DNA of 64,000 nucleotides from Clostridia bacterium (GTDB lineage Bacteria; Bacillota; Clostridia; Monoglobales; Monoglobaceae). The notes beneath the pieces were generated by a model that saw nothing but the letters and a program-made list of their open reading frames with translations, was not told where the DNA came from and did not search any database. Below are positions 1 through 64,000 of the stretch, in pieces (the stretch's first letter is position 1; the number at the start of each line of letters is the position of its first letter). The position numbers and the translations under genes are program-made. Where the stretch lies: the NCBI GenBank assembly GCA_017546165.1, contig JAFYXL010000001.1, positions 1-64,000 of the forward strand, written 5' to 3'.

Positions 1-144
1 ATAAAACCTACCCGTTTTTATGATGTCCAGGTCCGTGTCCGTGATGATTTTAATGTTGAGATGCACATTGATACAGACGATGCAAACTCTGCAGGACTTA
101 AGAATGGTTCAAAGGTTACTATAATTAAAAAAAGTAATAGATAG
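1..144 (+). CDS. pduL: PduL-type phosphate acyltransferase, C-terminal fragment
   Basis: The first 47 codons read open from the window edge to a TAG stop, so only the C-terminus is visible. It contains EMHIDTDDANSAG, which matches the conserved C-terminal signature of PduL phosphotransacylases (EMHIDTDEANAAG in the Salmonella protein, from memory). PduL exchanges CoA for phosphate on acetyl- or propanoyl-CoA. A hairpin at 153-177 follows the stop. The rest of the gene and its operon lie outside the window, so whether it belongs to a microcompartment locus or serves acetate formation cannot be judged. Confidence 0.8.
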   Translation: MKPTRFYDVQVRVRDDFNVEMHIDTDDANSAGLKNGSKVTIIKKSNR

Positions 145-149
145 CAAGC

Positions 150-184
150 AAGGTCACGCATAAATATTTTGCGTGACTTTGTAG
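150..184 (+). terminator. Hairpin terminator after pduL
   Basis: An 8-bp perfect stem (153-160 with 170-177, GTCACGCA/TGCGTGAC) is followed by a short T tract. It sits just after the pduL stop and before the DeoR-family gene. The T tract is short, so termination may be partial. Confidence 0.6.
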
Positions 185-223
185 CACATAATGTAAAGAA
201 TATTATGAAACGGGGTGCAGTAT

Positions 224-985
224 ATGTTTGCACTTGAACGCCAAAAAAAGATAATGGCAATATTGATTAGCGAGGGCGCAGTTTCAGTAAACCGACTCAG
301 CACAGAGTTATCGGTTACCGAGGAAACTGTCCGTCGTGACCTTGAAAAATTGGAGAAGCAGGGTAGTCTTAAGAGGACTCACGGCGGGGCAGTGCCCGTT
401 GACGAAAACACTTATGAAGCGTCTTTGGAAAAAAGAAAGGCGACCAATATTGAAGCAAAACAAAAAATTGCAAAGATTGCTGCGAGAGAAATAAAAGAAG
501 GAGACACTATATTTTTAGATGCATCAACTACCACATTCTTTATGGCAAAAGAGATAAAATCTATGCGAAACATTACTGTTATAACAAACTCTTTGAGAGT
601 GATAGTTGAGCTTGATGCTTCTGAACATATAAAGGTGATTTCTGTAGGTGGAGTACTTAGCAACAACCAATCCTTTGTAGGAACTTTAGCGGAAAACAGT
701 ATAGCCGAAAATTATGTTGCCAGCAAGGTGTTTTTCTCAAGCAAGGGCATTACCGCAGAGGTTGGTATTCTTGAAAGCAATGAGCAGGAATGCGGCATAA
801 AAAAGAAAATGCTTAAAAACTCAAAACACAAGTATTATCTTTGCGACAAGAGTAAAATGGGTGGTGTAGGATTTGTAAAACTGGCTCAACTTGACGAAAT
901 TGACTGCTTGATAACAGATGCGCAACCTGACGAAGACTTAAAAGCAAAGTTTGAAGAGTTTGAAGTTAAAGTGATTTGTGAATAG
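224..985 (+). CDS. DeoR-family transcriptional regulator
   Basis: A 253-residue protein with the DeoR layout. An N-terminal winged helix-turn-helix (about residues 5-55, recognition region TEETVRRDLEKLE, then the wing RTHGGAV) is followed by a DeoRC sugar-phosphate sensing domain (from about residue 75, with LDASTTTFFMA). Such proteins usually repress sugar or nucleoside catabolic genes and release DNA on binding a phosphorylated sugar. I chose ATG 224 over an in-frame GTG at 215 because GGGGTG at 212-217 is placed as its ribosome binding site. The gene stands alone between two terminators, so its target is not evident; a nearby pdu or sugar locus to the left is possible but unseen. Confidence 0.88.
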   Translation: MFALERQKKIMAILISEGAVSVNRLSTELSVTEETVRRDLEKLEKQGSLKRTHGGAVPVDENTYEASLEKRKATNIEAKQKIAKIAAREIKEGDTIFLDASTTTFFMAKEIKSMRNITVITNSLRVIVELDASEHIKVISVGGVLSNNQSFVGTLAENSIAENYVASKVFFSSKGITAEVGILESNEQECGIKKKMLKNSKHKYYLCDKSKMGGVGFVKLAQLDEIDCLITDAQPDEDLKAKFEEFEVKVICE

Positions 986-993
986 AATAAAAA

Positions 994-1028
994 GGGCCGA
1001 GGCGTGCAATACGCCCCGGTCATTTTGT
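994..1028. terminator. Terminator between convergent genes
   Basis: GGGCCGAGGCGT (994-1005) pairs with ACGCCCCGGTC (1011-1021) over about ten pairs, with one mismatch and one G-T. It is flanked by A and T runs, suiting use from both directions between the DeoR-family gene and the convergent DUF5662-type gene. Confidence 0.6.
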
Positions 1029-1029
1029 G

Positions 1030-1551
1030 TTATTTATATTTTCGTATATATTCAAATGTTTCATCCTCACCCTTTTCTGAGAGCATCTCAAGCCAACTTT
1101 CTATCAGGCTTGAGGTTTCAGGGTGGATGAGGCGCCTGTCCTTGCCTTTTAAAAAGTATTCAAGTGGGTGATGCTGAGTATAATTTTCCCCTTGATAAAC
1201 TTTGCTTGCGGCAACCCTGTCGCAAAACATTTCTTTGACAAAAACAACAGGCATTTTGACCGGCTCAATCTTTTTGCTTTGGGGATTGTAGTCTGTCCAG
1301 TATTCAAAGTGATGTCGGTTTCTGCCCTTGTGGTGCATCCAGGCGGAAGAAAAGCCGTATGCTTCACGTTCGGCCTCGTTTGGACTGCGTGTGCCCTTGT
1401 AGAATTTTGCCCCGCACAAAAACTCTGCCGGGGAGTATTTTGAAAGGTCGTGGAATAATCCTCGCCACAGGATTCCTGCTTTAATGCAGTGACGGATAAC
1501 GGTGTGACGATGTTTGGTAATGGTTTTAAAATGGCCTAATGTGTTGGACAT
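1030..1551 (-). CDS. DUF5662-type protein
   Basis: A 173-residue protein rich in histidine and aspartate with the motifs HRHTVIRHC (N-terminal), FHDLSKYSPAEF (about 33-44), MHHKGRNRHHFEYW (about 72-85) and MFCDRVAASK (about 108-117). The spacing of His-His-Asp-His/Asp resembles an HD-type metal-dependent hydrolase, and the overall pattern matches the DUF5662 family, which has no established function that I know of. The start has GGAGAG upstream and a good promoter (1590-1618). It is monocistronic and convergent with the DeoR-family gene. No signal peptide or membrane segment is seen, so it is probably cytoplasmic. Confidence 0.75.
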   Translation of the reverse strand: MSNTLGHFKTITKHRHTVIRHCIKAGILWRGLFHDLSKYSPAEFLCGAKFYKGTRSPNEAEREAYGFSSAWMHHKGRNRHHFEYWTDYNPQSKKIEPVKMPVVFVKEMFCDRVAASKVYQGENYTQHHPLEYFLKGKDRRLIHPETSSLIESWLEMLSEKGEDETFEYIRKYK

Positions 1552-1589
1552 ATATAATCTCTCCGTAAAATGTAAACTTATTTATATAT

Positions 1590-1618
1590 AATATACCATA
1601 CCTTGAGATAAAATGCAA
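1590..1618 (-). promoter_or_regulatory. Promoter of the DUF5662-type gene
   Basis: Read on the minus strand, TTGCAT (1613-1618) and TATATT (1590-1595) are separated by 17 bases, about 40 bases upstream of the start codon. Confidence 0.55.
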
Positions 1619-1620
1619 AC

Positions 1621-1650
1621 AGCGACTTGAAATTTTCAAGTCGCTGTTTT
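1621..1650. terminator. Hairpin terminator after the cysteine-rich peptide genes
   Basis: A long inverted repeat (AGCGACTTGAAA at 1621-1632 and its complement at 1634-1645) with GTTTTTATC to the right and TTTTATC on the other strand. It lies 3' of the two leftward micropeptide genes and just upstream of the DUF5662 promoter, so it insulates the two units. Confidence 0.65.
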
Positions 1651-1663
1651 TATCAAGAGAGAT

Positions 1664-1774
1664 TTAGCAGCCACAGCCGCAGTTTGAGCCACCATTGTTG
1701 CAACAGCAGCTGATTATAAGGATTAAGATGATGATCCAGAGACAGCTATTGTTACCGAAATCGCCGAAACACAT
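1664..1774 (-). CDS. 36-residue cysteine-rich membrane peptide
   Basis: A 36-codon gene with a near-perfect ribosome binding site (AAAGGAGG on the minus strand). The peptide begins MCFGDFGNNSC, has a hydrophobic run LWIIILILIIS (about residues 12-22) and ends in CCCNNGGSNCGCGC, giving eight cysteines in 36 residues. The next gene to its right encodes a longer relative with the same order: Cys/Gly head, WIIILIL core, Cys-rich tail. Similar short peptides in Clostridia carry names such as 'chorion class high-cysteine' or YjcZ-like. Function is unknown; metal binding, a spore-coat role or membrane attachment are guesses. Confidence 0.7.
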   Translation of the reverse strand: MCFGDFGNNSCLWIIILILIISCCCNNGGSNCGCGC

Positions 1775-1811
1775 ACAGGACACCTCCTTTCAAAAAACAA
1801 TCCGTCAAAGT

Positions 1812-1958
1812 TTAGTCACAGCAGCAATTGTCACGGGGTGTTGCTACGCAACAGCCGTTTGATGCAGTTGCTGTGCCATTACCACAGCAGCTAACAAGAA
1901 GAATGAGGATTATAATCCACCAGCAATTATTTCCTCCGCATCCACCGAAGCATCCCAT
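1812..1958 (-). CDS. 48-residue cysteine-rich membrane peptide
   Basis: Paralogue of the neighbouring 36-residue peptide. It begins MGCFGGCGGNNC, has a hydrophobic stretch WWIIILILLVS (about residues 13-23), then CCGNG, and ends with two further cysteine groups (CC at 36-37 and CCC at 45-47). AGGAGG lies about nine bases upstream of the ATG on the minus strand. The two genes are 37 bases apart, point the same way and share a terminator, so they are probably co-transcribed. I see no signal peptidase site. Function unknown. Confidence 0.7.
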   Translation of the reverse strand: MGCFGGCGGNNCWWIIILILLVSCCGNGTATASNGCCVATPRDNCCCD

Positions 1959-2031
1959 ACTTTTAGCACCTCCTGATGAGTTTTAATATTTTTAGTTTTA
2001 TCAATTGTTCCTTGCGTTTCTTAATTTGTAA

Positions 2032-2047
2032 GTATAATGTATTATAC
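2032..2047. promoter_or_regulatory. Perfect inverted repeat, possible operator
   Basis: GTATAAT-GT-ATTATAC, two 7-base arms with a 2-base spacer, lies between the divergent micropeptide genes and tmk. It could be a repressor site or simply overlapping -10-like sequences; no regulator is identified. Confidence 0.3.
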
Positions 2048-2116
2048 GGAAAAATTTTAAAGGTGTGATTTGTCCATATGAAATAATTTGGAAAAATAAA
2101 TCTGTCCGCAAAATCA

Positions 2117-2145
2117 TTGACGACAAGTTAATAATTTGTTAAAAT
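2117..2145 (+). promoter_or_regulatory. Promoter of tmk
   Basis: TTGACG (2117-2122), 17 bases, TAAAAT (2140-2145), about 30 bases upstream of the tmk start. Confidence 0.65.
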
Positions 2146-2176
2146 AAATAAAGAGTATTTGTTAGGAGTAAAGGCT

Positions 2177-2815
2177 ATGGGAAATTTGGGTAAATTTATA
2201 GTTTTTGAAGGGATAGACGGAAGTGGAAAATCCACACAGATAAAGCTGCTTTGTGAGAATTTAAAAAAACGGGGTATTTTATGCCGGCAAACTTTGGAGC
2301 CCACCTATGGTATGGTTGGAGGAGTTCTGCACGATATACTTTCGGGTGACAAAAAAGCTGACCCAAAGGTCACGGCGGCATTGTTTGTTGCGGATAGGCT
2401 TGACCATATTTTGAATAATGATGACGGAATTCTAAAGAGCATAAACGATGGTGTAACAGTGATTTGTGACAGATATTATTTTTCATCATACGCTTATCAA
2501 AGCGTTGAAGTACCCAGAGAATGGGTGATAGGTGCAAACCGTCTGGCGGCGGAGACTCTTCGCCCGGATGCTACTATTTTTGTTGATGTCTCTGCTGACA
2601 CGGCAATGGAACGGATTTCAAAAAATCGTGACAATATTGAACTTTATGAAAGCTTTGAGAGATTGTCAAAAGTGAGAGAAGGTTATTTTTCTGCCTTTGA
2701 ACTTATGAAAGATGAGGAGAAAATTTTTGTGGTTGACGGCAATCGTCCGGTTGAAAAAATTGCTGAAGAAATAGAAAAAATAGTCATGGAAAAAGTTTTC
2801 TCAAAGGACCTTTAA
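2177..2815 (+). CDS. tmk: Thymidylate kinase
   Basis: A 212-residue dTMP kinase that phosphorylates dTMP to dTDP in the cytoplasm. The P-loop FEGIDGSGKST lies near residue 10-20, the catalytic DRYYFSSYAYQ segment near 95-105, and the lid region (AMERISKNRDNIELYE) about 145-160. I chose ATG 2177 because AGGAG (2164-2168) is 8 bases upstream; an in-frame TTG at 2159 has no such site. It has its own promoter and is separated from purE by a promoter and riboswitch, so it is not part of the purine operon. Confidence 0.93.
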   Translation: MGNLGKFIVFEGIDGSGKSTQIKLLCENLKKRGILCRQTLEPTYGMVGGVLHDILSGDKKADPKVTAALFVADRLDHILNNDDGILKSINDGVTVICDRYYFSSYAYQSVEVPREWVIGANRLAAETLRPDATIFVDVSADTAMERISKNRDNIELYESFERLSKVREGYFSAFELMKDEEKIFVVDGNRPVEKIAEEIEKIVMEKVFSKDL

Positions 2816-2852
2816 AATTTGATAAAATACAACAACAGATGACGAAAATTTC

Positions 2853-2881
2853 TTGACAAAGAGTATATATCGTGGTAGAAT
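2853..2881 (+). promoter_or_regulatory. Promoter of the purine operon
   Basis: Consensus TTGACA (2853-2858), 17 bases, TAGAAT (2876-2881). Transcription would start near 2888, leaving a leader of about 180 bases that holds the ZTP riboswitch. Confidence 0.85.
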
Positions 2882-2929
2882 ATTTAAGTAGATGACAGAT
2901 GCTAAAGATATTGTTCTGGAGCAGAAGTT

Positions 2930-3040
2930 TAATATTCCTTGTTACTGACGGAGAATGTGGAGTACCACGAGGAAGCAAGGAATTTATGTAATGCCGACCG
3001 TCTGGGCAGTCCTGTAGCTACGGGACTGCCCTTTTTGTTT
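2930..3040 (+). promoter_or_regulatory. ZTP (pfl-motif) riboswitch with terminator
   Basis: The leader shows the pfl-motif layout. Helix P1 pairs 2934-2941 with 2976-2983 (ATTCCTTG/CAAGGAAT). It encloses a small GTGG-AGTA-CCAC hairpin (2957-2968) and is followed by the conserved segment GCCGACCGTCTGGGCA (2993-3008). The 3' part of that segment opens a strong terminator stem (GGGCAGTCC at 3004-3012 with GGACTGCCC at 3023-3031) followed by five T. Known ZTP riboswitches sense ZMP/ZTP, which builds up when 10-formyl-THF is short, and turn on purine and folate genes. Here it controls an operon holding exactly those enzymes, including fhs. Confidence 0.9.
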
Positions 3041-3069
3041 TTAAAAGTTATTTGAGGAGGATTTACAAG

Positions 3070-3564
3070 ATGAAAAAAGTTGGAATTATTATGGGAAGCG
3101 ATAGTGATTTGCCGGTAGTTGAAAAGGCGATTGATACCCTTAAGTCACTTGATATTCCTTTTGAAGTTCATATTTATTCAGCACACAGAACCCCGGTCGA
3201 AGCACGGGATTTTTCTATTAACGCAAGGAAAAACGGGTTTGGCGCAATCATTGCAGCAGCGGGCAAGGCTGCACATCTAGCAGGTGCAATTGCTGCCAAT
3301 ACTACAATTCCTGTGATTGGCATTCCGATTAAATCATCAACACTTGATGGTCTTGATGCACTTCTTTCGACAGTGCAGATGCCCGGAGGTATCCCTGTTG
3401 CAACAGTTGCAATTGATGGTGCTCAGAACGCAGCACTTCTTGCAGCACAGATAATTGCAGTTGAGGACGCTGACCTTGCGGCAAAGCTTGATGCACAAAG
3501 AAAATCAGCAATGGAAACTGTTCTTGAAAAGAATGAGAAAATTGCTGATAAATATAACAATTAA
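3070..3564 (+). CDS. purE: N5-carboxyaminoimidazole ribonucleotide mutase
   Basis: A 164-residue PurE converting N5-CAIR to CAIR. Family motifs are GSDSDLP (N-terminal), SAHRTP (about 42-47) and AAAGKAAHLAG (about 69-79), which resemble class I PurE rather than the vertebrate-like class II. Class I enzymes normally work with PurK, but no purK lies in this window. ATG 3070 is chosen because GAGGAGG (3054-3060) is 9 bases upstream. It is the first gene after the ZTP riboswitch and heads the purine operon. Confidence 0.94.
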   Translation: MKKVGIIMGSDSDLPVVEKAIDTLKSLDIPFEVHIYSAHRTPVEARDFSINARKNGFGAIIAAAGKAAHLAGAIAANTTIPVIGIPIKSSTLDGLDALLSTVQMPGGIPVATVAIDGAQNAALLAAQIIAVEDADLAAKLDAQRKSAMETVLEKNEKIADKYNN

Positions 3565-3598
3565 TAGATTTAGACATTAGAATTTAACGGAGGTATAT

Positions 3599-5023
3599 AT
3601 GGGAGGCTTTTTTGGAGTAACGAGCAGACACGACGCAGTGGCGGATGTGTTTTTCGGTGCGGACTACCATTCACACCTGGGTACACGCCGTGGTGGCATT
3701 GCAGCATATGACAGCGAGAGAGGGCTACAACGCGAAATTCATAATATCGAGAATTCACCTTTCAGAACGAAATTTGATGGTGTATTTGACGAGATGAGTG
3801 GAAATGCAGCAATTGGTGTAATTTCTGATTATGATCCACAGCCACTTCTTATAAAATCAAATATAGGAACTTACGCAATCTGCACAATTGGCAGGGTAAA
3901 CAACGCAGAGGACCTTATAAGTCAGTATCTTTCATTCAGCGGCGGACATTTTAATGTTATGAGTGGAGGCAAGGTCAATGCAACCGATTTGATTGCAGCT
4001 CTCATAAATCAAAAGAGCGATTTTGTGGAGGGTATTAATTTTGCACAAAGCGTAATTGATGGTACAGCATCAATCCTTATTTTAAAGGACGATGGTTCAC
4101 TGATTGCGGCTCGTGATAAAGTTGGAAGACTTCCGGTGCTTGTAGGCAAAAATGATGATGGATATGCAGTGTCATTTGAGTCATTTGCTTACAAAAAGCT
4201 GGGCTATGAAGACGAGAAGGAACTAGGCCCGGGCGAAATTGTTGAGATTACTGTTGATGGAATAACTCAGCTTTCAAAACCCGGCAAGGAAATGAAGATT
4301 TGTGCGTTTCTTTGGAGTTATTACGGATATCCCAACTCAAACTACGAGGGCATCAATGTAGAAACAATGAGATACCGCAACGGTCAGATTATGGCAGAAT
4401 ATGACAAAGAATGCAAAAATATTGAGGATATTGATTATGTAAGCGGTGTTCCGGACTCGGGTACACCTCACGCAATAGGATATGCCAATGAAAGCGGAAT
4501 ACCTTTTGCAAGACCCTTTATCAAATATACTCCAACCTGGGCAAGAAGCTTTACACCATCTGTCCAGAGTGAGAGAATAAAGATTGCAAAAATGAAACAA
4601 ATCCCCATTCACGAACTTATTGAAGACAAGAATCTTCTCTTTGTGGATGACTCAATTGTTCGCGGTACCCAGCTTAAGGAGACAGTGGATTTTCTGTACG
4701 AAAACGGCGCAAAGGCAGTTCATATGCGTTCGGCTTGTCCCCCGATTATGTACAGCTGCAAGTACCTTAACTTTTCAAGGGCTACCAGTGAAATGGAGCT
4801 TATTGCAAGACGTGTTATAATGGATTTAGAAGGAGAAGAGGGTTTTAAATATCTTGATGAATACAGTGATGCAAGTACTGAACGCGGCAAGAATTTAAGA
4901 AAGACAATCTGTGAGAACTTTAAGTTTTCATCCCTTGAGTTCCAGTCCCTTGAAGGTGTAATTAAAGCTATAGGGATAGAGCCTTGCAAATTATGTACTT
5001 ACTGCTGGAACGGTAAGGAATAA
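3599..5023 (+). CDS. purF: PurF-like amidophosphoribosyltransferase lacking the glutaminase cysteine
   Basis: A 474-residue PurF homologue, the enzyme that commits PRPP to purine synthesis. The phosphoribosyltransferase half looks intact (PRPP loop LLFVDDSIVRGTQL). Cysteines 235, 387 and the C-terminal CKLCTYC group match the four iron-sulfur ligands of Bacillus subtilis PurF. The glutaminase half is changed. The chain starts MGGFFGV where active enzymes have Cys right after the initiator Met, and the usual NG oxyanion segment reads TIGRVNN. An upstream stop codon rules out a longer N-terminus, and GGAGG supports this ATG. I infer it uses free ammonia or ammonia from a partner. Related cysteine-less proteins occur in other Clostridia, as far as I recall. 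Confidence 0.9.
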   Translation: MGGFFGVTSRHDAVADVFFGADYHSHLGTRRGGIAAYDSERGLQREIHNIENSPFRTKFDGVFDEMSGNAAIGVISDYDPQPLLIKSNIGTYAICTIGRVNNAEDLISQYLSFSGGHFNVMSGGKVNATDLIAALINQKSDFVEGINFAQSVIDGTASILILKDDGSLIAARDKVGRLPVLVGKNDDGYAVSFESFAYKKLGYEDEKELGPGEIVEITVDGITQLSKPGKEMKICAFLWSYYGYPNSNYEGINVETMRYRNGQIMAEYDKECKNIEDIDYVSGVPDSGTPHAIGYANESGIPFARPFIKYTPTWARSFTPSVQSERIKIAKMKQIPIHELIEDKNLLFVDDSIVRGTQLKETVDFLYENGAKAVHMRSACPPIMYSCKYLNFSRATSEMELIARRVIMDLEGEEGFKYLDEYSDASTERGKNLRKTICENFKFSSLEFQSLEGVIKAIGIEPCKLCTYCWNGKE

Positions 5024-5088
5024 GGCTGTATATAAAAAAGACAAAAGAGAAATTAAATTGATTTTGGTATATAGAAAGGAAAAGAGTT

Positions 5089-6126
5089 ATGAAGAGTTTT
5101 AGTGAGAGTTACAAAGCAGCAGGAGTTGACATTACTGCAGGTTATAAGGCGGTTGAACTTATGAAACAGCACATTGCAAGAACAGTTACAGCGGGTGCTG
5201 CATCTGATATTGGCGGTTTTGGAGGCCTTTTTGAGATGGATCTTACAGGTATTCAAAAGCCTGTTTTGGTTAGTGGAACTGACGGCGTAGGTACAAAACT
5301 CAAGATGGCATTTTTGATGGACAAGCACGATACAGTTGGTATTGACTGCGTTGCTATGTGTGTAAATGATATTATCTGCTGTGGTGCAAAACCGCTGTTT
5401 TTCCTTGACTATATTGCTGTTGGCAAGAATGTTCCTGAGAGGGTTGCTGAAATAGTATCAGGTGTGGCTGAGGGTTGTGTTCAGTCAGGTTGTGCATTGA
5501 TAGGCGGTGAAACTGCTGAAATGCCGGGCTTTTATCCCGAGGACGAGTATGATATGGCAGGATTTTCGGTTGGTGTTGTTGATAAGGACAAGGTTCTTGA
5601 CAACAACACAATTATTGAGGGAGATGTGATTATTGCTTTGCCATCAAGTGGCGTTCATTCAAATGGTTTCTCACTTGTAAGAAAGGTGTTTGATGTTGAA
5701 AATGCAGATATCAAAACTCCTCGTGCGGAACTTGGAGGAAAGTCGGTTGGCGAGACCCTTTTGACACCTACCAAGATTTATGTAAAGCCTATGCTGAAAC
5801 TCTTTGAAGAGGTTACAGTTAAAGCTGTGTCACATATCACAGGCGGCGGTTTTTATGAAAATATTCCAAGAAGTATCCCAAAGGGCTTTGGTGCAAAAAT
5901 TGAAAGAAGTGCGGTTAAAGTTCTGCCGATATTTGATTTGATTGCCAAAGAAGGCAATATCCCTGAACGTGATATGTTTAATACATTTAATATGGGCGTT
6001 GGTATGAGTGTGGTAGTTGCAAAAGAAGACGCAGACAAGGCAGTTGAAATACTTAAAGCAAACGGCGAAGATGCATACATTATGGGTGAGATTATCAAAT
6101 CTGACGAAAGCGTGGTTATATGCTAA
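5089..6126 (+). CDS. purM: Phosphoribosylformylglycinamidine cyclo-ligase
   Basis: A 345-residue AIR synthetase, the ATP-dependent ring closure of FGAM to AIR. Recognised by [20 protein letters not shown] at the N-terminus, [14 protein letters not shown] (about 63-76), [14 protein letters not shown] (about 135-150) and [12 protein letters not shown] (about 250-260). Length is typical. AAAGGAAAAG precedes the ATG. The last seven bases overlap the start of purN, so the two are probably translationally coupled. Confidence 0.95.
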
Positions 6127-6725
6127 AGAAGGCAAGAATTGCGGTTTTTGTTTCAGGTGGCGGAACAAACCTTCAGGCGCTTATTGATGCGCAGAAGTCA
6201 GGTGTTATAAAAAGTGGAGAAATAGCACTGGTTGTTTCAAACAATGCAGATGCATATGCACTCACTCGTGCTCAAAATGCAGGCATAAAAACCGCGGTTG
6301 TTTCCAAAAAAGAACTTGGCGGCCAGGATTGTTTTGAAAAAGGCCTGGTTGACGAGCTTGAAAAAAATAATATTGACTTTATAATACTGGCAGGGTTTAT
6401 GTGTATATTGAGTGAAAACTTCACAAAAAGATACCCAAAGCGCATAATAAATGTTCACCCATCCCTTATTCCGTCATTTTGCGGCAAAGGCTTTTATGGA
6501 CTTCACGTTCATGAGGCAGCGCTGGAATATGGTGTAAAGGTAACCGGTGCAACAGTGCATTTTGTGAACGAGATACCCGATGGCGGTGAGATAATACTTC
6601 AAAAAGCGGTTGAAATCAAGGAGGGTGACACTCCTGAAACACTGCAAAAAAGAGTTATGGAGGAGGCCGAGTGGAATCTTCTCCCCAGGGCTGCCGAGCT
6701 GGTTTCAGCTGAGATTGTGAAATAA
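6120..6725 (+). CDS. purN: Phosphoribosylglycinamide formyltransferase
   Basis: A 201-residue GAR transformylase transferring the formyl group of 10-formyl-THF to GAR. The GGGTNLQAL phosphate loop (about 14-22), the catalytic Asn and His in [10 protein letters not shown] (about 109-118) and the Asp in IPDGGEI (about 145-151) are all present. It overlaps purM by seven bases and is followed 14 bases later by the purO-like gene. A second formyltransferase-like protein (15693-16460) sits later in the same operon. Confidence 0.94.
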
Positions 6726-6739
6726 AGGAGAATATACAA

Positions 6740-7459
6740 ATGAATATTTATGAAATAAATGATATAGGTGAGCTTATAAAAGATAACGCTTACGTTGGCA
6801 GAGGCATTGTCCTTGGCAAGAGCGAAGATGAAAAATCGGCAGTTTTTGCATACTTTATTATGGGTAGGTCAGAAAACAGCCGCAATCGTGTATTTATCGA
6901 AGAAGGCAGCGAAGTTATCATTCATCCTTTTGATGAATCAAAGGTTGAAGACCCATCATTGATTATATACTCACCTGTTCGCAAATTTGAGAACAAATTG
7001 GTTGTTACAAATGGTGATCAGACAGATACAGTTATTGAGTTCTTGGGAAAAGGCAAAACCTTTGAAGAAGCCTTAGAAACCCGTGAGTTTGAGCCTGACG
7101 GTCCCAACTGGACACCTCGCATCAGCGGAATGTTCACATTTGAGGACAAAGACTTTAGTTACAAAATGAGTATTTTAAAGAGCGCAGACAGCCAGGGTAG
7201 CGCTTGCAACAGATTCAACTATTCATATAGTGCCTTGGCAGGGCTTGGACATTTTATCCACACATATATGTGTGACGGCAACCCTATCCCAACATTCCAG
7301 GGTGAACCTGAGAGGGTTGCTATTCCTAATGACATTGACGAGTTTACAGACAAAATCTGGACAAACCTTAATGAAGCAAACAAGATTTCACTTTATGTGA
7401 GATACATTGATTTGGAAACAGGCAAAGAAACAAACCGTATGATAAACAAAAACGCATAA
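6740..7459 (+). CDS. purO: PurO-type IMP cyclohydrolase
   Basis: A 239-residue protein of the IMP_cyclohyd family, the group first known from archaeal PurO. It closes FAICAR to IMP, the last step of purine synthesis. Family features are AYVGRGIVLGKSEDEKSA near the N-terminus, YFIMGRSENSRNRVF (about 38-52), and the central PNWTPRISGMF (about 119-129). It lies just upstream of a stand-alone AICAR transformylase, so the bifunctional PurH of most bacteria is split here between two proteins. The ribosome binding site is AAAGGAG. Confidence 0.9.
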   Translation: MNIYEINDIGELIKDNAYVGRGIVLGKSEDEKSAVFAYFIMGRSENSRNRVFIEEGSEVIIHPFDESKVEDPSLIIYSPVRKFENKLVVTNGDQTDTVIEFLGKGKTFEEALETREFEPDGPNWTPRISGMFTFEDKDFSYKMSILKSADSQGSACNRFNYSYSALAGLGHFIHTYMCDGNPIPTFQGEPERVAIPNDIDEFTDKIWTNLNEANKISLYVRYIDLETGKETNRMINKNA

Positions 7460-7610
7460 ATTCCTGCTGTGGGAAATGCGGTAAATGGTTTATACAGGAG
7501 AATATATTTTACCACTTACTTAAAAAAAGTGTTTGGCCTGATATAACACTATAACAAATCTGGCCCAATGGGTGCGGATATGAACGTTTAAACTGAAAGG
7601 ATAGATAAAA

Positions 7611-8795
7611 ATGAAAGAATTTGAACTCAAATATGGTTGCAATCCTAATCAAAAGCCTGCGAAGATATTTATGGAAGACGGAAGTGAACTTCCCATTGAG
7701 ATACTCTCAGGCAGACCCGGATATATCAACTTTCTTGATGCGTTCAACAGCTGGCAGCTTGTAAAGGAGTTAAAGGCAGCTCTTGGATTGCCTGCGGCAA
7801 CATCATTCAAACACGTAAGTCCTACATCTGCGGCAGTAGGTATTCCGATGAGTAATAACCTTAAAAAGGCTTGTTTTGTTGATGACATTGAGGGACTTGA
7901 TCAATCTCCCTTGGCTACTGCTTATGCACGTGCAAGAGGCACAGACCGTATGTCATCATTTGGTGATTGGATTGCACTTAGTGATGTTTGCGATGTAACA
8001 ACAGCAAACCTTATCAAAAGAGAAGTTTCAGACGGTGTGATTGCTCCCGGATATGAGCCTGAGGCACTTGAAATATTAAAGAGTAAGAGAAATGGTAATT
8101 ACAATATAGTAAAGATTGATCCTGATTTTGTTCCCCATCCACAAGAAAAGAAAACTGTTTTTGGCATTACATTTGAACAAGGCAGAAACAATTTCAAGAT
8201 TGATGAGGAATTACTTACTGAAGTTGTTACTGAGAACAAGGAAATTCCGGACTCTGCAAAACGTGACCTTATAATTGCCCTTATTACACTTAAATACACA
8301 CAGAGTAACTCCGTATGCTTTGCAAAGGACGGACAGGCAATCGGTGTAGGCGCAGGGCAGCAGTCAAGAATCCATTGCACAAGACTCGCAGGCAATAAGG
8401 CCGATATCTGGCATCTTCGCCAGCACGAAAAGGTTTTGAACCTTCCATTCCTTGATACAGTTGGAAGACCTGACCGTGACAATGCCATTGATGTATATAT
8501 CTCAGATGATAGTGAGGATGTATTGGCAGAAGGCATCTGGCAGAAGTGGTTTTCAGTAAAGCCGGAAGAATTCACTAAGGAGGAAAAGAAGGCATACCTT
8601 TCATCCATTAAGGGTGTTGCGCTTGGTAGTGATGCGTTCTTCCCATTTGGTGACAATATTGAAAGAGCTGCAAAAAGCGGTGTAACATATATAGCAGAAC
8701 CTGGCGGTTCAATCCGTGATGATAATGTAATTGAGACCTGTAATAAATATGGTATGGCTATGGCATTTACTAAGATGAGATTATTCCATCACTAA
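7611..8795 (+). CDS. purH: Stand-alone AICAR formyltransferase (PurH C-domain)
   Basis: A 394-residue protein covering only the formyltransferase half of PurH; the N-terminal IMP cyclohydrolase (MGS-like) domain is absent. The catalytic Lys-His pair is in SFKHVSPTSAAVG (about 66-78), and GVGAGQQSR and ALGSDAFFPF are further family motifs. It makes FAICAR from AICAR and 10-formyl-THF, which the preceding PurO-type protein would cyclise. The 151-base gap before it has no clear promoter; ACTGAAAGGATAG supplies the ribosome binding site. Confidence 0.92.
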   Translation: MKEFELKYGCNPNQKPAKIFMEDGSELPIEILSGRPGYINFLDAFNSWQLVKELKAALGLPAATSFKHVSPTSAAVGIPMSNNLKKACFVDDIEGLDQSPLATAYARARGTDRMSSFGDWIALSDVCDVTTANLIKREVSDGVIAPGYEPEALEILKSKRNGNYNIVKIDPDFVPHPQEKKTVFGITFEQGRNNFKIDEELLTEVVTENKEIPDSAKRDLIIALITLKYTQSNSVCFAKDGQAIGVGAGQQSRIHCTRLAGNKADIWHLRQHEKVLNLPFLDTVGRPDRDNAIDVYISDDSEDVLAEGIWQKWFSVKPEEFTKEEKKAYLSSIKGVALGSDAFFPFGDNIERAAKSGVTYIAEPGGSIRDDNVIETCNKYGMAMAFTKMRLFHH

Positions 8796-8801
8796 AGAAC
8801 A

Positions 8802-8926
8802 GAGTGGCTAAATTTGCACAGACCGCACAACTTGCTTTGTGCTACACATAAACCTCGCCACTTGCGGTGCACACAGCACAGCGGCGGGACTCGGTTTATG
8901 TGTTCTGCCTCAAATTTATTCCACTC
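8802..8926. repeat. Complex inverted-repeat element between AICAR formyltransferase gene and purD
   Basis: This 174-base gap folds into one large branched hairpin. The outer arms are GAGTGG..TAAATTTG (8802-8816) against CAAATTTA..CCACTC (8911-8926). An inner perfect 11-bp helix pairs 8844-8854 with 8893-8903 (ACACATAAACC/GGTTTATGTGT). A side hairpin GCACAA-CTTGC-TTTGTGC occupies about 8825-8842, and the apex carries further complementary segments. It has no T run typical of a terminator. It could be a structured RNA in the operon transcript, a processing site or a palindromic mobile repeat; I cannot tell which. Confidence 0.6.
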
Positions 8927-8969
8927 CGGAAAATAAAGTTATAAAATAAATCCGAAAGGTTTTGAGTAT

Positions 8970-10247
8970 ATGAAAATAATGGTAGTAGGCGGTGGCGGTA
9001 GAGAACACGCCATCATTAAGAAGCTTAAAGAAAGCAAAAACGTAACCGAAATTTTTGCACTTCCCGGCAACGGAGGTATTGCAAATGACGCAAAGTGCAT
9101 TGATATTGGCGCAAAGGAAATTGATAAAATTCGCGACTTTGCCGTAGCTGAGAAGATTGACTTTGCAGTTGTGGCACCTGATGATCCCCTTGTGCTCGGC
9201 GCAGTTGATGCACTTAATGAGGTTAATATCCCTTGCTTTGGCCCCACTGCAAATGCGGCAATCATTGAGGGAAGTAAGGTTTTTTCCAAGAACCTTATGA
9301 AAAAGTACAACATCCCAACCGCAGAATATGAAGTATTTGATAATTGCGATGAGGCACTTAAATATCTTGAAAATGCACCTATCCCAACTGTTATCAAGGC
9401 TGATGGCCTGGCACTGGGTAAGGGTGTAATCATTGCCAAAACCCGTGAGGAAGCAATGGATGCGGTTAAGTCAATGATGGAGGACAAAATCTTTGGCGAC
9501 AGTGGTAATAATATTGTAGTTGAGGAGTTCCTTACAGGACCTGAGGTATCAGTTCTTTCCTTTACAGACGGAAATGTGGTTATTCCTATGGTATCTTCAA
9601 TGGACCATAAAAGAGCAAAAGATAACGACGAGGGGTTAAATACCGGTGGTATGGGAACAATTGCTCCAAATCCTTATTACACAGAGGAAGTTGCTAAGGA
9701 ATGTATGGAAAAAATCTTTATTCCAACAATGGAAGCAATGAATAAAGAGGGCAGATGCTTTAAAGGTTGCCTTTACTTTGGACTTATGCTTACACCAAAT
9801 GGACCAAAGGTAATTGAATATAACTGCCGTTTTGGCGACCCGGAAACTCAGGTTGTCTTACCACTTTTGGAATCTGACCTTTTTGAAATTATGCAGCATA
9901 CAGCAGAGGGAACTCTAAAGGATGCAGAAGTTAAATTTGCAGACAAATCAGCGTGTTGCGTGGTTATGGCGTCGGAAGGTTATCCTCAGAAGTATGATTC
10001 CGGATTTGAGATAACAATGCCTGAGGATAAAAACATTTATGTTGCAGGAGCAAAACTTTCAGATGGCAAATTGCTTACAGCAGGTGGCAGAGTTTTGGGA
10101 GTAACTGAAATTGGTGATGATCTTAAGACGGCAATTGATGCGGCATACGAAACTGTAAAAACTGTTAAATTTGATAATGCATATTTTAGACACGATATAG
10201 GACAGAAAGCCCTGGCGGCAAAAAAATGCATAGGAAAGGATAGCTAA
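8970..10247 (+). CDS. purD: Phosphoribosylamine-glycine ligase
   Basis: A 425-residue GAR synthetase of the ATP-grasp fold that joins phosphoribosylamine to glycine. Signatures are the N-terminal MKIMVVGGGGREHAI, ADGLALGKGV (about 144-153), GLMLTPNGPKVIEYNCRFGD in the ATP-grasp core, and a C-terminal domain with VMASEGYP. Length is normal. GAAAGG precedes the ATG. It follows the large hairpin element and is six bases from purL. Confidence 0.95.
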   Translation: MKIMVVGGGGREHAIIKKLKESKNVTEIFALPGNGGIANDAKCIDIGAKEIDKIRDFAVAEKIDFAVVAPDDPLVLGAVDALNEVNIPCFGPTANAAIIEGSKVFSKNLMKKYNIPTAEYEVFDNCDEALKYLENAPIPTVIKADGLALGKGVIIAKTREEAMDAVKSMMEDKIFGDSGNNIVVEEFLTGPEVSVLSFTDGNVVIPMVSSMDHKRAKDNDEGLNTGGMGTIAPNPYYTEEVAKECMEKIFIPTMEAMNKEGRCFKGCLYFGLMLTPNGPKVIEYNCRFGDPETQVVLPLLESDLFEIMQHTAEGTLKDAEVKFADKSACCVVMASEGYPQKYDSGFEITMPEDKNIYVAGAKLSDGKLLTAGGRVLGVTEIGDDLKTAIDAAYETVKTVKFDNAYFRHDIGQKALAAKKCIGKDS

Positions 10248-10253
10248 TAAATT

Positions 10254-13200
10254 ATGGTGTACAGAGTTTATGTAGAAAAAAAGACTGAGCTTGCAGCGGA
10301 ATCAAAGTCCCTGAAAAATGATTTGGTAAAGCTGCTTCAGATAAAAGGACTTCGGGACCTCAGAATTGTTAACCGCTACGACGTAGAAAATATTGACAAA
10401 GAGCTGTTTGACTATTGCAAAGGCACGGTATTCTCAGAACCACAGCTTGATATTGTAACAGAAGATTTGAATATTGATGCAGATAAGTATTTTGCAGTTG
10501 AGTTCTTGCCGGGACAATTTGACCTTCGTGCAAACTCAGCTGAAGAGTGTATTCAGCTTATTTCAAAGGGTGACAGACCAACTGTTAAAGCAGCCAAAGT
10601 TTATCTTCTTTACGGGGATTTGTCGGATAATGATATAACAGAAATCAAGAAGTATGTTATCAATCCTGTTGAATCACGTGAAGCAACTCTTGACAAACTT
10701 GATACCCTTAAAACTAAATATGATATCCCTGAAACGGTTGAAACCGTTGACGGATTTTGCGCTTTGGACGAGGCAGGGCTTCAGGCAATGATTGACAAAC
10801 TTGGTCTTGCTATGGATATTGATGATATCAAATTCTGCCAGCAGTATTTCTTAAGTGAGAAGCGTGACCCTACAATTACAGAAATCCGTATGATTGATAC
10901 ATACTGGTCAGACCATTGTCGTCACACAACCTTCCTCACAACCATTGATAGTGTAAAGTTTGAAGATGAGCTTTTGCAGGCTGCATATGACAGATACATT
11001 GAAACAAGAAAAGAAATCGGCAGGACAAAGCCTATCAACCTTATGGATATTGGCACAATTGCCGCAAAATATTTAAAGAAAAACGGTCTGCTTGATGGTC
11101 TTGATGAGAGTGAAGAAATCAATGCTTGTACTGTTAAAATTGACGTTGAAGTAGATGGAAAGATTGAAAAATGGCTTCTTCTCTTCAAAAATGAAACTCA
11201 CAACCACCCAACAGAAATCGAGCCATTTGGCGGTGCGGCAACTTGTATTGGTGGTGCTATCCGTGACCCGCTGTCAGGCCGTTCATATGTTTACGGCGCT
11301 ATGCGTGTTACAGGTGCGGCAGACCCATTAAAGCCTGTTTCTGAGACTATTGAAGGCAAACTTCCTCAGAGAAAAATTGTTACAGGGGCAGCAAATGGAT
11401 ACAGCTCATATGGTAACCAGATTGGCCTTGCAACAGGCCAGGTAGATGAGCTTTACCACGATGGTTATGCAGCAAAACGTATGGAAATCGGTGCAGTTAT
11501 TGCAGCAGCTCCACAGGAAAATGTAAGACGTGAATGTCCTGTAGATGGCGATAAGGTTATTCTTTTGGGTGGCAAAACAGGCCGTGATGGCTGCGGCGGC
11601 GCAACAGGCTCATCAAAATCACATACAGTTGAGTCGCTAGAGTCTTGCGGTGCGGAAGTGCAGAAGGGTAATGCCCCTGAGGAAAGAAAACTTCAAAGAC
11701 TTTTCCGCAACAAAGAAGCATCACAGCTTATCAAACGCTGTAACGACTTTGGTGCAGGCGGTGTATCGGTGGCAATTGGCGAACTTGCTGACGGCCTTGA
11801 AATTGACCTTAATAAGGTTCCAAAGAAGTATGAGGGTCTGGATGGTACAGAGCTTGCAATCAGTGAATCTCAGGAGAGAATGGCTGTTGTAGTTGAAGCA
11901 AAGGATGTTGACAGATTCTGTGAACTTGCCGAGAGTGAAAACCTTCAGGCGACTGTTGTTGCAACTGTGAAGGAAAAACCCTATCTTGTAATGCATTGGA
12001 ATGGCAAAGAGATTGTAAATATATCACGTGAATTCCTTAATTCAAATGGTGCTGAAAAACATATTAATATCGCTCCAGGCAAGCCTGAAAAGTTTGACAA
12101 GGAAATCCCTGTTGACTTTAAGTCAGGTGTTATGGCCCTTGCAGATGACCTTAATGTATGTTCCAAGAGGGGCCTTTCCGAGAGATTTGACTCTACAATT
12201 GGTGCCGGCACAGTTCTTATGCCATTTGGCGGCAAAAATCAGCTTACTCCAATTCAGGCAATGGTAAACAAGGTTTCTGTTGAAAAACAACACACAAACA
12301 CCTGCTCACTTATGTCATGGGGATACAATCCGTTTATTGCTGAAAAGAGCCCATACCATAGTGCATACTTTGCGGTTGTCGAGTCTGTTTCAAAATTGGT
12401 TGCAACAGGTGCAGCATTTAAGGATGTTTATCTCACATTCCAGGAATATTTTGAAAAGCCAAAGAAGGACCCAAAACGCTGGGGCAAACCAATGGCAGCA
12501 CTTCTTGGCGCACTTGATGCTCAGAAGAATCTTAAAATTGCAGCTATCGGCGGCAAGGACTCAATGAGTGGTACTTTTGAAAATATTGATGTACCTCCGA
12601 CTCTTGTTTCATTTGCTGTTACAACCGAGAAGAATGAAAATATTATTTCACCTGAATTTAAAAAAGCAGACCACAAGGTGGTTTGGATTAGACCTGAAAT
12701 CGACAAAAATGGTCTTCCGGCAACCGAAAGTTTGCTGGATGTATTTAAAAAGGTAACTGACCTTATTCATAGCAAAAAAGCGGTTGCGGCATACACACCA
12801 ACCTATGGCGGTGTTGCAGAAGCGATAATGAAAATGACAATGGGTAATGGTATCGGCTTTACTTTTGATGATGCAATCACAATGGATGATATTTTTGCTT
12901 ATAGCTATGGTTCATTTATTTTGGAACTTGCTGAGGATGTGAATGTTGGAACATCTTTGGGTTATACTAAGGCAAAACAGACAATCTGCTACAAAGATAA
13001 TTGCTTAAGTATGTCAGAAATAAGCAAGGTTTATGAAGAAAAATTGGAAAAAATCTATCCTTGCAATATTGAAACCGAGAAGAAAGATATCCCTGCATTC
13101 AGCTATACTGAAAGAGGAAATGTTGCTCCTAAAATCGGCACAGCAAAGCCAAGAGTATTGATTCCTGTATTCCCCGGCACAAACTGCGAGTTTGACACAG

Positions 13201-13943
13201 CAAAGGTAATGCGTGACGCAGGTGCAGAACCTGAAATTTTTGTAATTAAAAATCTGTCACCGGCACATATTGCAAACTCTGTTGAGGAATTTGCAAAGTC
13301 ATTGAAGAACTCACAGATAGTATTTATTCCGGGTGGATTTTCCGGCGGTGATGAGCCTGATGGTTCGGCGAAGTTTATCACAGCATTCTTCAGAAACCCT
13401 GAAATCAAGGATGCAACAATGGAACTTTTGGATAATCGTGACGGTCTTATGTGCGGTATCTGTAATGGATTCCAGGCGCTTATAAAGCTTGGTTTGGTGC
13501 CTTACGGAAAGATTATTGACACTGATGAAAACTGTCCGACTCTTTCATACAATACAATATCACGCCACCAGTCCAAACTGGTACGCACACGGGTTGCATC
13601 GGTTAAGTCACCTTGGTTAAGTGCAGCAAATGTTGGTGACATTTACACGGTTCCGATTTCCCACGGTGAAGGCCGTTTTATGGCAAGTGATGATTTGGTA
13701 CAAAAATTGGCTGCAAACGGTCAGATTCTTACACAATATGTTGATTTGGAGGGCAAGCCGACAAATGACATTCAGTTCAATCCAAATGGCTCAACTTTTG
13801 CTATTGAAGGTATAACATCACCTGACGGCAGAGTTATAGGCAAGATGGGACATTCAGAGAGATGGGCAGAGGGCCTTTACAAAAATGTAGAAGGTCAGTT
13901 CGATATGGGACTCTTTAAGTCAGCTGTGAAGTATTTCGGATAA
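10254..13943 (+). CDS. purL: Phosphoribosylformylglycinamidine synthase, single chain
   Basis: A 1229-residue large-type FGAM synthase fusing PurS-like, synthetase and glutaminase parts. Order: an N-terminal PurS-like region to about 150, a linker with YWSDHCRHTTF (about 216-226), two AIRS-type halves (NETHNHPTEIEPFGGAATC about 313), and a C-terminal glutaminase with PVFPGTNCEF and CGICNGFQ. The predicted triad is Cys1070, His1200 and Glu1202, all present, so this enzyme should use glutamine, unlike the PurF in the same operon. Separate purS and purQ are accordingly absent. Confidence 0.95.
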   Translation: MVYRVYVEKKTELAAESKSLKNDLVKLLQIKGLRDLRIVNRYDVENIDKELFDYCKGTVFSEPQLDIVTEDLNIDADKYFAVEFLPGQFDLRANSAEECIQLISKGDRPTVKAAKVYLLYGDLSDNDITEIKKYVINPVESREATLDKLDTLKTKYDIPETVETVDGFCALDEAGLQAMIDKLGLAMDIDDIKFCQQYFLSEKRDPTITEIRMIDTYWSDHCRHTTFLTTIDSVKFEDELLQAAYDRYIETRKEIGRTKPINLMDIGTIAAKYLKKNGLLDGLDESEEINACTVKIDVEVDGKIEKWLLLFKNETHNHPTEIEPFGGAATCIGGAIRDPLSGRSYVYGAMRVTGAADPLKPVSETIEGKLPQRKIVTGAANGYSSYGNQIGLATGQVDELYHDGYAAKRMEIGAVIAAAPQENVRRECPVDGDKVILLGGKTGRDGCGGATGSSKSHTVESLESCGAEVQKGNAPEERKLQRLFRNKEASQLIKRCNDFGAGGVSVAIGELADGLEIDLNKVPKKYEGLDGTELAISESQERMAVVVEAKDVDRFCELAESENLQATVVATVKEKPYLVMHWNGKEIVNISREFLNSNGAEKHINIAPGKPEKFDKEIPVDFKSGVMALADDLNVCSKRGLSERFDSTIGAGTVLMPFGGKNQLTPIQAMVNKVSVEKQHTNTCSLMSWGYNPFIAEKSPYHSAYFAVVESVSKLVATGAAFKDVYLTFQEYFEKPKKDPKRWGKPMAALLGALDAQKNLKIAAIGGKDSMSGTFENIDVPPTLVSFAVTTEKNENIISPEFKKADHKVVWIRPEIDKNGLPATESLLDVFKKVTDLIHSKKAVAAYTPTYGGVAEAIMKMTMGNGIGFTFDDAITMDDIFAYSYGSFILELAEDVNVGTSLGYTKAKQTICYKDNCLSMSEISKVYEEKLEKIYPCNIETEKKDIPAFSYTERGNVAPKIGTAKPRVLIPVFPGTNCEFDTAKVMRDAGAEPEIFVIKNLSPAHIANSVEEFAKSLKNSQIVFIPGGFSGGDEPDGSAKFITAFFRNPEIKDATMELLDNRDGLMCGICNGFQALIKLGLVPYGKIIDTDENCPTLSYNTISRHQSKLVRTRVASVKSPWLSAANVGDIYTVPISHGEGRFMASDDLVQKLAANGQILTQYVDLEGKPTNDIQFNPNGSTFAIEGITSPDGRVIGKMGHSERWAEGLYKNVEGQFDMGLFKSAVKYFG

Positions 13944-13979
13944 AAATATTCACATTACCAAAGAAAGAAGGTAAAAACT

Positions 13980-15644
13980 ATGAAAACTGACATAGAAATT
14001 GCTCAAAGAGCAAAAATGCAACATATTTCTGAAATAGCTAAGATTGCAGGCGTTGATGAAAAATATGTTGAATATTATGGCAAATACAAAGCAAAGATTG
14101 ACCTTTCTCTCATAAAAGATAAAGATCGCAAGGCAAAACTTATCCTGGTAACCGCAATAACTCCAACTCCTGCGGGCGAGGGTAAGACAACAACAACCAT
14201 CGGCCTTGCTGACGGAATGAGAAAGATTGGCAAAAATACAGTTGTTGCACTGCGTGAACCATCTCTTGGACCGGTGTTTGGCGTTAAGGGTGGCGCAGCA
14301 GGCGGTGGTTATGCCCAGGTTGTACCTATGGAGGACATCAATTTACACTTTACTGGTGACTTCCACGCAATCGGTGCGGCAAACAATTTATTGGCTGCAA
14401 TGCTTGACAACCACATTCATCAGGGCAACAAGCTCAATATTGACCCAAGACGTATAACCTGGAAACGCTGTGTTGATATGAATGACCGTCAATTAAGATT
14501 TATTACAGATGGCCTTGGTGGCAAGGTAAACGGTGTTCCCCGTGAGGACGGATATGATATAACAGTTGCGTCAGAAGTTATGGCGGTACTATGTTTGGCA
14601 TCTTCAATCACGGATTTAAAGGAAAGACTTGCACGTATAGTAGTTGGTTATACCTATGACGACCAGCCTGTTACCGCAGGTCAAATCGGCGCAGCAGGGG
14701 CTATGACAGCGCTCCTTAAAGATGCCCTCAAACCAAATCTTGTTCAGTCCCTTGAGGGGACTCCGGCATTTGTGCACGGTGGGCCATTTGCAAATATTGC
14801 TCACGGCTGCAACTCGGTTATTGCAACCGAAATGGCAATGCGTATGGGGGATTATGTGATAACAGAGGCAGGATTTGGTGCGGATTTGGGTGCTGAAAAG
14901 TTTTTGGACATCAAGTGCCGTTATGCAGACCTGAAGCCATCTGCTGTTGTTATGGTTGCTACTATCAGAGCACTCAAGATGCACGGCGGTGTTCCTAAAA
15001 CAGAACTTAACAGTGAAAACTTAGAGGCTCTTGAAATTGGTATTCCAAACCTGCTCCGTCACGTTTCAAATATTAAGGATGTATATAAGCTTCCTTCAGT
15101 GGTTGCTGTTAACCGTTTCCCAACCGATACAGATGCTGAGGTTCAGTTGGTAATTGATAAGTGCCGTGAACTTGGGGTCAATGTAGTGCTCTCAAATGTA
15201 TGGGCAGAAGGTGGAAATGGCGGAATTGATATGGCAAAAGAGGTTGTAAGACTCTGCGAGATGGAAAATGATTTCACATATAGTTATGACCTGGATGATA
15301 CCATCGAAAACAAGATTGATAACATTGTAAAGCGTGTGTATCGAGGAAAAGGCGCTGCATTTACACCAAATGCAAAAAAACAGATTGAAAAGCTCAATGA
15401 ACTTGGATTTGACAAGTTGCCAATCTGTATGGCAAAGACCCAATACAGTTTTTCGGACGATATGACAAAGCTCGGTGCACCTGAGGACTTTACGGTTACT
15501 GTAAGAAACGTTAAAGTTTCAGCCGGTGCCGGATTTATTGTAGCCCTCACAGGCGACATTATGACTATGCCCGGACTCCCTAAAGTTCCTGCAGCAGAAC
15601 GCATTGATGTTGATGAAAACGGTGTAATCAGCGGATTGTTTTAA
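13980..15644 (+). CDS. fhs: Formate-tetrahydrofolate ligase
   Basis: A 554-residue 10-formyl-THF synthetase that activates formate with ATP and THF. The P-loop [16 protein letters not shown] (about 58-73), [21 protein letters not shown] and FTGDFHAI are diagnostic. Its place inside the purine operon, downstream of a ZTP riboswitch, makes sense: it supplies the one-carbon donor for PurN and the AICAR transformylase, and low donor levels raise ZMP/ZTP. It could also serve formate assimilation generally. Confidence 0.95.
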
Positions 15645-15692
15645 TGGGACACTCTCACCTTTATTTGGAAAATTCATATTGGAGTTACAAAA

Positions 15693-16460
15693 ATGAAGAT
15701 TGCATATATAGGGATTGATTTATTTTATCCGGCACTTGAAAAATTAAAAGAACTCGGCTGTGAAATAATTGAAATCTTTACTTGCGAAGTTGACAATGTA
15801 TGTGAGTTTAACCTTAAGATATGTGATTTTGCAAGAGAATATAATATTCCCTTAACCAAATCAAGGATAAGCCGCGAGGATATAAAAAGATTGCTTGATA
15901 AAGGTTGCAAGGCGGCAATTTGTGGAGGATACTATTTCAAAATTCCCCACGATACAGCACTCCCTATTGTCAACATTCATCCGTCGCTTCTCCCTGATGG
16001 TCGTGGCTCCTGGCCTATGGCACAGAGCATTTTGTGGCGGCACAAAAAAAGCGGTGTTACCATACACAAGATTGCTCAGGGGTTTGATACAGGTGACATT
16101 CTCCTCCAAAGTGAATTTTTGCTGGATGAAGATGAAACCCACCAAACCTTTATGCAAAAGGCAAATCTGGCATTAAGCAAAATGCTGCCTCGATTGGTGG
16201 AAGATTTTGACAGACTTTATAGGATGGCAATATCTCAGCCTGAGGGTATGTACTGGAAGGCCCCCACCGAAGAGGATTATACTATCACGCCACAGATGTC
16301 AGTGGAAGAGGCAGACCTTATTCTTCGGGCCTTTTATGGGTATGAGTGTATTTATAAAAAACAAAATAAAAAAGAAGTTATTATCGGGGGACGGGCGGTT
16401 TTGTCAGACGATTTATCCGACAAGTCCTTTACTCTGAAAAACGGTTATATATCATTTTGA
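15693..16460 (+). CDS. Additional formyltransferase-like protein in the purine operon
   Basis: A 255-residue protein with a formyl_trans_N fold. The catalytic Asn and His are present in NIHPSLLPDGRG (about 90-101), followed by SGVTIHKIAQGFDTGDIL (about 117-134), which supplies the Asp. The order resembles Fmt/ArnA-type more than PurN enzymes, but the chain is short and lacks an obvious Fmt C-terminal tRNA-binding domain; the last 70 residues (TEEDYTITPQMS onward) are unassigned. Because it lies between fhs and purC it probably uses 10-formyl-THF. The acceptor is unknown. Confidence 0.75.
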   Translation: MKIAYIGIDLFYPALEKLKELGCEIIEIFTCEVDNVCEFNLKICDFAREYNIPLTKSRISREDIKRLLDKGCKAAICGGYYFKIPHDTALPIVNIHPSLLPDGRGSWPMAQSILWRHKKSGVTIHKIAQGFDTGDILLQSEFLLDEDETHQTFMQKANLALSKMLPRLVEDFDRLYRMAISQPEGMYWKAPTEEDYTITPQMSVEEADLILRAFYGYECIYKKQNKKEVIIGGRAVLSDDLSDKSFTLKNGYISF

Positions 16461-16498
16461 AAAAATTTAAATTAATATAAAGATAGGAGAAATACAAA

Positions 16499-17182
16499 AT
16501 GAAATTGGTTTACACAGGAAAGACAAAAGATGTTTACAGTCTTGAAAACGGCAATGTTATGCTTAAGTTCAAGGATGATTGTACCGGCAAGGACGGAAAG
16601 TTTGATCCGGGTGAAAATAGTGTTGGACTTACAATTGAAGGTATAGGCAAAGAAAACCTCAAAACATCTGTTTACTACTTTGACCTTCTTAAAAAAGCAG
16701 GTATCAAAACACATTATGTAAATGCTGATATAGACAATGCTACAATGGAAGTTCTTCCCGGCAAGGTATTCGGACACGGACTTGAAGTTATCTGCCGTCT
16801 TGTTGCAACAGGTAGCTTTATTCGTAGATATGGTGAATATATTGAAGACGGAACACCTCTTGAAGGCGGTTATGTTGAATGCACATTCAAGAATGATGAA
16901 AAGGGCGATCCGCTGGTTACAGGTGAAGGCTTGGCAGCACTTGGGGTTATGTCACCTGAAATGTTTGAAAGTATGAAGGAACAGACCTTAAAGATAACAA
17001 AGGTGGTTGCAGACGATCTTAAGTCAATCGGCCTTGACCTTTGGGATATAAAGTTTGAGTTTGGTTACAACAATGATGAAGTTATTCTGATTGACGAAAT
17101 TGCATCAGGCAATATGCGTGTATATAAAGATGGTAACATCGTTGACCCGATTGAGCTTACAAAGTTGATTCTCAACAGATAA
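16499..17182 (+). CDS. purC: SAICAR synthase
   Basis: A 227-residue phosphoribosylaminoimidazole-succinocarboxamide synthase, adding aspartate to CAIR. Motifs are [10 protein letters not shown] (residues 4-13), [18 protein letters not shown] (about 96-113) and [11 protein letters not shown] (about 181-191). AGGAG supports the start. It is the last gene of the operon, ahead of a strong terminator. purB, needed for the next step, is not in this window. Confidence 0.94.
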
Positions 17183-17191
17183 AGAACACAA

Positions 17192-17237
17192 AAAATGAGC
17201 ATATTGCTGTTTTCAGCAATATGCTCATTTTAATTTT
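17192..17237. terminator. Strong bidirectional terminator after purC
   Basis: A 15-bp perfect stem (17195-17209 with 17214-17228) with a TTTT loop, flanked by A-rich and T-rich runs. It separates the purine operon from the convergent DHHW gene. Confidence 0.9.
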
Positions 17238-17246
17238 ATATGATTG

Positions 17247-18353
17247 TTACCTCATTGCCATACTGTTGTTTAGAAGGGTTGTGCTGTATAAGAAAAGCAC
17301 ATCCTGATTATCAAATTCAATAAAGTTTCCTAAAAAATCACTTTGGATATAACGGATATCAACAACCGTTATTTTTTTATACCCTTCTGCAAGTAAAGGT
17401 GCAATGCTGCTGCCGAAGGAGTCACGGAAGAGGATAAGTTCCTTTGATGATTTTGCAGTTGGATTTTCGATGGTGATAAGAGGCGATGTGCCGGAAAGAT
17501 ACATTTCGTAGGGGTCTTTGCCCTGAGCCTTTTCCATATTGTAAAATTCACCCTGTTTGGGGAGCCCTGTATCAAAATAGGTCACTGTACAAGCATCAAG
17601 AGTTTCACTTGTCAGATACTTTATGGTATCCGGTGCAAATGGCAGTGCTGACTGACCGCTATATACGCCATTAAATGGAATACCAAGGGTGTTTACTTTG
17701 TACTGTGCAGATACATCAGTTCCCATTTGGTTTCCTAACCATTCTGCAACATCTTGGATGTTTTCCTGTTTCCAGTGTGAGTCAGTGCGATAATAGTCAT
17801 CAACTGACAAAAGGGGGATCAAATCAATATATTCCATATAGGGAAGATTTGATTTGAAATTCTCAATAAATTCAGGATAATTTATGGAGAGGTATCCTTT
17901 TTGAGGTGCCAGGAAGTAGTTTTTATCCGGTACGATTGAGAGATAGGTTTTTACACTTGTATTCTTCAGATATTTGTTAAAAATATTGTCAAATCTGTCT
18001 ATTGCGTAAGTTATCATTTCGGGGTTTTCAGGATATTCAATTTTTGAAATATGTCCGTCTTGAACATATAACTTATTGTTGTCCATTTTGCCCAGAAGCT
18101 TGGTTGAAAATAATGCTTTTAAGGTCCTGAACCGGTCGCGCAATGGAAACTGGTCGGTTGTATATTCCTCAAAACCTTCCGTAAATTCGCCTGAAAAAAC
18201 GGTGGAAAGACTTAAATGGGGCAGTGATGCCAAAGCCCGTCGCTCGCTTTCTGAAAAGGCGGTTTCAGGCTTTAACCAACAAGACACAGAGATGCCCAAA
18301 ATCAACAAGGCAAAAACTATTGTAAACATTAAATTTTTTAAATCTTTATTCAA
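17247..18353 (-). CDS. DHHW-family (AlgJ/AlgX-like) O-acetylation protein
   Basis: A 368-residue protein with an N-terminal membrane anchor (about residues 9-26) and an extracytoplasmic domain. Motifs are a DHHW-like YYRTDSHWKQ (about 188-197) and RDSFGSS (about 309-315), the serine of SGNH/AlgJ-type acyltransferases. Start is TTG 18353, since AAAGGAGG lies nine bases upstream. It follows the MBOAT gene by 15 bases. In known pairs the MBOAT protein moves acetyl groups across the membrane and this partner transfers them to a polysaccharide or wall polymer. The polymer is not identifiable here. Confidence 0.82.
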   Translation of the reverse strand: MNKDLKNLMFTIVFALLILGISVSCWLKPETAFSESERRALASLPHLSLSTVFSGEFTEGFEEYTTDQFPLRDRFRTLKALFSTKLLGKMDNNKLYVQDGHISKIEYPENPEMITYAIDRFDNIFNKYLKNTSVKTYLSIVPDKNYFLAPQKGYLSINYPEFIENFKSNLPYMEYIDLIPLLSVDDYYRTDSHWKQENIQDVAEWLGNQMGTDVSAQYKVNTLGIPFNGVYSGQSALPFAPDTIKYLTSETLDACTVTYFDTGLPKQGEFYNMEKAQGKDPYEMYLSGTSPLITIENPTAKSSKELILFRDSFGSSIAPLLAEGYKKITVVDIRYIQSDFLGNFIEFDNQDVLFLYSTTLLNNSMAMR

Positions 18354-18368
18354 TTTGCCAGACCTCCT

Positions 18369-19766
18369 TTAAAAACGGAAATACAGAAATGGATTGAATG
18401 ATCCATCTGCAAGGTATGCAGTTGAAATTAGCAACAGGACAATCAAAAGAGGTATTTCGATAACATCCCAAATCTTTTTGAACCATACCTTTTGGTAAAG
18501 ATGGGACAGTACATTTTTGGGCAAGGGTGTTGAACTGATTGCTGCAATCAATATAATTAAGCCATAGCTTTTCAGATAGTATGTCCATTCAAAGGATGCA
18601 AAAGGAACTCCAATGCCAAACATTCCTCCGACATAAGAAATTGCGTCAGTAAGATTGTTTGCGCTAAAGATTACAAAGCTGATTGCCACAAAAAATATAA
18701 CGTATATGTGACTCAGAAATTTGTGTTTTTCAAGATGTTTTAAAACGAAGAACTTTTCAATGGTAAGGAGTACGCCAAAGTAAAGTCCCCAGATGATAAA
18801 GTTCCATTCTGCCCCATGCCAGAAGCCTGTTAAAAACCACACTACAAAGATATTGAAAAGCAGGCGGGCTTTTTTTACACGGTTGCCACCCAGGGGGATA
18901 TATACGTAGTCTCTAAACCACGAACCAAGGGAAATATGCCACCTGCGCCAAAACTCAGTTATACTCGATGAGATAAATGGATAGTTAAAGTTTTCCATAA
19001 ATTCAAAGCCGAGAAGTTTGCCAAGGCCGATTGCCATATCACTGTAGCCGGAGAAATCAAAGTAGATTTGGAGCATATAGCAAAAAGCAAAAAGCCAGAA
19101 GAATAAAACTGATTTGTCACCTGAACTTATAAAGGCATCGGAGAGTTCGCCTAAGGAGTTTGCAAGAATAATCTTTTTTGAAAGACCTATAATAAACCTG
19201 CGAGTACCGCTGGCAATTTTATCAAATGAGTGGGTTCTTGATACAAGCTGCGTTTCAATGTCTGAGTATCTCACAATGGGTCCTGCAATCAATTGTGGAA
19301 AGAGGGCTACATATGCTGCAAGATTTATGGGGTTTTTTTGTGCCGCAACATTTCCGCGATATACATCTACGGTATAGCTTAAGGTCTGAAAGGTGTAAAA
19401 ACTGATTCCAATTGGAAGTACAAGGCGGAGGAGTGGAATTGAAAGGCCTGTTATCCTGTTGAAGTTGGTTATAAAAAAGTCTGCATACTTAAAGTATCCA
19501 AGTGCGGCAAGACTTGTCAAAATAGAAATAACCAAAAATATTTTTGACCATACTGTGCCTTTAAAGCGTTCAATCAAAAGTCCCATAATATAGACAAGGC
19601 CTATGGTTGCAATCATCAAAAAAACATAGATGGGTTCGCCCCAGGCGTAAAAAATAAGACTTGAGAGTAAAAGCACAGTATTTTTAAATATCCTGGGTGT
19701 GATTGCATAGATCATTAGGACAATCGGTAAAAAATAATATAAAAATGGAATACTTGAAAAGAGCAT
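18369..19766 (-). CDS. MBOAT-family O-acyltransferase (AlgI/DltB-like)
   Basis: A 465-residue multi-pass membrane protein. The MBOAT core is clear: FDFSGYSDMAIGLGKLLGFE, NYPFISSSITEFWRRWHIS, the SWFRDYVYIPLGGNR segment, and the catalytic His in WFLTGFWHGAEWNFIIWG (about 313-330). It would deliver activated acetyl groups to the outer face of the membrane for the DHHW protein encoded next. GGGAG precedes the ATG. No glycosyltransferases flank it, so the acceptor polymer must be made elsewhere. Confidence 0.88.
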   Translation of the reverse strand: MLFSSIPFLYYFLPIVLMIYAITPRIFKNTVLLLSSLIFYAWGEPIYVFLMIATIGLVYIMGLLIERFKGTVWSKIFLVISILTSLAALGYFKYADFFITNFNRITGLSIPLLRLVLPIGISFYTFQTLSYTVDVYRGNVAAQKNPINLAAYVALFPQLIAGPIVRYSDIETQLVSRTHSFDKIASGTRRFIIGLSKKIILANSLGELSDAFISSGDKSVLFFWLFAFCYMLQIYFDFSGYSDMAIGLGKLLGFEFMENFNYPFISSSITEFWRRWHISLGSWFRDYVYIPLGGNRVKKARLLFNIFVVWFLTGFWHGAEWNFIIWGLYFGVLLTIEKFFVLKHLEKHKFLSHIYVIFFVAISFVIFSANNLTDAISYVGGMFGIGVPFASFEWTYYLKSYGLIILIAAISSTPLPKNVLSHLYQKVWFKKIWDVIEIPLLIVLLLISTAYLADGSFNPFLYFRF

Positions 19767-19792
19767 AATTTATCTCCCGTTATTTTATTAAA

Positions 19793-19820
19793 AAACGGAT
19801 GCTCCAGGCACCCGTTTTTC
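19793..19820. terminator. Terminator after the lipoprotein gene
   Basis: AAACGGATGC (19793-19802) pairs with GGCACCCGTTT just downstream around a short loop; T-rich sequence follows on both strands. It separates the leftward lipoprotein gene from the MBOAT gene. Confidence 0.65.
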
Positions 19821-19830
19821 TTGACTTTTC

Positions 19831-20559
19831 TTAGCCTTCAAGACTTGTGGGGCACATTACAAAAAATACTTTTGTGCCAACACTACCTGTAACCATTTCG
19901 TCGGCTTCAACGCATATATTCCATCTAAGGTCAGCGTTTGATTTAAGGGTTGAAATGAAGGAGGGAACATCTGACGCATTCTCAAGCTCAAATACGTATC
20001 CTACAAAGGGGATTGAACCAATCATTGGGGCAAACATTGCGCCTGACTTAAAGCCCTTGATTTCAGTATTTCCAAAACCTGAAAGCAAGCCTTCTTCAAT
20101 TGGTGTTGCACCGCCGCTGAATTCTATTACAGGGTTTGTAACAAGTGCGTTTGCAAGGTCTAAAGCACTCATTCCTGATGCATTTGCCTTAAAGTCTGCA
20201 AGAAGTTTATTGCCAAGGGTGGCAGGCTTTTCTGCGGGTTTCTCTACAGGTTTTTCAGCAGGTTTCTCATCCGGTTTCTCATCCGGTACATTTTCCGGAT
20301 TAGTTTGTGGTTTTGCCTGAGGCTTGGCATTGTTTTCTGCCGGTTTAGTTTCGGAAGGATTGGAAGAAGGTTTTTTGTTGTCGGTTACTGCGTTGTCATT
20401 TTTAGATTCAGCTTCATCGCTTTTATCCAATGCATCAGTGTTTTCCGATTCAACTGACACTTCGGGATCTTGAGAAATATCGGTGGATTCGTTTTTGCCG
20501 CAAGCCGCAAATGCTACAGCAAGCATAACTACTAATAAAATTGAAATAAGTTTTTTCAT
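19831..20559 (-). CDS. Lipoprotein with low-complexity linker
   Basis: A 242-residue protein with a lipoprotein signal (MKKLISILLVVMLAVAFAACG, lipobox AFAAC, Cys at about 20). A long acidic, Ser/Asn/Pro-rich linker of about 90 residues ends in KP and EKP repeats (about residues 75-112). The C-terminal 125 residues form a compact domain with a glycine-rich stretch. No enzyme motif is visible. It would be anchored to the outer face of the membrane, with the repeats acting as a spacer through the wall. It stands alone with its own terminator. Function unknown. Confidence 0.8.
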   Translation of the reverse strand: MKKLISILLVVMLAVAFAACGKNESTDISQDPEVSVESENTDALDKSDEAESKNDNAVTDNKKPSSNPSETKPAENNAKPQAKPQTNPENVPDEKPDEKPAEKPVEKPAEKPATLGNKLLADFKANASGMSALDLANALVTNPVIEFSGGATPIEEGLLSGFGNTEIKGFKSGAMFAPMIGSIPFVGYVFELENASDVPSFISTLKSNADLRWNICVEADEMVTGSVGTKVFFVMCPTSLEG

Positions 20560-20637
20560 AAATTTTCTCCTTAAAAATGTTTTTTACACATATAATACTT
20601 TTAAAATTTTAAAAAGGTTGCACAAAAATTAAAAAAT

Positions 20638-21312
20638 TTATACAAGATTGATTTTATGTGCGATATTTTGCATTTCTGCGTCGGTTTCTGCGATTACGTC
20701 GGCGCATTTTTTGAGGTGCTCACTCATTTCAGCAGAGTCGGGGATGTCCTTTTTGTAACGCACCTGATGCTCAAGACTTGCCCAAAAGTCCATAGCCATA
20801 GTGCGAATCTGCACTTCAACCCGCATATGCTTTTTGCGGTCCGAAAAGAAAACGGGAATCTCAATAATCATATGATAACTGCGGTAGCCGTTTTTCTTTG
20901 GTTTTTTTATGTAGTCCTTGACCTGCACAAGATGAATATCATCCTGGCTTGTCAACATTTTTGCTATGGTGTAAATGTCATCGATAAAGGAGCAGATAAC
21001 TCTGACACCTGCAACATCATTTAAATTCTGGGAGATTGATTCAACTGTTACTTCGCAGCCATTTCTGACAAGCTTTTCAGCAATGCTTTGTGGCTTTTTG
21101 ATGCGATATTTTATGGTTTCAATAGGGTTGCGGTTATTACGTACAGACATCTCGCGGCTGAGCACCTCGAGTTTTGTGGTAACCTCCTGGATAGCACACT
21201 GATACATCATCATTATTTCTTCAAATTGGTGTGCTTTTTCCGCAAATATGTGGGCTGAATCTTCAGGGATATTTATGTGTGCAAGGACAGCTTTGTTTAG
21301 TTCTCTTTCCAT
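20638..21312 (-). CDS. Small alarmone synthetase (RelA/SpoT domain)
   Basis: A 224-residue single-domain (p)ppGpp synthetase of the YjbM/YwaC (RelQ/RelP) type. The RelA_SpoT signature is seen in RIKKPQSIAEKL (about 70-81), NDVAGVRVICSFIDDIY (about 98-114), GYRSYHMIIEIPV (about 143-155) and VEVQIRTMAMDFWASLEHQ (about 166-184). It lacks the hydrolase, TGS and ACT domains of long Rel. It transfers pyrophosphate from ATP to GTP or GDP under stress. The gene follows proA by 17 bases, so the two are likely co-transcribed. Confidence 0.9.
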   Translation of the reverse strand: MERELNKAVLAHINIPEDSAHIFAEKAHQFEEIMMMYQCAIQEVTTKLEVLSREMSVRNNRNPIETIKYRIKKPQSIAEKLVRNGCEVTVESISQNLNDVAGVRVICSFIDDIYTIAKMLTSQDDIHLVQVKDYIKKPKKNGYRSYHMIIEIPVFFSDRKKHMRVEVQIRTMAMDFWASLEHQVRYKKDIPDSAEMSEHLKKCADVIAETDAEMQNIAHKINLV

Positions 21313-21329
21313 TTTTTAATCCTTCCGGG

Positions 21330-22574
21330 TTATCTTATTTGTCCGTTTCCGCGGATAACGTATTTTGTAGAGGTAAGTGCTTTCAGACCCATAGGGCCAC
21401 GTGCGTGGAGTTTTTGAGTGCTGATGCCGATTTCTGCACCAAATCCAAATTCAAAGCCATCTGTAAATCTGGTTGAGGCATTGACATAAACTGCTGCAGC
21501 ATCTATTGAGTCCAGAAACTTTTGCGCATTTTCAGCGTCCTCTGTGACAATAGCCTCTGAATGACGGCTGTTATATTTGTTTATATGATTAATTGCTTCA
21601 TCAACTGAAGAAACAACCTTTACTGCAATTTTAAGGTCAAGATATTCCGTAGCCCAGTCGTCTTCCGTTGCCGGGGTGGCTGCGGGGAAAATCTCACAAA
21701 CTTTAGAATCCCCCACAATCTCAACGTTTTTTTTCAACAAAGCTGAGAGCATATCAGGGAGGAAGGATTCTGCCACATCTTTGTGGACAAGCAATTTTTC
21801 CTCGGCATTACAAACAGACGGGCGAGAGGTTTTGGCGTTCAAGACGATTTCCTTTGCCATCTGCAAATTGGCATCGGCATCCACATAAACGTGACAGTTG
21901 CCGGTACCTGTTTCAATTGCGGGGACGGTGGCGTTTTCAACCACTGAGCGGATGAGACCTGCACCGCCTCTGGGGATTATTACATCAAGGTAGTCGTTAA
22001 GCTTCATAAGTGCAACAGCGCTGTCGCGGGAAGTATCCTCGACCAATGCTACACAGTCCTCAGAAAGACCAACCGATTTGATAGCATCACGGAAAACATT
22101 GGTAATGGCCATACTGGATTTATGAGCTTCTTTGCCGCATCTTAATATACAGGCATTACCTGATTTAAGGCATAGAGCTGCAGCATCCGCTGTCACATTG
22201 GGGCGTGCTTCATAGATAATTCCACATACACCAAGGGGGACACGGACTTCGCTGATTAAAAGGCCGTTGGGACGTTGCCACTGGGACACAACCTCCCCGA
22301 TTGGGTCAGGGAGCTCTGCAATCTGACGAATGCCTTGCGCAATTGTTTCTATACGTTCTTTATTGAGGGTAAGACGATCAATGAGACCTGGGGACATACC
22401 ATTTGCCTTTGCGGCCTCAAGGTCTTTGTTGTTTTCATTTAATATATAGTCTGTATTCTTTATCAAACTGTCTGCAACATACATAAGGGCATCTCGCTTC
22501 GTATCTGCTGACACAGAAGAAAGTGACAATGCAGCCGTCTTTGCCAAGTTTCCCTTTTGAATGAGTTCTTCCAT
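21330..22574 (-). CDS. proA: Gamma-glutamyl phosphate reductase
   Basis: A 414-residue ProA, the NADPH-dependent reduction of glutamyl phosphate in proline synthesis. Motifs include EVRVPLGVCGIIYEARPNVT (about 110-129), LKSGNACILRCGKEA, VYVDADANLQMAKEIVLNAKTSRPSVCNAEEKLLVH with the catalytic Cys (about 258), and RFTDGFEFGFGAEIGISTQKLHARGPMGL at the C-terminus. GAGGTG precedes the start. proB is not beside it. The neighbour downstream is an alarmone synthetase. Confidence 0.95.
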   Translation of the reverse strand: MEELIQKGNLAKTAALSLSSVSADTKRDALMYVADSLIKNTDYILNENNKDLEAAKANGMSPGLIDRLTLNKERIETIAQGIRQIAELPDPIGEVVSQWQRPNGLLISEVRVPLGVCGIIYEARPNVTADAAALCLKSGNACILRCGKEAHKSSMAITNVFRDAIKSVGLSEDCVALVEDTSRDSAVALMKLNDYLDVIIPRGGAGLIRSVVENATVPAIETGTGNCHVYVDADANLQMAKEIVLNAKTSRPSVCNAEEKLLVHKDVAESFLPDMLSALLKKNVEIVGDSKVCEIFPAATPATEDDWATEYLDLKIAVKVVSSVDEAINHINKYNSRHSEAIVTEDAENAQKFLDSIDAAAVYVNASTRFTDGFEFGFGAEIGISTQKLHARGPMGLKALTSTKYVIRGNGQIR

Positions 22575-22600
22575 ATTTAAAAATCACCTCTTATGAATTG

Positions 22601-22629
22601 AGTATATCATAACACACATTAAAAAGCAA
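22601..22629 (-). promoter_or_regulatory. Promoter of proA
   Basis: On the minus strand TTGCTT (22624-22629), 17 bases, TATACT (22601-22606), about 25 bases upstream of the start codon. Confidence 0.6.
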
Positions 22630-22681
22630 GAAGAGGGGAAATTATTTAAGAAAAATTAACTCTTGAAAAGGAGAATTCAAG

Positions 22682-22716
22682 AAAAAACCGATTGCAAGTT
22701 TGCAATCGGTTTTTTC
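22682..22716. terminator. Terminator after the M23 peptidase gene
   Basis: A 10-bp core stem CCGATTGCAA/TTGCAATCGG extended by A6 and T6 tracts (22682-22716). It ends the leftward M23/ParB unit and would work in both directions. Confidence 0.85.
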
Positions 22717-22747
22717 TTAAGATGTATAATGTTTCAAAAGATTGGTA

Positions 22748-23482
22748 TTAGCTATTAACCATTTTTTCAGGGTCTTTATACTCACCGCCGGATATAACTT
22801 CAAAATGGAGATGAGGGCCGGAACTTGCCTCCAAAATTCCTGAGTCGCCTACACCGCCGATGATATCCCCTTTTTCAACCTGAGTTCCCACTTTGATAAA
22901 ATCCACACTTTGCAGATTACCATATAGCGATGAAATTTCATTGCCGTGGTCAATGACAACAACTACACCGAGAAGGTCATCCTGATATACCTGAGATATT
23001 ACTCCGGACTCTGCGGCTTTGACCTGGTCGCCGATTTTGGCGGCGATATCTGTGCCGTTGTGGGTACGCCAATCCTGCATACTTTCACAAAAGACCAGCT
23101 CGTCAACAGAGCAGGGGGCAATTATTTCGCCATCAATAGGGAAGTTCATCGAAAATTTGGGAACTTCGGTTTTTTCTGTTGCGGGTGCGGATGTTTCAAC
23201 AACCTGGGGGTTGAATTTTTCAGGTTCTTTTTTTTGTGTTTCTTTTGGCAAGTTGTCAATATCTACTATTTCAAGCTGACTTTCCAGTGCCGCTTCGCGC
23301 CAGGAATTCTCGTCAAATGAGGCAACTTGCTGATTCATTTGACGCTTTAAATGTGATGAGTAGATTGTGAAACTTGCAATTGCAACAACTGAGCACAGGG
23401 CTATGTAAAACCCTTTGTTGGTTGCAATCTTTTTCCAGCAAAATGTCTGTGTACTTTTATTTTTTTTCTTCTTCTTAGTCAT
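22748..23482 (-). CDS. SpoIIQ-like M23 (LytM) metallopeptidase
   Basis: A 244-residue protein with a lysine-rich cytoplasmic head (KKKKKNK), one membrane segment (about residues 27-43), a linker rich in Pro/Glu, and a C-terminal LytM domain (about 125-240). Zinc ligands are seen as HNGTDIAA and HLHFEV. In sporulating Clostridia this architecture is that of SpoIIQ, a forespore membrane protein in the channel linking it to the mother cell. Here the metal ligands are kept, so it may also cleave peptidoglycan. A vegetative endopeptidase remains possible. Confidence 0.75.
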   Translation of the reverse strand: MTKKKKKNKSTQTFCWKKIATNKGFYIALCSVVAIASFTIYSSHLKRQMNQQVASFDENSWREAALESQLEIVDIDNLPKETQKKEPEKFNPQVVETSAPATEKTEVPKFSMNFPIDGEIIAPCSVDELVFCESMQDWRTHNGTDIAAKIGDQVKAAESGVISQVYQDDLLGVVVVIDHGNEISSLYGNLQSVDFIKVGTQVEKGDIIGGVGDSGILEASSGPHLHFEVISGGEYKDPEKMVNS

Positions 23483-23526
23483 TTATGGCACCTCCACATT
23501 AGGAAGTATTAACCATAAATTTCTTT

Positions 23527-24342
23527 TTATACTGCATTTTTCAAATTTTTAGGTATTTTGATTGTATATTCAATAAATTCCTCACTCTCTGTTTTGCTTG
23601 TCTGGGCTTCAATCCCGGACTTTTTCATCATATCCACTGCCTGTTTTATAGTGTTAGAGAAGATTCTTACATCTTTGAAAATGCGTATGTCTTTAGTCTT
23701 ATCAAGTTCCGTACTTTGCTCTGAGCTTAATACTTCATCTACAAGCTCTTCAGTTTTTGCAACGTTAAGGCCTTTTTTGATGATTGTATTCAGAACTCTC
23801 AGCTTAGCCTTTTCGTCCGGAAGACGCAAAATCGCTCTTGCGTGGCGTTCGCTGAGGTTGTTTTCTGAAAGCAGCTGGCGTACTTTTGGAGAAAGTTTGA
23901 GAATTCTTATCTTGTTTGCAATAGTTGATTGATTTTTGCCTATTTTCATTGCTAGCTCTTCCTGAGTCATCCCGTGCTCTGAAAGAAGAGAGCAAAATGC
24001 TTCGGCTTCCTCCATGTATCCCAGATTTTCACGCTGTATATTTTCAATCAATGCCATAACAGCGCTGTCTGTACCACCCGCCCTGATAACAATAGCCGGT
24101 ATTTCATTCATTTCAGCCATACGGCAGGCACGAAGCCTGCGTTCTCCGGCAATCAGCTCGTAGTCCCGTCCGTTTATTTGCCTTACCACCACAGGCTGCA
24201 TAAGTCCATAGTGCCTTATGGACGAACATAGGTCGTTTAGTGCAGCCTTATCCATTTCGCGTCTTGGCTGATATGGGTTTGGTCTTACTGAATCTATTGG
24301 CAGATACAATACCTTTGAATTTTTTTCTTCTGTAAACATATA
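23527..24342 (-). CDS. ParB/Spo0J/Noc-family DNA-binding protein
   Basis: A 271-residue protein. The N-terminal CTP-binding domain carries PNPYQPRR (about 21-28), ELIAGERRLRA (about 60-70) and ALIENIQRENLGYMEEA (about 97-113), followed by an HTH (MTQEELAMKIGKNQSTIANKIRILKLSP). I chose ATG 24342 because AAAGGTGAG lies just upstream; a more distal ATG at 24360 has no such site. No ParA gene and no parS-like palindrome (TGTTTCACGTGAAACA) was seen, so this may be the Noc-type nucleoid-occlusion branch rather than Spo0J. It lies 44 bases upstream of the SpoIIQ-like gene. Confidence 0.85.
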   Translation of the reverse strand, partial: YMFTEEKNSKVLYLPIDSVRPNPYQPRREMDKAALNDLCSSIRHYGLMQPVVVRQINGRDYELIAGERRLRACRMAEMNEIPAIVIRAGGTDSAVMALIENIQRENLGYMEEAEAFCSLLSEHGMTQEELAMKIGKNQSTIANKIRILKLSPKVRQLLSENNLSERHARAILRLPDEKAKLRVLNTIIKKGLNVAKTEELVDEVLSSEQSTELDKTKDIRIFKDVRIFSNTIKQAVDMMKKSGIEAQTSKTESEEFIEYTIKIPKNLKNAV

Positions 24343-24395
24343 TCTCACCTTTCTTTTCATAAATATTAATCTATATCTTTATTTAACCTAAGGTA

Positions 24396-24424
24396 ATTGT
24401 AACACAAATAAAATTACTTTACAA
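24396..24424 (-). promoter_or_regulatory. Promoter of the ParB/Noc gene
   Basis: On the minus strand TTGTAA (24419-24424), 17 bases, TACAAT (24396-24401), about 55 bases upstream of the chosen start. Confidence 0.5.
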
Positions 24425-24506
24425 ATTTTTCCATATGCAAAATATGAGATAATCGGCGAAAAGGTGCTATGTTGTGACTGCAAAATATTTAACCTACAAA
24501 TTTACG

Positions 24507-24540
24507 ACAAAAAAAGGACAGGCATCTTTGCCTGTCCGAT
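24507..24540 (-). terminator. Terminator after the EamA transporter gene
   Basis: A 9-bp perfect stem GGACAGGCA/TGCCTGTCC (24516-24524, 24529-24537) followed on the minus strand by seven T. Confidence 0.9.
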
Positions 24541-24557
24541 ATTATTAACTTTTTAAT

Positions 24558-25496
24558 TTATGACGCAAGACCTTCTGCAATGCCCATAATAATTATACCG
24601 GCAAATACGCAAATCAATGCACCGTAGTGTTTCCAGGATAATTTTTCTTTGAGGAATAGCCTGCTCCACAGAACTGATACTACACAGTATGCAGATATAA
24701 CAGGTGCTGCACCTACAGGATTTGCCGCAAGGGCATAGATGTATGCAAACTGACCTGCAGTTTCGCATATAGCAGCGATTCCTTTTGGCGCTTCATCACG
24801 GTATGAGGTTATCTTTTGTTTTTTGATTATGAATACATAGACAAACGCTACAACTGCCATAAAAAGGAAAGTGAGCTCATAAGCTACATTTGCAACGTCT
24901 TCGCTCAGATAGTGGAAGACGTTTGGCAAAAATGTGTTGCCTTCCTCCAAAATTACAGAGTCAAAGAATGTACCAACAGCATCTATGATACAGTAGAGAA
25001 CCGGGAGTAAGATTGCAAGGACACTTTTTGTGTATTTTCTGTTTGAGTGTATCTGGCGTGCTGCCTTTGCCTCATCATCCTCGGTATATTCCGCAATGCC
25101 AAGAAAGAGAACACCAAAACAAACTATAACCACACCTACGGTTGACAGTGGGTCAATTGTTTGTCCAAGAATCAGGAAACACAGAATTGCAGCAATTGCA
25201 CCTGAAGAGTTGCAGATTGGGGAAGAGACTGAAAGTTCAATATAACGAAGTGTTACGTAACCGAATATCATTGAGAGTATGTACATTGATGATGCAGGCA
25301 GGTAATAAATTATGTCCTGCATAGTGATGGAAACGCCTGATGCAATTTCATAAATTGCGTGAATTCCCATAACAAAACCTACTGCCATAACCATCTTCCA
25401 ATGACTGTATTTGTCTGAGGGCTTTGAGCCAAGCTTACTGAAAAAATCCGAACCACTCCAACAAAGTGTTGCACAAAGTGCTATAACTAACCACAT
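24558..25496 (-). CDS. EamA/DMT-family membrane transporter
   Basis: A 312-residue protein with about ten hydrophobic segments and the two-fold repeat of drug/metabolite transporters. It starts MWLVIALCATLCWSGSDFFSKLG, and the second half contains PVGAAPVISAYCVVSVLWSRLFLKEKLSW, the typical EamA end of a repeat. Substrate unknown; amino acids or their derivatives are common for the family. It is three bases from the PLP-lyase gene upstream and should share its transcript, which may hint at export of a sulfur amino acid or related compound. Confidence 0.85.
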   Translation of the reverse strand: MWLVIALCATLCWSGSDFFSKLGSKPSDKYSHWKMVMAVGFVMGIHAIYEIASGVSITMQDIIYYLPASSMYILSMIFGYVTLRYIELSVSSPICNSSGAIAAILCFLILGQTIDPLSTVGVVIVCFGVLFLGIAEYTEDDEAKAARQIHSNRKYTKSVLAILLPVLYCIIDAVGTFFDSVILEEGNTFLPNVFHYLSEDVANVAYELTFLFMAVVAFVYVFIIKKQKITSYRDEAPKGIAAICETAGQFAYIYALAANPVGAAPVISAYCVVSVLWSRLFLKEKLSWKHYGALICVFAGIIIMGIAEGLAS

Positions 25497-25499
25497 ATA

Positions 25500-26795
25500 T
25501 TATTTCTCCTTTAACTTTTCAATATTTATAAGATTTTCATTTAACATTTCCTGAACAGATTTTAGTATGCCGAGCTTTGCGTGATGCCAGGTGATACCAC
25601 CCTGGAAGTAAACAGCGTAGGGCTCTCTTAATGGTGCATCAGCACTTAACTCAATTGAAGAGCCTTGAACAAATGCCCCTGCTGCCATAATGACTTCAGA
25701 CTCGTACCCCGGCATATCTCCGGGAACAGGAGTGACATAGCTGTCAACCGGTGCGGCTGCCTGGATACCTTTGCAAAAAGCGATGAGTCTTTCCGGACTT
25801 TCAAGCTCTACCGCCTGGATTATATCGTGTCTGCTTTCGGTACTGTTAGGTACGCAGCGGAAACCAAGTCTTTCATAGATGTTTGCAGCAAAGATAGCAC
25901 CTTTAAGTGCCCCTGCCACAACGGATGGTGCCATAAAAAGACCTTGATAGAATTGGCGCATAAGACCCATATTTGTGCCTACCTCTTTGCCAAGACCGGG
26001 AGCAGTAAGACGCCAACCGCAGTTTTCAATACATTCCTTAGTGCCACAGATATATCCACCGGAGGGGGCAAGACCGCCGCCAAGGTTTTTAATCAGTGAA
26101 CCAACTATCATATCTGCACCAAAATTTGAAGGCTCAAGACGTTCGACAAATTCCCCGTAACAGTTATCAACCATACAGATTACATCAGGTTTAATCCCTT
26201 TTACAAATTTAATCAGTTTGGCAATTTTTTCAACGGAAAAAGTCTCACGAGTCTGATAACCCTTTGAACGTTGAATAGTCACAAGCTTTGTCTTGTCGTT
26301 TATGGCTTCCCTGATTTTATCATAGTCAAAACTGTCATCAGGCAGCAAATCAACCTGGCGATAAGTCACGCCGTACTCAGCCAATGAACCCGGGGAGGAG
26401 CGGATGCCGATAACTCCCTCAAGAGTGTCATATGGCTTGCCGGCAGGGGACAAAAGTTCATCCCCTGGACGCAGATTTGCGCTGAGGGCCAGGCTAAGTG
26501 CGTGGGTTCCGCAGGTAATCTGAGGACGGACAAGGGCATCTTCGGTACCAAAACAATCTGCATATACCCTCTCCAAAGTATCTCTGCCCATATCGTTGTA
26601 ACCGTAACCCGTGGATTCGGCAAAGCAAGCTGCATCTACACGATTTTTCTGCATTGCGGAAATAACCTTCATCTGATTATATTCGGCGGTTTTGTCAATT
26701 TCTTTAAATCTATCTTCCAATGAACTTAAAGTTTTTTCGCTGAACTGAAAAAGCTCATCAGATATTCCCATCAAGCTGTATATATTATCTTTCAT
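25500..26795 (-). CDS. Methionine gamma-lyase-family PLP enzyme (aluminium-resistance type)
   Basis: A 431-residue fold-type I PLP enzyme of the Met_gamma_lyase family, often labelled aluminium resistance protein or YnbB. Visible features are STGYGYNDMGRDTLERVYADCFG (about 60-82), QITCGTHALSLAL (about 92-104), the metal/PLP Asp in VDNCYGEF, and the Schiff-base lysine in GSLIKNLGGGLAPSGGYI (about 233-250). The true substrate of this family is poorly defined; a C-S lyase role on cystathionine- or methionine-like compounds is plausible. It is co-directional with, and three bases from, the EamA transporter. Confidence 0.85.
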   Translation of the reverse strand: MKDNIYSLMGISDELFQFSEKTLSSLEDRFKEIDKTAEYNQMKVISAMQKNRVDAACFAESTGYGYNDMGRDTLERVYADCFGTEDALVRPQITCGTHALSLALSANLRPGDELLSPAGKPYDTLEGVIGIRSSPGSLAEYGVTYRQVDLLPDDSFDYDKIREAINDKTKLVTIQRSKGYQTRETFSVEKIAKLIKFVKGIKPDVICMVDNCYGEFVERLEPSNFGADMIVGSLIKNLGGGLAPSGGYICGTKECIENCGWRLTAPGLGKEVGTNMGLMRQFYQGLFMAPSVVAGALKGAIFAANIYERLGFRCVPNSTESRHDIIQAVELESPERLIAFCKGIQAAAPVDSYVTPVPGDMPGYESEVIMAAGAFVQGSSIELSADAPLREPYAVYFQGGITWHHAKLGILKSVQEMLNENLINIEKLKEK

Positions 26796-26933
26796 AATCT
26801 AAAACCTCCAAAACTTATTAAAATTATAACTTATTTTACATATTTAGTCAATAAAAAGGACTAGTTTTTTTGGTACAAATATGGTATAATTATCTATTAT
26901 ATAAATATATCTCATTAAAAGGAGGGGCTATTT

Positions 26934-27527
26934 ATGAATATCTGCGTATATGGTGCATCCAGTGATGCAATTGATAAAGAGTATATTAAAGCAGGGGAGC
27001 TTTTGGGTGAAGAACTTGCCAGACGTGGGCACACCTTGGTTTTTGGCGGTGGCACAGCAGGGCTTATGGGGGCAACTGCACGAGGTGCTGCAAAAATGGG
27101 TGGCAAAATTATTGGTGTTGCTCCATTGTTTTTTAATGCGGACGGCATACTGTATGAGGGTTGCACTGAACTTATCCGTACGACAACAATGCGTGAGAGA
27201 AAGCAAATCCTTGAAGATTTGTCTGACGCATTTATTATGTCCCCCGGTGGAATTGGAACCTATGAGGAATTTTTTGAAATTTTGACACTAAAACAGCTTT
27301 ACCGTCACAACAAAGCTATCGCAGTGCTTAATACAAAAGGATATTACACACCTCTTGACAACCTTTTAAAGGAAACAGCCAAAGATGGATTTATGCGTGA
27401 CGAATCTTTAAAGCTTTATGAGGTGTTTGAAGGGATACCTGAAATTTTGGATTACATTGAGAAATATGTTCCTGAGGAATTTGATGTTGAAGATATGAAA
27501 CATATAGGTCAGGCAAATCAAAAATAA
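26934..27527 (+). CDS. LOG-family (TIGR00730) nucleotide phosphoribohydrolase
   Basis: A 197-residue Rossmann-fold protein with the family's lysine decarboxylase-like signature: GGGTAGLMGATARGA (about 39-53), MRERKQIL (about 84-91) and PGGIGTYEEFFEILTLKQL (about 102-120). Members such as plant LOG hydrolyse nucleoside 5'-monophosphates to a free base and ribose 5-phosphate; the bacterial role is usually nucleotide salvage or clean-up. GGAGGGG supports the start, with a TATAAT at 26885-26890 as likely -10. It is followed by a terminator. Confidence 0.88.
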   Translation: MNICVYGASSDAIDKEYIKAGELLGEELARRGHTLVFGGGTAGLMGATARGAAKMGGKIIGVAPLFFNADGILYEGCTELIRTTTMRERKQILEDLSDAFIMSPGGIGTYEEFFEILTLKQLYRHNKAIAVLNTKGYYTPLDNLLKETAKDGFMRDESLKLYEVFEGIPEILDYIEKYVPEEFDVEDMKHIGQANQK

Positions 27528-27565
27528 AGGAGTTTGCATACTATTTATTAAAAAATTCAATATAA

Positions 27566-27610
27566 AACAGTTGGCAGAGGGTTTATGGAAAAACGCCTCT
27601 GCTGTTTTTA
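27566..27610 (+). terminator. Terminator after the LOG-family gene
   Basis: AACAG..CAGAGG pairs with CCTCTGCTGTT across a 14-base loop, followed by a T run at 27604-27609. Confidence 0.7.
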
Positions 27611-27667
27611 TGGTTTCATATGGAGGGTAATAAAGGTCATATTTTATCATAAATTTGCGCGTAATTC

Positions 27668-27696
27668 TTGATTTTTTTAGTCTAGTATGTTACAAT
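27668..27696 (+). promoter_or_regulatory. Promoter of the OPT transporter gene
   Basis: TTGATT (27668-27673), 17 bases, TACAAT (27691-27696). Transcription from about 27703 leaves a leader of roughly 107 bases that contains the pseudoknot-like element. Confidence 0.65.
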
Positions 27697-27701
27697 AATA
27701 A

Positions 27702-27803
27702 AGCTTGTGTGAAAAAAACAGACAAGATTTCACAAAGAACAGACAAGCGCCTTATTTGCTCACAATAAGGTGCGTATTTTTATACTGTGGGCGGAAAGGT
27801 TAT
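27702..27803 (+). promoter_or_regulatory. Structured leader, pseudoknot-like element copy 1 (OPT transporter)
   Basis: The leader folds as GCTTGT/ACAAGC enclosing TGTGAAA/TTTCACA, then a 10-bp hairpin (27747-27756 with 27764-27773) with the 7-base loop TGCTCAC (27757-27763). Bases GCTCAC of the loop can pair, with one G-U, to GTGGGC at 27787-27792, which directly joins the ribosome binding site GGAAAGG (27793-27799). A second copy lies upstream of fumC with the same 13-base 3' end, GTGGGCGGAAAGG. This suggests control of translation by an H-type pseudoknot. I do not recognise it as a known riboswitch class. The hairpin followed by TATTTTTAT could instead act as a weak terminator. Confidence 0.6.
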
Positions 27804-27809
27804 TCATAT

Positions 27810-29726
27810 ATGGAAAACAATAAGAATTTCAAGCCATATATTCCTGCGGAAAGGGTAACGCCTGAAATTACCATTACCTCAATCATTATGGGTATTATCC
27901 TTGCAGTAGTATTTGGTGCAGCGAATGCCTATTTGGGACTTCGTGTGGGTATGACTGTTTCTGCGTCTATCCCTGCAGCGGTTATCTCAATGGGTGTGAT
28001 TCGCGTTATTATGAAGAAGAATTCAATTCTTGAGAGCAATATTGTTCAAACAACCGGCTCAGCCGGTGAATCTCTGGCAGCAGGCGCAATATTTACACTT
28101 CCTGCACTCTTTTTGTGGGCCAAAGACGGCGTAATGGACAAGCCCGGTATTGTAGAGATTACACTTATTGCACTTCTTGGCGGACTTTTGGGTGTATTCT
28201 TTATGGTACCCCTTCGCAACGCCTTGATTGTTAAGGAGCACGGCGTTCTTCCCTATCCTGAGGGCACAGCTTGTGCGGAGGTTCTCCTTGCCGGCGAAGA
28301 AGGCGGAGCAAATGCATCAACTGTATTTGCCGGTATGGGTTTTGCAGCTCTTTTTAAGTTTGTTATTGATGGGCTTAAAGCAGTTCCCGGTGAGGTTGCT
28401 CTTCGCGTAAAAGGTTATGCAGGTGAAATAGGTGCTCAGATTTACCCTGCTGTTATGAGCGTTGGTTATATTTGCGGACCAAGAATTTCATCTTATATGT
28501 TTGCCGGTGGCGTTCTTGCCTGGATGGTGATTATACCTATGATTGTTCTTTTTGGTAAGGATCTTGTCCTCTATCCGGGAACAGTTGCAATCGGTGAGAT
28601 GTTTGCAAATGGCGGGGCAAGTGCAATATGGGGTTCTTATATACGCTATATTGGCGCAGGCGCTTTGGCTGCAGGCGGCATTATAAGTCTTGTAAAGTCA
28701 CTTCCTCTTATTGTAAACACCTTTGCAGGTGCAGTTCGTGGCATATCTGATATTGGAACAGGTGGCGCATTGCGTACGGATAAGAACTTAAGTATAAAAA
28801 CAGTTCTTGTTGCTATTATTATCCTTACACTTATTATCTGGATTGTTCCGGCCGTTCCGGTTTCTCCAATCGGTGCTGTTGTGGTTGTTGTATTTGGCTT
28901 CTTCTTTGCAACAGTATCTTCACGTATGGTTGGATTGGTAGGCAGCAGCAACAACCCTGTATCAGGCATGGCTATTGCAACGCTTCTTATTGCGACACTT
29001 GTTCTTAAAGTTACAGGTGATGGTGGCGCTCACGGTATGAAGGGTGCCATTGCAATAGGCTCAATAATCTGTATCGTTGCGGCAATCGCAGGAGATACTT
29101 CGCAGGACCTTAAGACAGGTTATTTGCTTGGTGCAACACCACGAAAACAACAGATTGCCGAAGTTATAGGTGTTGTAGCGGCAGCCTTTGCTATTGGCGG
29201 AACTCTCTACCTGCTTGACAGTGCGTGGGGATTTGGTTCTGATGAACTTGCCGCACCTCAGGCAACTCTTATGAAGATGATTGTTGAGGGTGTTATGGAT
29301 GCAAATCTTCCTTGGAATCTTGTATTCATAGGTGTTTTCATCGCAGTTGTGGTTGAAATTGTAGGTATTCCTGTGCTTCCTTTTGCGATTGGTGTATATC
29401 TGCCTGTTCATCTTAATGCTTGTATTATGGTGGGTGGACTGGTAAGACTTTTTGTGGACAAACTTAAAAAGGATGAAAAAGAGAAGACTGCCATTGTAAA
29501 TGATGGAATTCTTTTCTGCTCAGGTATGATTGCTGGCGAAGGCATTGTAGGTATTATTCTCGCAGTTCTTGCGATATTTGGATTTGACAAGGTGATTGAT
29601 CTGTCAGGCAAGCTAAACCTTCCTGCGTCAGTTTCAAACATTGGCAGCCTGGTGGTATTCGCTTTGGTTGTGGTAAGTGTTCTTAAGTTTTCTGTATGGA
29701 AAAAACGCAACACACTTAACAAGTAA
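27810..29726 (+). CDS. OPT-family oligopeptide transporter
   Basis: A 638-residue membrane protein with about 14-16 hydrophobic segments. The N-terminal PEITITSIIMGIILAVVFGAANAYLGLRVGMTVSASIPAAVISMG region is typical of the prokaryotic OPT (OPT_2) branch, and NIVQTTGSAGESLAAGAIFTLPAL is another family hallmark. These importers bring in small peptides by proton symport. I chose ATG 27810, ten bases after AAAGG; the reading frame stays open further upstream but through the structured leader. Two bases after its stop lies a PqqD-like gene. Confidence 0.88.
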   Translation: MENNKNFKPYIPAERVTPEITITSIIMGIILAVVFGAANAYLGLRVGMTVSASIPAAVISMGVIRVIMKKNSILESNIVQTTGSAGESLAAGAIFTLPALFLWAKDGVMDKPGIVEITLIALLGGLLGVFFMVPLRNALIVKEHGVLPYPEGTACAEVLLAGEEGGANASTVFAGMGFAALFKFVIDGLKAVPGEVALRVKGYAGEIGAQIYPAVMSVGYICGPRISSYMFAGGVLAWMVIIPMIVLFGKDLVLYPGTVAIGEMFANGGASAIWGSYIRYIGAGALAAGGIISLVKSLPLIVNTFAGAVRGISDIGTGGALRTDKNLSIKTVLVAIIILTLIIWIVPAVPVSPIGAVVVVVFGFFFATVSSRMVGLVGSSNNPVSGMAIATLLIATLVLKVTGDGGAHGMKGAIAIGSIICIVAAIAGDTSQDLKTGYLLGATPRKQQIAEVIGVVAAAFAIGGTLYLLDSAWGFGSDELAAPQATLMKMIVEGVMDANLPWNLVFIGVFIAVVVEIVGIPVLPFAIGVYLPVHLNACIMVGGLVRLFVDKLKKDEKEKTAIVNDGILFCSGMIAGEGIVGIILAVLAIFGFDKVIDLSGKLNLPASVSNIGSLVVFALVVVSVLKFSVWKKRNTLNK

Positions 29727-29728
29727 TT

Positions 29729-30076
29729 ATGAAGAAAAAACAAATCATATCTAAAAACTATCTTGAAAAAATTCCTGTTGCCAATGGGGAGCTGAGATGG
29801 GAAACAACCCCGGAGGGCAAGGTGGATTTGCTTATTGAAAACACAGGCTTTTTCAACAGGGTTGCCCAAAAGCTTTTTGCAAAACCTCCAATAACATATG
29901 TCCATCTGGATGATATGGGAAGTTTTGTCTGGCCCCTTATGGACGGGAAACGGAATATAATTGAGCTTGGGAGGCTTGTGGAAGAACATTTTGGTGAGTC
30001 GGCACATCCCCTTTATGAAAGGCTGGTAAAGTTTTTCCAAATATTAGATAGTTATCGGTTTATTGAATGGAAGTAA
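29729..30076 (+). CDS. PqqD-family (RRE-like) small protein
   Basis: A 115-residue protein. The C-terminal two thirds (YVHLDDMGSFVWPLMDGKRNIIEL, then LYERLVKFFQILDSYRFIEW) match PqqD-like peptide-recognition winged-helix domains, which bind leader peptides of ribosomally made modified peptides. The N-terminal third (about 1-50) is extra. The start is two bases after the OPT stop with no good ribosome binding site of its own, so translation is probably coupled. No radical SAM enzyme or precursor peptide lies nearby, so a peptide-binding or regulatory role for the transporter is a guess. Confidence 0.78.
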   Translation: MKKKQIISKNYLEKIPVANGELRWETTPEGKVDLLIENTGFFNRVAQKLFAKPPITYVHLDDMGSFVWPLMDGKRNIIELGRLVEEHFGESAHPLYERLVKFFQILDSYRFIEWK

Positions 30077-30083
30077 ATATATG

Positions 30084-30113
30084 GGAACGGTTGTAAAACC
30101 GTTCCTTTTTTTT
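30084..30113 (+). terminator. Terminator after the PqqD-like gene
   Basis: A 9-bp perfect stem GGAACGGTT/AACCGTTCC (30084-30092, 30097-30105) followed by eight T. Confidence 0.92.
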
Positions 30114-30135
30114 GCCAAATATAGAACATTTTTTA

Positions 30136-30164
30136 TTGACATTACAAAGATATGGGTATATAAT
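30136..30164 (+). promoter_or_regulatory. Consensus promoter of the cysteine synthase gene
   Basis: Perfect TTGACA (30136-30141), 17 bases, perfect TATAAT (30159-30164), a strong sigma-A promoter about 40 bases upstream of the start. No T-box or SAM leader is visible in the short leader. Confidence 0.9.
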
Positions 30165-30203
30165 TAAACGATAAAAGTTAAATTAGACTTGAGGAATTTC
30201 ATT

Positions 30204-31133
30204 ATGGTATTTAATAATATTTTGGAAGCAATGGGAGATACTCCTGTAATAAGACTTTCACATATGGCTGATCCTGAGGGCGCCCAGATATTGGTTAAGT
30301 TTGAGGGGCTGAATGTTGGTGGCTCTATCAAAACCAGGACAGCGTACAATATGATTTGTGATGCTGAAAGACGCGGAATAATAAATAAAGACACAATTAT
30401 TGTTGAACCCACAAGCGGCAACCAGGGCATAGGTCTTGCTCTTGTTGGGGCGGTTAAGGGGTATAAAACAAAAATAATTATGCCTGATTCAGTAAGTGAA
30501 GAGCGAAGACTTCTGGTGGAGCATTATGGTGCAGAAGTTATCCTTATCCACGATGCCGGCAATATCGGTGAGTGTATTCATCAATGTCTTGAAACTGCAC
30601 TTAAAATGCAGAGAGAGGATAGCAATGTTTTTGTACCTCAGCAGTTTGAAAATCCGGCAAATGTGGAAGTTCAAAGAAATGTTACAGGGGAGGAAATTTT
30701 AAGACAGGTAAGTGCCCCAATCCACGGTTTTTGCTCAGGTATTGGTACCGGTGGCACAATTACAGGAATTGGCGAAACCTTGAAAAAAGCTAATCCTGAT
30801 ATGGAAATTTGGGCAGTGGAGCCTGAACACGCAGCAATCCTTTCAGGAGGCTCTATCGGCACACATCTTCAAATGGGAATTGGCGATGGAGTGATACCCA
30901 AAATCTTAAATCAGAATATATATAATGATATTTGTGTAATAAAAGACGAAGAGGCAATCAGCACTGCAAAGGCTTTAGCGTCAAAAGAAGGCATAATGTG
31001 TGGCATTTCAAGTGGCACAAATGTTGCAGCTGCCATTAAGCTTGCAAAAAAATTAGGAAAAGACAAGACAGTAGTTACAGTGTTACCTGACACGGCAGAG
31101 AGATACTTCTCGACGCCGTTGTTTGACAGATAA
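30204..31133 (+). CDS. cysK: Cysteine synthase (O-acetylserine sulfhydrylase)
   Basis: A 309-residue fold-type II PLP enzyme making cysteine from O-acetylserine and sulfide. Motifs are GDTPVIRL (about 12-19), GGSIKTRTAYNMI with the Schiff-base Lys (about 38-50), PTSGNQGIGLAL (about 68-79) and GIGTGGTITGIG (about 171-182). Two spots differ from the common form: KTR in place of KDR, and SGNQG in place of SGNTG, so an alternative beta-substitution reaction is possible. ATG 30204 is eight bases from GAGGA. guaA follows 23 bases later. Confidence 0.88.
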   Translation: MVFNNILEAMGDTPVIRLSHMADPEGAQILVKFEGLNVGGSIKTRTAYNMICDAERRGIINKDTIIVEPTSGNQGIGLALVGAVKGYKTKIIMPDSVSEERRLLVEHYGAEVILIHDAGNIGECIHQCLETALKMQREDSNVFVPQQFENPANVEVQRNVTGEEILRQVSAPIHGFCSGIGTGGTITGIGETLKKANPDMEIWAVEPEHAAILSGGSIGTHLQMGIGDGVIPKILNQNIYNDICVIKDEEAISTAKALASKEGIMCGISSGTNVAAAIKLAKKLGKDKTVVTVLPDTAERYFSTPLFDR

Positions 31134-31156
31134 AATAATTTTAGGAGGATGAAACT

Positions 31157-32137
31157 ATGAACTCAAATGTAAGACCTGATACTATGGAACGTATTACAAC
31201 AAAAGAATTAGCGGATAAGTTCATTGCGGAGCAGGTTGAGTTGGTTCGCAAACAGGTAGGAGACAAAAAGGTGCTTTTAGCGCTTTCAGGCGGTGTTGAC
31301 AGCTCGGTTGTTGCGGCACTTTTAATCAAGGCAATCGGCAAACAACTGGTATGTGTTCACGTAAACCACGGACTTATGCGTAAAGGAGAAAGTGAGCAGG
31401 TTATTGAAGTTTTCAAAGAAGGCCTTGACGCAAATCTTATATATATTGATGCAACAGACAGATTCCTTGGACTTCTTGAAGGAGTTGCGGAGCCTGAGAA
31501 AAAGCGCAAGATTATTGGCGGCGAGTTTATAGAAGTATTTAATGAGGAAGCTAAAAAGCTTGAAAGCGTAGATTTTCTTGCTCAGGGCACAATCTATCCT
31601 GATATTCTCGAAAGTGACGGAGTAAAGGCTCATCACAATGTTGGCGGCTTGCCTGAAGATATGAAGCTTGAACTTGTTGAACCTGTAAAACTTCTTTATA
31701 AGGATGAGGTTCGTGTTGTGGGTAAGGCTCTTGGCCTTCCTGCATCAATGGTTGACAGACAGCCGTTCCCGGGCCCCGGCCTTGGTGTTCGTTGCCTTGG
31801 GGCAATCACACGCGACAGACTTCACGCCCTTCGTGAGGCTGATGCCATTTTACGTGAGGAGTTTGCAAACAACGGGCTTGAGGGCAAGGTTTGGCAATAT
31901 TTTATTGCGGTGCCTGATTTCAAGAGTGTTGGTGTCAAGGACGACAAACGTTATGAAGGTTGGCCTGCTATTATACGTGCGGTCAATACAGTTGATGCAA
32001 TGACTGCAACTATCGAAGAAATTCCATATGCATTGCTCCACCGCATAACTGACAGAATCACCAGCGAAGTTCCCGGAATTAACCGAGTGCTTCTGGACCT
32101 TACTCCAAAGCCAATAGGAACAATTGAGTGGGAATAA
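31157..32137 (+). CDS. guaA: GMP synthase, ATP-pyrophosphatase subunit only
   Basis: A 326-residue protein covering the N-type ATP pyrophosphatase and dimerisation domains of GMP synthase. Motifs are ALSGGVDSSVVAALL (about 43-57), HVNHGLMRKGE, GTIYPDILES and the C-terminal RPFPGPGLGVR-like QPFPGPGLGVRCLG and TPKPIGTIEWE. The N-terminal glutaminase domain of the usual bacterial enzyme is absent, as in split archaeal enzymes. A partner glutaminase is not in this window. It adenylates XMP and aminates it to GMP. GGAGG precedes the ATG. A strong terminator follows. Confidence 0.93.
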   Translation: MNSNVRPDTMERITTKELADKFIAEQVELVRKQVGDKKVLLALSGGVDSSVVAALLIKAIGKQLVCVHVNHGLMRKGESEQVIEVFKEGLDANLIYIDATDRFLGLLEGVAEPEKKRKIIGGEFIEVFNEEAKKLESVDFLAQGTIYPDILESDGVKAHHNVGGLPEDMKLELVEPVKLLYKDEVRVVGKALGLPASMVDRQPFPGPGLGVRCLGAITRDRLHALREADAILREEFANNGLEGKVWQYFIAVPDFKSVGVKDDKRYEGWPAIIRAVNTVDAMTATIEEIPYALLHRITDRITSEVPGINRVLLDLTPKPIGTIEWE

Positions 32138-32145
32138 AATGAAAA

Positions 32146-32191
32146 ATCCCCGAAAGCCTTGAAAAATCAGGGTTTTCGGGGTTTCTTTTTG
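32146..32191 (+). terminator. Terminator after guaA
   Basis: CCCCGAAA (32148-32155) pairs with TTTCGGGG (32174-32181), with CCTTGA/TCAGGG inside, then TTTCTTTTT. Confidence 0.9.
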
Positions 32192-32460
32192 CCTTTTCAG
32201 CATATTTTGTGTTGTCAATTTGCCACTCTTTGTTTTAGGCGTACCGAGTAGTATGAAGAGGTTGGATAATATAGATGTTACGGCAGAGACCTATAGCTTG
32301 TTTATAATGGTGATAAAAAATAGCAACAAGATTACCTTGCAATTTTTGTAATTGCAGGGTTGTTTTGTTAGCATATTACACAGCTATACTCACGGTTTAA
32401 TACAAAATTTGGACAAAGATAATAATTATTCCAAAATATCAAAGAAAACTAAATAAAAGG
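32192..32460. other. Non-coding gap between guaA and the malate dehydrogenase operon
   Basis: No convincing gene is seen. A TATAAT at 32303-32308 and a hairpin TGCAATT/AATTGCA (32338-32344 with 32350-32356) followed by TTGTTTTGTT could bound a very short transcript, but there is no good -35 and the T run is broken. The rest is AT-rich without open frames of note. Confidence 0.4.
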
Positions 32461-32489
32461 TTGAAATTTGTTTTAAATTGTGGTATATT
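32461..32489 (+). promoter_or_regulatory. Promoter of the malate/fumarate operon
   Basis: TTGAAA (32461-32466), 17 bases, TATATT (32484-32489), about 70 bases upstream of the dehydrogenase start. Confidence 0.6.
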
Positions 32490-32560
32490 TATTATTGTAT
32501 GTTATTGTGTAAATGTGCGATCAAACATTGTTAAAAATATAACGATTAAGGAGGAGCGTA

Positions 32561-33505
32561 ATGAATAAAATTACTATTATTGGAAGCGGGAGTGTTGGTT
32601 CAACCATTGCCTATACTATGACCGTATCAGGTTTTGCATCAGAAATTGTTATGATCGATATTAACAATTCAAAGGCTCTTGGCGAGGCGCTTGACATCAG
32701 ACAGGGTATTCCTTTTTGCACACCTTGTTCGATTTATGCAGGAGAATATCAGGATGCTAAAGATTCGGACATTGTTATTATTACATCCGGTATTGCAAGA
32801 AAAGCAGGACAGTCACGATTGGAACTTGCTCAGGTGAATATTGATGTAACAAAGAGTATAATACCTGAAATTACAAAATATGCACCGGATGCTGTATATG
32901 TAATTGTAAGTAATCCGGTTGATATCCTTACATATGTTTTCCACAAATGTTCGGGTATCCCTGAAAATCGTATTATTGGTTCAGGTACAATTCTTGACAC
33001 TGCACGTCTTAGAGCAAGACTTTCTGAATATTATTCAATAAGTCAAAATAATATTCACGCATATGTCCTTGGTGAACACGGCGACTCTTCGTTTATTCCC
33101 TGGTCACTTGCTAATATTTCAAATGTACCCATTGCGGAATGCAACAATTCATTCAAATATAAGGATGGTCTTGTGCCAGATTTCGATTATTCAGAGATTG
33201 AGGAATATGTCCGCAAATCAGGTGCGAGAGTTATTGAAAGGAAGGGCGCAACATTTTATGCGGTTTCAGCATCTGTTTGCCACCTTTGCAAGTGCCTGCT
33301 TGGCAGGATGGATACAACAATGACTGTATCTACAATGATGCATGGTGAGTATGGCATTGATGATGTTTGCCTCAGCGTTCTTTGCACAGTTGGCAACAAG
33401 GGAATTCAAAGCAAAGTTATGCTTCCTTTGGATGATAATGAAGTGCGTCTGCTCCAGAACAGTGCTAAACAGCTTAAGGAAATTATAAAAAATACAAATA
33501 TATAA
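32561..33505 (+). CDS. Malate dehydrogenase-like (LDH/MDH family)
   Basis: A 314-residue NAD-dependent 2-hydroxyacid dehydrogenase. The N-terminal GSGSVGS loop, NPVDILTYV, GSGTILDTARLRARL and the catalytic His in GEHGDSS are all present. At the substrate-specificity position (the Gln102 of lactate dehydrogenases) it has Arg80, in GIARKAGQSRLEL. That arginine marks malate/oxaloacetate specificity in this superfamily, although the overall sequence is close to lactate dehydrogenases. Fumarase is the next gene, which fits oxaloacetate to malate to fumarate. A clean enzyme assay would be needed to exclude lactate dehydrogenase. GGAGG precedes the ATG. Confidence 0.8.
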   Translation: MNKITIIGSGSVGSTIAYTMTVSGFASEIVMIDINNSKALGEALDIRQGIPFCTPCSIYAGEYQDAKDSDIVIITSGIARKAGQSRLELAQVNIDVTKSIIPEITKYAPDAVYVIVSNPVDILTYVFHKCSGIPENRIIGSGTILDTARLRARLSEYYSISQNNIHAYVLGEHGDSSFIPWSLANISNVPIAECNNSFKYKDGLVPDFDYSEIEEYVRKSGARVIERKGATFYAVSASVCHLCKCLLGRMDTTMTVSTMMHGEYGIDDVCLSVLCTVGNKGIQSKVMLPLDDNEVRLLQNSAKQLKEIIKNTNI

Positions 33506-33614
33506 ATGTGAGAATTTAGGCGGGGAACCGGTTAATTATCTCCAGACAACACAATTGCAACGCCTAAAGCTTGCTGCATCTGAGCAGCATACCGGCAGCG
33601 TGCAATCACTAATT
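33506..33614 (+). promoter_or_regulatory. Structured intergenic region before fumC
   Basis: Several helices can form: TTTAGGCG/CGCCTAAA (33515-33522 with 33561-33568), a 6-bp hairpin TGCTGC/GCAGCA at about 33572-33589, and CCGGT in the first loop against ACCGG at 33591-33595. ATTGCA (33554-33559) can also pair with TGCAAT (33601-33606). The density of pairing suggests a folded RNA leader that continues into the pseudoknot-like element. I see no match to a riboswitch consensus that I know. Confidence 0.45.
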
Positions 33615-33674
33615 ACGCCTTATCTGCCCACGATAAGATTAAGCGTATATTATAATTATTTGTGGGCGGAAAGG
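33615..33674 (+). promoter_or_regulatory. Pseudoknot-like element copy 2 (fumC leader)
   Basis: Hairpin ACGC-CTTATC (33615-33624) with GATAAG-ATTAA-GCGT (33632-33646) and loop TGCCCAC (33625-33631). The loop's GCCCAC is fully complementary to GTGGGC at 33662-33667, which adjoins GGAAAGG (33668-33674). Loop and stem differ from the copy before the OPT transporter, but pairing is kept and the 3' 13 bases are identical. The fumC ATG is 15 bases past GGAAAGG, and a three-codon frame (ATG at 33677) lies between, both unusual. Confidence 0.6.
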
Positions 33675-33689
33675 CTATGGTAATTTAAA

Positions 33690-35066
33690 ATGGAATATCG
33701 TATTGAACACGACTCAATGGGCGAGGTAAAGGTACCTGCTGACAAACTTTGGGCGGCACAGACTCAGAGAAGTCATGAGAACTTTGAAATTGGTGTTGGA
33801 ATTGAAACAATGCCACGTGAAATTATTCACGCATTTGGAATATTGAAGAAGGCTGCAGCTCAGGCAAACAGTGAGCTCAGACCAGAAAAGATGACTGCGG
33901 CAAAGCTTGATGCAATCAGCAAGGCTTGCGATGAGGTTATCAGCGGTGAACTCAATGACAATTTCCCACTTGTTGTATGGCAGACAGGTTCAGGTACTCA
34001 GTCAAATATGAATGCAAATGAAGTTATTGCTAACCGTGGCAATCAAATTGCAGGTGAAAAGATTTTGCATCCAAACGACGATGTAAATCAGAGCCAGTCA
34101 TCAAATGACACATTCCCTACAGCTATGCATATTGCAGCAGTATTGATGCTTGAAGACAAGCTCATTCCTGCAGCAAATACATTGATTGAAACCTTTGTTC
34201 GCCTTGAAAAGGAAAATGAAGGAATAGTTAAGAGTGGTAGAACTCACCTTCAGGATGCAACACCAATCACATTCAGCCAAGAAATCAGTGGTTGGAGATC
34301 CAGCTTGGAACGTGACGTTGAACTTATTAAGCTTGCCCTTGCACCTCTTCACGAGCTTGCTCTTGGTGGTACAGCAGTTGGTACAGGACTTAATGCTCCT
34401 AAGAAATTTGGTGAAGTTGTTGCTGAGAAGGTTAGTCAGCTTACAGGCAAGGCGTTTGTAACTGCTTCAAACAAGTTCCATGCACTTACCTCAAAGGATG
34501 AGCTTGTTTTTGCACACGGTGCAATCAAAGCTCTTGCTTGCGACATGATGAAGATTGCAAACGATGTTCGTTGGCTTGCATCAGGTCCAAGAGACGGTCT
34601 AGGTGAAATTTTCATTCCTGAAAACGAACCGGGTTCATCAATTATGCCGGGTAAGGTAAATCCAACCCAGTGTGAAGCTGTAACAATGGTTGCAGTACAG
34701 GTTATGGGCAACGATGTTGCGGTTAGTATGGCAGCATCACAAGGTAATTTTGAGCTTAATGTATTTATGCCTGTTTGCATCTACAACTTCCTGCAGTCAG
34801 CACGTCTTCTTGCTGAGGCAATCCTTTCATTCAACAAGAACTGTGCAGTTGGCATTACTGCTAACAAGGAAAAGATGCATCACAATCTTCACAATTCACT
34901 GATGTTGGTTACAGCTCTTAACCCATATATTGGTTATGAAAATGCAGCAAAGACTGCAAAGAAAGCGTTTAAGGATAATATTTCACTTAAAGAAGCTTGC
35001 GTTGAGCTTGGCTTTTTGACAGCTGAAAAATTTGACGAAGTTTTCCATCCCGAGCAGATGGTTTAA
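33690..35066 (+). CDS. fumC: Class II fumarate hydratase
   Basis: A 458-residue iron-independent fumarase interconverting malate and fumarate. Diagnostic segments are [19 protein letters not shown] (about 97-115), [14 protein letters not shown] (about 138-151), [20 protein letters not shown] (about 183-202) and the signature [16 protein letters not shown] (about 316-331). It lies downstream of the malate dehydrogenase-like gene and 17 bases upstream of hdrB, so it supplies fumarate to the reductase encoded further on. The start is placed at ATG 33690 by homology; its ribosome binding site is unusually distant. Confidence 0.95.
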
Positions 35067-35083
35067 ATAGGAGGGATTAGACA

Positions 35084-35875
35084 ATGAAGGTGTCCTATTT
35101 TCCGGGTTGCACATTAAAGACAAAGGCAAAAGACTTAGATGCTTATGCAAGAAAATGTGCTGAGATTTTAGGGATTACATTGGAAGAAATTGAAAATTGG
35201 CAATGCTGCGGTGGTGTGTTTACAACCGCCCGTGATGAGATTGCTACAAAGCTTTCATCTGTGAGAGCTTTAAATGACGCAAAGGAAAAGAATCAGGCGT
35301 TGGTTTCAGTTTGTTCTGCTTGCCATAATGTTTTAAAGCAGACAAACTATGCTATGCAAACAGACGAAGAGTTTGCATCTCGTGCAAACAACTATATGCA
35401 GCTTGACGAGGCATACTTGGGTGAGACTCAGGTTCTTCACTATCTTGAACTTTTGCGTGATGTAGTGGGATTTGACAAAGTGGCTGAAAAGGTGGTAAAT
35501 CCGCTTAAGGGCAAAAAAATTGCTGCATATTACGGATGCCTTTTGCTAAGACCAAATTCCGTAATGAAGATGGATGACCCCGAAAATCCAACAATTATTG
35601 AGGATTTGATCCGTGCCCTTGGTGCTGAGGCGGTTATCTATCCATACCGCAACGAATGTTGTGGCGGTTATGTTGCACTTGAAAACCCTGATTCTGCAAA
35701 GGAGAAGAGTCTTAAAGTCACAAACAGTGCAAAGAATGCTGAAGCTGATATAATTTTAACTGCTTGTCCCCTTTGCAAGTACAACCTTGAAAAGAACGGT
35801 GCAGACATTCCTGTGGTTTATTTCACAGAATTAATGGCTGAAGCATTTGGTATTAAGGAGGATTGCAATGCGTAA
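35084..35875 (+). CDS. hdrB: HdrB-like subunit with two CCG domains
   Basis: A 263-residue protein with both cysteine-rich CCG motifs of heterodisulfide reductase B. The first consists of PGCTLKT, then CCGG (about 43-46), then CSACHN. The second consists of YYGCLLLRP, ECCGGY (about 193-198) and CPLCKYN. In HdrB these bind the two non-cubane [4Fe-4S] clusters that reduce a disulfide. The full set is present, so it should be redox active. The physiological acceptor is unknown: methanogen coenzymes are not expected in this organism. GGAGG precedes the ATG. It overlaps hdrC by eight bases. Confidence 0.9.
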   Translation: MKVSYFPGCTLKTKAKDLDAYARKCAEILGITLEEIENWQCCGGVFTTARDEIATKLSSVRALNDAKEKNQALVSVCSACHNVLKQTNYAMQTDEEFASRANNYMQLDEAYLGETQVLHYLELLRDVVGFDKVAEKVVNPLKGKKIAAYYGCLLLRPNSVMKMDDPENPTIIEDLIRALGAEAVIYPYRNECCGGYVALENPDSAKEKSLKVTNSAKNAEADIILTACPLCKYNLEKNGADIPVVYFTELMAEAFGIKEDCNA

Positions 35876-36260
35876 AGAAATTGAAAATCTTCAAAATGAG
35901 ATTATCCGCATCAGCGGAGTTAATCCCAGAAAATGTATGCGTTGCGGCAAATGCTCAGGTACTTGCCCCGCTTATGATGAGATGGAATATCATCCACATC
36001 AGTTTGTTTCTATGGTAGAAAGCGGCGATATTGAGCCGTTGCTTAATTCAAAGTCACTTTATCAGTGTCTTACTTGTTTTGCTTGTGTTGACAGATGCCC
36101 TCGTGGTGTTGAACCTGCAAAATTGATTGAGGCAGTAAGACTTGCTGCAGTTCGCAAGCAGGGCCAAAACCATATGACAGCAAATGATATTCCCGAAAAG
36201 CTTGACGAGGATATTCCTCAGCAGGCACTTGTCAGTGCATTAAGAAAATACAGTAAATAA
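35868..36260 (+). CDS. hdrC: HdrC-like iron-sulfur subunit
   Basis: A 130-residue protein with two [4Fe-4S] motifs, CMRCGKCSGTCP (about 23-34) and CLTCFACVDRCP (about 66-77), the HdrC pattern. It would carry electrons from HdrA to HdrB. ATG 35868 overlaps the hdrB stop and has AAGGAGG seven bases upstream; a longer in-frame start at 35847 is less likely. hdrA follows after 15 bases. Confidence 0.9.
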   Translation: MRKEIENLQNEIIRISGVNPRKCMRCGKCSGTCPAYDEMEYHPHQFVSMVESGDIEPLLNSKSLYQCLTCFACVDRCPRGVEPAKLIEAVRLAAVRKQGQNHMTANDIPEKLDEDIPQQALVSALRKYSK

Positions 36261-36275
36261 GGAGGAAGAGACAAA

Positions 36276-38270
36276 ATGCAAAGAATTGGCGTATTTGTAT
36301 GCTGGTGTGGTAGTAATATCGCCGGCACAGTGGATGTTCAGGCAGTATCCGAAGCTCTTAAAAACGAGCCGGGCGTTGTCTTTTCCACAAACTATCAATA
36401 CATGTGTTCCCAGGCAGGACAAGAATTGATTATCAATTCCGTTAAGGAACACAATCTTACAGGTATAGTGGTTTGCTCCTGCTCGCCACGTATGCACGAA
36501 GCAACATTCAGAAAGACCGCTGCGGCTGCAGGAATCAATCCGTATATGGTTGAAATAGCCAATATCCGTGAACAATGCTCGTGGATACACAAGGATATGG
36601 AGATTGGTACTGAAAAGGCCATTATTCTTGGTAAGGCTGCAATTGCAAAGGTTAATCTCAATGCACCGCTTACACCCGGTGAGAGCCCTGTTACAAAAAG
36701 AGCTCTTGTTATCGGCGGCGGTATCGCAGGTATCCAGACTGCTCTTGATATTGCGGAAGCTGGATTCCCTGTTGATATTGTTGAAACAAAGCCTACAATC
36801 GGTGGCAAAATGGCACAGATTGACAAAACATTCCCTACACTTGACTGTGCGGCTTGTATCCTGACACCTAAGATGGTTGACGTTGCACAAAATGACAAAA
36901 TCAGAATCTTCTCATATAGTGAAGTTGAAGATGTTAAAGGTTTTGTAGGTAACTTTGATGTAAAAATCAAGAAGAAAGCACGTTATGTAAAAGAGGATAT
37001 CTGTACAGGTTGTGGAGTTTGTACCGAGAAGTGTCCTATGAAGAAGGTTCCAAACGAATTTAACCTTGGTATGGATAACAGAAGAGCAATTTACATTCCT
37101 TTTGCTCAGGCTGTACCAAAGGTTGCAACAATTGACCCCAATGCTTGTAATATGCTTAAATCAGGCAAATGCGGTTTGTGTGCAAAGGTTTGTACCGCAG
37201 GTGCAATTGATTACACACAGAAAGATGAAATCATTGAAGAGAAGTACGGTGCAATTGTTGCGGCTACAGGCTTTAATCCGATTTCAATGGATAAGTTTGA
37301 CGAGTATGCTTACAATCAGTCAAAGGACGTTATTACCTCTCTTGAGTTTGAGCGTTTGACCAATGCGGCAGGCCCAACTGCAGGCAAGCTCCTTCGCCCG
37401 TCAGACGGCAAACACCCACACAAGATTGTATTTGTTCAGTGTGTTGGTTCACGTTGTGAATCTTGTGCTGAAAAGGGCAAGGAATATTGCTCAAAGATTT
37501 GTTGTATGTACACTGCTAAGCACGCAATGCTTACACGTGATAAATACCCGGATACTGAGGTTTATGTATTCTATATAGACGTAAGAACACCGGGTAAGGC
37601 ATTTGATGAATTCTATCGTCGTGCTGTTGAGGAATACAACGTACATTATATCAAGGGTATGGTTGGTAAAATTTCACCTGAAGGTGATAAGCTTATGGTA
37701 AGAGGCTCTGACCTGCTTAACAACAAGCAGCTCACAATTGATGCAGACCTTGTTGTTCTTGCAGCAGCTATTGAGCCAGACAAGTCTGCAAGACCACTTG
37801 CGACAATGCTTACTGCAAGTATGGATACAAATGACTTCTTTACCGAAGCCCATCCAAAACTTCGTCCGGTTGAAAGCCCTACAGCAGGTGTATTTTTGTC
37901 AGGTGCTTGTCAGGGACCAAAGGATATCCCTGAAACTGTTTCACAGGCAAGTGCAGCTGCGGCAAAGGTTATTGGCCTTCTTGCTAAGGATAAGTTAACA
38001 GGTAACCCCTGCGTTGCACAGGCGAATGAACTTATGTGTAATGGTTGCTCATCATGTGAGAAAGTTTGTCCATATGGTGCTATTACCTATGTTGACAAGG
38101 AATTCCGTATGCCAAACCGCACAACTGCAATCAGACGAGTTGCATCAGTTAACCCGGCAGTATGTCAGGGTTGCGGTGCTTGTACAGTTGCTTGTCCATC
38201 AGGTGCTATGGACCTTAATGGATTCTTGAATAAACAAATTATCGCGGAGGTGGACGCAATATGCAAGTAA
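36276..38270 (+). CDS. hdrA: HdrA-like flavoprotein, candidate bifurcating subunit
   Basis: A 664-residue full-length HdrA. Order: an N-terminal domain with CWCGSNIAG; an FAD-binding thioredoxin-reductase-like domain (VIGGGIAGIQTALDIAE, about 149-165); the Cys segment TFPTLDCAACILTPKM; an inserted ferredoxin-like region (CTGCGVCTEKCP and CGLCAKVC); and two C-terminal [4Fe-4S] motifs (CNGCSSCEKVCP, CQGCGACTVACP). HdrA is the flavin bifurcation site of MvhADG-HdrABC and Flx-Hdr complexes, splitting electrons between ferredoxin and HdrBC. It overlaps the next gene by ten bases. Confidence 0.93.
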   Translation: MQRIGVFVCWCGSNIAGTVDVQAVSEALKNEPGVVFSTNYQYMCSQAGQELIINSVKEHNLTGIVVCSCSPRMHEATFRKTAAAAGINPYMVEIANIREQCSWIHKDMEIGTEKAIILGKAAIAKVNLNAPLTPGESPVTKRALVIGGGIAGIQTALDIAEAGFPVDIVETKPTIGGKMAQIDKTFPTLDCAACILTPKMVDVAQNDKIRIFSYSEVEDVKGFVGNFDVKIKKKARYVKEDICTGCGVCTEKCPMKKVPNEFNLGMDNRRAIYIPFAQAVPKVATIDPNACNMLKSGKCGLCAKVCTAGAIDYTQKDEIIEEKYGAIVAATGFNPISMDKFDEYAYNQSKDVITSLEFERLTNAAGPTAGKLLRPSDGKHPHKIVFVQCVGSRCESCAEKGKEYCSKICCMYTAKHAMLTRDKYPDTEVYVFYIDVRTPGKAFDEFYRRAVEEYNVHYIKGMVGKISPEGDKLMVRGSDLLNNKQLTIDADLVVLAAAIEPDKSARPLATMLTASMDTNDFFTEAHPKLRPVESPTAGVFLSGACQGPKDIPETVSQASAAAAKVIGLLAKDKLTGNPCVAQANELMCNGCSSCEKVCPYGAITYVDKEFRMPNRTTAIRRVASVNPAVCQGCGACTVACPSGAMDLNGFLNKQIIAEVDAICK

Positions 38271-38698
38271 ATGGAGAATACAAACCATTGATAGTGGCTT
38301 TTTGCTGCAACTGGTGTTCATATGCAGGTGCGGACTTAGCGGGAACAAATCGTTCCAACTATCCTGATAACGTAAAGATTATCAAAGTTCCCTGCTCTTG
38401 CCGAGTAAACCCAATGTTTATTCTTCGTGCATTCCAGAGAGGCGCTGACGGGGTAATCCTTTGCGGATGTCATCCCGGTGACTGCCACTATACATCAGGT
38501 AACTACTATACAAGAAGAAGAATGGCGCTTCTCTTCTCAATGCTTAACTTCTTGGGTATCGAGAAAGAGCGTACCCGTGTTGAATGGGTATCTGCCGCTG
38601 AAGGTGCAAAATTTGCGGCAACTATGAATGAATTTACTGAAGCTGTTGCCAAACTTGGCGAGAACAAGAGATTGGAGGATTTGCGATGCAAAAGATAA
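38261..38698 (+). CDS. flxD: MvhD/FlxD-type electron-transfer subunit
   Basis: A 145-residue protein of the MvhD/FlpD family, with FCCNWCSYAGADLAG (about 14-28), VPCSCRVNPMFILRAF and CGCHPGDCHY (about 68-77), the [2Fe-2S] ligands. It links an electron input module to HdrA. Here the input is the FlxA-like flavoprotein rather than a hydrogenase, as no hydrogenase genes are present. It overlaps hdrA (ten bases) and the next gene (13 bases). Confidence 0.9.
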   Translation: MQVNGEYKPLIVAFCCNWCSYAGADLAGTNRSNYPDNVKIIKVPCSCRVNPMFILRAFQRGADGVILCGCHPGDCHYTSGNYYTRRRMALLFSMLNFLGIEKERTRVEWVSAAEGAKFAATMNEFTEAVAKLGENKRLEDLRCKR

Positions 38699-39678
38699 CT
38701 AGTGAAGCTTTAATCAACAAAGCTTGTGAATTGCTTGAAAATAAAACCGTAAATCGTGTTCTTGGCTGGAAGGTGGGCGAATTTGCTTATGATATCACTC
38801 CGGCACTGTTCACAGATTGTGACAGCCTTAAGTCAGACTTTGTATTTGGCGATTTTTGCGGTGCAAACTTCTCAAAATACTTAGTTTCAGAAACACGTAA
38901 GTCAGATGAAAAGGTTTTGGTGTTTTTGAAACCTTGTGATACTTACAGCTTCAATCAGTTGCTCACTGAAAACCGCTTTAATCGTGAAAATGTCTATGCA
39001 ATCGGTATCCCTTGCGAGGGAATGGCAGACATCAGCAAAATAAAGGCGGCTGTGGGTGACGGCATTGTGGGTCTTTCTTCTGAAGGTGACAAGATTATTG
39101 TTGACACTCTTTATGACGGCAAACAGGAAATTGATGCCAAGTCCGTGATGGCTGAGAGATGTGCAGTTTGCAAAAGCAAAAAGTGTGTCGCTTATGACGA
39201 GCTTATGGGCGAAGAGGGTGAGATTGTTGACTCGAACCGCTTTGACGAGGTTGAAAAATTAGAAAAAATGACCGAGGATGAGAGATACGCATTCTGGCAG
39301 GGTGAGCTTTCAAGATGTATCAGATGTAATGCTTGCCGTGACATATGCCCTGCTTGTACTTGTGAAAATTGTGTGTTTGACAATCCTGAGTCAAGTGTTC
39401 AAAACAAAGCTATTTCAGATAGTTTTGAAGAAAAAATGTTCCATATTATCAGAGCTTTTCACGTTGCAGGTCGTTGTACTGATTGTGGCGAATGTTCAAG
39501 AGTTTGCCCACAGAATATTCCGCTTCATCTCCTCAACCGCAAGTTCATCAAGGATATCAATGATTTCTATGGTGAATATCAGGCAGGGGCAGAGGTTGGA
39601 AACCGTGCTCCGCTTGTTGATTACACCTTGGAGGACTTAGAACCGGGAGAAGCTTTGGAGAGAGGAGCTGAAAACTAA
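38686..39678 (+). CDS. flxC: Iron-sulfur protein, FlxC-like
   Basis: A 330-residue cytoplasmic protein. About 200 N-terminal residues contain FLKPCDTYSFNQLL, like the sulfhydrogenase beta/AsrA group, and a cysteine set CAVCKSKKC. Two [4Fe-4S] motifs follow: CIRCNACRDICPACTCENC (about 206-224) and CTDCGECSRVCP (about 264-275). It is related to the next gene product, and together they correspond in position to FlxB/FlxC of NADH-linked Flx-Hdr complexes. Which letter applies is uncertain. Confidence 0.78.
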   Translation: MQKITSEALINKACELLENKTVNRVLGWKVGEFAYDITPALFTDCDSLKSDFVFGDFCGANFSKYLVSETRKSDEKVLVFLKPCDTYSFNQLLTENRFNRENVYAIGIPCEGMADISKIKAAVGDGIVGLSSEGDKIIVDTLYDGKQEIDAKSVMAERCAVCKSKKCVAYDELMGEEGEIVDSNRFDEVEKLEKMTEDERYAFWQGELSRCIRCNACRDICPACTCENCVFDNPESSVQNKAISDSFEEKMFHIIRAFHVAGRCTDCGECSRVCPQNIPLHLLNRKFIKDINDFYGEYQAGAEVGNRAPLVDYTLEDLEPGEALERGAEN

Positions 39679-40703
39679 TGCGTAAATGTTCTATAAACGA
39701 TCTTAATTCAGTTTTTGAAAAAATCTCTCAGTCAGCTGTTCTTTACATCCCTGTGGATGGCGAGAATGGTGCGGACTACAAAATTTGGGAAAAAGGCGTG
39801 GAGCTTAGCAACGCTCTTAACACCAACAAAAGTCCAAAGAACTTTTTCTTCCCACAAAGTGAGGACCTTGTTGAATTCAAAACTGAAGGTAAAGATATTG
39901 AAGTAATTGATATAAGGGATTCAAAGGAAGATTTCGTTGTGTTTGGTGTTCGTGCCTGTGATGTTAAAAGCTTTGAAGTTCTGGACAGAGTTTTCCTTAG
40001 CGAGCCTGTTGATAGCTACTACGCTGACAGACGTGAACACGGTGTTATCATCTCAATGGCTTGTTCAAGACCTGTTGAGACTTGCTTCTGCCAAACTTTT
40101 GATATAGATGCTACCAATCCTTTGGGTGACATCGCTTGCTGGAAGACAGATGACGCTGTTTACTTTGAGGCAAAGACAGAAAAAGGCCAGGCCCTTATGG
40201 ATAAAATCTCAGACCTTACATCAGAAAGTGATGACAAGGCGGTAGAGGAGCAGAAGACTAAAACAACTGAAATTATGAAAAGGCTTCCACTTGCAGACCT
40301 CAAGGCTGACAAATTTGGCGCAGGCAAAACTGAAGAATTCTTCAATGATCCTGCATGGGCTGAATTGTCCCAAAGTTGTCTTGGTTGCGGAACCTGTACA
40401 TTCGTTTGTCCTACTTGTCAGTGCTATGACATCAAGGATTACAACACAGGCAAAGGGGTAATACGTTACAGATGCTGGGATTCTTGTATGTATTCTGACT
40501 TTACAAGAATGGCTCACGGTAATTCCCGTAACAGCCAGCTTGAGAGATTCCGTCAGCGTTTTATGCACAAGCTTGTTTACTATCCTGAAAACAATGAGGG
40601 ATTATTCAGCTGTGTGGGCTGTGGCAGATGCTTAAGCAAGTGTCCGATTTCGATGAACATAGTAAAGGTTATGAAAACGTTAGGAGGAAAGAATAATGGC
40701 TAG
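39678..40703 (+). CDS. flxB: Iron-sulfur protein, FlxB / sulfhydrogenase-beta-like
   Basis: A 341-residue protein with the AsrA/HydB-type segment VFGVRACDVKSFEVLDRVF (about 91-109), CSRPVETCFC (about 128-137), and two [4Fe-4S] motifs CLGCGTCTFVCPTCQC (about 235-250) and CVGCGRCLSKCP (about 314-325). In sulfhydrogenases and anaerobic sulfite reductase, this subunit carries electrons from the NAD(P)H flavoprotein encoded next. The start overlaps the preceding stop by one base and its end overlaps the next gene by eight. Confidence 0.82.
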   Translation: MRKCSINDLNSVFEKISQSAVLYIPVDGENGADYKIWEKGVELSNALNTNKSPKNFFFPQSEDLVEFKTEGKDIEVIDIRDSKEDFVVFGVRACDVKSFEVLDRVFLSEPVDSYYADRREHGVIISMACSRPVETCFCQTFDIDATNPLGDIACWKTDDAVYFEAKTEKGQALMDKISDLTSESDDKAVEEQKTKTTEIMKRLPLADLKADKFGAGKTEEFFNDPAWAELSQSCLGCGTCTFVCPTCQCYDIKDYNTGKGVIRYRCWDSCMYSDFTRMAHGNSRNSQLERFRQRFMHKLVYYPENNEGLFSCVGCGRCLSKCPISMNIVKVMKTLGGKNNG

Positions 40704-41529
40704 CAGAGAAGAAGCATTAATTCCAAAAGTTGGGGTTATAACAGATGTACGTATTGATACTCCTGATGTAAAAACCTTCAGAGTTGTAACACCTGATGGC
40801 AAAAAGGCATTTGACCACAAGCCCGGTCAGTGTGCTATGCTTTCCATTCCAGGCGTTGGTGAGGCTATGTTCTCAATTACATCTTCACCTACAAATACAG
40901 AGTTTATGGAATTTTCAATCAAAAAATGTGGTTGTGTTACAGAGTGGCTTCATCAGGCTGAAGTTGGTCAGCAGATTACAATTCGTGGACCATACGGAAA
41001 TCCTTTCCCTGTTGATGATGAATTCAGGGGCAAGGACCTACTCTTTATTGCAGGTGGTATTGGTCTTGCGCCGCTTCGCTCAGTAATTAACTACTGCAGA
41101 CACTATAGAGAAAACTATGGTAAGATTGACATTGTTTATGGTTCAAGAAGCAAGGATGACCTGGTTGACTATCAGGAAATTATTGATGAGTGGACAAAAG
41201 ATGCCAACGTAAACGTTTACCTTACAATTGATAACCCGCAGGAGGGTTGGGACGGTCACGTTGGATTTGTTCCAAACTATGTAAAAGAGCTAGGCTTTGA
41301 CCTGAATAAAACTGCTGTAATCTGCGGTCCTCCGATTATGATTAAGTTCACACTCCAAGGACTTGTTGAGATGGGTTATGACAAGACTCAGGTTTACACA
41401 ACAATGGAACTTCGTATGAAGTGCGGCGTTGGTAAATGTGGCAGATGCAATATTGGTTCAAAGTATGTTTGTAAAGATGGCCCGGTATTCCGTTGCGACG
41501 AGCTTGAAGAACTACCGGATGAATATTAA
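40696..41529 (+). CDS. flxA: FlxA-like NAD(P)H-binding flavoprotein
   Basis: A 277-residue ferredoxin-NADP reductase-like subunit (AsrB/HydG/FlxA type). It has an FAD-binding barrel (PGQCAMLSIPGVGEAMFSITSSP, about 48-70), a nucleotide-binding half (FIAGGIGLAPLRSVI, about 117-131; ICGPPIMIKF) and a C-terminal [2Fe-2S] motif CGVGKCGRCNIG with a following KYVCKDGP. It should oxidise NADH or NADPH and feed the FlxBCD-HdrA chain. NADH is favoured by analogy with Flx-Hdr systems, but the sequence alone does not settle the cofactor. Confidence 0.88.
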   Translation: MASREEALIPKVGVITDVRIDTPDVKTFRVVTPDGKKAFDHKPGQCAMLSIPGVGEAMFSITSSPTNTEFMEFSIKKCGCVTEWLHQAEVGQQITIRGPYGNPFPVDDEFRGKDLLFIAGGIGLAPLRSVINYCRHYRENYGKIDIVYGSRSKDDLVDYQEIIDEWTKDANVNVYLTIDNPQEGWDGHVGFVPNYVKELGFDLNKTAVICGPPIMIKFTLQGLVEMGYDKTQVYTTMELRMKCGVGKCGRCNIGSKYVCKDGPVFRCDELEELPDEY

Positions 41530-41545
41530 TAGGAGGTAAACTGAT

Positions 41546-42220
41546 ATGGAAAATATGGTAAATATATTCCTTTACGGAAAAAAATACGAAGTTCCAAGCA
41601 ATCTCACTATTATGAGTGCTATGGAATATGCAGGATATCAGTTGGTTCGTGGTTGTGGCTGCCGTAATGGTTTTTGCGGTGCTTGCGCTACAATCTATCG
41701 CATAAAGGGTGACCGCGAACTCAAGGCTTGTCTTGCTTGTCAGACAAAGGTTGAGGACAATATGTATATTGCAACTCTTCCATTCTTCCCGCTGGTAAAA
41801 CAGGTTTACGATATGGAGAAGATTACACCAACAGAGGCTGTTATGATGCAGCTTTATCCTGAAATTTATTCTTGTATAGGCTGTAATGCTTGTACAAAGG
41901 CCTGCACACAGGAACTCAATGTTATGCAGTACATTGCATATGCACAGAGAGGCGACTTTGAAAAGTGTGCTGAGGAATCATTTGACTGCGTAATGTGTGG
42001 CGTTTGTTCATCACGTTGTCCTGCAGGTATTTCACATCCACAGGTTGCTATGCTTGCACGTCGTATCAATGGTAAATATCTTGCTCCCGGATGCGGACAT
42101 CTTGAAGACCGTGTTAAGGAAATCAAAGACGGTACCTTCACAGAGCTTATCGAAGCTTTGATGCAGAAACCTATTGAAGAGATGAAAGAACTTTACAACA
42201 CACGCGAAATCGAAAAGTAA
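41546..42220 (+). CDS. SdhB/FrdB-like iron-sulfur subunit
   Basis: A 224-residue protein. It has an N-terminal [2Fe-2S] ferredoxin domain (CGCRNGFCGACATIY, then ACLACQ, about 38-68), then two [4Fe-4S] motifs CIGCNACTKAC (about 112-122) and CVMCGVCSSRCPAG (about 149-162). This order is that of succinate dehydrogenase/fumarate reductase B subunits. It is followed 13 bases later by the fumarate-reductase-type flavoprotein, so it probably carries electrons to it from HdrBC or Flx. No membrane anchor subunit is encoded nearby, so the reductase should be soluble. Confidence 0.82.
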   Translation: MENMVNIFLYGKKYEVPSNLTIMSAMEYAGYQLVRGCGCRNGFCGACATIYRIKGDRELKACLACQTKVEDNMYIATLPFFPLVKQVYDMEKITPTEAVMMQLYPEIYSCIGCNACTKACTQELNVMQYIAYAQRGDFEKCAEESFDCVMCGVCSSRCPAGISHPQVAMLARRINGKYLAPGCGHLEDRVKEIKDGTFTELIEALMQKPIEEMKELYNTREIEK

Positions 42221-42233
42221 GGAGGGCAAATTT

Positions 42234-43835
42234 ATGTATTCAGAAAATTTTCAGAAATCTATTGCCGCTGTTGAAGCTGCAAGAGAAAAAAATATCGCTT
42301 TAGAGCCTGAACGTATGACTGCAAAGCAGAAGGAAGATTTGTTGGCTGCATACCATCCTGATTACAAACAGGGTGAATTTGCTGTACTCGAAATTGGTCC
42401 TAACAAGGGCGATAAAGTTCCGACCGAACTTGCTGAGATGCTTCAGGCACACAGCAGAATTAAGGCTGACAGTGTTGACCTTTCAAACCCTGATTATGAT
42501 GTAGATGTACTCGTTATCGGTGGTGGCGGAGCAGGTTCATCTGCTGCCATTGAGGCACACGAGGCAGGCGCAAATGTAATGATAGTTACAAAGCTTCGTA
42601 TTGGTGACGCCAACACAATGATGGCTGAAGGCGGTATCCAGGCGGCTGACAAACCAAATGATTCACCTGCTATCCACTTTGTTGACGCATTTGGCGGTGG
42701 CCACTTTGCTGCAAAACGTGACCTTCTTTCAAAGCTTGTTTGCGATGCTCCTGAGGCTATCAAATGGCTCAGCGACCTTGGTGTTGAGTTTGATAAGACT
42801 GAAGACGGAACAATGGTTACAACTCACGGCGGTGGTACTTCACGCAAGCGTATGCACGCGGCAAAAGACTACTCAGGTGCTGAAATTATGAGAACTCTCC
42901 GTGATGAAGTTTTAAATCGTCAGATTCCAGTTGTAGATTTTACTGCTGCAATTGAACTTATCCTGGACGAAAACGGCAATGCTGCCGGTGCGGTTCTTAT
43001 GAATATGGAAACAAAAGAACTTCTTGTTGCAAAAGCAAAAACTGTTGTTATCGCAACAGGCGGTGCAGGCCGTATGCACTATCAGGGCTTCCCTACATCA
43101 AACCACTATGGTGCAACTGCTGACGGACTCGTTCTTGGATATCGTGCAGGAGCAAAGCTTCTTTATGCTGAGACTCTCCAGTATCACCCAACAGGTGCAG
43201 CATTCCCTGAACAGATTTTCGGTGCTCTTGTTACAGAGAAGGTACGTTCACTTGGTGCAAAGCTTGTAAACGTAAATGGCGAAGTATTTATGCATCCGCT
43301 TGAAACACGTGACGTTACAGCAGCTTCTGTAATCCGTGAATGTAGTGACCGTGGCAACGGTGTTGATACAGGTAATGGCCTTGCTGTATGGCTCGACACT
43401 CCAATGATTGAAAAAATCGGTGGTGAAGGCACAATCGAGGCAAGAATTCCTGCTATGATGAGAATGTTTGGTCAGTACGGAATTGACATCCGCAAAGAGC
43501 CTATTCTTATCTATCCAACACTTCACTATCAAAACGGTGGTCTTGATATTACTCCTGATTGTATGACAACAAATGTTAAAAATTTGTTTGTTGCAGGCGA
43601 AGCCGTTGGTGGAATTCACGGCAAGAACCGTCTTATGGGCAACTCACTTCTTGATATTATCGTATTTGGTCGCAGTGCAGGTAAGAGTGCTGCAAAAGCG
43701 TCAAAGGAAACAACATTAGGCGCTCTCACACTTAGACACGTCGAGAAATTTGAGAGTGAAATTAAGGCAGCAGGAATAGAAACAGAAAAAGTTTCACCAA
43801 AGCTTTTGCCTGATTACACACGTAAAGTAAAGTAG
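42234..43835 (+). CDS. Fumarate reductase-type flavoprotein subunit
   Basis: A 533-residue FAD protein of the succinate dehydrogenase/fumarate reductase/aspartate oxidase family. After a roughly 80-residue extra N-terminal region comes the dinucleotide motif DVLVIGGGGAGSSAAIEA (about 85-102). Then follow NTMMAEGGIQAA, THGGGTSRKRMHAAKDYSG, the active-site region LQYHPTGAAFPEQ, LHYQNGGLDI and GGIHGKNRLMGNSLLDI. The HPTG and HYQNGG segments are those lining the dicarboxylate site in FrdA. Next to fumarase, fumarate to succinate is the likely reaction. Aspartate oxidase is less likely, as no nad genes are nearby. Confidence 0.85.
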   Translation: MYSENFQKSIAAVEAAREKNIALEPERMTAKQKEDLLAAYHPDYKQGEFAVLEIGPNKGDKVPTELAEMLQAHSRIKADSVDLSNPDYDVDVLVIGGGGAGSSAAIEAHEAGANVMIVTKLRIGDANTMMAEGGIQAADKPNDSPAIHFVDAFGGGHFAAKRDLLSKLVCDAPEAIKWLSDLGVEFDKTEDGTMVTTHGGGTSRKRMHAAKDYSGAEIMRTLRDEVLNRQIPVVDFTAAIELILDENGNAAGAVLMNMETKELLVAKAKTVVIATGGAGRMHYQGFPTSNHYGATADGLVLGYRAGAKLLYAETLQYHPTGAAFPEQIFGALVTEKVRSLGAKLVNVNGEVFMHPLETRDVTAASVIRECSDRGNGVDTGNGLAVWLDTPMIEKIGGEGTIEARIPAMMRMFGQYGIDIRKEPILIYPTLHYQNGGLDITPDCMTTNVKNLFVAGEAVGGIHGKNRLMGNSLLDIIVFGRSAGKSAAKASKETTLGALTLRHVEKFESEIKAAGIETEKVSPKLLPDYTRKVK

Positions 43836-43867
43836 TTATCGATAATTTGAAAAGAGGTTTTGTTTAA

Positions 43868-45127
43868 ATGAATTTGTTTGGCGGGATTATCCCTGTTACA
43901 GGAATAACTTTCTTGGTATTTTGTCTTTTTGCAATAGCAACTGTAGGTTATTCAATAGGTCGTATAGAAATCAAGGGTATTTCACTTGGCACAGCGGGTG
44001 TATTTATTGCAGCATTAGTTTTTGGTGCGTTATTCTACGACGACTTGGCCGTTCAGCTTCCTGATTATACAGGCAGTGCACTTAAGATTGTTGAAAACAT
44101 CGGACTTATCTTGTTTGTAACATCTGTTGGTTTTATTGCAGGTCCAAAGTTTTTTGGAAATATGAAAAAGAACTTCAAGTCTTATGTTCTTTTAGGCTTA
44201 ATCATTATCTTAGCCGGTGGACTTTCTGCTGTTGCTTGCATCTATATTGGCCGTGCAATGGGTGAGACAAACAATGCAGAGTTTGCATCTATGGTTGCAG
44301 GTTTGCTGTCAGGTGCTCTCACATCAACACCTGCATTTTCTGCAGCAAAAGCAACAGTTGCATCAAAGTATGTTGGCGAGATGGCTGCAGAGTGTGAAGC
44401 TATCGTTTCAGTAGGTAATGGTATTGCGTACATATTTGGTGTCGTTGGGGTTGTACTTTTTGTTCAGCTTATGCCTAAGATTTTGAAGGTTGATATGGAA
44501 GTAGAACGTGCAAAGCTCACTGTTTCAAATGATACTGCTTCATCCAAAAAGGTTTACAATGGCAAGCTTATCGAGATGGATTCCTTTGGTATTATGCCTT
44601 TTGCCCTTGCCTCAGTTTTGGGCATTATAGTTGGTATGATCAAAATCCCTCTTTCAGCACAAGGACTTGGCGGTACAACATTCTCACTTACAACAACAGG
44701 TGGATGCTTGCTTATGGCATTGATTTTTGGTCATTTTGCCAGAGTTGGCAAAATCAGTATTATGCCTCCGGCTGCAACCCTCAAGGTGTTCAGAGAATTT
44801 GGTCTTATGCTGTTCTTGATGGGCGCAGGTATTGCAGGTGGTGCGAAGTTTATTGAATACTTTGACCCAATGTATTTTGTATATGGTGTTATAATGACAA
44901 TTCTTCCACTTATCATTGGATTCCTGTTTGCAAAGTATGTTCTTAAGCTTAGTCTTCTTAACAACCTTGGCTCAATTACAGGTGGTATGACCAGTACTCC
45001 TGCTCTGGGAACTTTAATCAATGTTTCAGGCACAGAGGATGTTGCAGCGGCTTATGCGGCTACATATCCTATTGCACTCATATCTGTTGTTATTGTTTCA
45101 CAGTTTGTAATTATTTTGTTTGGTTAA
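43868..45127 (+). CDS. AspT/YidE-family antiporter, candidate succinate exporter
   Basis: A 419-residue membrane protein with two copies of the AspT/YidE/YbjL (Asp-Al_Ex) transmembrane domain, visible as paired GAGLLSGALTSTPAFSAA-like and GSITGGMTSTPALGTL motifs. The TrkA-C (RCK) domains found between the halves in AspT are missing, leaving only a short hydrophilic loop (about 205-240). Family members include aspartate:alanine exchangers and the Corynebacterium succinate exporter SucE. Following a fumarate reductase gene, dicarboxylate export or aspartate/succinate exchange is a sensible guess. It ends the operon at a strong terminator. Confidence 0.85.
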   Translation: MNLFGGIIPVTGITFLVFCLFAIATVGYSIGRIEIKGISLGTAGVFIAALVFGALFYDDLAVQLPDYTGSALKIVENIGLILFVTSVGFIAGPKFFGNMKKNFKSYVLLGLIIILAGGLSAVACIYIGRAMGETNNAEFASMVAGLLSGALTSTPAFSAAKATVASKYVGEMAAECEAIVSVGNGIAYIFGVVGVVLFVQLMPKILKVDMEVERAKLTVSNDTASSKKVYNGKLIEMDSFGIMPFALASVLGIIVGMIKIPLSAQGLGGTTFSLTTTGGCLLMALIFGHFARVGKISIMPPAATLKVFREFGLMLFLMGAGIAGGAKFIEYFDPMYFVYGVIMTILPLIIGFLFAKYVLKLSLLNNLGSITGGMTSTPALGTLINVSGTEDVAAAYAATYPIALISVVIVSQFVIILFG

Positions 45128-45142
45128 AATTTAATTATAAAA

Positions 45143-45190
45143 ACAACCCCCGAAAGTCTGAATTTTCAGACTTTCGGGGGCTTTGTTTTG
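45143..45190. terminator. Bidirectional terminator between the antiporter gene and clpC
   Basis: A 16-bp perfect stem CCCCCGAAAGTCTGAA (45147-45162) with its complement (45165-45180), A-rich on the left and CTTTGTTTT on the right; serves the two convergent operons. Confidence 0.93.
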
Positions 45191-45202
45191 GTGTAAGTCG
45201 GG

Positions 45203-47668
45203 CTATTTTTTAATTATGAACTTATTATCTGCATAGTCTATGGTTATATTGTCGCCTTTTTGGACAGCACCTTCAAGCATTTTCTCAGCAAGCATATCCT
45301 CAACGTCAGATTGGATTGCACGTCGCAGTGGTCTTGCACCATATACAGGGTCAAATCCCACACTCGCTATTTGGTCCAGAGCCGCATCTGTGAAAGTGGC
45401 GGTGATTTCATTTGTACGCAATCTCTCACAAAGGATGTCAAGCATTTTTGTTGCAATTTGCTTAATGTCGTCACGGCCAAGCTGGCTGAATACGATTATA
45501 TCATCAATTCTATTTAAGAATTCAGGCTTGAAAGCACGTTTCAGTTCGCTCATTACATCGGACTTGATTTTTGCATAATCACGGTCAGATTGCTCCTCTG
45601 ATGCAGCTGCAAAGCCCAGACTCTTATTCTCGGTAATAAGCCGTGCACCAAGGTTTGATGTCATAATTATGACTGTATTGCGGAAATCTACTCTGCGACC
45701 TTGGGAGTCTGTGAGGATTCCGTCTTCAAGTATCTGGAGAAGAATGTTAAAGACATCAGGATGCGCTTTTTCAATCTCATCAAAAAGTATAACAGAATAT
45801 GGTTTTCTGCGAACTTTTTCGGTAAGCTGACCGCCTTCGTCGTAACCAACATATCCGGGAGGCGAACCTACCATACGTGATACAGCGTGCTTTTCCATAT
45901 ATTCTGACATATCAATACGGATAAGTGCATCTTCGTCCCCAAACATTGCCTCTGCAAGAGCTTTTGAAAGTTCTGTTTTGCCTACGCCAGTTGGACCCAG
46001 GAAGATAAATGAGCCTATTGGACGTTTGGGGTCTTTAAGACCAACTCTGCCACGGCGTATTGCTTTTGAAACAGCTGTTACGGCCTCGTTTTGGCCTACC
46101 ACACGTGAGTGGAGTGTTTCTTCAAGTTTAAGCAGACGTTCGCCCTCGCCCTCCTCAATTGACTTAACGGGTATTCCTGTCCAGGATGAAACGATTTCGG
46201 CAATCTCGGCTTCAGTAACCTTTGCGGCATCTCCGATGCTTTCGTCTTTCCAACTTTCCTTTTGTTTGTTCAGTTGATTTAAAAGCTCCTTTTCTTCGTC
46301 GCGGAGTTTTGCAGCTTTCTCATATTCCTGTGAGGCAATTGCTGCCTCTTTTTCGTGACGGATATTTTCAATTTTTGACTCAAGGTCCTTTATATCAGGT
46401 GGAGCAGTAAGTGATTTGATTCTTATCCGGGATGCTGCCTCGTCAATCAGGTCAATAGCTTTATCCGGGAGAAATCTGTCAGGGATGTACCGCACCGACA
46501 TTTTGATTGCCGCATCAAGTGCACCATCGGTAATTTTTACCCTGTGATGAGCTTCGTATTTATCGCGGATACCTTTGAGTATTTCCAAGCTCTCATCGAA
46601 GTTTGGTTCGTCCAATATTATTGACTGAAAACGTCTCTCAAGAGCTGCATCTTTTTCAATATGCTTGCGGTATTCCTCTAAGGTGGTTGCGCCAATAAGC
46701 TGTATCTCACCCCTTGCAAGGGCAGGCTTTAAGATGTTGGCAGCATCAATTGCGCCTTCTGCCGCACCGGCCCCAATAATGGTATGAATTTCGTCAATGA
46801 AAAGGATAATGTTTCCGCTTTTTCGGATTTCCTCCATAGCGCCTTTAAGGCGTTCTTCAAATTCACCACGGTACTTGGCCCCTGCCACCATTGATGAAAG
46901 GTCGAGGGTTATAACCTTCTTGTCTTTAAGGATTTCCGGCACAAGACCCTCAACTATTTTTTGCGCCAAACCTTCAGCAACTGCAGTTTTGCCAACACCG
47001 GGTTCGCCAATAAGGCAAGGGTTGTTTTTTGTTCTGCGACTTAAAATCTGAATTACTCTCTCGATTGCATCGTCTCTGCCAATAATAGGATCAAGTTTCA
47101 AATCAGCAGCCATTTTGGTAAGGTCCCTGCCGTATTTATCAAGAGTTGGAGTTTTTTCACCGTTATCTGACTTCCTGCCGGGACGTGATTTGCCGGCTCC
47201 ACCCTGGGAGTTGGGGATTTCATCAAAGTTATTTTCGTTCATTAACTTTACAATATCTGAGTATATTTTTTGGATGTTTACACTCAGGTCGCTTAAAATT
47301 CTTACGGCAAGACTTTCTGATTCACGAAGCAGAGAAATGAGGATGTGCTCAGTGCCGATATAGTTGTGGCCAAGCTTGCGTGCCTCTGAATAGCTATGCT
47401 CCAGTACGCTTTTTGTCCTGGGGGTAAAAGCAATTGCAGGGTTGTTTATAGGTAAGTCGAGGCCTACAAAAAAGTCAATTTTACTTTCAATTTTTTTAGA
47501 GGTCACGCCATTGTCCAAAAGGATTTTTGCGGCGATTCCACTGCCTTCGCGGATAAGGCCCAAAAGCAGATGCTCGGTACCTACATAGTTATGACCCATT
47601 TCCATTGCAACCTGACCGGCAAGGTTTATGGCATTCTTTGCGCGTTCAGTAAGTTTTTGTTCAAACAT
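45203..47668 (-). CDS. clpC: ATP-dependent Clp protease ATPase ClpC
   Basis: An 821-residue class I Hsp100. Order: two N-terminal Clp repeats (about 1-145), a linker, AAA+ domain 1 with GEPGVGKT (about 223-230), a middle domain with a UVR-like coiled coil ([20 protein letters not shown]), AAA+ domain 2 with GPTGVGKT (about 566-573), and a C-terminal domain. It unfolds proteins, including those marked with phosphoarginine by McsB, for ClpP. ATG 47668 is preferred to GTG 47677, which would sit on the ribosome binding site AAAGGTG. Last gene of the CtsR operon. Confidence 0.96.
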
Positions 47669-47686
47669 AAATCTCACACCTTTCTA

Positions 47687-48685
47687 TTATTTTGTTACAA
47701 GCACACGACGGAAGATTTCACTTCGTTTAAGGTCACGTTCCGTAGGTGTTGCTGAGTTATACTTCTTGGCAATGTTTGCAGGAAGGGATTGATAAAGTGC
47801 TTCGCTGAGTGTTTCAAGGTTTATATCATTAATTATACCCAAGTTGATGCCCCATCTAACATAGGACAAAAGATTCATTGCTTCACTTGAAGACATTATA
47901 CGGGCATTTGTGATTAAGCCCTTTGCACGCATTATTTTGTCTTCAAGATAAAGCTTATTATTTTCAAAAGTCATCCTGGATACACTTCGTTCCTTTTCTA
48001 TAACTTCATTGATGACTTGCTTAAGTTTCTGGATGGTTTCTTCTTCGGAGATACCCAAAGTAACTTGGTTTGAAATCTGATAAATATTCCCAAGTGCCTG
48101 ACTTCCTTCACCGTATATTCCCCTAACAGTGAAACCAAGCTTTGATAACGAACGGATAAGCTGTTCCATATCACCGCTTTCTGACAGAGCAGGGAGATGG
48201 AGCATTACAGATGCGCGCATTCCTGTGCCTGTATTTGTAGGGCAACAGGTCAAATATCCAAATCGTGAGTCAAAGGCGATGTTCACTGTTTCCTCAAGTT
48301 TGTCATCAATATCATTTGCGGCTTTCAGGCAAGATTCAAGGTCAAAACCCTCGCACATTGCTTGTATGCGGATGTGGTCCTCCTCGTTGAGCATAACACA
48401 AAGGTTGCAGGAATCGTTGGTAAGAAGTCCGCATATATGTGTTGAGTTTGCAATTTCCGGACTTATCAAATGACATTCAGAGAGTGCTAGCTTTTCAATG
48501 CTTTCCATTTTCTGAAGGTCAATAAACTTAAGGTGGGGAAGAGCAGTTTTGCATTTGTCAATTACCAGGCTGCGGTCGTTATCGGTCATCTTGGTGCCAA
48601 AAGGTATTTCTTCAATGTTTCTGGCCAAACGCACACGGGACGAAAGCACAATGTCGCCCATAGGCCCGAATTTTTCATACCACAT
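47687..48685 (-). CDS. mcsB: Protein arginine kinase McsB
   Basis: A 332-residue ATP:guanido phosphotransferase-like kinase that phosphorylates protein arginines. Visible are SSRVRLARNIEEIPF (about 15-29), the nucleotide-binding CCPTNTGTGMRASVMLHLPAL (about 151-171), and SEAMNLLSYVRWGINLG near the C-terminus. It works with McsA to inactivate CtsR and label clients for ClpCP. AGGAGGGA precedes the ATG. Confidence 0.95.
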   Translation of the reverse strand: MWYEKFGPMGDIVLSSRVRLARNIEEIPFGTKMTDNDRSLVIDKCKTALPHLKFIDLQKMESIEKLALSECHLISPEIANSTHICGLLTNDSCNLCVMLNEEDHIRIQAMCEGFDLESCLKAANDIDDKLEETVNIAFDSRFGYLTCCPTNTGTGMRASVMLHLPALSESGDMEQLIRSLSKLGFTVRGIYGEGSQALGNIYQISNQVTLGISEEETIQKLKQVINEVIEKERSVSRMTFENNKLYLEDKIMRAKGLITNARIMSSSEAMNLLSYVRWGINLGIINDINLETLSEALYQSLPANIAKKYNSATPTERDLKRSEIFRRVLVTK

Positions 48686-48700
48686 ATATTAATCCCTCCT

Positions 48701-49198
48701 TTAAACTTCCATTTCACGAATCCGGTCACGCAATCTGGCAGCCTCTTCAAAATTCTGTTCCTCAACCGCGCGACTTAGTTCCTGCTTTAATGTTTCGATT
48801 TTATTTGTTTTATTAATATCAGCATATAGCCTTTTTGGAGCTTTGCCCAAGTGGGTGTTGTTGCCGTGGATATCTTTTAGCGGGCGGAGGAGTAAGTCTG
48901 AGAATGTCTTGTAGCATTGACTACAACCAAGTTTGCCGCTGTTTTGGATGTCGGATATTGTGCTTTTGCAGTTGTCACATACTCTCAAAGAGCCGGATTG
49001 AATGAATCCTAAATTGGGACTCTTCCAGAAGGATTCAAAAAAGTTGTCAAAGTTACTTTTGAAAATTGATTCAAGTTCCGGTGAGTGATTGGCATTTTCG
49101 GCACAGTGGTTACATAAGTAGATTTCGTTTTTTACGCCGTTTGCTATTTTGGTTATATGGGTATTTGCTTCATACTTGCCACATTTCTGACATTTCAT
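48701..49198 (-). CDS. mcsA: McsA, activator of McsB
   Basis: A 165-residue zinc-binding protein. Four CxxC pairs are present (CQKC at 3-6, CNHC about 29-32, CDNC about 74-77 and CSQC about 93-96). A C-terminal UVR motif follows (LSRAVEEQNFEEAARLRDRIREME), which contacts McsB/ClpC. The ribosome binding site is AGGAGGGG. Second gene of the operon. Confidence 0.93.
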   Translation of the reverse strand: MKCQKCGKYEANTHITKIANGVKNEIYLCNHCAENANHSPELESIFKSNFDNFFESFWKSPNLGFIQSGSLRVCDNCKSTISDIQNSGKLGCSQCYKTFSDLLLRPLKDIHGNNTHLGKAPKRLYADINKTNKIETLKQELSRAVEEQNFEEAARLRDRIREMEV

Positions 49199-49210
49199 AT
49201 ATATCCCCTC

Positions 49211-49654
49211 CTAAACAAGATTTACAAGAATATTTTTCAGTATCTTTGCCCTGACGATTCCTTTTTGCGACGGCAATACAGGGATAGAGTTATCATTTAT
49301 TGCAGCCAGAATTATTTTCGCCTCTCGCTCGTTTATTATACCATAGTTATACATATCATTGATGAGGGCGGAGGAGCTTGCTGCAGAAATTGTATCGCCG
49401 ATGGCATTTACTGCGTGGACGATGTAACTCTCGTCCCGGGGCGCTGTGCGGGTGATTCGGATGTATCCGCCACCGCCACGCCTGCTCTCTACACTATACC
49501 CTCTCTCGGGTGAAAATCTTGTAGAAATAACATAGTTGATTTGTGACGGAACACAATTAAATCTATTTGCAAGTTCATTACGCTGGAGCTCAACTTCGCG
49601 ACTATCTTCAAGCATATCTTTTATAAATTCTTCTATAATATTACTGAGTTTCAT
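49211..49654 (-). CDS. ctsR: CtsR heat-shock repressor
   Basis: A 147-residue class III stress repressor. The N-terminal winged helix contains ELANRFNCVPSQINYVISTRFSPERGY (about 27-53), followed by the glycine-rich wing RRGGGGYIRI (about 58-67), and a C-terminal four-helix part. It should repress its own operon through the heptad repeats at 49671-49693. First gene of ctsR-mcsA-mcsB-clpC, with only 12 bases before mcsA. Confidence 0.95.
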   Translation of the reverse strand: MKLSNIIEEFIKDMLEDSREVELQRNELANRFNCVPSQINYVISTRFSPERGYSVESRRGGGGYIRITRTAPRDESYIVHAVNAIGDTISAASSSALINDMYNYGIINEREAKIILAAINDNSIPVLPSQKGIVRAKILKNILVNLV

Positions 49655-49670
49655 TTTTAATCCACCTTTT

Positions 49671-49693
49671 TTTGACTTTGACTTTCTTTGACT
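49671..49693 (-). promoter_or_regulatory. CtsR operator
   Basis: On the minus strand two AGTCAAA heptads separated by three bases (49677-49693) match the CtsR consensus RGTCAAA-NAN-RGTCAAA. A third AGTCAAA (49671-49677) abuts them by one shared base. The box lies just downstream of the -10, covering the transcription start. Confidence 0.92.
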
Positions 49694-49701
49694 TTAATTT
49701 G

Positions 49702-49729
49702 ATTATAACATTATTTTTTTGGATGTCAA
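49702..49729 (-). promoter_or_regulatory. Promoter of the ctsR operon
   Basis: On the minus strand TTGACA (49724-49729), 16 bases, TATAAT (49702-49707), immediately upstream of the CtsR operator. Confidence 0.88.
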
Positions 49730-49769
49730 TACTTTTTTTGTTAATAATTTGTGAATGATTTAAGATTCA

Positions 49770-49798
49770 TTGACTTTAAAATTGCTTTGTGATAAACT
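49770..49798 (+). promoter_or_regulatory. Promoter of azlC
   Basis: TTGACT (49770-49775), 17 bases, TAAACT (49793-49798), about 38 bases upstream of azlC and divergent from the ctsR promoter. Confidence 0.6.
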
Positions 49799-49836
49799 GT
49801 ATAAGGATTTTTATGTAGTTTTGACAGGAGATAAAA

Positions 49837-50547
49837 ATGAAAGAAAAAACACAAAATTCATATATGTACGGTTTGGGAAAGGGGCTCCCTATTGCGCTTG
49901 GGTATCTTTCAGTATCATTTGGTTTTGGTATTACGGCAGTTGCAAAGGGAATAAAGCCTTTTGAAACAATATTTATTTCCCTTACTAACCTGACCTCAGC
50001 CGGACAAGTGGCGGGGGTAGCTGTTATTGCCGCTTGCGGAACAATTATTGAAATGATACTGACTCAGTTAATCATAAATATAAGATATTGCCTGATGGGC
50101 CTTGCTTTGACTCAAAAATTAGACGGAAGTTTTACCACCTTTCATAGGCTTGTTACGTCTTTTGGAATAACGGATGAGGTGTTTGGCGTTGCGGCATCGG
50201 AAGAGGGGCTTATTGGCAAACGGTTTATGTATGGGCTTATCACTTTGCCATACCTTGGATGGGCGCTTGGCACAACTTTGGGGGTATATGCAAATAATAT
50301 TTTGCCTACAGGCGTGTGCGCCGCATTGGGTATTGCAATTTATAGTATGTTTATGGCGATTATTGTACCTCCGTCAAGAGATGACAAAGGTGTTCTTTGG
50401 ACTGTTATGATTGCATCAATTATGAGTTGTGCTTTTTATTACATACCGTATTTGTCCAAATTATCACAGGGCTTTTCCATTATAATTTGCGGCTTTGTGG
50501 CTGCAGGGGTAATGGCATACATTGCACCCCGTGACCCGGAAGCTTGA
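49837..50547 (+). CDS. azlC: AzlC-family branched-chain amino acid exporter subunit
   Basis: A 236-residue membrane protein with the AzlC opening GLGKGLPIALGYLSVSFGFGITA and SLTNLTSAGQVAGVAVIAACGTIIEMILTQLIINIRY. With the small AzlD protein encoded next it would form an exporter for branched-chain amino acids or related compounds. AGGAG precedes the ATG. The pair stands next to a metal ABC transporter, with no clear functional link. Confidence 0.9.
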   Translation: MKEKTQNSYMYGLGKGLPIALGYLSVSFGFGITAVAKGIKPFETIFISLTNLTSAGQVAGVAVIAACGTIIEMILTQLIINIRYCLMGLALTQKLDGSFTTFHRLVTSFGITDEVFGVAASEEGLIGKRFMYGLITLPYLGWALGTTLGVYANNILPTGVCAALGIAIYSMFMAIIVPPSRDDKGVLWTVMIASIMSCAFYYIPYLSKLSQGFSIIICGFVAAGVMAYIAPRDPEA

Positions 50548-50586
50548 TTTGAACTACTCATATTGTGTGCATAAAGGAGATACTAT

Positions 50587-50889
50587 ATGTCAAAAAACTT
50601 TTTTATATACCTGGCAGCAATGGCAGGGGTTACTTATCTCATAAGAATGGTGCCATTCACCCTGGTCAGGGGTAAAATTAAATCTGTTTACATACAAAGC
50701 TTTTTGTACTATGTACCTTATGCGGTGCTTGGTGCAATGACTTTTCCTTATATATTCTATTCCACAGGCAGTTTGCTGACGGGTGTTTTGGGGTCAGCGG
50801 TGGCGTTTTTACTTTCTTTCAGGAGATGCTCCCTTTTGACAGTGGCGGGGGTTTCTGCTTTGGTGGCATTTGTAACAGGGCTTTTTTAA
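50587..50889 (+). CDS. azlD: AzlD-family exporter subunit
   Basis: A 100-residue protein with three to four membrane segments and the AzlD-type features YLIRMVPFTLVRGKI (about 17-31) and FLYYVPYAVLGAMTFP (about 39-54). It is the small partner of AzlC, 39 bases downstream of it. The metal-binding lipoprotein gene follows 14 bases later and may be on the same transcript. Confidence 0.9.
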   Translation: MSKNFFIYLAAMAGVTYLIRMVPFTLVRGKIKSVYIQSFLYYVPYAVLGAMTFPYIFYSTGSLLTGVLGSAVAFLLSFRRCSLLTVAGVSALVAFVTGLF

Positions 50890-50903
50890 GGATGTGATTG
50901 TAA

Positions 50904-51851
50904 ATGTTAAGAAGAGTTATATCAACTTGTTTGATTGTTATTTTGCTGGTTGGTACTTTGTCGGCTTGCGGAAATGAAACTTTAAAAACAGAGAATGATA
51001 AGTTGAATATCGTTTGCACGACTTTTCCTGTATATGATTGGGTTAAAAATATTATTGGCGAAAAGGCAGACCAATTCTCTGTTACACTTTTAGGCAGCGG
51101 AGAGCTTCACAGTTTTCAGCCAAAAACTCAGGAGATTGCAAAAATTCACACTGCAGATTTGTTTTTATTAATAGGTGGGGTTTCTGATGAGTGGACAAAG
51201 GATATGGACCTTGATGATAAAAAAGTATTAAAGCTTTTTGAATTGCTTAATGATAATGAAAAATTGATTTCAGGGGATGAACATACTAATCATAGTCACC
51301 ATCAACACAAGGATGAGGAATATGATGAGCATATCTGGTTGTCACTAAAACTTGCAAAAAGAATAGTAAATTCAATTTGCACATATCTTTGTGATTTGGA
51401 CCCGGCAAATGGAATTTATTATCAAAAGAATACTGCTGAGTATGTAAAGAAGTTGGAAGAGCTGGACGGCAAATATAAGAAGGCGGCAGAACAATCCCAG
51501 GACAAAACAGTTATATTTGCGGATAGATTTCCCTTTGCATATTTAACAAATGATTATGGAATAAGGACCTACGCTGCATTTAGCGGCTGCTCATCGGATA
51601 CTGATGCAAGTTTTGAGACGGTGACAAATCTTGCTGAAAAGATAATTGAATACAAAAAGGATACTGTACTTGTTTTAGAAAATTCAAACGAGGAAGTGGT
51701 AAAATCCTTGCAAAACATAGTGGTGGGGACAAAAATTGAAACTGCGATTATGGATTCCTGCCAGACTATTGACAGAGAAATGGAAGATAGTATAAATTAT
51801 ATTGACTTAATGGAGCAAAATCTCAAGTCACTTGAGAGAGCGTTGAGATAA
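50904..51851 (+). CDS. Zinc/manganese ABC transporter substrate-binding lipoprotein
   Basis: A 315-residue ZnuA-type protein. A lipoprotein signal (lipobox LSAC, Cys about 22) is followed by LNIVCTTFPVYDWVKNI, ELHSFQPKTQEI with the first metal His, a histidine-rich loop NHSHHQHKDEEYDEHIW (about 132-148) and the second half with FADRFPFAYL and AAFSGCSSDTDASFET. The His-rich loop points to zinc rather than manganese. It heads a three-gene import system with the ATPase and permease downstream. Confidence 0.9.
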   Translation: MLRRVISTCLIVILLVGTLSACGNETLKTENDKLNIVCTTFPVYDWVKNIIGEKADQFSVTLLGSGELHSFQPKTQEIAKIHTADLFLLIGGVSDEWTKDMDLDDKKVLKLFELLNDNEKLISGDEHTNHSHHQHKDEEYDEHIWLSLKLAKRIVNSICTYLCDLDPANGIYYQKNTAEYVKKLEELDGKYKKAAEQSQDKTVIFADRFPFAYLTNDYGIRTYAAFSGCSSDTDASFETVTNLAEKIIEYKKDTVLVLENSNEEVVKSLQNIVVGTKIETAIMDSCQTIDREMEDSINYIDLMEQNLKSLERALR

Positions 51852-51878
51852 TCCTTTTGCAGAGGAGGGCAAAATACT

Positions 51879-52601
51879 ATGCAGATTGAATGTCGTGATG
51901 TATCACTTGGCTATGATGGCAGACAAATAACGGAAACACTGAACTTTTCCGTTTCGGAAGGTGATTATCTTTGTATAGTAGGCGAGAATGGTGCAGGTAA
52001 AAGTACTTTGGTAAAAACTTTGCTTGGCTTGACATCGCCTATGGGTGGTAAAGTTATATTTGACAAAAGTATAAAGACAAAGGATATAGGATATCTGCCG
52101 CAGCAGGCGGAACTGCAGCGTGATTTTCCTGCAACGGTGTGGGAGATTGTGTTGTCGGGTTGCCTTGGAAGTATGGGTATGCGCCCTTGGTTTTCAAAAA
52201 AGGAAAAACAACTGGCAGAGGAAAATTTAAAAAAACTTAGTATATTTGATTTAAAAAACAAAAGCTACAGAACTCTCTCTGGTGGACAGCAACAAAGGGT
52301 TTTGCTTGCAAGGGCACTGTGTGCTGCAAAAAAAGTACTCCTTTTAGATGAACCTGCAGCCGGACTTGACCCTGTTGCAACAAATGAGATGTATCATCTC
52401 GTTATGGAACTTAATCATCACGAAGGACTGACGGTTGTTATGGTGTCACACGATATAAATGCGGCGGTAAGACACGCAAAGCACATCCTTCATCTTGGCA
52501 ACGGATTGACTTTTTACGGAGAAACAGGAGACTACGTGGCTTCTGATATAGGCAAGGCCTTTTTGGGTATTGGCAAGTGCAGGAGGTGTGACAATGAATA
52601 G
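51879..52601 (+). CDS. Metal ABC transporter ATP-binding protein
   Basis: A 240-residue ATPase with Walker A GENGAGKST (about 35-43), signature LSGGQQQRVLLARAL (about 133-147), Walker B LLLDEPAAGLDP and the switch His in VVMVSHD. It powers uptake with the preceding binding protein and following permease. It ends in CGKCRRC-like cysteines (GKCRRCDNE). The last eight bases overlap the permease start. Confidence 0.92.
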   Translation: MQIECRDVSLGYDGRQITETLNFSVSEGDYLCIVGENGAGKSTLVKTLLGLTSPMGGKVIFDKSIKTKDIGYLPQQAELQRDFPATVWEIVLSGCLGSMGMRPWFSKKEKQLAEENLKKLSIFDLKNKSYRTLSGGQQQRVLLARALCAAKKVLLLDEPAAGLDPVATNEMYHLVMELNHHEGLTVVMVSHDINAAVRHAKHILHLGNGLTFYGETGDYVASDIGKAFLGIGKCRRCDNE

Positions 52602-53439
52602 TGTTTTAAATGAATTGGGTTATTACTTCAGCTTCCCCTTTGTGCAGTATGCTCTTATCGTTGGAGTTTTGATAGCACTTTGCTCGGCACTTTTTGGTGT
52701 TATACTTGTACTTAAAAGATTTTCATTTCTGGGCGACGGGCTTTCCCATACAGCATTTGGGGCCTTGGCAATTGCTACGGTTTTGGGAGTAAACAATGAA
52801 ATCTATGTTGTATTACCGATTACTGCAGTCCTTGCGGTATTTCTCCTTAAGAAAGGGCAAAATACAAAGGTTAAGGGCGATGCGGCACTTGCGATGATGT
52901 CTGTTGGAGCGCTGGCGATAGGTTATATGATTTTGAATATTTTTCCAGGTTCCCCCAATATTGCAGGTGATGTGTGCAGCACACTTTTTGGTGCTACATC
53001 AATACTGACTCTTGATAAAACCGATGTTTTGATTTGTGCTGTTTTTGCAGGGGTGGTAATTGCCTTGTTTATGATATTTTACAACAAAATTTTTGCAGTT
53101 ACTTTTGATGAAAGCTTTTCTGAGGGAACAGGCATCAATACCGATGCTTACAATATAATCATAGCTGTTGTCACCGCAGTGATAATTGTTGTTGCTATGA
53201 ATCTTGTTGGGTCGCTGCTTATCTCCGCACTGATTGTGTTTCCTGCCCTTTCAGCTATGCGTATATACAAGAGTTTTCTGGGAACGGTGATTTGCAGTGC
53301 TATAGTGGCGGTTGTTTCAGCTATGCTTGGTATTGTGATTTCAATTCTTGCATCTACACCTGTGGGACCCAGCATTGTGGTGATGAATATTTTGTTTTTT
53401 GTGTTATTCACCATAACAGGTAGATTTATAAAAGTATAA
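52594..53439 (+). CDS. Metal ABC transporter permease
   Basis: A 281-residue ABC-3 family permease with about eight membrane segments. Visible are FLGDGLSHTAFGALAIATVLG near the N-terminus and NLVGSLLISALIVFPALSAMRI towards the C-terminus, which are typical of ZnuB. The start at ATG 52594 has AGGAGG (52581-52586) inside the end of the ATPase gene, which indicates coupled translation. No Zur box was recognised upstream of the operon. Confidence 0.92.
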   Translation: MNSVLNELGYYFSFPFVQYALIVGVLIALCSALFGVILVLKRFSFLGDGLSHTAFGALAIATVLGVNNEIYVVLPITAVLAVFLLKKGQNTKVKGDAALAMMSVGALAIGYMILNIFPGSPNIAGDVCSTLFGATSILTLDKTDVLICAVFAGVVIALFMIFYNKIFAVTFDESFSEGTGINTDAYNIIIAVVTAVIIVVAMNLVGSLLISALIVFPALSAMRIYKSFLGTVICSAIVAVVSAMLGIVISILASTPVGPSIVVMNILFFVLFTITGRFIKV

Positions 53440-53481
53440 TTTCGGGACATAATATGTTTTTAATGAAGAGGAGTGATAGAA

Positions 53482-54762
53482 GTGAATATAAATAGTTCTA
53501 AGATTACAGAGGGCGTTAATTTAAGACTCCTGAAAACTGAAAAGTTCAAAACAAACTGCATAAGCCTTTATATACACCTTCCGCTGGTCCGCGAGAATGT
53601 GACATTTGCAGCCCTTTTGCCCAGAGTTTTAAAAAGAGGCACTGAAAGATATCCCAGCCTTAGCGAGCTTTCAAAGCGAACAGAAGAACTTTATGGTGCA
53701 TATGTTTCGGCGGGAATAGTCAAAAAAGGCGATACTCAGAGTATAAAATTTACTCTTCAGTTTGTAAGCGACACTTTCTTAAGTGAAAAAATAACAGCCG
53801 ATGCCGTTGAACTTCTTGGACAGTTGGTTCTTTTTCCAAAGCTTCAGTCCGGTGCTTTTGACAAAGATTGGGTAAATCAGGAAAAGGAAAATCTTAAAAA
53901 CTTTATTGAAGGGTTAATTAATGACAAGAAGCAATATGCACAGGTCAAGTGCAATGAGATTATGTTTGAGGGTGACCCATACGGTATATTTGAATATGGA
54001 TATGTAGAGGACCTTGAAAATATTGATGAAAAAAATCTATATGAGTTTTATCAAAATATTTTAAGAAACTCAGTTATAGATATTTTTGCAAGCGGCAGCT
54101 TTGATGATGAACTTTTGGAAAATGAGATAAAGAGCATATTTGGAGAATTACCTCCACGAAATGCAATCTATACAAAGACAGCTCTTGCAGCCGTTGAAGA
54201 TAACATATGTGTTAAAAATGTGGTTGAGCCAATGCCTACTTCACAAAGTAAGCTTTGCATAGGGTTTAACTGTGGCATTTTCCCTGTATCGGAGGATTAT
54301 TACAATATGATGATGTTCTCCTGTATATTTGGCGGAAGTCCGTTTTCAAAGTTGTTCAATAATGTGCGTGAAAAACTCAGCCTTGCCTATTATGTATTCT
54401 CTGCGGCAGACCGCCAAAAAGGGTATGTTAAGATAAGCGCAGGGATCGAAGCTGATAAGTTTGAAGCGGCATATGATGAAATTATGCTTCAGCTTGAAAA
54501 GATGAAGACCGGTGACTTCTCCGATGACGAGATAATTTCTGCCAAGAAGTATCTTGCCACAAGTCTTGGGTCGGCAAAGGACAGTTTGGGCGCAATTGAA
54601 AACTTTTATATGGGTCAGATTATGCTTGGGAATGATGAAACAATTGATGAGCTCATTGAAAGAGTCAGCAAGGTTCAGCGTGACGGCATAATCAAGGCGG
54701 CAAAGTGTGTTCAGGAGGACACCATATACTTTTTGAAGGGGGTTGGCAACGGTGAAGTTTGA
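53482..54762 (+). CDS. yfmF: YfmF-like M16 peptidase-family protein, no zinc motif
   Basis: A 426-residue pitrilysin-like protein lacking the HxxEH zinc-binding motif, as expected for the inactive half of an M16 pair. Segments include RVLKRGTERYPSLSELSKRTEELYGAYVS (about 45-73) and FGGSPFSKLFNNVREKLSLAYYVFS (about 284-308). YfmF and YfmH were linked to modification of elongation factor P in Bacillus subtilis, but the mechanism is unclear. GTG 53482 is chosen because AGAGGAG is eight bases upstream; GTG 53473 lies on that site. It overlaps yfmH by 11 bases. Confidence 0.85.
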   Translation: MNINSSKITEGVNLRLLKTEKFKTNCISLYIHLPLVRENVTFAALLPRVLKRGTERYPSLSELSKRTEELYGAYVSAGIVKKGDTQSIKFTLQFVSDTFLSEKITADAVELLGQLVLFPKLQSGAFDKDWVNQEKENLKNFIEGLINDKKQYAQVKCNEIMFEGDPYGIFEYGYVEDLENIDEKNLYEFYQNILRNSVIDIFASGSFDDELLENEIKSIFGELPPRNAIYTKTALAAVEDNICVKNVVEPMPTSQSKLCIGFNCGIFPVSEDYYNMMMFSCIFGGSPFSKLFNNVREKLSLAYYVFSAADRQKGYVKISAGIEADKFEAAYDEIMLQLEKMKTGDFSDDEIISAKKYLATSLGSAKDSLGAIENFYMGQIMLGNDETIDELIERVSKVQRDGIIKAAKCVQEDTIYFLKGVGNGEV

Positions 54763-56050
54763 AAAGATTGAAAACACAATGCTTAAAGAAACAATCCTTC
54801 ACGGTGTCCACGAGAGTGGTCTTCGTGTATATATAGTCCCAAAACAGGGCTTTTCAAAGTATTATGCAATTTATGGTACGGAATATGGTTCAATTGATAC
54901 AAAACTTAATGTTCCGGATACCGATGAAGTGATTGAATTGCCGGATGGTATAGCGCATTTTTTAGAGCACAAGCTATTTGAAGAAGAGGATGGGGGCAAT
55001 GCCTTTGACCGTTTTGCACTGACAGGTGCAAACAGCAATGCTTTTACAAGTTTTGATATGACGGCGTATCTTTTTTCTTGCACGGATAGTTTTTATGAGA
55101 ATCTTGATATACTGATTGATTTTGTCAATCACCCGTACTTTACTGATGAAAACGTGGCAAAAGAGCAGGGTATCATAGGACAGGAAATCAAAATGTATGA
55201 TGATGATCCAAACTGGAGACTGTTTTTTAATATGCTTCAGGGGATGTATTTTAAAAACCCTGTAAAGACTGATATTGCCGGAACAGTTGAAAGTATAGCA
55301 AAGATTACTCCGGACTTGCTTTTTAAGTGCTGTGATGCCTTTTACAATCCGTCAAATATGTTCCTTGTTATGGTAGGGGATATTGATGCGGACAAGGCGA
55401 TGGCGATTGTTGACAAGTATGTGACTTCGGAACGTGACCGGGGAAGAATAGAGCGAGAGATTGTAGATGAACCTAAAACTGTGGCAAAGAGTGTAGTTTA
55501 TCAGAAAATGAGCGTTTCAAAGCCTCAGTTTATGATAGGGTTTAAAGAACTTGAAACGGATATTACAGGAACAGCTCTTCTTAAAAAGCAGATTGAGACA
55601 AATGTAATTTTAAGTATCTTGTTTGGCAAGAGCAGTGAATTTTTTACTGAACTTTATGAGGCCGGAATCATTGATGGCAGCTTTTCGTTTGAGTGCGAAC
55701 TTGAGAAAAAGTATGGCTTTTCATCAGTGAGCGGTGAATCAAAAGACCCGAATGAAGTATTTAATAGGGTTATAAAGCGAATAGAAGAGGTAAAATCAAA
55801 AGGGTTTGATGAGGACGAAATAAGCCGTGTCAAGAAAGTTTTAATCGGTGCCAATCTGAGAGGTTATAATGATGTTGAACGTATTGGAAACAATTTTATC
55901 CGTTCGTTTATGTCGGATGTCAATCCCTTTGAATATGAGCGTATTGCTGAGGCGGTTGAAAAAGATGCGTTGGAAAAAAGATTGCGTGAACATTTTAATA
56001 AAGACGCAGCTGTTCTCTCGGTAATTGAACCACTTGACGGGGAGGAGTAA
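54752..56050 (+). CDS. yfmH: YfmH-like M16 zinc peptidase
   Basis: A 433-residue M16 peptidase with the inverted zinc motif HFLEH (about 66-70, in GIAHFLEHKLFEEEDG) and a downstream Glu region (NVAKEQGIIGQEIKMYDDDP). It is the active partner of the preceding protein, the two acting like halves of insulinase. GTG 54752 is supported by GAAGGGGG nine bases upstream. lgt starts three bases after its stop. Confidence 0.88.
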   Translation: MKFEKIENTMLKETILHGVHESGLRVYIVPKQGFSKYYAIYGTEYGSIDTKLNVPDTDEVIELPDGIAHFLEHKLFEEEDGGNAFDRFALTGANSNAFTSFDMTAYLFSCTDSFYENLDILIDFVNHPYFTDENVAKEQGIIGQEIKMYDDDPNWRLFFNMLQGMYFKNPVKTDIAGTVESIAKITPDLLFKCCDAFYNPSNMFLVMVGDIDADKAMAIVDKYVTSERDRGRIEREIVDEPKTVAKSVVYQKMSVSKPQFMIGFKELETDITGTALLKKQIETNVILSILFGKSSEFFTELYEAGIIDGSFSFECELEKKYGFSSVSGESKDPNEVFNRVIKRIEEVKSKGFDEDEISRVKKVLIGANLRGYNDVERIGNNFIRSFMSDVNPFEYERIAEAVEKDALEKRLREHFNKDAAVLSVIEPLDGEE

Positions 56051-56053
56051 CAA

Positions 56054-56860
56054 ATGAACAATCACATTGCCTTTCCCGGCCTTGGATTGGACTTTAATGT
56101 GAGTCGGTCACTCTTTTCGGTGTTTGGTATGCCTGTTTACAGTTATGGCCTGATTATTGCATGGGGCGTGATTTTAGGATTTATTTATGCTGCAAGGGAA
56201 GTAAAAAAACAAGGTATAAGCCAGGACGATTTTTTAAATATGTTCCTTATTGCAGTGCCTGTGGCTATTGTTTCAGCAAGGCTTTACTATGTAATCTTCA
56301 GTTGGGATTCATACAAAGACAACCTGCTTGAGATTTTTAATATCCGTGGCGGCGGTCTTGCGATTTATGGCGGAGTCATTGGGGCATCCGCCTCGGTACT
56401 TATTTACTGCGTCAAAAAGAGGATTAACAAAGGGACTGTTTTTGATATCCTTGCTGTGGGACTGCTCATTGGCCAAGCGGTAGGACGTTGGGGAAACTTT
56501 GTAAATGGTGAGGCTTTTGGCGCTCAAACCACATTACCTTGGGCGATGACCATTAAGCAAGATGGAATGCTTGTTGCCTACTTGGTACATCCTACATTCT
56601 TTTATGAATCCATATTAAACGCCATGGGAGTTTTGGCGCTTTGCCTTTACAAACGGATAAAAGTCTTTGAAGGTGAGGTTTTTTGTGCATATATGGTATG
56701 GTATGGCTTTACCCGTATGATTATTGAAGGACTCCGTGCGGACTCTTTGTATCTGGGGGCGTTTCGCATATCGCAGCTGATTTCGGCCATACTCTTGGTA
56801 ACGGGATTAGTAATTATTATAAAAAATCGAAAAAAATACTTGACAAAGAGTAGATTTTAG
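56054..56860 (+). CDS. lgt: Prolipoprotein diacylglyceryl transferase
   Basis: A 268-residue, seven-helix membrane enzyme that adds diacylglycerol to the lipobox Cys of prolipoproteins, such as the two lipoproteins in this window. Motifs are GGGLAIYGGVIGA (about 97-109; Tyr replaces the His of some Lgt), GRWGNFVNGEAFG (about 144-156) and the C-terminal EGLRADSLYLGAFRISQ. GGAGG precedes the start. Confidence 0.94.
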   Translation: MNNHIAFPGLGLDFNVSRSLFSVFGMPVYSYGLIIAWGVILGFIYAAREVKKQGISQDDFLNMFLIAVPVAIVSARLYYVIFSWDSYKDNLLEIFNIRGGGLAIYGGVIGASASVLIYCVKKRINKGTVFDILAVGLLIGQAVGRWGNFVNGEAFGAQTTLPWAMTIKQDGMLVAYLVHPTFFYESILNAMGVLALCLYKRIKVFEGEVFCAYMVWYGFTRMIIEGLRADSLYLGAFRISQLISAILLVTGLVIIIKNRKKYLTKSRF

Positions 56861-56868
56861 GGTAAAAT
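56840..56868 (+). promoter_or_regulatory. Promoter of the ylxM-ffh operon
   Basis: TTGACA (56840-56845), 17 bases, TAAAAT (56863-56868), overlapping the end of lgt and about 55 bases before ylxM. Confidence 0.85.
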
Positions 56869-56922
56869 AATTCAGGTGTAAAGCAAATGACCTTTACACA
56901 AAATAAAAAGGAGGCGGATTTA

Positions 56923-57294
56923 ATGGAAAAAAACGTTGAGATTTCGCTTCTTTTAAGTTTTTACGGCAAGATGCTTACTGACAGGCAGTCGGACACCATA
57001 GACCTTTATTATAATGAGGATTTGTCCCTGTCAGAAGTAGGGGCGGAGCTTGGTATCAGCCGGCAGGGAGTAAGAGACAATCTGAAGCGTGCAGAGGCTA
57101 TTCTCTATGACACAGAGGAGCGGCTTGGTCTTTTACATAGGTTTCTGGGCATAAAAAACAAGCTTTTGGAAATTGACCGTATAATTGCAGATATTGAAAA
57201 CTCTCCTGAGTCAAAATTACTTTCTGTGGATATGAAAAAACAGATTAACAAAATTTTGACCATTGTTTCAGAAATAAACGATGAGGAAAAATAA
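56923..57294 (+). CDS. ylxM: YlxM-family DNA-binding protein
   Basis: A 123-residue protein with a sigma-region-4-like HTH (LSLSEVGAELGISRQGVRDNLKRAE, about 31-55) and a C-terminal helical part. It is found before ffh in many Firmicutes and is thought to affect signal recognition particle function. ATG 56923 has AAAGGAGG upstream; an in-frame ATG at 56887 does not. Confidence 0.9.
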   Translation: MEKNVEISLLLSFYGKMLTDRQSDTIDLYYNEDLSLSEVGAELGISRQGVRDNLKRAEAILYDTEERLGLLHRFLGIKNKLLEIDRIIADIENSPESKLLSVDMKKQINKILTIVSEINDEEK

Positions 57295-57320
57295 TCTTAG
57301 ACCGAAAGGAGCAATGCGAT

Positions 57321-58688
57321 ATGGCATTTGAGAGTCTTGCGGATAAACTTCAAGGCACTTTTAAAAAGCTTCGTGGCAAGGGCAAGGTTTCGCAATCTGA
57401 CCTTAAGGAAGCTATGCGTGAAGTAAAGCTTGCTCTTTTGGAGGCGGATGTTAACTTTAGGGTTGTTAAAAATTTTGTAAACAGCGTTTCAGAACGTGCT
57501 GCAGGTGCGGAGGTTATGGAGTCCCTTACCCCCGGTCAGCAGGTTATCAAGATAGTTAATGAGGAATTAATAAGCCTTATGGGGACAGAGGAAAAAATCA
57601 AAATTTCCTCAAAGCCGCCAACGGTTATTATGATGTCAGGCCTTCAGGGCGCCGGCAAGACAACGACAGCTGCAAAGCTTGGAGGACTTCTCAAAAAGCA
57701 GGGCAAACGACCACTGCTTTGTGCCTGTGACGTTTATCGTCCTGCCGCTGTAAAACAGCTACAAGTAGTGGGGTCACAGCTTGACCTTCCTGTATTTGCA
57801 ATTGAGGGTTCAAAGGACCCTGTGGATATATCCAAAAAGGCATTGGAACACGCAAAGCAGCATTCAAATGATGTGCTTATCATTGACACTGCGGGTCGTC
57901 TTCATATTGATGAGGAATTGATGCAGGAGCTTAAGAACATAAAAGATGCGGTTGACCCAACTGAAATTCTGCTTGTTGTTGATGCAATGACAGGTCAGGA
58001 TGCCGTCAATGTTGCAGAAAGCTTTAACAGCGAACTTGAAATTGACGGTGTTGTTCTTACTAAGCTTGATGGCGATACCCGTGGTGGTGCGGCGATTTCT
58101 GTCCGTGCAGTCACAGGAAAGCCAATTAAGTTTTGCGGTATGGGAGAGAAACTTTCAGACCTTGAGGTATTTCACCCAGAGCGTATGGCATCACGTATCT
58201 TGGGTATGGGTGATGTGTTAAGCCTGATTGAAAAGGCTGAACAAGCCATTGACGAAAAAAAGGCAATGGAACTTGAACAAAAGATGCGTAGCAACACATT
58301 CACATATACAGACTTTTTAGACCAGATGGAACAAATGAAGAAAATGGGACCTATGGAACAGCTTCTTGGTATGATTCCCGGCGTTGACCAGAAAGCACTT
58401 AAAAATGTGCAGATTGATGAAAAAAAGATGCTTCACACCGAGGCGATTATCAAGTCAATGACAGTGGGAGAAAGGGAAAACCGTGACAAGATTATCCCAA
58501 AACGTCGTGAACGTATCGCAAAGGGTAGTGGCACAACAGTGGCAGAGGTCAATGCTCTCATCAAACAGTTTGAACAGATGCAAAAAATGATGAAGATGAT
58601 GACGGGCGGAGGTATGTCCAAGCAAATGAAACGTCTTGGCAAAATGGGCAAAATGGGTGGCTTTGGAAACATGAAGTTCCCCTTTTAA
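57321..58688 (+). CDS. ffh: Signal recognition particle protein Ffh
   Basis: A 455-residue SRP GTPase. Order: N domain, G domain with GLQGAGKTTTAAKLG (about 111-125), DTAGRLHID (about 194-202), TKLDGDTRGGAA (about 251-262), and a methionine-rich M domain from about 300 for signal peptide and 4.5S RNA binding, ending in KMGKMGGFGNMKFPF. It targets nascent membrane proteins to FtsY. GAAAGGAG precedes the ATG. Confidence 0.96.
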   Translation: MAFESLADKLQGTFKKLRGKGKVSQSDLKEAMREVKLALLEADVNFRVVKNFVNSVSERAAGAEVMESLTPGQQVIKIVNEELISLMGTEEKIKISSKPPTVIMMSGLQGAGKTTTAAKLGGLLKKQGKRPLLCACDVYRPAAVKQLQVVGSQLDLPVFAIEGSKDPVDISKKALEHAKQHSNDVLIIDTAGRLHIDEELMQELKNIKDAVDPTEILLVVDAMTGQDAVNVAESFNSELEIDGVVLTKLDGDTRGGAAISVRAVTGKPIKFCGMGEKLSDLEVFHPERMASRILGMGDVLSLIEKAEQAIDEKKAMELEQKMRSNTFTYTDFLDQMEQMKKMGPMEQLLGMIPGVDQKALKNVQIDEKKMLHTEAIIKSMTVGERENRDKIIPKRRERIAKGSGTTVAEVNALIKQFEQMQKMMKMMTGGGMSKQMKRLGKMGKMGGFGNMKFPF

Positions 58689-58738
58689 CATATTAGAAAA
58701 TTATTAAAACATATATATTTTTTTGGAGGTAACAAATT

Positions 58739-58981
58739 ATGGCAGTAAAAATTCGTTTAAGAAGAATGGGCGCAAAGAAGGCTCCTTACTATCGTGTAGT
58801 AGTAGCAGATTCAAGATACCCAAGAGATGGCAGATTCATTGAACAGGTTGGTACTTACAACCCAATGACAGAGCCTGCAACAGTTGACTTTGATGCTGAA
58901 AAGGTAACAAAGTGGATTTCAAACGGTGCACAGCCAACAGACACAGTTAAGCGTCTTCTTAAGAACAAGGGCATTATCTAA
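58739..58981 (+). CDS. rpsP: 30S ribosomal protein S16
   Basis: An 80-residue S16 with the family start [40 protein letters not shown] precedes the ATG. It is in the standard rpsP-khpA-rimM-trmD order. Confidence 0.96.
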
Positions 58982-59010
58982 TTGAACTTGTGTAATTAAG
59001 CAGAGAATTG

Positions 59011-59042
59011 GTTTATGTATGGGACAAGTCCCATACATAAAC
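59011..59042. repeat. 15-bp perfect palindrome between rpsP and khpA
   Basis: GTTTATGTATGGGAC (59011-59025), two bases, then its exact complement (59028-59042). There is only a weak TTTT after it, so it may be a partial terminator, an RNase processing site or a 3' stabiliser that sets the ratio of S16 to downstream proteins. Confidence 0.75.
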
Positions 59043-59070
59043 AGTTTTAACTGCAGTTTGGAGGAACAAA

Positions 59071-59298
59071 ATGAAGGAACTTTTGGAATTTATTGCAAAA
59101 TCAATGGTTTCTGAACCTGATGCTGTTTCTGTTGAGGAAAAGGCACAGGACAATGCGGTTGTTCTTACCCTTCATGTTGGTGAGAATGATATGGGCAAGG
59201 TTATCGGCAAGCAGGGCAGAATTGCCAAGGCTATCCGTACTGTTGTCAAAGCCGCAGCAAGTCACGAAAACAAGAAAGTTACGGTTGATATTGTATAA
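59071..59298 (+). CDS. khpA: KhpA-type KH-domain RNA-binding protein
   Basis: A 75-residue protein that is a single KH domain with the GKVIGKQGRIAKAIRTVV motif (about 46-63). Homologues pair with KhpB/Jag and bind small RNAs and mRNAs in Firmicutes. GGAGG precedes the ATG. Its place between rpsP and rimM is conserved. Confidence 0.92.
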   Translation: MKELLEFIAKSMVSEPDAVSVEEKAQDNAVVLTLHVGENDMGKVIGKQGRIAKAIRTVVKAAASHENKKVTVDIV

Positions 59299-59387
59299 TA
59301 GCAAAACTAGGACTGTATCATCGGGAAGAACGGATATTTACCGCACCTTGCCCTTGTGGTGCAGTCTTAATTTTTTGGAGAAAAATA

Positions 59388-59888
59388 ATGGAAAATAATT
59401 TACTTGAAATTGGACAAATAGTTAATACTCACGGCCTTCGGGGGGATGTAAAGGTTATGCCCTGGTGCGATGACCCTGCAATCTTCCACGAGCTTGCGTA
59501 TGTTTTAATAGATGGTCAGGAATTTGAAATTGAAAAATCGGCAATTCACAAAAATATGGTACTTTTGAAACTTGAGGGTATCAACCATATAAATGACGCC
59601 GAAAATTATCGAAATAAAGTTTTGTTTGTGCCCAGGGAGGAGCTTGGTGAACTTCCTGAGGGGACATATTATATTTGCGATTTAATCGGATGCAGTGTGG
59701 AAACAGACCAAGGCAGATTTTTGGGCAAAATCTGTGATATAATAAAAACCGGCAGCAATGATGTCTATGTAGTAGAAGACGATTCGAAAAAGCAAACCCT
59801 TATTCCCGTTATTGAAGAATGTGTAAAATCGGTTGATGTGGAAAACAAGAAGGTAGTTATTTCGCCCTTAAAAGGATTGATAGATTAA
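59388..59888 (+). CDS. rimM: Ribosome maturation factor RimM
   Basis: A 166-residue 16S rRNA processing factor with the N-terminal IGQIVNTHGLRGDVKVMPW and a C-terminal PRC-barrel (YYICDLIGCSVETDQGRFLGKI; LIPVIEECVKSVDVENKKVVI). It helps assemble the 30S head near S19. TTGGAG precedes the ATG. The stop shares one base with the trmD start. Confidence 0.94.
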   Translation: MENNLLEIGQIVNTHGLRGDVKVMPWCDDPAIFHELAYVLIDGQEFEIEKSAIHKNMVLLKLEGINHINDAENYRNKVLFVPREELGELPEGTYYICDLIGCSVETDQGRFLGKICDIIKTGSNDVYVVEDDSKKQTLIPVIEECVKSVDVENKKVVISPLKGLID

Positions 59889-60631
59889 TGAAGATGAAGA
59901 TAGATATACTCACTCTTTTTCCTGAAGTGATGGAGGCAACACTCAAATCAAGTATAATAGGTCGGGCTGAGGCAAAGGGGATACTTTCAATTAATTGTGT
60001 GCAAATACGTGATTTTGCTTTCAACAAGCACAGGCAGGTGGATGACTACCCTTACGGCGGTGGTATGGGAATGGTTATGCAGGCCGAACCCATATTTCAG
60101 GCATATAAGAGTGTGACGGAAGGATTAGATTACAAGCCTAAGACAATTTACTTATCACCTCAGGGCAAAACTTTTCGGCAGTCAACGGCAAAACGTCTTT
60201 CCAAGGAGAAACATCTTGTTCTCATTTGCGGACATTATGAAGGTGTTGACCAGAGGGTCCTGGATGAAATTGTGGATATGGAAATTTCAATCGGTGACTT
60301 TGTACTTACGGGTGGCGAAATTGCTGCGATGGCTGTGGTTGATGCCACTGCAAGAATGATACCGGGGGTACTGTCATCGGAAATATCCTTCTCGGAGGAG
60401 TCGCACTTTGATGGACTTCTTGAGTATCCGCAATATACAAGACCGGGGGTGTGGCACGACAGGGCGGTTCCTGAGGTGCTCCAAAACGGAAATCACAAGC
60501 TGATTGAGGCCTGGAAGAGAAAAAGTGCAATTGAAAATACCTTCAAAAAACGTCGGGGGATGCTCCGGGGGGCAAAACTTACGGATAAGGAAAAGGCGTT
60601 TATTGAGGAATTAAAACAAAAATACAAATAA
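59888..60631 (+). CDS. trmD: tRNA (guanine-N1)-methyltransferase
   Basis: A 247-residue SPOUT enzyme that methylates G37 of tRNA. Key segments are YGGGMGMVMQAEPIF (about 57-71), ICGHYEGVDQRVLD (about 113-126) and the knot loop SIGDFVLTGGEIAAMAVVDA (about 136-155). It begins at the last base of the rimM stop and is followed by a terminator-like hairpin. Confidence 0.96.
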   Translation: MKMKIDILTLFPEVMEATLKSSIIGRAEAKGILSINCVQIRDFAFNKHRQVDDYPYGGGMGMVMQAEPIFQAYKSVTEGLDYKPKTIYLSPQGKTFRQSTAKRLSKEKHLVLICGHYEGVDQRVLDEIVDMEISIGDFVLTGGEIAAMAVVDATARMIPGVLSSEISFSEESHFDGLLEYPQYTRPGVWHDRAVPEVLQNGNHKLIEAWKRKSAIENTFKKRRGMLRGAKLTDKEKAFIEELKQKYK

Positions 60632-60645
60632 AATGTCATATATTT

Positions 60646-60676
60646 AGAGAAAATCCTTGCGGATTTTCTCTTTGTG
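60646..60676 (+). terminator. Terminator after trmD
   Basis: An 11-bp perfect stem (60646-60656 with 60661-60671) with a TTGC loop; the following T tract is short (TTGTG). Confidence 0.7.
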
Positions 60677-60780
60677 TGCTATACTAATGCTGAATAATTG
60701 TTTTTGTAAAAAAACACTAAAATTTCTAAATAATAAGAACTTGACATAACCAGATTTTATAAAAATGAGGAGGATTTGCT

Positions 60781-62994
60781 GTGAAATGTATGGAATGCGG
60801 TGCTGATCTTTATGACGGCGTCAAAAAATGTCCTTATTGCAAAACACCTACAGAATACGGCACAGAAGAAAAATTCAAGGACTTTGATTTTAAATATACA
60901 ATATCATCACCTGAACAATTAAAAGCAATTCAGGATTCGGTTCACGAAGTTGCAAGACAAAAGGGACCGGGTTCGTCCAAAAAGGAAAGTACAAACAAGA
61001 ATGGTGTTTTGCCGTTTAAGATAAAGAGAATCGAAAGAAAAACAGAAAAGGCGGTAGAAATACCCAGACGCAATGAGGCTATAGATTCTGCTGAAAAGGC
61101 AAGACAAATGGCAAAAAGTGCATCACAACGCGCAGCTGAATTTGTACCGGAGGGACTTGCGAGATATACAATAAGAGGCATCGACAGCGTCGATACCAAA
61201 CCCCAGAGTACAATTGAAAAGGTGGACGGCAATTCACTTGATGAATACAAGCGTGTTGCAAAGGCTCCTGAGAAAAAAGTTTCAAGACGTCCTGAAAGAA
61301 GACGCCCTGAAAGAAGACGCACTACTAATAGAAAAAAGATGTCTTTGAATATAGACAAAAATATGCTTATTATGTCAGGCGCAGTAGTTGCTGTTTTGTT
61401 GGTGACTATACTGGGCATTTCAGCTATAATAAGTGGATTTTCAAAAAATGACGATGTTGTGGCATCATATACCTATGTTAAAGATAATGGGCTTTATATG
61501 ATTTACAAGGGCAAGACATCACAGATTTCACAGCAGGTTATCTGTGACAGTTATCTCAGATATGCAGAAGATGAGGAAACAGCAGTGTCACCGGAGAAAG
61601 CTGCAAAAAATGCGGGTATTGTGAGAGAGTCTAAAGACGGAAAGCTTACATACTTCTTTGAAAATTTTGATCCGGAAACCTCAAGTGGTACATTAAAGCT
61701 TGTAAGATCGGGCAAAGCAAAGAAGGTTGTTGAGATTTCGCAGGCTGTTCACAACTCACTGGTTTTATCTAAAGACGGAAGCGAGATTCTCTATCTCCAG
61801 ACAACGGACAAAAATGGGGATATGGGTGTTTTGTATTACTGGAACAAATCTTTGGACGAGCCTTTTAAAATAGCAACAGATATTGACCACGGCACATTTG
61901 GCTTTGCCGGAGAGGAAGAATGGGTTGTATTTATCCAAAACTTCAATCGTGTAGATATGAAGGGCGACCTTTATGTAAAGAGTCTTAAGGAACTTAAAGA
62001 AGAAAAGGTAAAGATAGATACAGATGTGTGCAAAATTTACGGCACAAATCCAGGACAAGCGGCATACATTTATGCAAAGGACTATGATGCAACAGATAAG
62101 TCATTTGATATTTATGCTATAAACAAAAAGGGAAGAACAATCCGGCTTGGCGAGCGTACTAATCGTGACCCATTTATGCAAAAAACTAAGAACAGTATTT
62201 TTGTGTATGGTCTTGCTGAGGATGGCGGCAACAATCTTTATACTGTGGAAATTAATTCAGGCAAAAAAGAGAAGATTGCGTCAGGCGTAAGTAGTATTCT
62301 TATGCTTTCAAAGGATGAGAAAACCGTTATATATGACAAGGTTTACACAGGCAAGTTGGCAGACTACTACGCATACAACAAAGGCAAACAGCCACAGATG
62401 ATAGCTCATAATGTAGTAGTTGATTATAACGCTGTTGCAGGAAAGCCTCAAATGGCGGTTGACAAGGAGACAACAAAAATTTTGTACATTTCAGAATTTG
62501 AATCCTTTAAAGGTGGCGGAACTCTCAACCTCTGCACATACAAAAAAGGAAAAATTGTTTCAGAAGAACAAATTGCTGAGGATGTTTATGCTTTATACCA
62601 GGCTGCAGACGGCAAGTTTATTGTAGCAAAGGACTACAGCACTTCAAGAAAGATTTTTGACGTTTATCTCCTGGATGGCAACGAGCTTTCACTTATTAAA
62701 GAGGAAGTTTCACCTGAGATGTTTGAAGTATCAAAGGATGGAAAGTATATATACTGTATAACAGGTTTTGGTGTTGAAGGTAAGTATGGAAACCTTGAGA
62801 AGATTAACCTCAAAGGTGAATCTGAGGCAGTTGTTGATGGTGTATTTGATTTTGAACTTACTACAGAGGATGATATCCTTATCTACAAAAATCTTGATAC
62901 CGAGAATGGTACCTTTGATTTAGGGTTAAGGAAGAGTGGAAAACGCAAAATCGGAGATATTGATACTGCAATAAACGAAATTATAGGTTATTAA
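60781..62994 (+). CDS. Zinc-ribbon membrane protein with large extracytoplasmic repeat domain
   Basis: A 737-residue protein of unknown role. Residues 1-22 form a zinc ribbon (CMECG...CPYC). A long basic, low-complexity cytoplasmic region follows and ends in the tandem RRPERRRPERRR (about 172-183). Then comes one membrane segment (LIMSGAVVAVLLVTILGISAII, about 199-220) and an outer domain of about 510 residues with recurring strands (LSKDGSEILYL, LSKDEKTVIYD, VSKDGKYIYCI) like TolB/DUF5050 beta-propellers. GTG is the start, with GAGGAGG seven bases upstream. This architecture suggests a sensor or scaffold linking envelope state to the cytoplasm. nadD follows. Confidence 0.8.
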   Translation: MKCMECGADLYDGVKKCPYCKTPTEYGTEEKFKDFDFKYTISSPEQLKAIQDSVHEVARQKGPGSSKKESTNKNGVLPFKIKRIERKTEKAVEIPRRNEAIDSAEKARQMAKSASQRAAEFVPEGLARYTIRGIDSVDTKPQSTIEKVDGNSLDEYKRVAKAPEKKVSRRPERRRPERRRTTNRKKMSLNIDKNMLIMSGAVVAVLLVTILGISAIISGFSKNDDVVASYTYVKDNGLYMIYKGKTSQISQQVICDSYLRYAEDEETAVSPEKAAKNAGIVRESKDGKLTYFFENFDPETSSGTLKLVRSGKAKKVVEISQAVHNSLVLSKDGSEILYLQTTDKNGDMGVLYYWNKSLDEPFKIATDIDHGTFGFAGEEEWVVFIQNFNRVDMKGDLYVKSLKELKEEKVKIDTDVCKIYGTNPGQAAYIYAKDYDATDKSFDIYAINKKGRTIRLGERTNRDPFMQKTKNSIFVYGLAEDGGNNLYTVEINSGKKEKIASGVSSILMLSKDEKTVIYDKVYTGKLADYYAYNKGKQPQMIAHNVVVDYNAVAGKPQMAVDKETTKILYISEFESFKGGGTLNLCTYKKGKIVSEEQIAEDVYALYQAADGKFIVAKDYSTSRKIFDVYLLDGNELSLIKEEVSPEMFEVSKDGKYIYCITGFGVEGKYGNLEKINLKGESEAVVDGVFDFELTTEDDILIYKNLDTENGTFDLGLRKSGKRKIGDIDTAINEIIGY

Positions 62995-63014
62995 TTTTAC
63001 CTTATGGAGGCAAA

Positions 63015-63626
63015 ATGCAAAGACTGGGAATTTTTGGAGGCACATTTAATCCTCCCCACAAGGGACATATATACATTGCAAAACAGGCGATAAGTCTTGC
63101 AGAACTTGATGAAATATTGTTTATTCCTTGCGGAAATCCCCCCCACAAAATGGTGGAGGGGAATGTGGAGGCGTCAAAGCGATTTGAGATGACCCGTCTT
63201 GCAATTAAGAATATTCCTAAATTTGAAATCTCTGATATTGAGTTAAAGGCGAATCAAAAAAGCTACACTGCAAAAACTCTTGAAAAATTAAAGGAAATGT
63301 ATCCTGATAAAACACTGTGTTTTGTGGTGGGGGGAGATTCTCTCAGGGATCTGGAGAGTTGGTATCATCCTGAAATTGTTTTCGCACTTGCTGAGATTAT
63401 TGCGGTGAGCCGCAAAGATGTAGATAGGGCAGAGGCGCAAACCAGAGCGGATTATTATCGCCAAAAGTATAATGCCAATGTGCGTCTTATAGAGGTTGAT
63501 CCTATGGACATTTCTTCGTCAGAAATCCGTGACAGGATTAAAAAAGGTCAGGATGTTTCGGGTTTAATAGATGAGCAAGTTTTTGACTTTATTAAAAAAA
63601 ATGGAATTTATAAGGATAGCATTTGA
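63015..63626 (+). CDS. nadD: Nicotinate-nucleotide adenylyltransferase
   Basis: A 203-residue NadD making NaAD from nicotinate mononucleotide and ATP. The nucleotidyltransferase motif GIFGGTFNPPHKGHIYIA (about 5-22), FVVGGDSLRDLESWY (about 99-113) and the C-terminal ISSSEIRDRI (about 169-178) are present. GGAGG precedes the ATG. It is followed by yqeK, the usual partner in Firmicutes. Confidence 0.95.
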   Translation: MQRLGIFGGTFNPPHKGHIYIAKQAISLAELDEILFIPCGNPPHKMVEGNVEASKRFEMTRLAIKNIPKFEISDIELKANQKSYTAKTLEKLKEMYPDKTLCFVVGGDSLRDLESWYHPEIVFALAEIIAVSRKDVDRAEAQTRADYYRQKYNANVRLIEVDPMDISSSEIRDRIKKGQDVSGLIDEQVFDFIKKNGIYKDSI

Positions 63627-63632
63627 AAAATT

Positions 63633-64000
63633 ATGCAGACTATTGATGAGATAACACAGTATCTTAAAAGAAATTTAAGTAAAGAACGGTTCAATCACAC
63701 AATAGGTGTGGCGGAAACAGCACAAAGCCTTGCTACGATGTGGGGGGAGGATAGCTCTCTTGCATTTCTTGCAGGGCTTGTCCACGATTGCGCCAAGGAA
63801 GTGCCGGTGCAGGATGCGGTCATGAAATTGTCCGCAAGCGGATATGTTTTGGACGAGGTGGAGAAAAGTTCGCCTGCGCTTATTCATGCGCCGCTGGGCG
63901 CTTTGCTGGCAAAGGAGATTTTTGGGATTAATGACCAAATTGTTCTTGATGCAATCAGATACCATACAACGGGCAGAACCAATATGTCGCTTCTTGAAAA
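63633..64000 (+). CDS. yqeK: YqeK-type HD-domain phosphohydrolase, 3' end cut
   Basis: The reading frame runs from ATG 63633 to the window edge (122 codons seen). HD-domain residues are visible: RFNHTIGVAETAQ (about 19-31), LVHDCAKE (about 49-56), IHAPLGALLAKE (about 84-95) and AIRYHTTGRTNMS (about 106-118). YqeK proteins hydrolyse diadenosine tetraphosphate. It begins seven bases after nadD, the standard arrangement. Only weak ribosome-binding sequence (AAGGAT) precedes it. The C-terminal part lies outside the window. Confidence 0.88.
   Translation, partial: MQTIDEITQYLKRNLSKERFNHTIGVAETAQSLATMWGEDSSLAFLAGLVHDCAKEVPVQDAVMKLSASGYVLDEVEKSSPALIHAPLGALLAKEIFGINDQIVLDAIRYHTTGRTNMSLLE

Follow-up and report, generated by a model that had tools for sequence, protein, structure and literature searches.

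Pseudoknots placed next to the ribosome binding site (RBS) are used by the SAM-II riboswitches, and in the S15/rpsO leader of E. coli a pseudoknot at the RBS controls the access of the 30S subunit. RBS-proximal pseudoknots are also used by the preQ1 riboswitches (PMC11625349). The STAXI motif is usually found near genes for DNA processing, as two or three copies in tandem (PMC2864571), and the BOX elements of Streptococcus pneumoniae are high-copy repeats of modular tandem build with strong secondary structure that are found in transcribed leaders (PMC3049150).

We followed up two leaders in a window of 64,000 nt from the genome of a Clostridia bacterium, one preceding an OPT family oligopeptide transporter gene and the other preceding fumC. 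In line with a preliminary description, which assigned them to no known family, neither copy matched any Rfam 15 family at the gathering threshold or at E-values up to 10. Four fuller relatives gave no credible Rfam match at E-values up to 1, and the preQ1 and SAM-II families had no match in the scans of both leaders and these relatives. A search of the open-access literature, outside which many journals lie, found no description of this leader. The sole Rfam match in the window is a ZMP/ZTP riboswitch (2931–3014, + strand, 66.2 bits, above the gathering score), which is followed by a terminator-like hairpin and then an apparent purE in an ordinary, known arrangement.

Two leaders in one window

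The features of both leaders are collected in Table 1. The hairpin loop TGCTCAC of the OPT leader and its pairing with the RBS-adjacent GTGGGC are present as had been described, and compensatory changes in this pairing, P2, were found in relatives. P1 of this leader has 10 pairs, one of them G-U, and its loop (27757–27763) is made up of a T followed by GCTCAC. A run of T residues (27774–27781) abuts the P1 hairpin and makes it look like a terminator, in which the fumC copy differs. The consensus scan that gave the possible OPT promoter performs close to chance (3 sites found, 1.8 expected).

The fumC copy likewise has the loop and partner assigned to it, TGCCCAC (a T followed by GCCCAC) and the same GTGGGC, and the C/T difference between the two loops is tolerated as a G-U pair. 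The 13 bases GTGGGCGGAAAGG are indeed identical in the two copies. The two stems had been called different; this holds for their outer halves, while CTTAT is common to both. In the fumC leader P1 consists of an inner part (33619–33624 with 33632–33637) and an outer part (33614–33618 with 33643–33647). As the 5′ strand of the possible outer helix P0 overlaps the outer P1 strand, P0 and P1 compete there. The additional hairpin that precedes the fumC core may be the counterpart of a variable upstream domain in the high-copy genomes described below; the recA, topA and greA leaders showed no obvious upstream hairpin of this kind.

Many copies contain an ATG about 9 nt past P2, inside the P0 3′ strand (e.g., CTATGG, 33677–33680), and this ATG is often 12 nt upstream of the likely start and in frame with it. 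In the fumC leader the ATG opens an ORF of three codons (ATG GTA ATT TAA) right ahead of fumC.

Table 1. Features of the OPT and fumC leaders, in positions of the window.
Feature	Position	Strand	Details and basis
Possible OPT promoter TTGATT-17-TACAAT, TG ahead of −10	27668–27696	+	Consensus scan only
P1 hairpin, OPT leader	27747–27773	+	27747–27756 with 27764–27773; sequence, P1 covariation across copies
P2 5′ strand GCTCAC, inside OPT P1 loop	27758–27763	+	Partner 27787–27792, one G-U
U-rich linker (pseudoknot loop 3), OPT	27774–27786	+	13 bases
P2 3′ strand GTGGGC, OPT	27787–27792	+	Sequence, P2 covariation
Shine-Dalgarno core GAAAGG, OPT	27794–27799	+	1 nt past P2
OPT family oligopeptide transporter gene, ATG 27810	27810–29726	+	TIGR00733, 388.8 bits
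Extra hairpin TTGCA...TGCAA upstream of fumC core	33554–33607	+	33540–33612 folds at −20.1 kcal/mol
Possible P0 5′ strand AATTAC, fumC	33611–33616	+	Sequence; P0 covaries in other copies
P1 hairpin, fumC leader	33614–33647	+	Outer TACGC/GCGTA, inner CTTATC/GATAAG; sequence, covariation
P2 5′ strand GCCCAC, inside fumC P1 loop	33626–33631	+	Sequence, P2 covariation
P2 3′ strand GTGGGC, fumC	33662–33667	+	Sequence, P2 covariation
Shine-Dalgarno core GAAAGG, fumC	33669–33674	+	Sequence, spacing across copies
Possible P0 3′ strand GTAATT, fumC	33680–33685	+	Partner of 33611–33616; sequence
fumC, class II fumarate hydratase, ATG 33690	33690–35066	+	TIGR00979, above cut-off

A generic scan of the window for hairpins with a downstream loop partner returned the fumC copy only, against 0.6 matches per shuffled window. 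This is not significant by itself. The strength of the case comes from the homologs.

Structure and covariation of the leader

The core of the element is the hairpin P1, whose apical loop consists of one free base and a strand of 6–7 nt that pairs downstream as P2. The partner strand of P2 ends 1 nt upstream of the Shine-Dalgarno (SD) core GAAAGG, a spacing seen in 99 of 101 aligned copies, and in many lineages the outer helix P0 encloses both the element and the SD. The apical loop has 7 nt in 65 of the 101 copies and 8 nt in 32. Linkers across copies are 14–29 nt long (13 in the OPT leader), contain 44% T and have TTT at the end. RGAAAGG would presumably pair with the usual 16S rRNA 3′ end, CCUUUCU, and we take GAAAGG to be the SD on that basis; a search for the 16S 3′ end in the draft assembly to which the window belongs (hereafter the source genome) did not find it. 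The greA copies have another SD context (AGGAGG).

Compensatory changes were found at all seven pairs of P0, all seven of P1 and six of the seven of P2 in 101 matches to a covariance model, which was built from 74 copies with P0 and P1 only, leaving P2 out. Over the three helices 318 cells were changed on both sides, compared with 123 ± 9 after shuffling, and P2 alone gave 59 such cells compared with 24 ± 5, a value that none of 500 shuffles reached; since shared ancestry survives the shuffling, these numbers overstate independence. The variety of P2 solutions is the better argument. They include GCCCAC/GTGGGC, GGCTCAC/GTGAGCC, GCCTAC/GTAGGC, GCCCGC/GCGGGC, GTCCAC/GTGGAC and GCCCAA/TTGGGC. Pairing fell from 87% to about 40% when the partners were slid by 1–3 columns, and among 81 nonredundant copies strands paired better with their own partners than with swapped ones, both in P1 (z −10) and in P0 (z −6.6).

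An H-type pseudoknot with a first loop of one base and no second loop is feasible, and the geometry of the element appears to fit this type: P1 and P2 both covary, and nearly all loops consist of a single base and the P2 strand. The long P2 variant GGCTCAC/GTGAGCC, with one pair more, has a loop of 8 nt, as is expected if the first loop of the pseudoknot is a single base. We consider the pseudoknot-linked hairpin established as far as covariation goes.

Distribution and downstream genes

The prediction that the two copies represent an RNA class with further members was confirmed, as the covariance model finds many copies in related Clostridia genomes. In the source genome a pattern of loop plus partner gave 9 matches, the real new ones among them including those before recA, topA and greA, whereas the reversed control pattern gave none. 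This draft genome holds at least 10 clear copies and 14 model matches with E-values below 1e-3. The model matched in 47 of 148 relatives and, at 1e-6, in 48 of 391 sampled genomes of the class Clostridia, from about twenty families. Six genomes reached through named loci had 17 to 87 matches each; as a limited number of candidates was scored per genome these counts are lower bounds, and the E-values are rough. The numbers of near-identical dispersed copies, 87 in G149 (Oscillospiraceae MAG HAN068) and 38 in G152, are of the kind by which BOX and MITE repeats are recognized. Both window copies were used in training, so their own model scores do not count as independent support. Such support is given by the OPT orthologs in G005 and G002, which were outside the training set and matched at 3e-14 and 1e-13.

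Scanning 84,980 species genomes with a single pattern gave at least 120 stretches. The matches listed are almost entirely from Clostridia MAGs, Ruminococcus and Oscillospiraceae among them; the few in other phyla seem to be due to chance. Some early pattern matches (a tRNA repeat, a site internal to polC) were dismissed as chance as well. We also discarded a viral origin: the one pattern match in 2.9 million viral contigs is in high-GC sequence, has no P1 hairpin and is attributed to chance.

Almost every copy is followed immediately by a start codon, with the same orientation and spacing. In the copies listed the distance from P2 to the start of an ORF is at most about 25 nt, except in tandem upstream units. 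Besides fumC and the OPT gene, the genes behind the leader in the source genome include recA, topA, greA, leuS, dapA, the AgcS amino acid carrier, an electron transfer flavoprotein, a LegC-type aminotransferase, a solute-binding lipoprotein and a HisJ-family gene. Elsewhere it precedes lysS, serS, purF, guaA, gyrA, eno, pgk, tsf, secE, dnaX, clpC, purC, ilvD, murG, ruvA and many genes for secreted proteins. Some of these gene names are backed by profiles and others were read by eye from protein starts. The genes listed have no pathway and no transport of one compound in common. A ligand tied to transport or to fumarate metabolism is not borne out by such functionally unrelated genes, which also make a single-metabolite riboswitch unlikely.

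High-copy genomes and inheritance

In G149 the similarity between copies (L247–L282) reaches about 100 nt upstream of the core. The unit there begins with a perfect-repeat hairpin around GTGAAAAATCAC, continues with a second hairpin domain and ends with the core. Judged by eye, the hairpin around GTGAAAAATCAC also varies in a paired manner. Both upstream parts also exist, in versions of their own, in the Ruminococcus genomes and in G032/G035. Whole units recur in tandem every 158 bp or so, four of them in L111 (5051–5580) and pairs in L243–L246. In the tandem arrays of two Ruminococcus-type genomes the last unit alone abuts the gene. Gene-adjacent repeats had raised integron attC sites as a candidate; these were rejected, the copies being dispersed beside housekeeping genes.

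Two loci of the source genome (L203:174–213 and L201:1501–1566) have a start region of the AGAAAGGCTATG type with little or no pseudoknot upstream, and L203 carries AGAAAGGCT twice in succession. These could be decayed copies.

The leader is kept at greA in six of seven congeners, with the P2 pair GCCCAC/GTGGGC in two of the six and GCTCAC/GTGAGC in four. Nine orthologous genes carry it in both of the congeners G110 and G078, which indicates that it is stably inherited at this depth. In the other genera examined the greA leader was ordinary, and a separate match was found at greA of a different family (G303). Across larger distances membership thus appears to turn over. At the OPT gene the element is present in three congeners and absent from the other full-length ones. 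Since OPT leaders with and without the element have about the same length, its gain or loss does not resemble clean insertions.

A proposed two-state leader and its alternatives

From the position of the leader and its folding we infer that it would control translation. The leading candidate for the mechanism is an exchange of partners by the P1 5′ strand, and we consider the chances about even that the leader is an uncatalogued class of structured RNA that switches translation start between two states in this way. In the open state the P1 5′ strand would be on its local partner and the loop held by P2, leaving the SD exposed and translation on. In the closed state the same strand would pair with the SD on top of the same P2 helix, giving one long hairpin in which the SD is buried. 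As P1 is transcribed first, a new mRNA would begin open, and it could later settle into the closed form or be driven into it. Since the genes share no pathway, the input would probably be a general condition and not one metabolite; candidates are the age of the RNA, temperature, ions, a global RNA-binding protein or the ribosome itself. A further possibility, on balance doubtful, is that the element is a gene-agnostic module for translation start, with two states, up to dozens of copies per genome across Clostridia and no regulon of one ligand; one such module would be a timer by which the SD is closed off as an mRNA grows old.

Under nested folding, eight copies formed one long hairpin, with the P1 5′ strand paired to the SD as an extension of P2. 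We rejected this minimum-energy hairpin as the sole fold, since P1 covaries strongly, and retained it as the alternative state. In nested folding the probability of the SD being unpaired averaged 0.14 over the 101 copies, compared with 0.47 with shuffled surroundings, and returned to 0.51 once the P2 strands were held as in the pseudoknot; the folding energies leave out pseudoknot terms. When the P1 pairs were scrambled with P1 and P2 kept it was 0.54, and the observed value was lower than this in 97 of the 101 copies and in 18 of the 20 with the most diverged P1 strand. Between the P1 5′ strand and the SD no covariation was seen among the 81 nonredundant copies (z −1.4). In a simpler duplex test most of the signal of this pairing in the diverged copies was lost when the strand was shuffled within its own composition, the pairing being barely above shuffled (11 of 20). 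The feature retained is a pyrimidine-rich P1 5′ strand, and the closed state may therefore be an inherited sequence bias. The P2 pairs fit both proposed states, and covariation alone is therefore no proof that P1 and P2 coexist.

Several other explanations would account for part of these results. The leader might be a constitutive RBS module, a standard, reused 5′ leader whose pseudoknot insulates the SD or protects the mRNA and does not switch. This agrees with downstream genes that have no common function and up to 87 copies in a genome, with the lack of a conserved unpaired pocket other than the SD and the U-rich linker, and with vertical persistence at orthologous sites between congeners. 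Yet nested folding traps the SD far beyond chance, which would be odd for a mere helper of the ribosome, and about 43 nt lie between the possible OPT promoter and P1, so that the element would not always be at the 5′ end of the mRNA; we find this explanation rather unlikely. An amplified mobile repeat of the MITE or BOX type that carries an RBS by chance, with a structure that serves copying and gene control as a secondary matter, is unlikely in our view. It would explain why copies in the high-copy genomes are alike, linker included, and have a longer unit of about 158–175 nt in common, why several loci have copies about 158 bp apart, and why the OPT leader is patchy within the genus. It does not sit well with the fixed placement before start codons, the nine sites common to G110 and G078, the greA site common to six congeners, or the similar length of OPT leaders with and without the element, and no transposase or target duplication was seen. 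Mobility and function could both hold, if the element spreads by recombination and is retained for its function.

RBS-proximal pseudoknots of similar form serve the preQ1 and SAM-II riboswitches, and P2 might close upon binding of a ligand or a protein, which would make the leader a signal-specific riboswitch or protein-binding leader with a very large regulon. This is decidedly unlikely, given that recA, topA, greA, leuS, serS, fumC, purF, gyrA, eno and the genes for secreted proteins and transporters form no pathway and that nearly all conserved positions are paired and can be swapped by compensation, with no obvious pocket. We think it very unlikely that the element is a transcription attenuator, in which P1 and the U-rich linker would form an intrinsic terminator and P2 would do no more than modulate it. 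The OPT copy, with P1 scored as terminator-like, does have a GC-rich stem with a direct U tract, whereas the fumC copy does not; a U tract past P1 is found in 73 of the 101 copies, a small excess over the 63.8 ± 3.3 obtained with shuffled linkers, and the greA, recA and fumC copies have no U run. A terminator would also have no need of the SD-adjacent partner strand, which covaries. GCCCAC and GTGGGC do form an inverted repeat, and a DNA operator for a binding protein could be read into it. The spacing of the arms varies widely, however, P1 and P0 covary as RNA helices that accept G-U pairs, and the copies keep a fixed orientation and spacing relative to the start codon, which leaves this reading a negligible chance.

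If the two-state reading is true, a considerable number of genes in Clostridia that are common in gut and rumen, among them recA, topA, gyrA and those for tRNA synthetases and glycolytic enzymes, would start translation through one uncatalogued RNA fold, and this would amount to a general layer of post-transcriptional control. As a compact RBS element the leader would also be of use in engineering, and it is a clear case of a structured RNA present at high copy number at gene starts.

Comparison with known systems

Like preQ1-I, -II and -III and SAM-II, the leader is a short 5′ pseudoknot that lies beside or includes the SD and is proposed to act on translation. Unlike them it has no Rfam match and no conserved unpaired pocket, it stands at dozens of unrelated genes per genome, and the sequence of its P2 can be exchanged by compensation. 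With ribosomal-protein leaders such as S15/rpsO it shares the pseudoknot at the RBS but not a link to ribosomal protein operons. It resembles BOX and other MITE-like repeats in its high copy number, its modular and tandem units, its strong secondary structure and its transcription in leaders. It differs from these in that it carries the SD, stands before start codons at a constant distance and in a constant orientation, and occupies orthologous sites common to congeners, and no terminal repeat or link to a transposase was found for it. The STAXI motif is comparable as a pseudoknot repeated in tandem, whereas the leader mostly occurs as single copies and at the RBSs of any gene. As far as its sequence tells, the leader appears to work in the manner of RBS-proximal pseudoknot leaders while falling outside every family tested, which suggests an uncatalogued structured cis-acting leader. 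What makes it unusual is its copy number together with its indifference to the function of the gene that follows.
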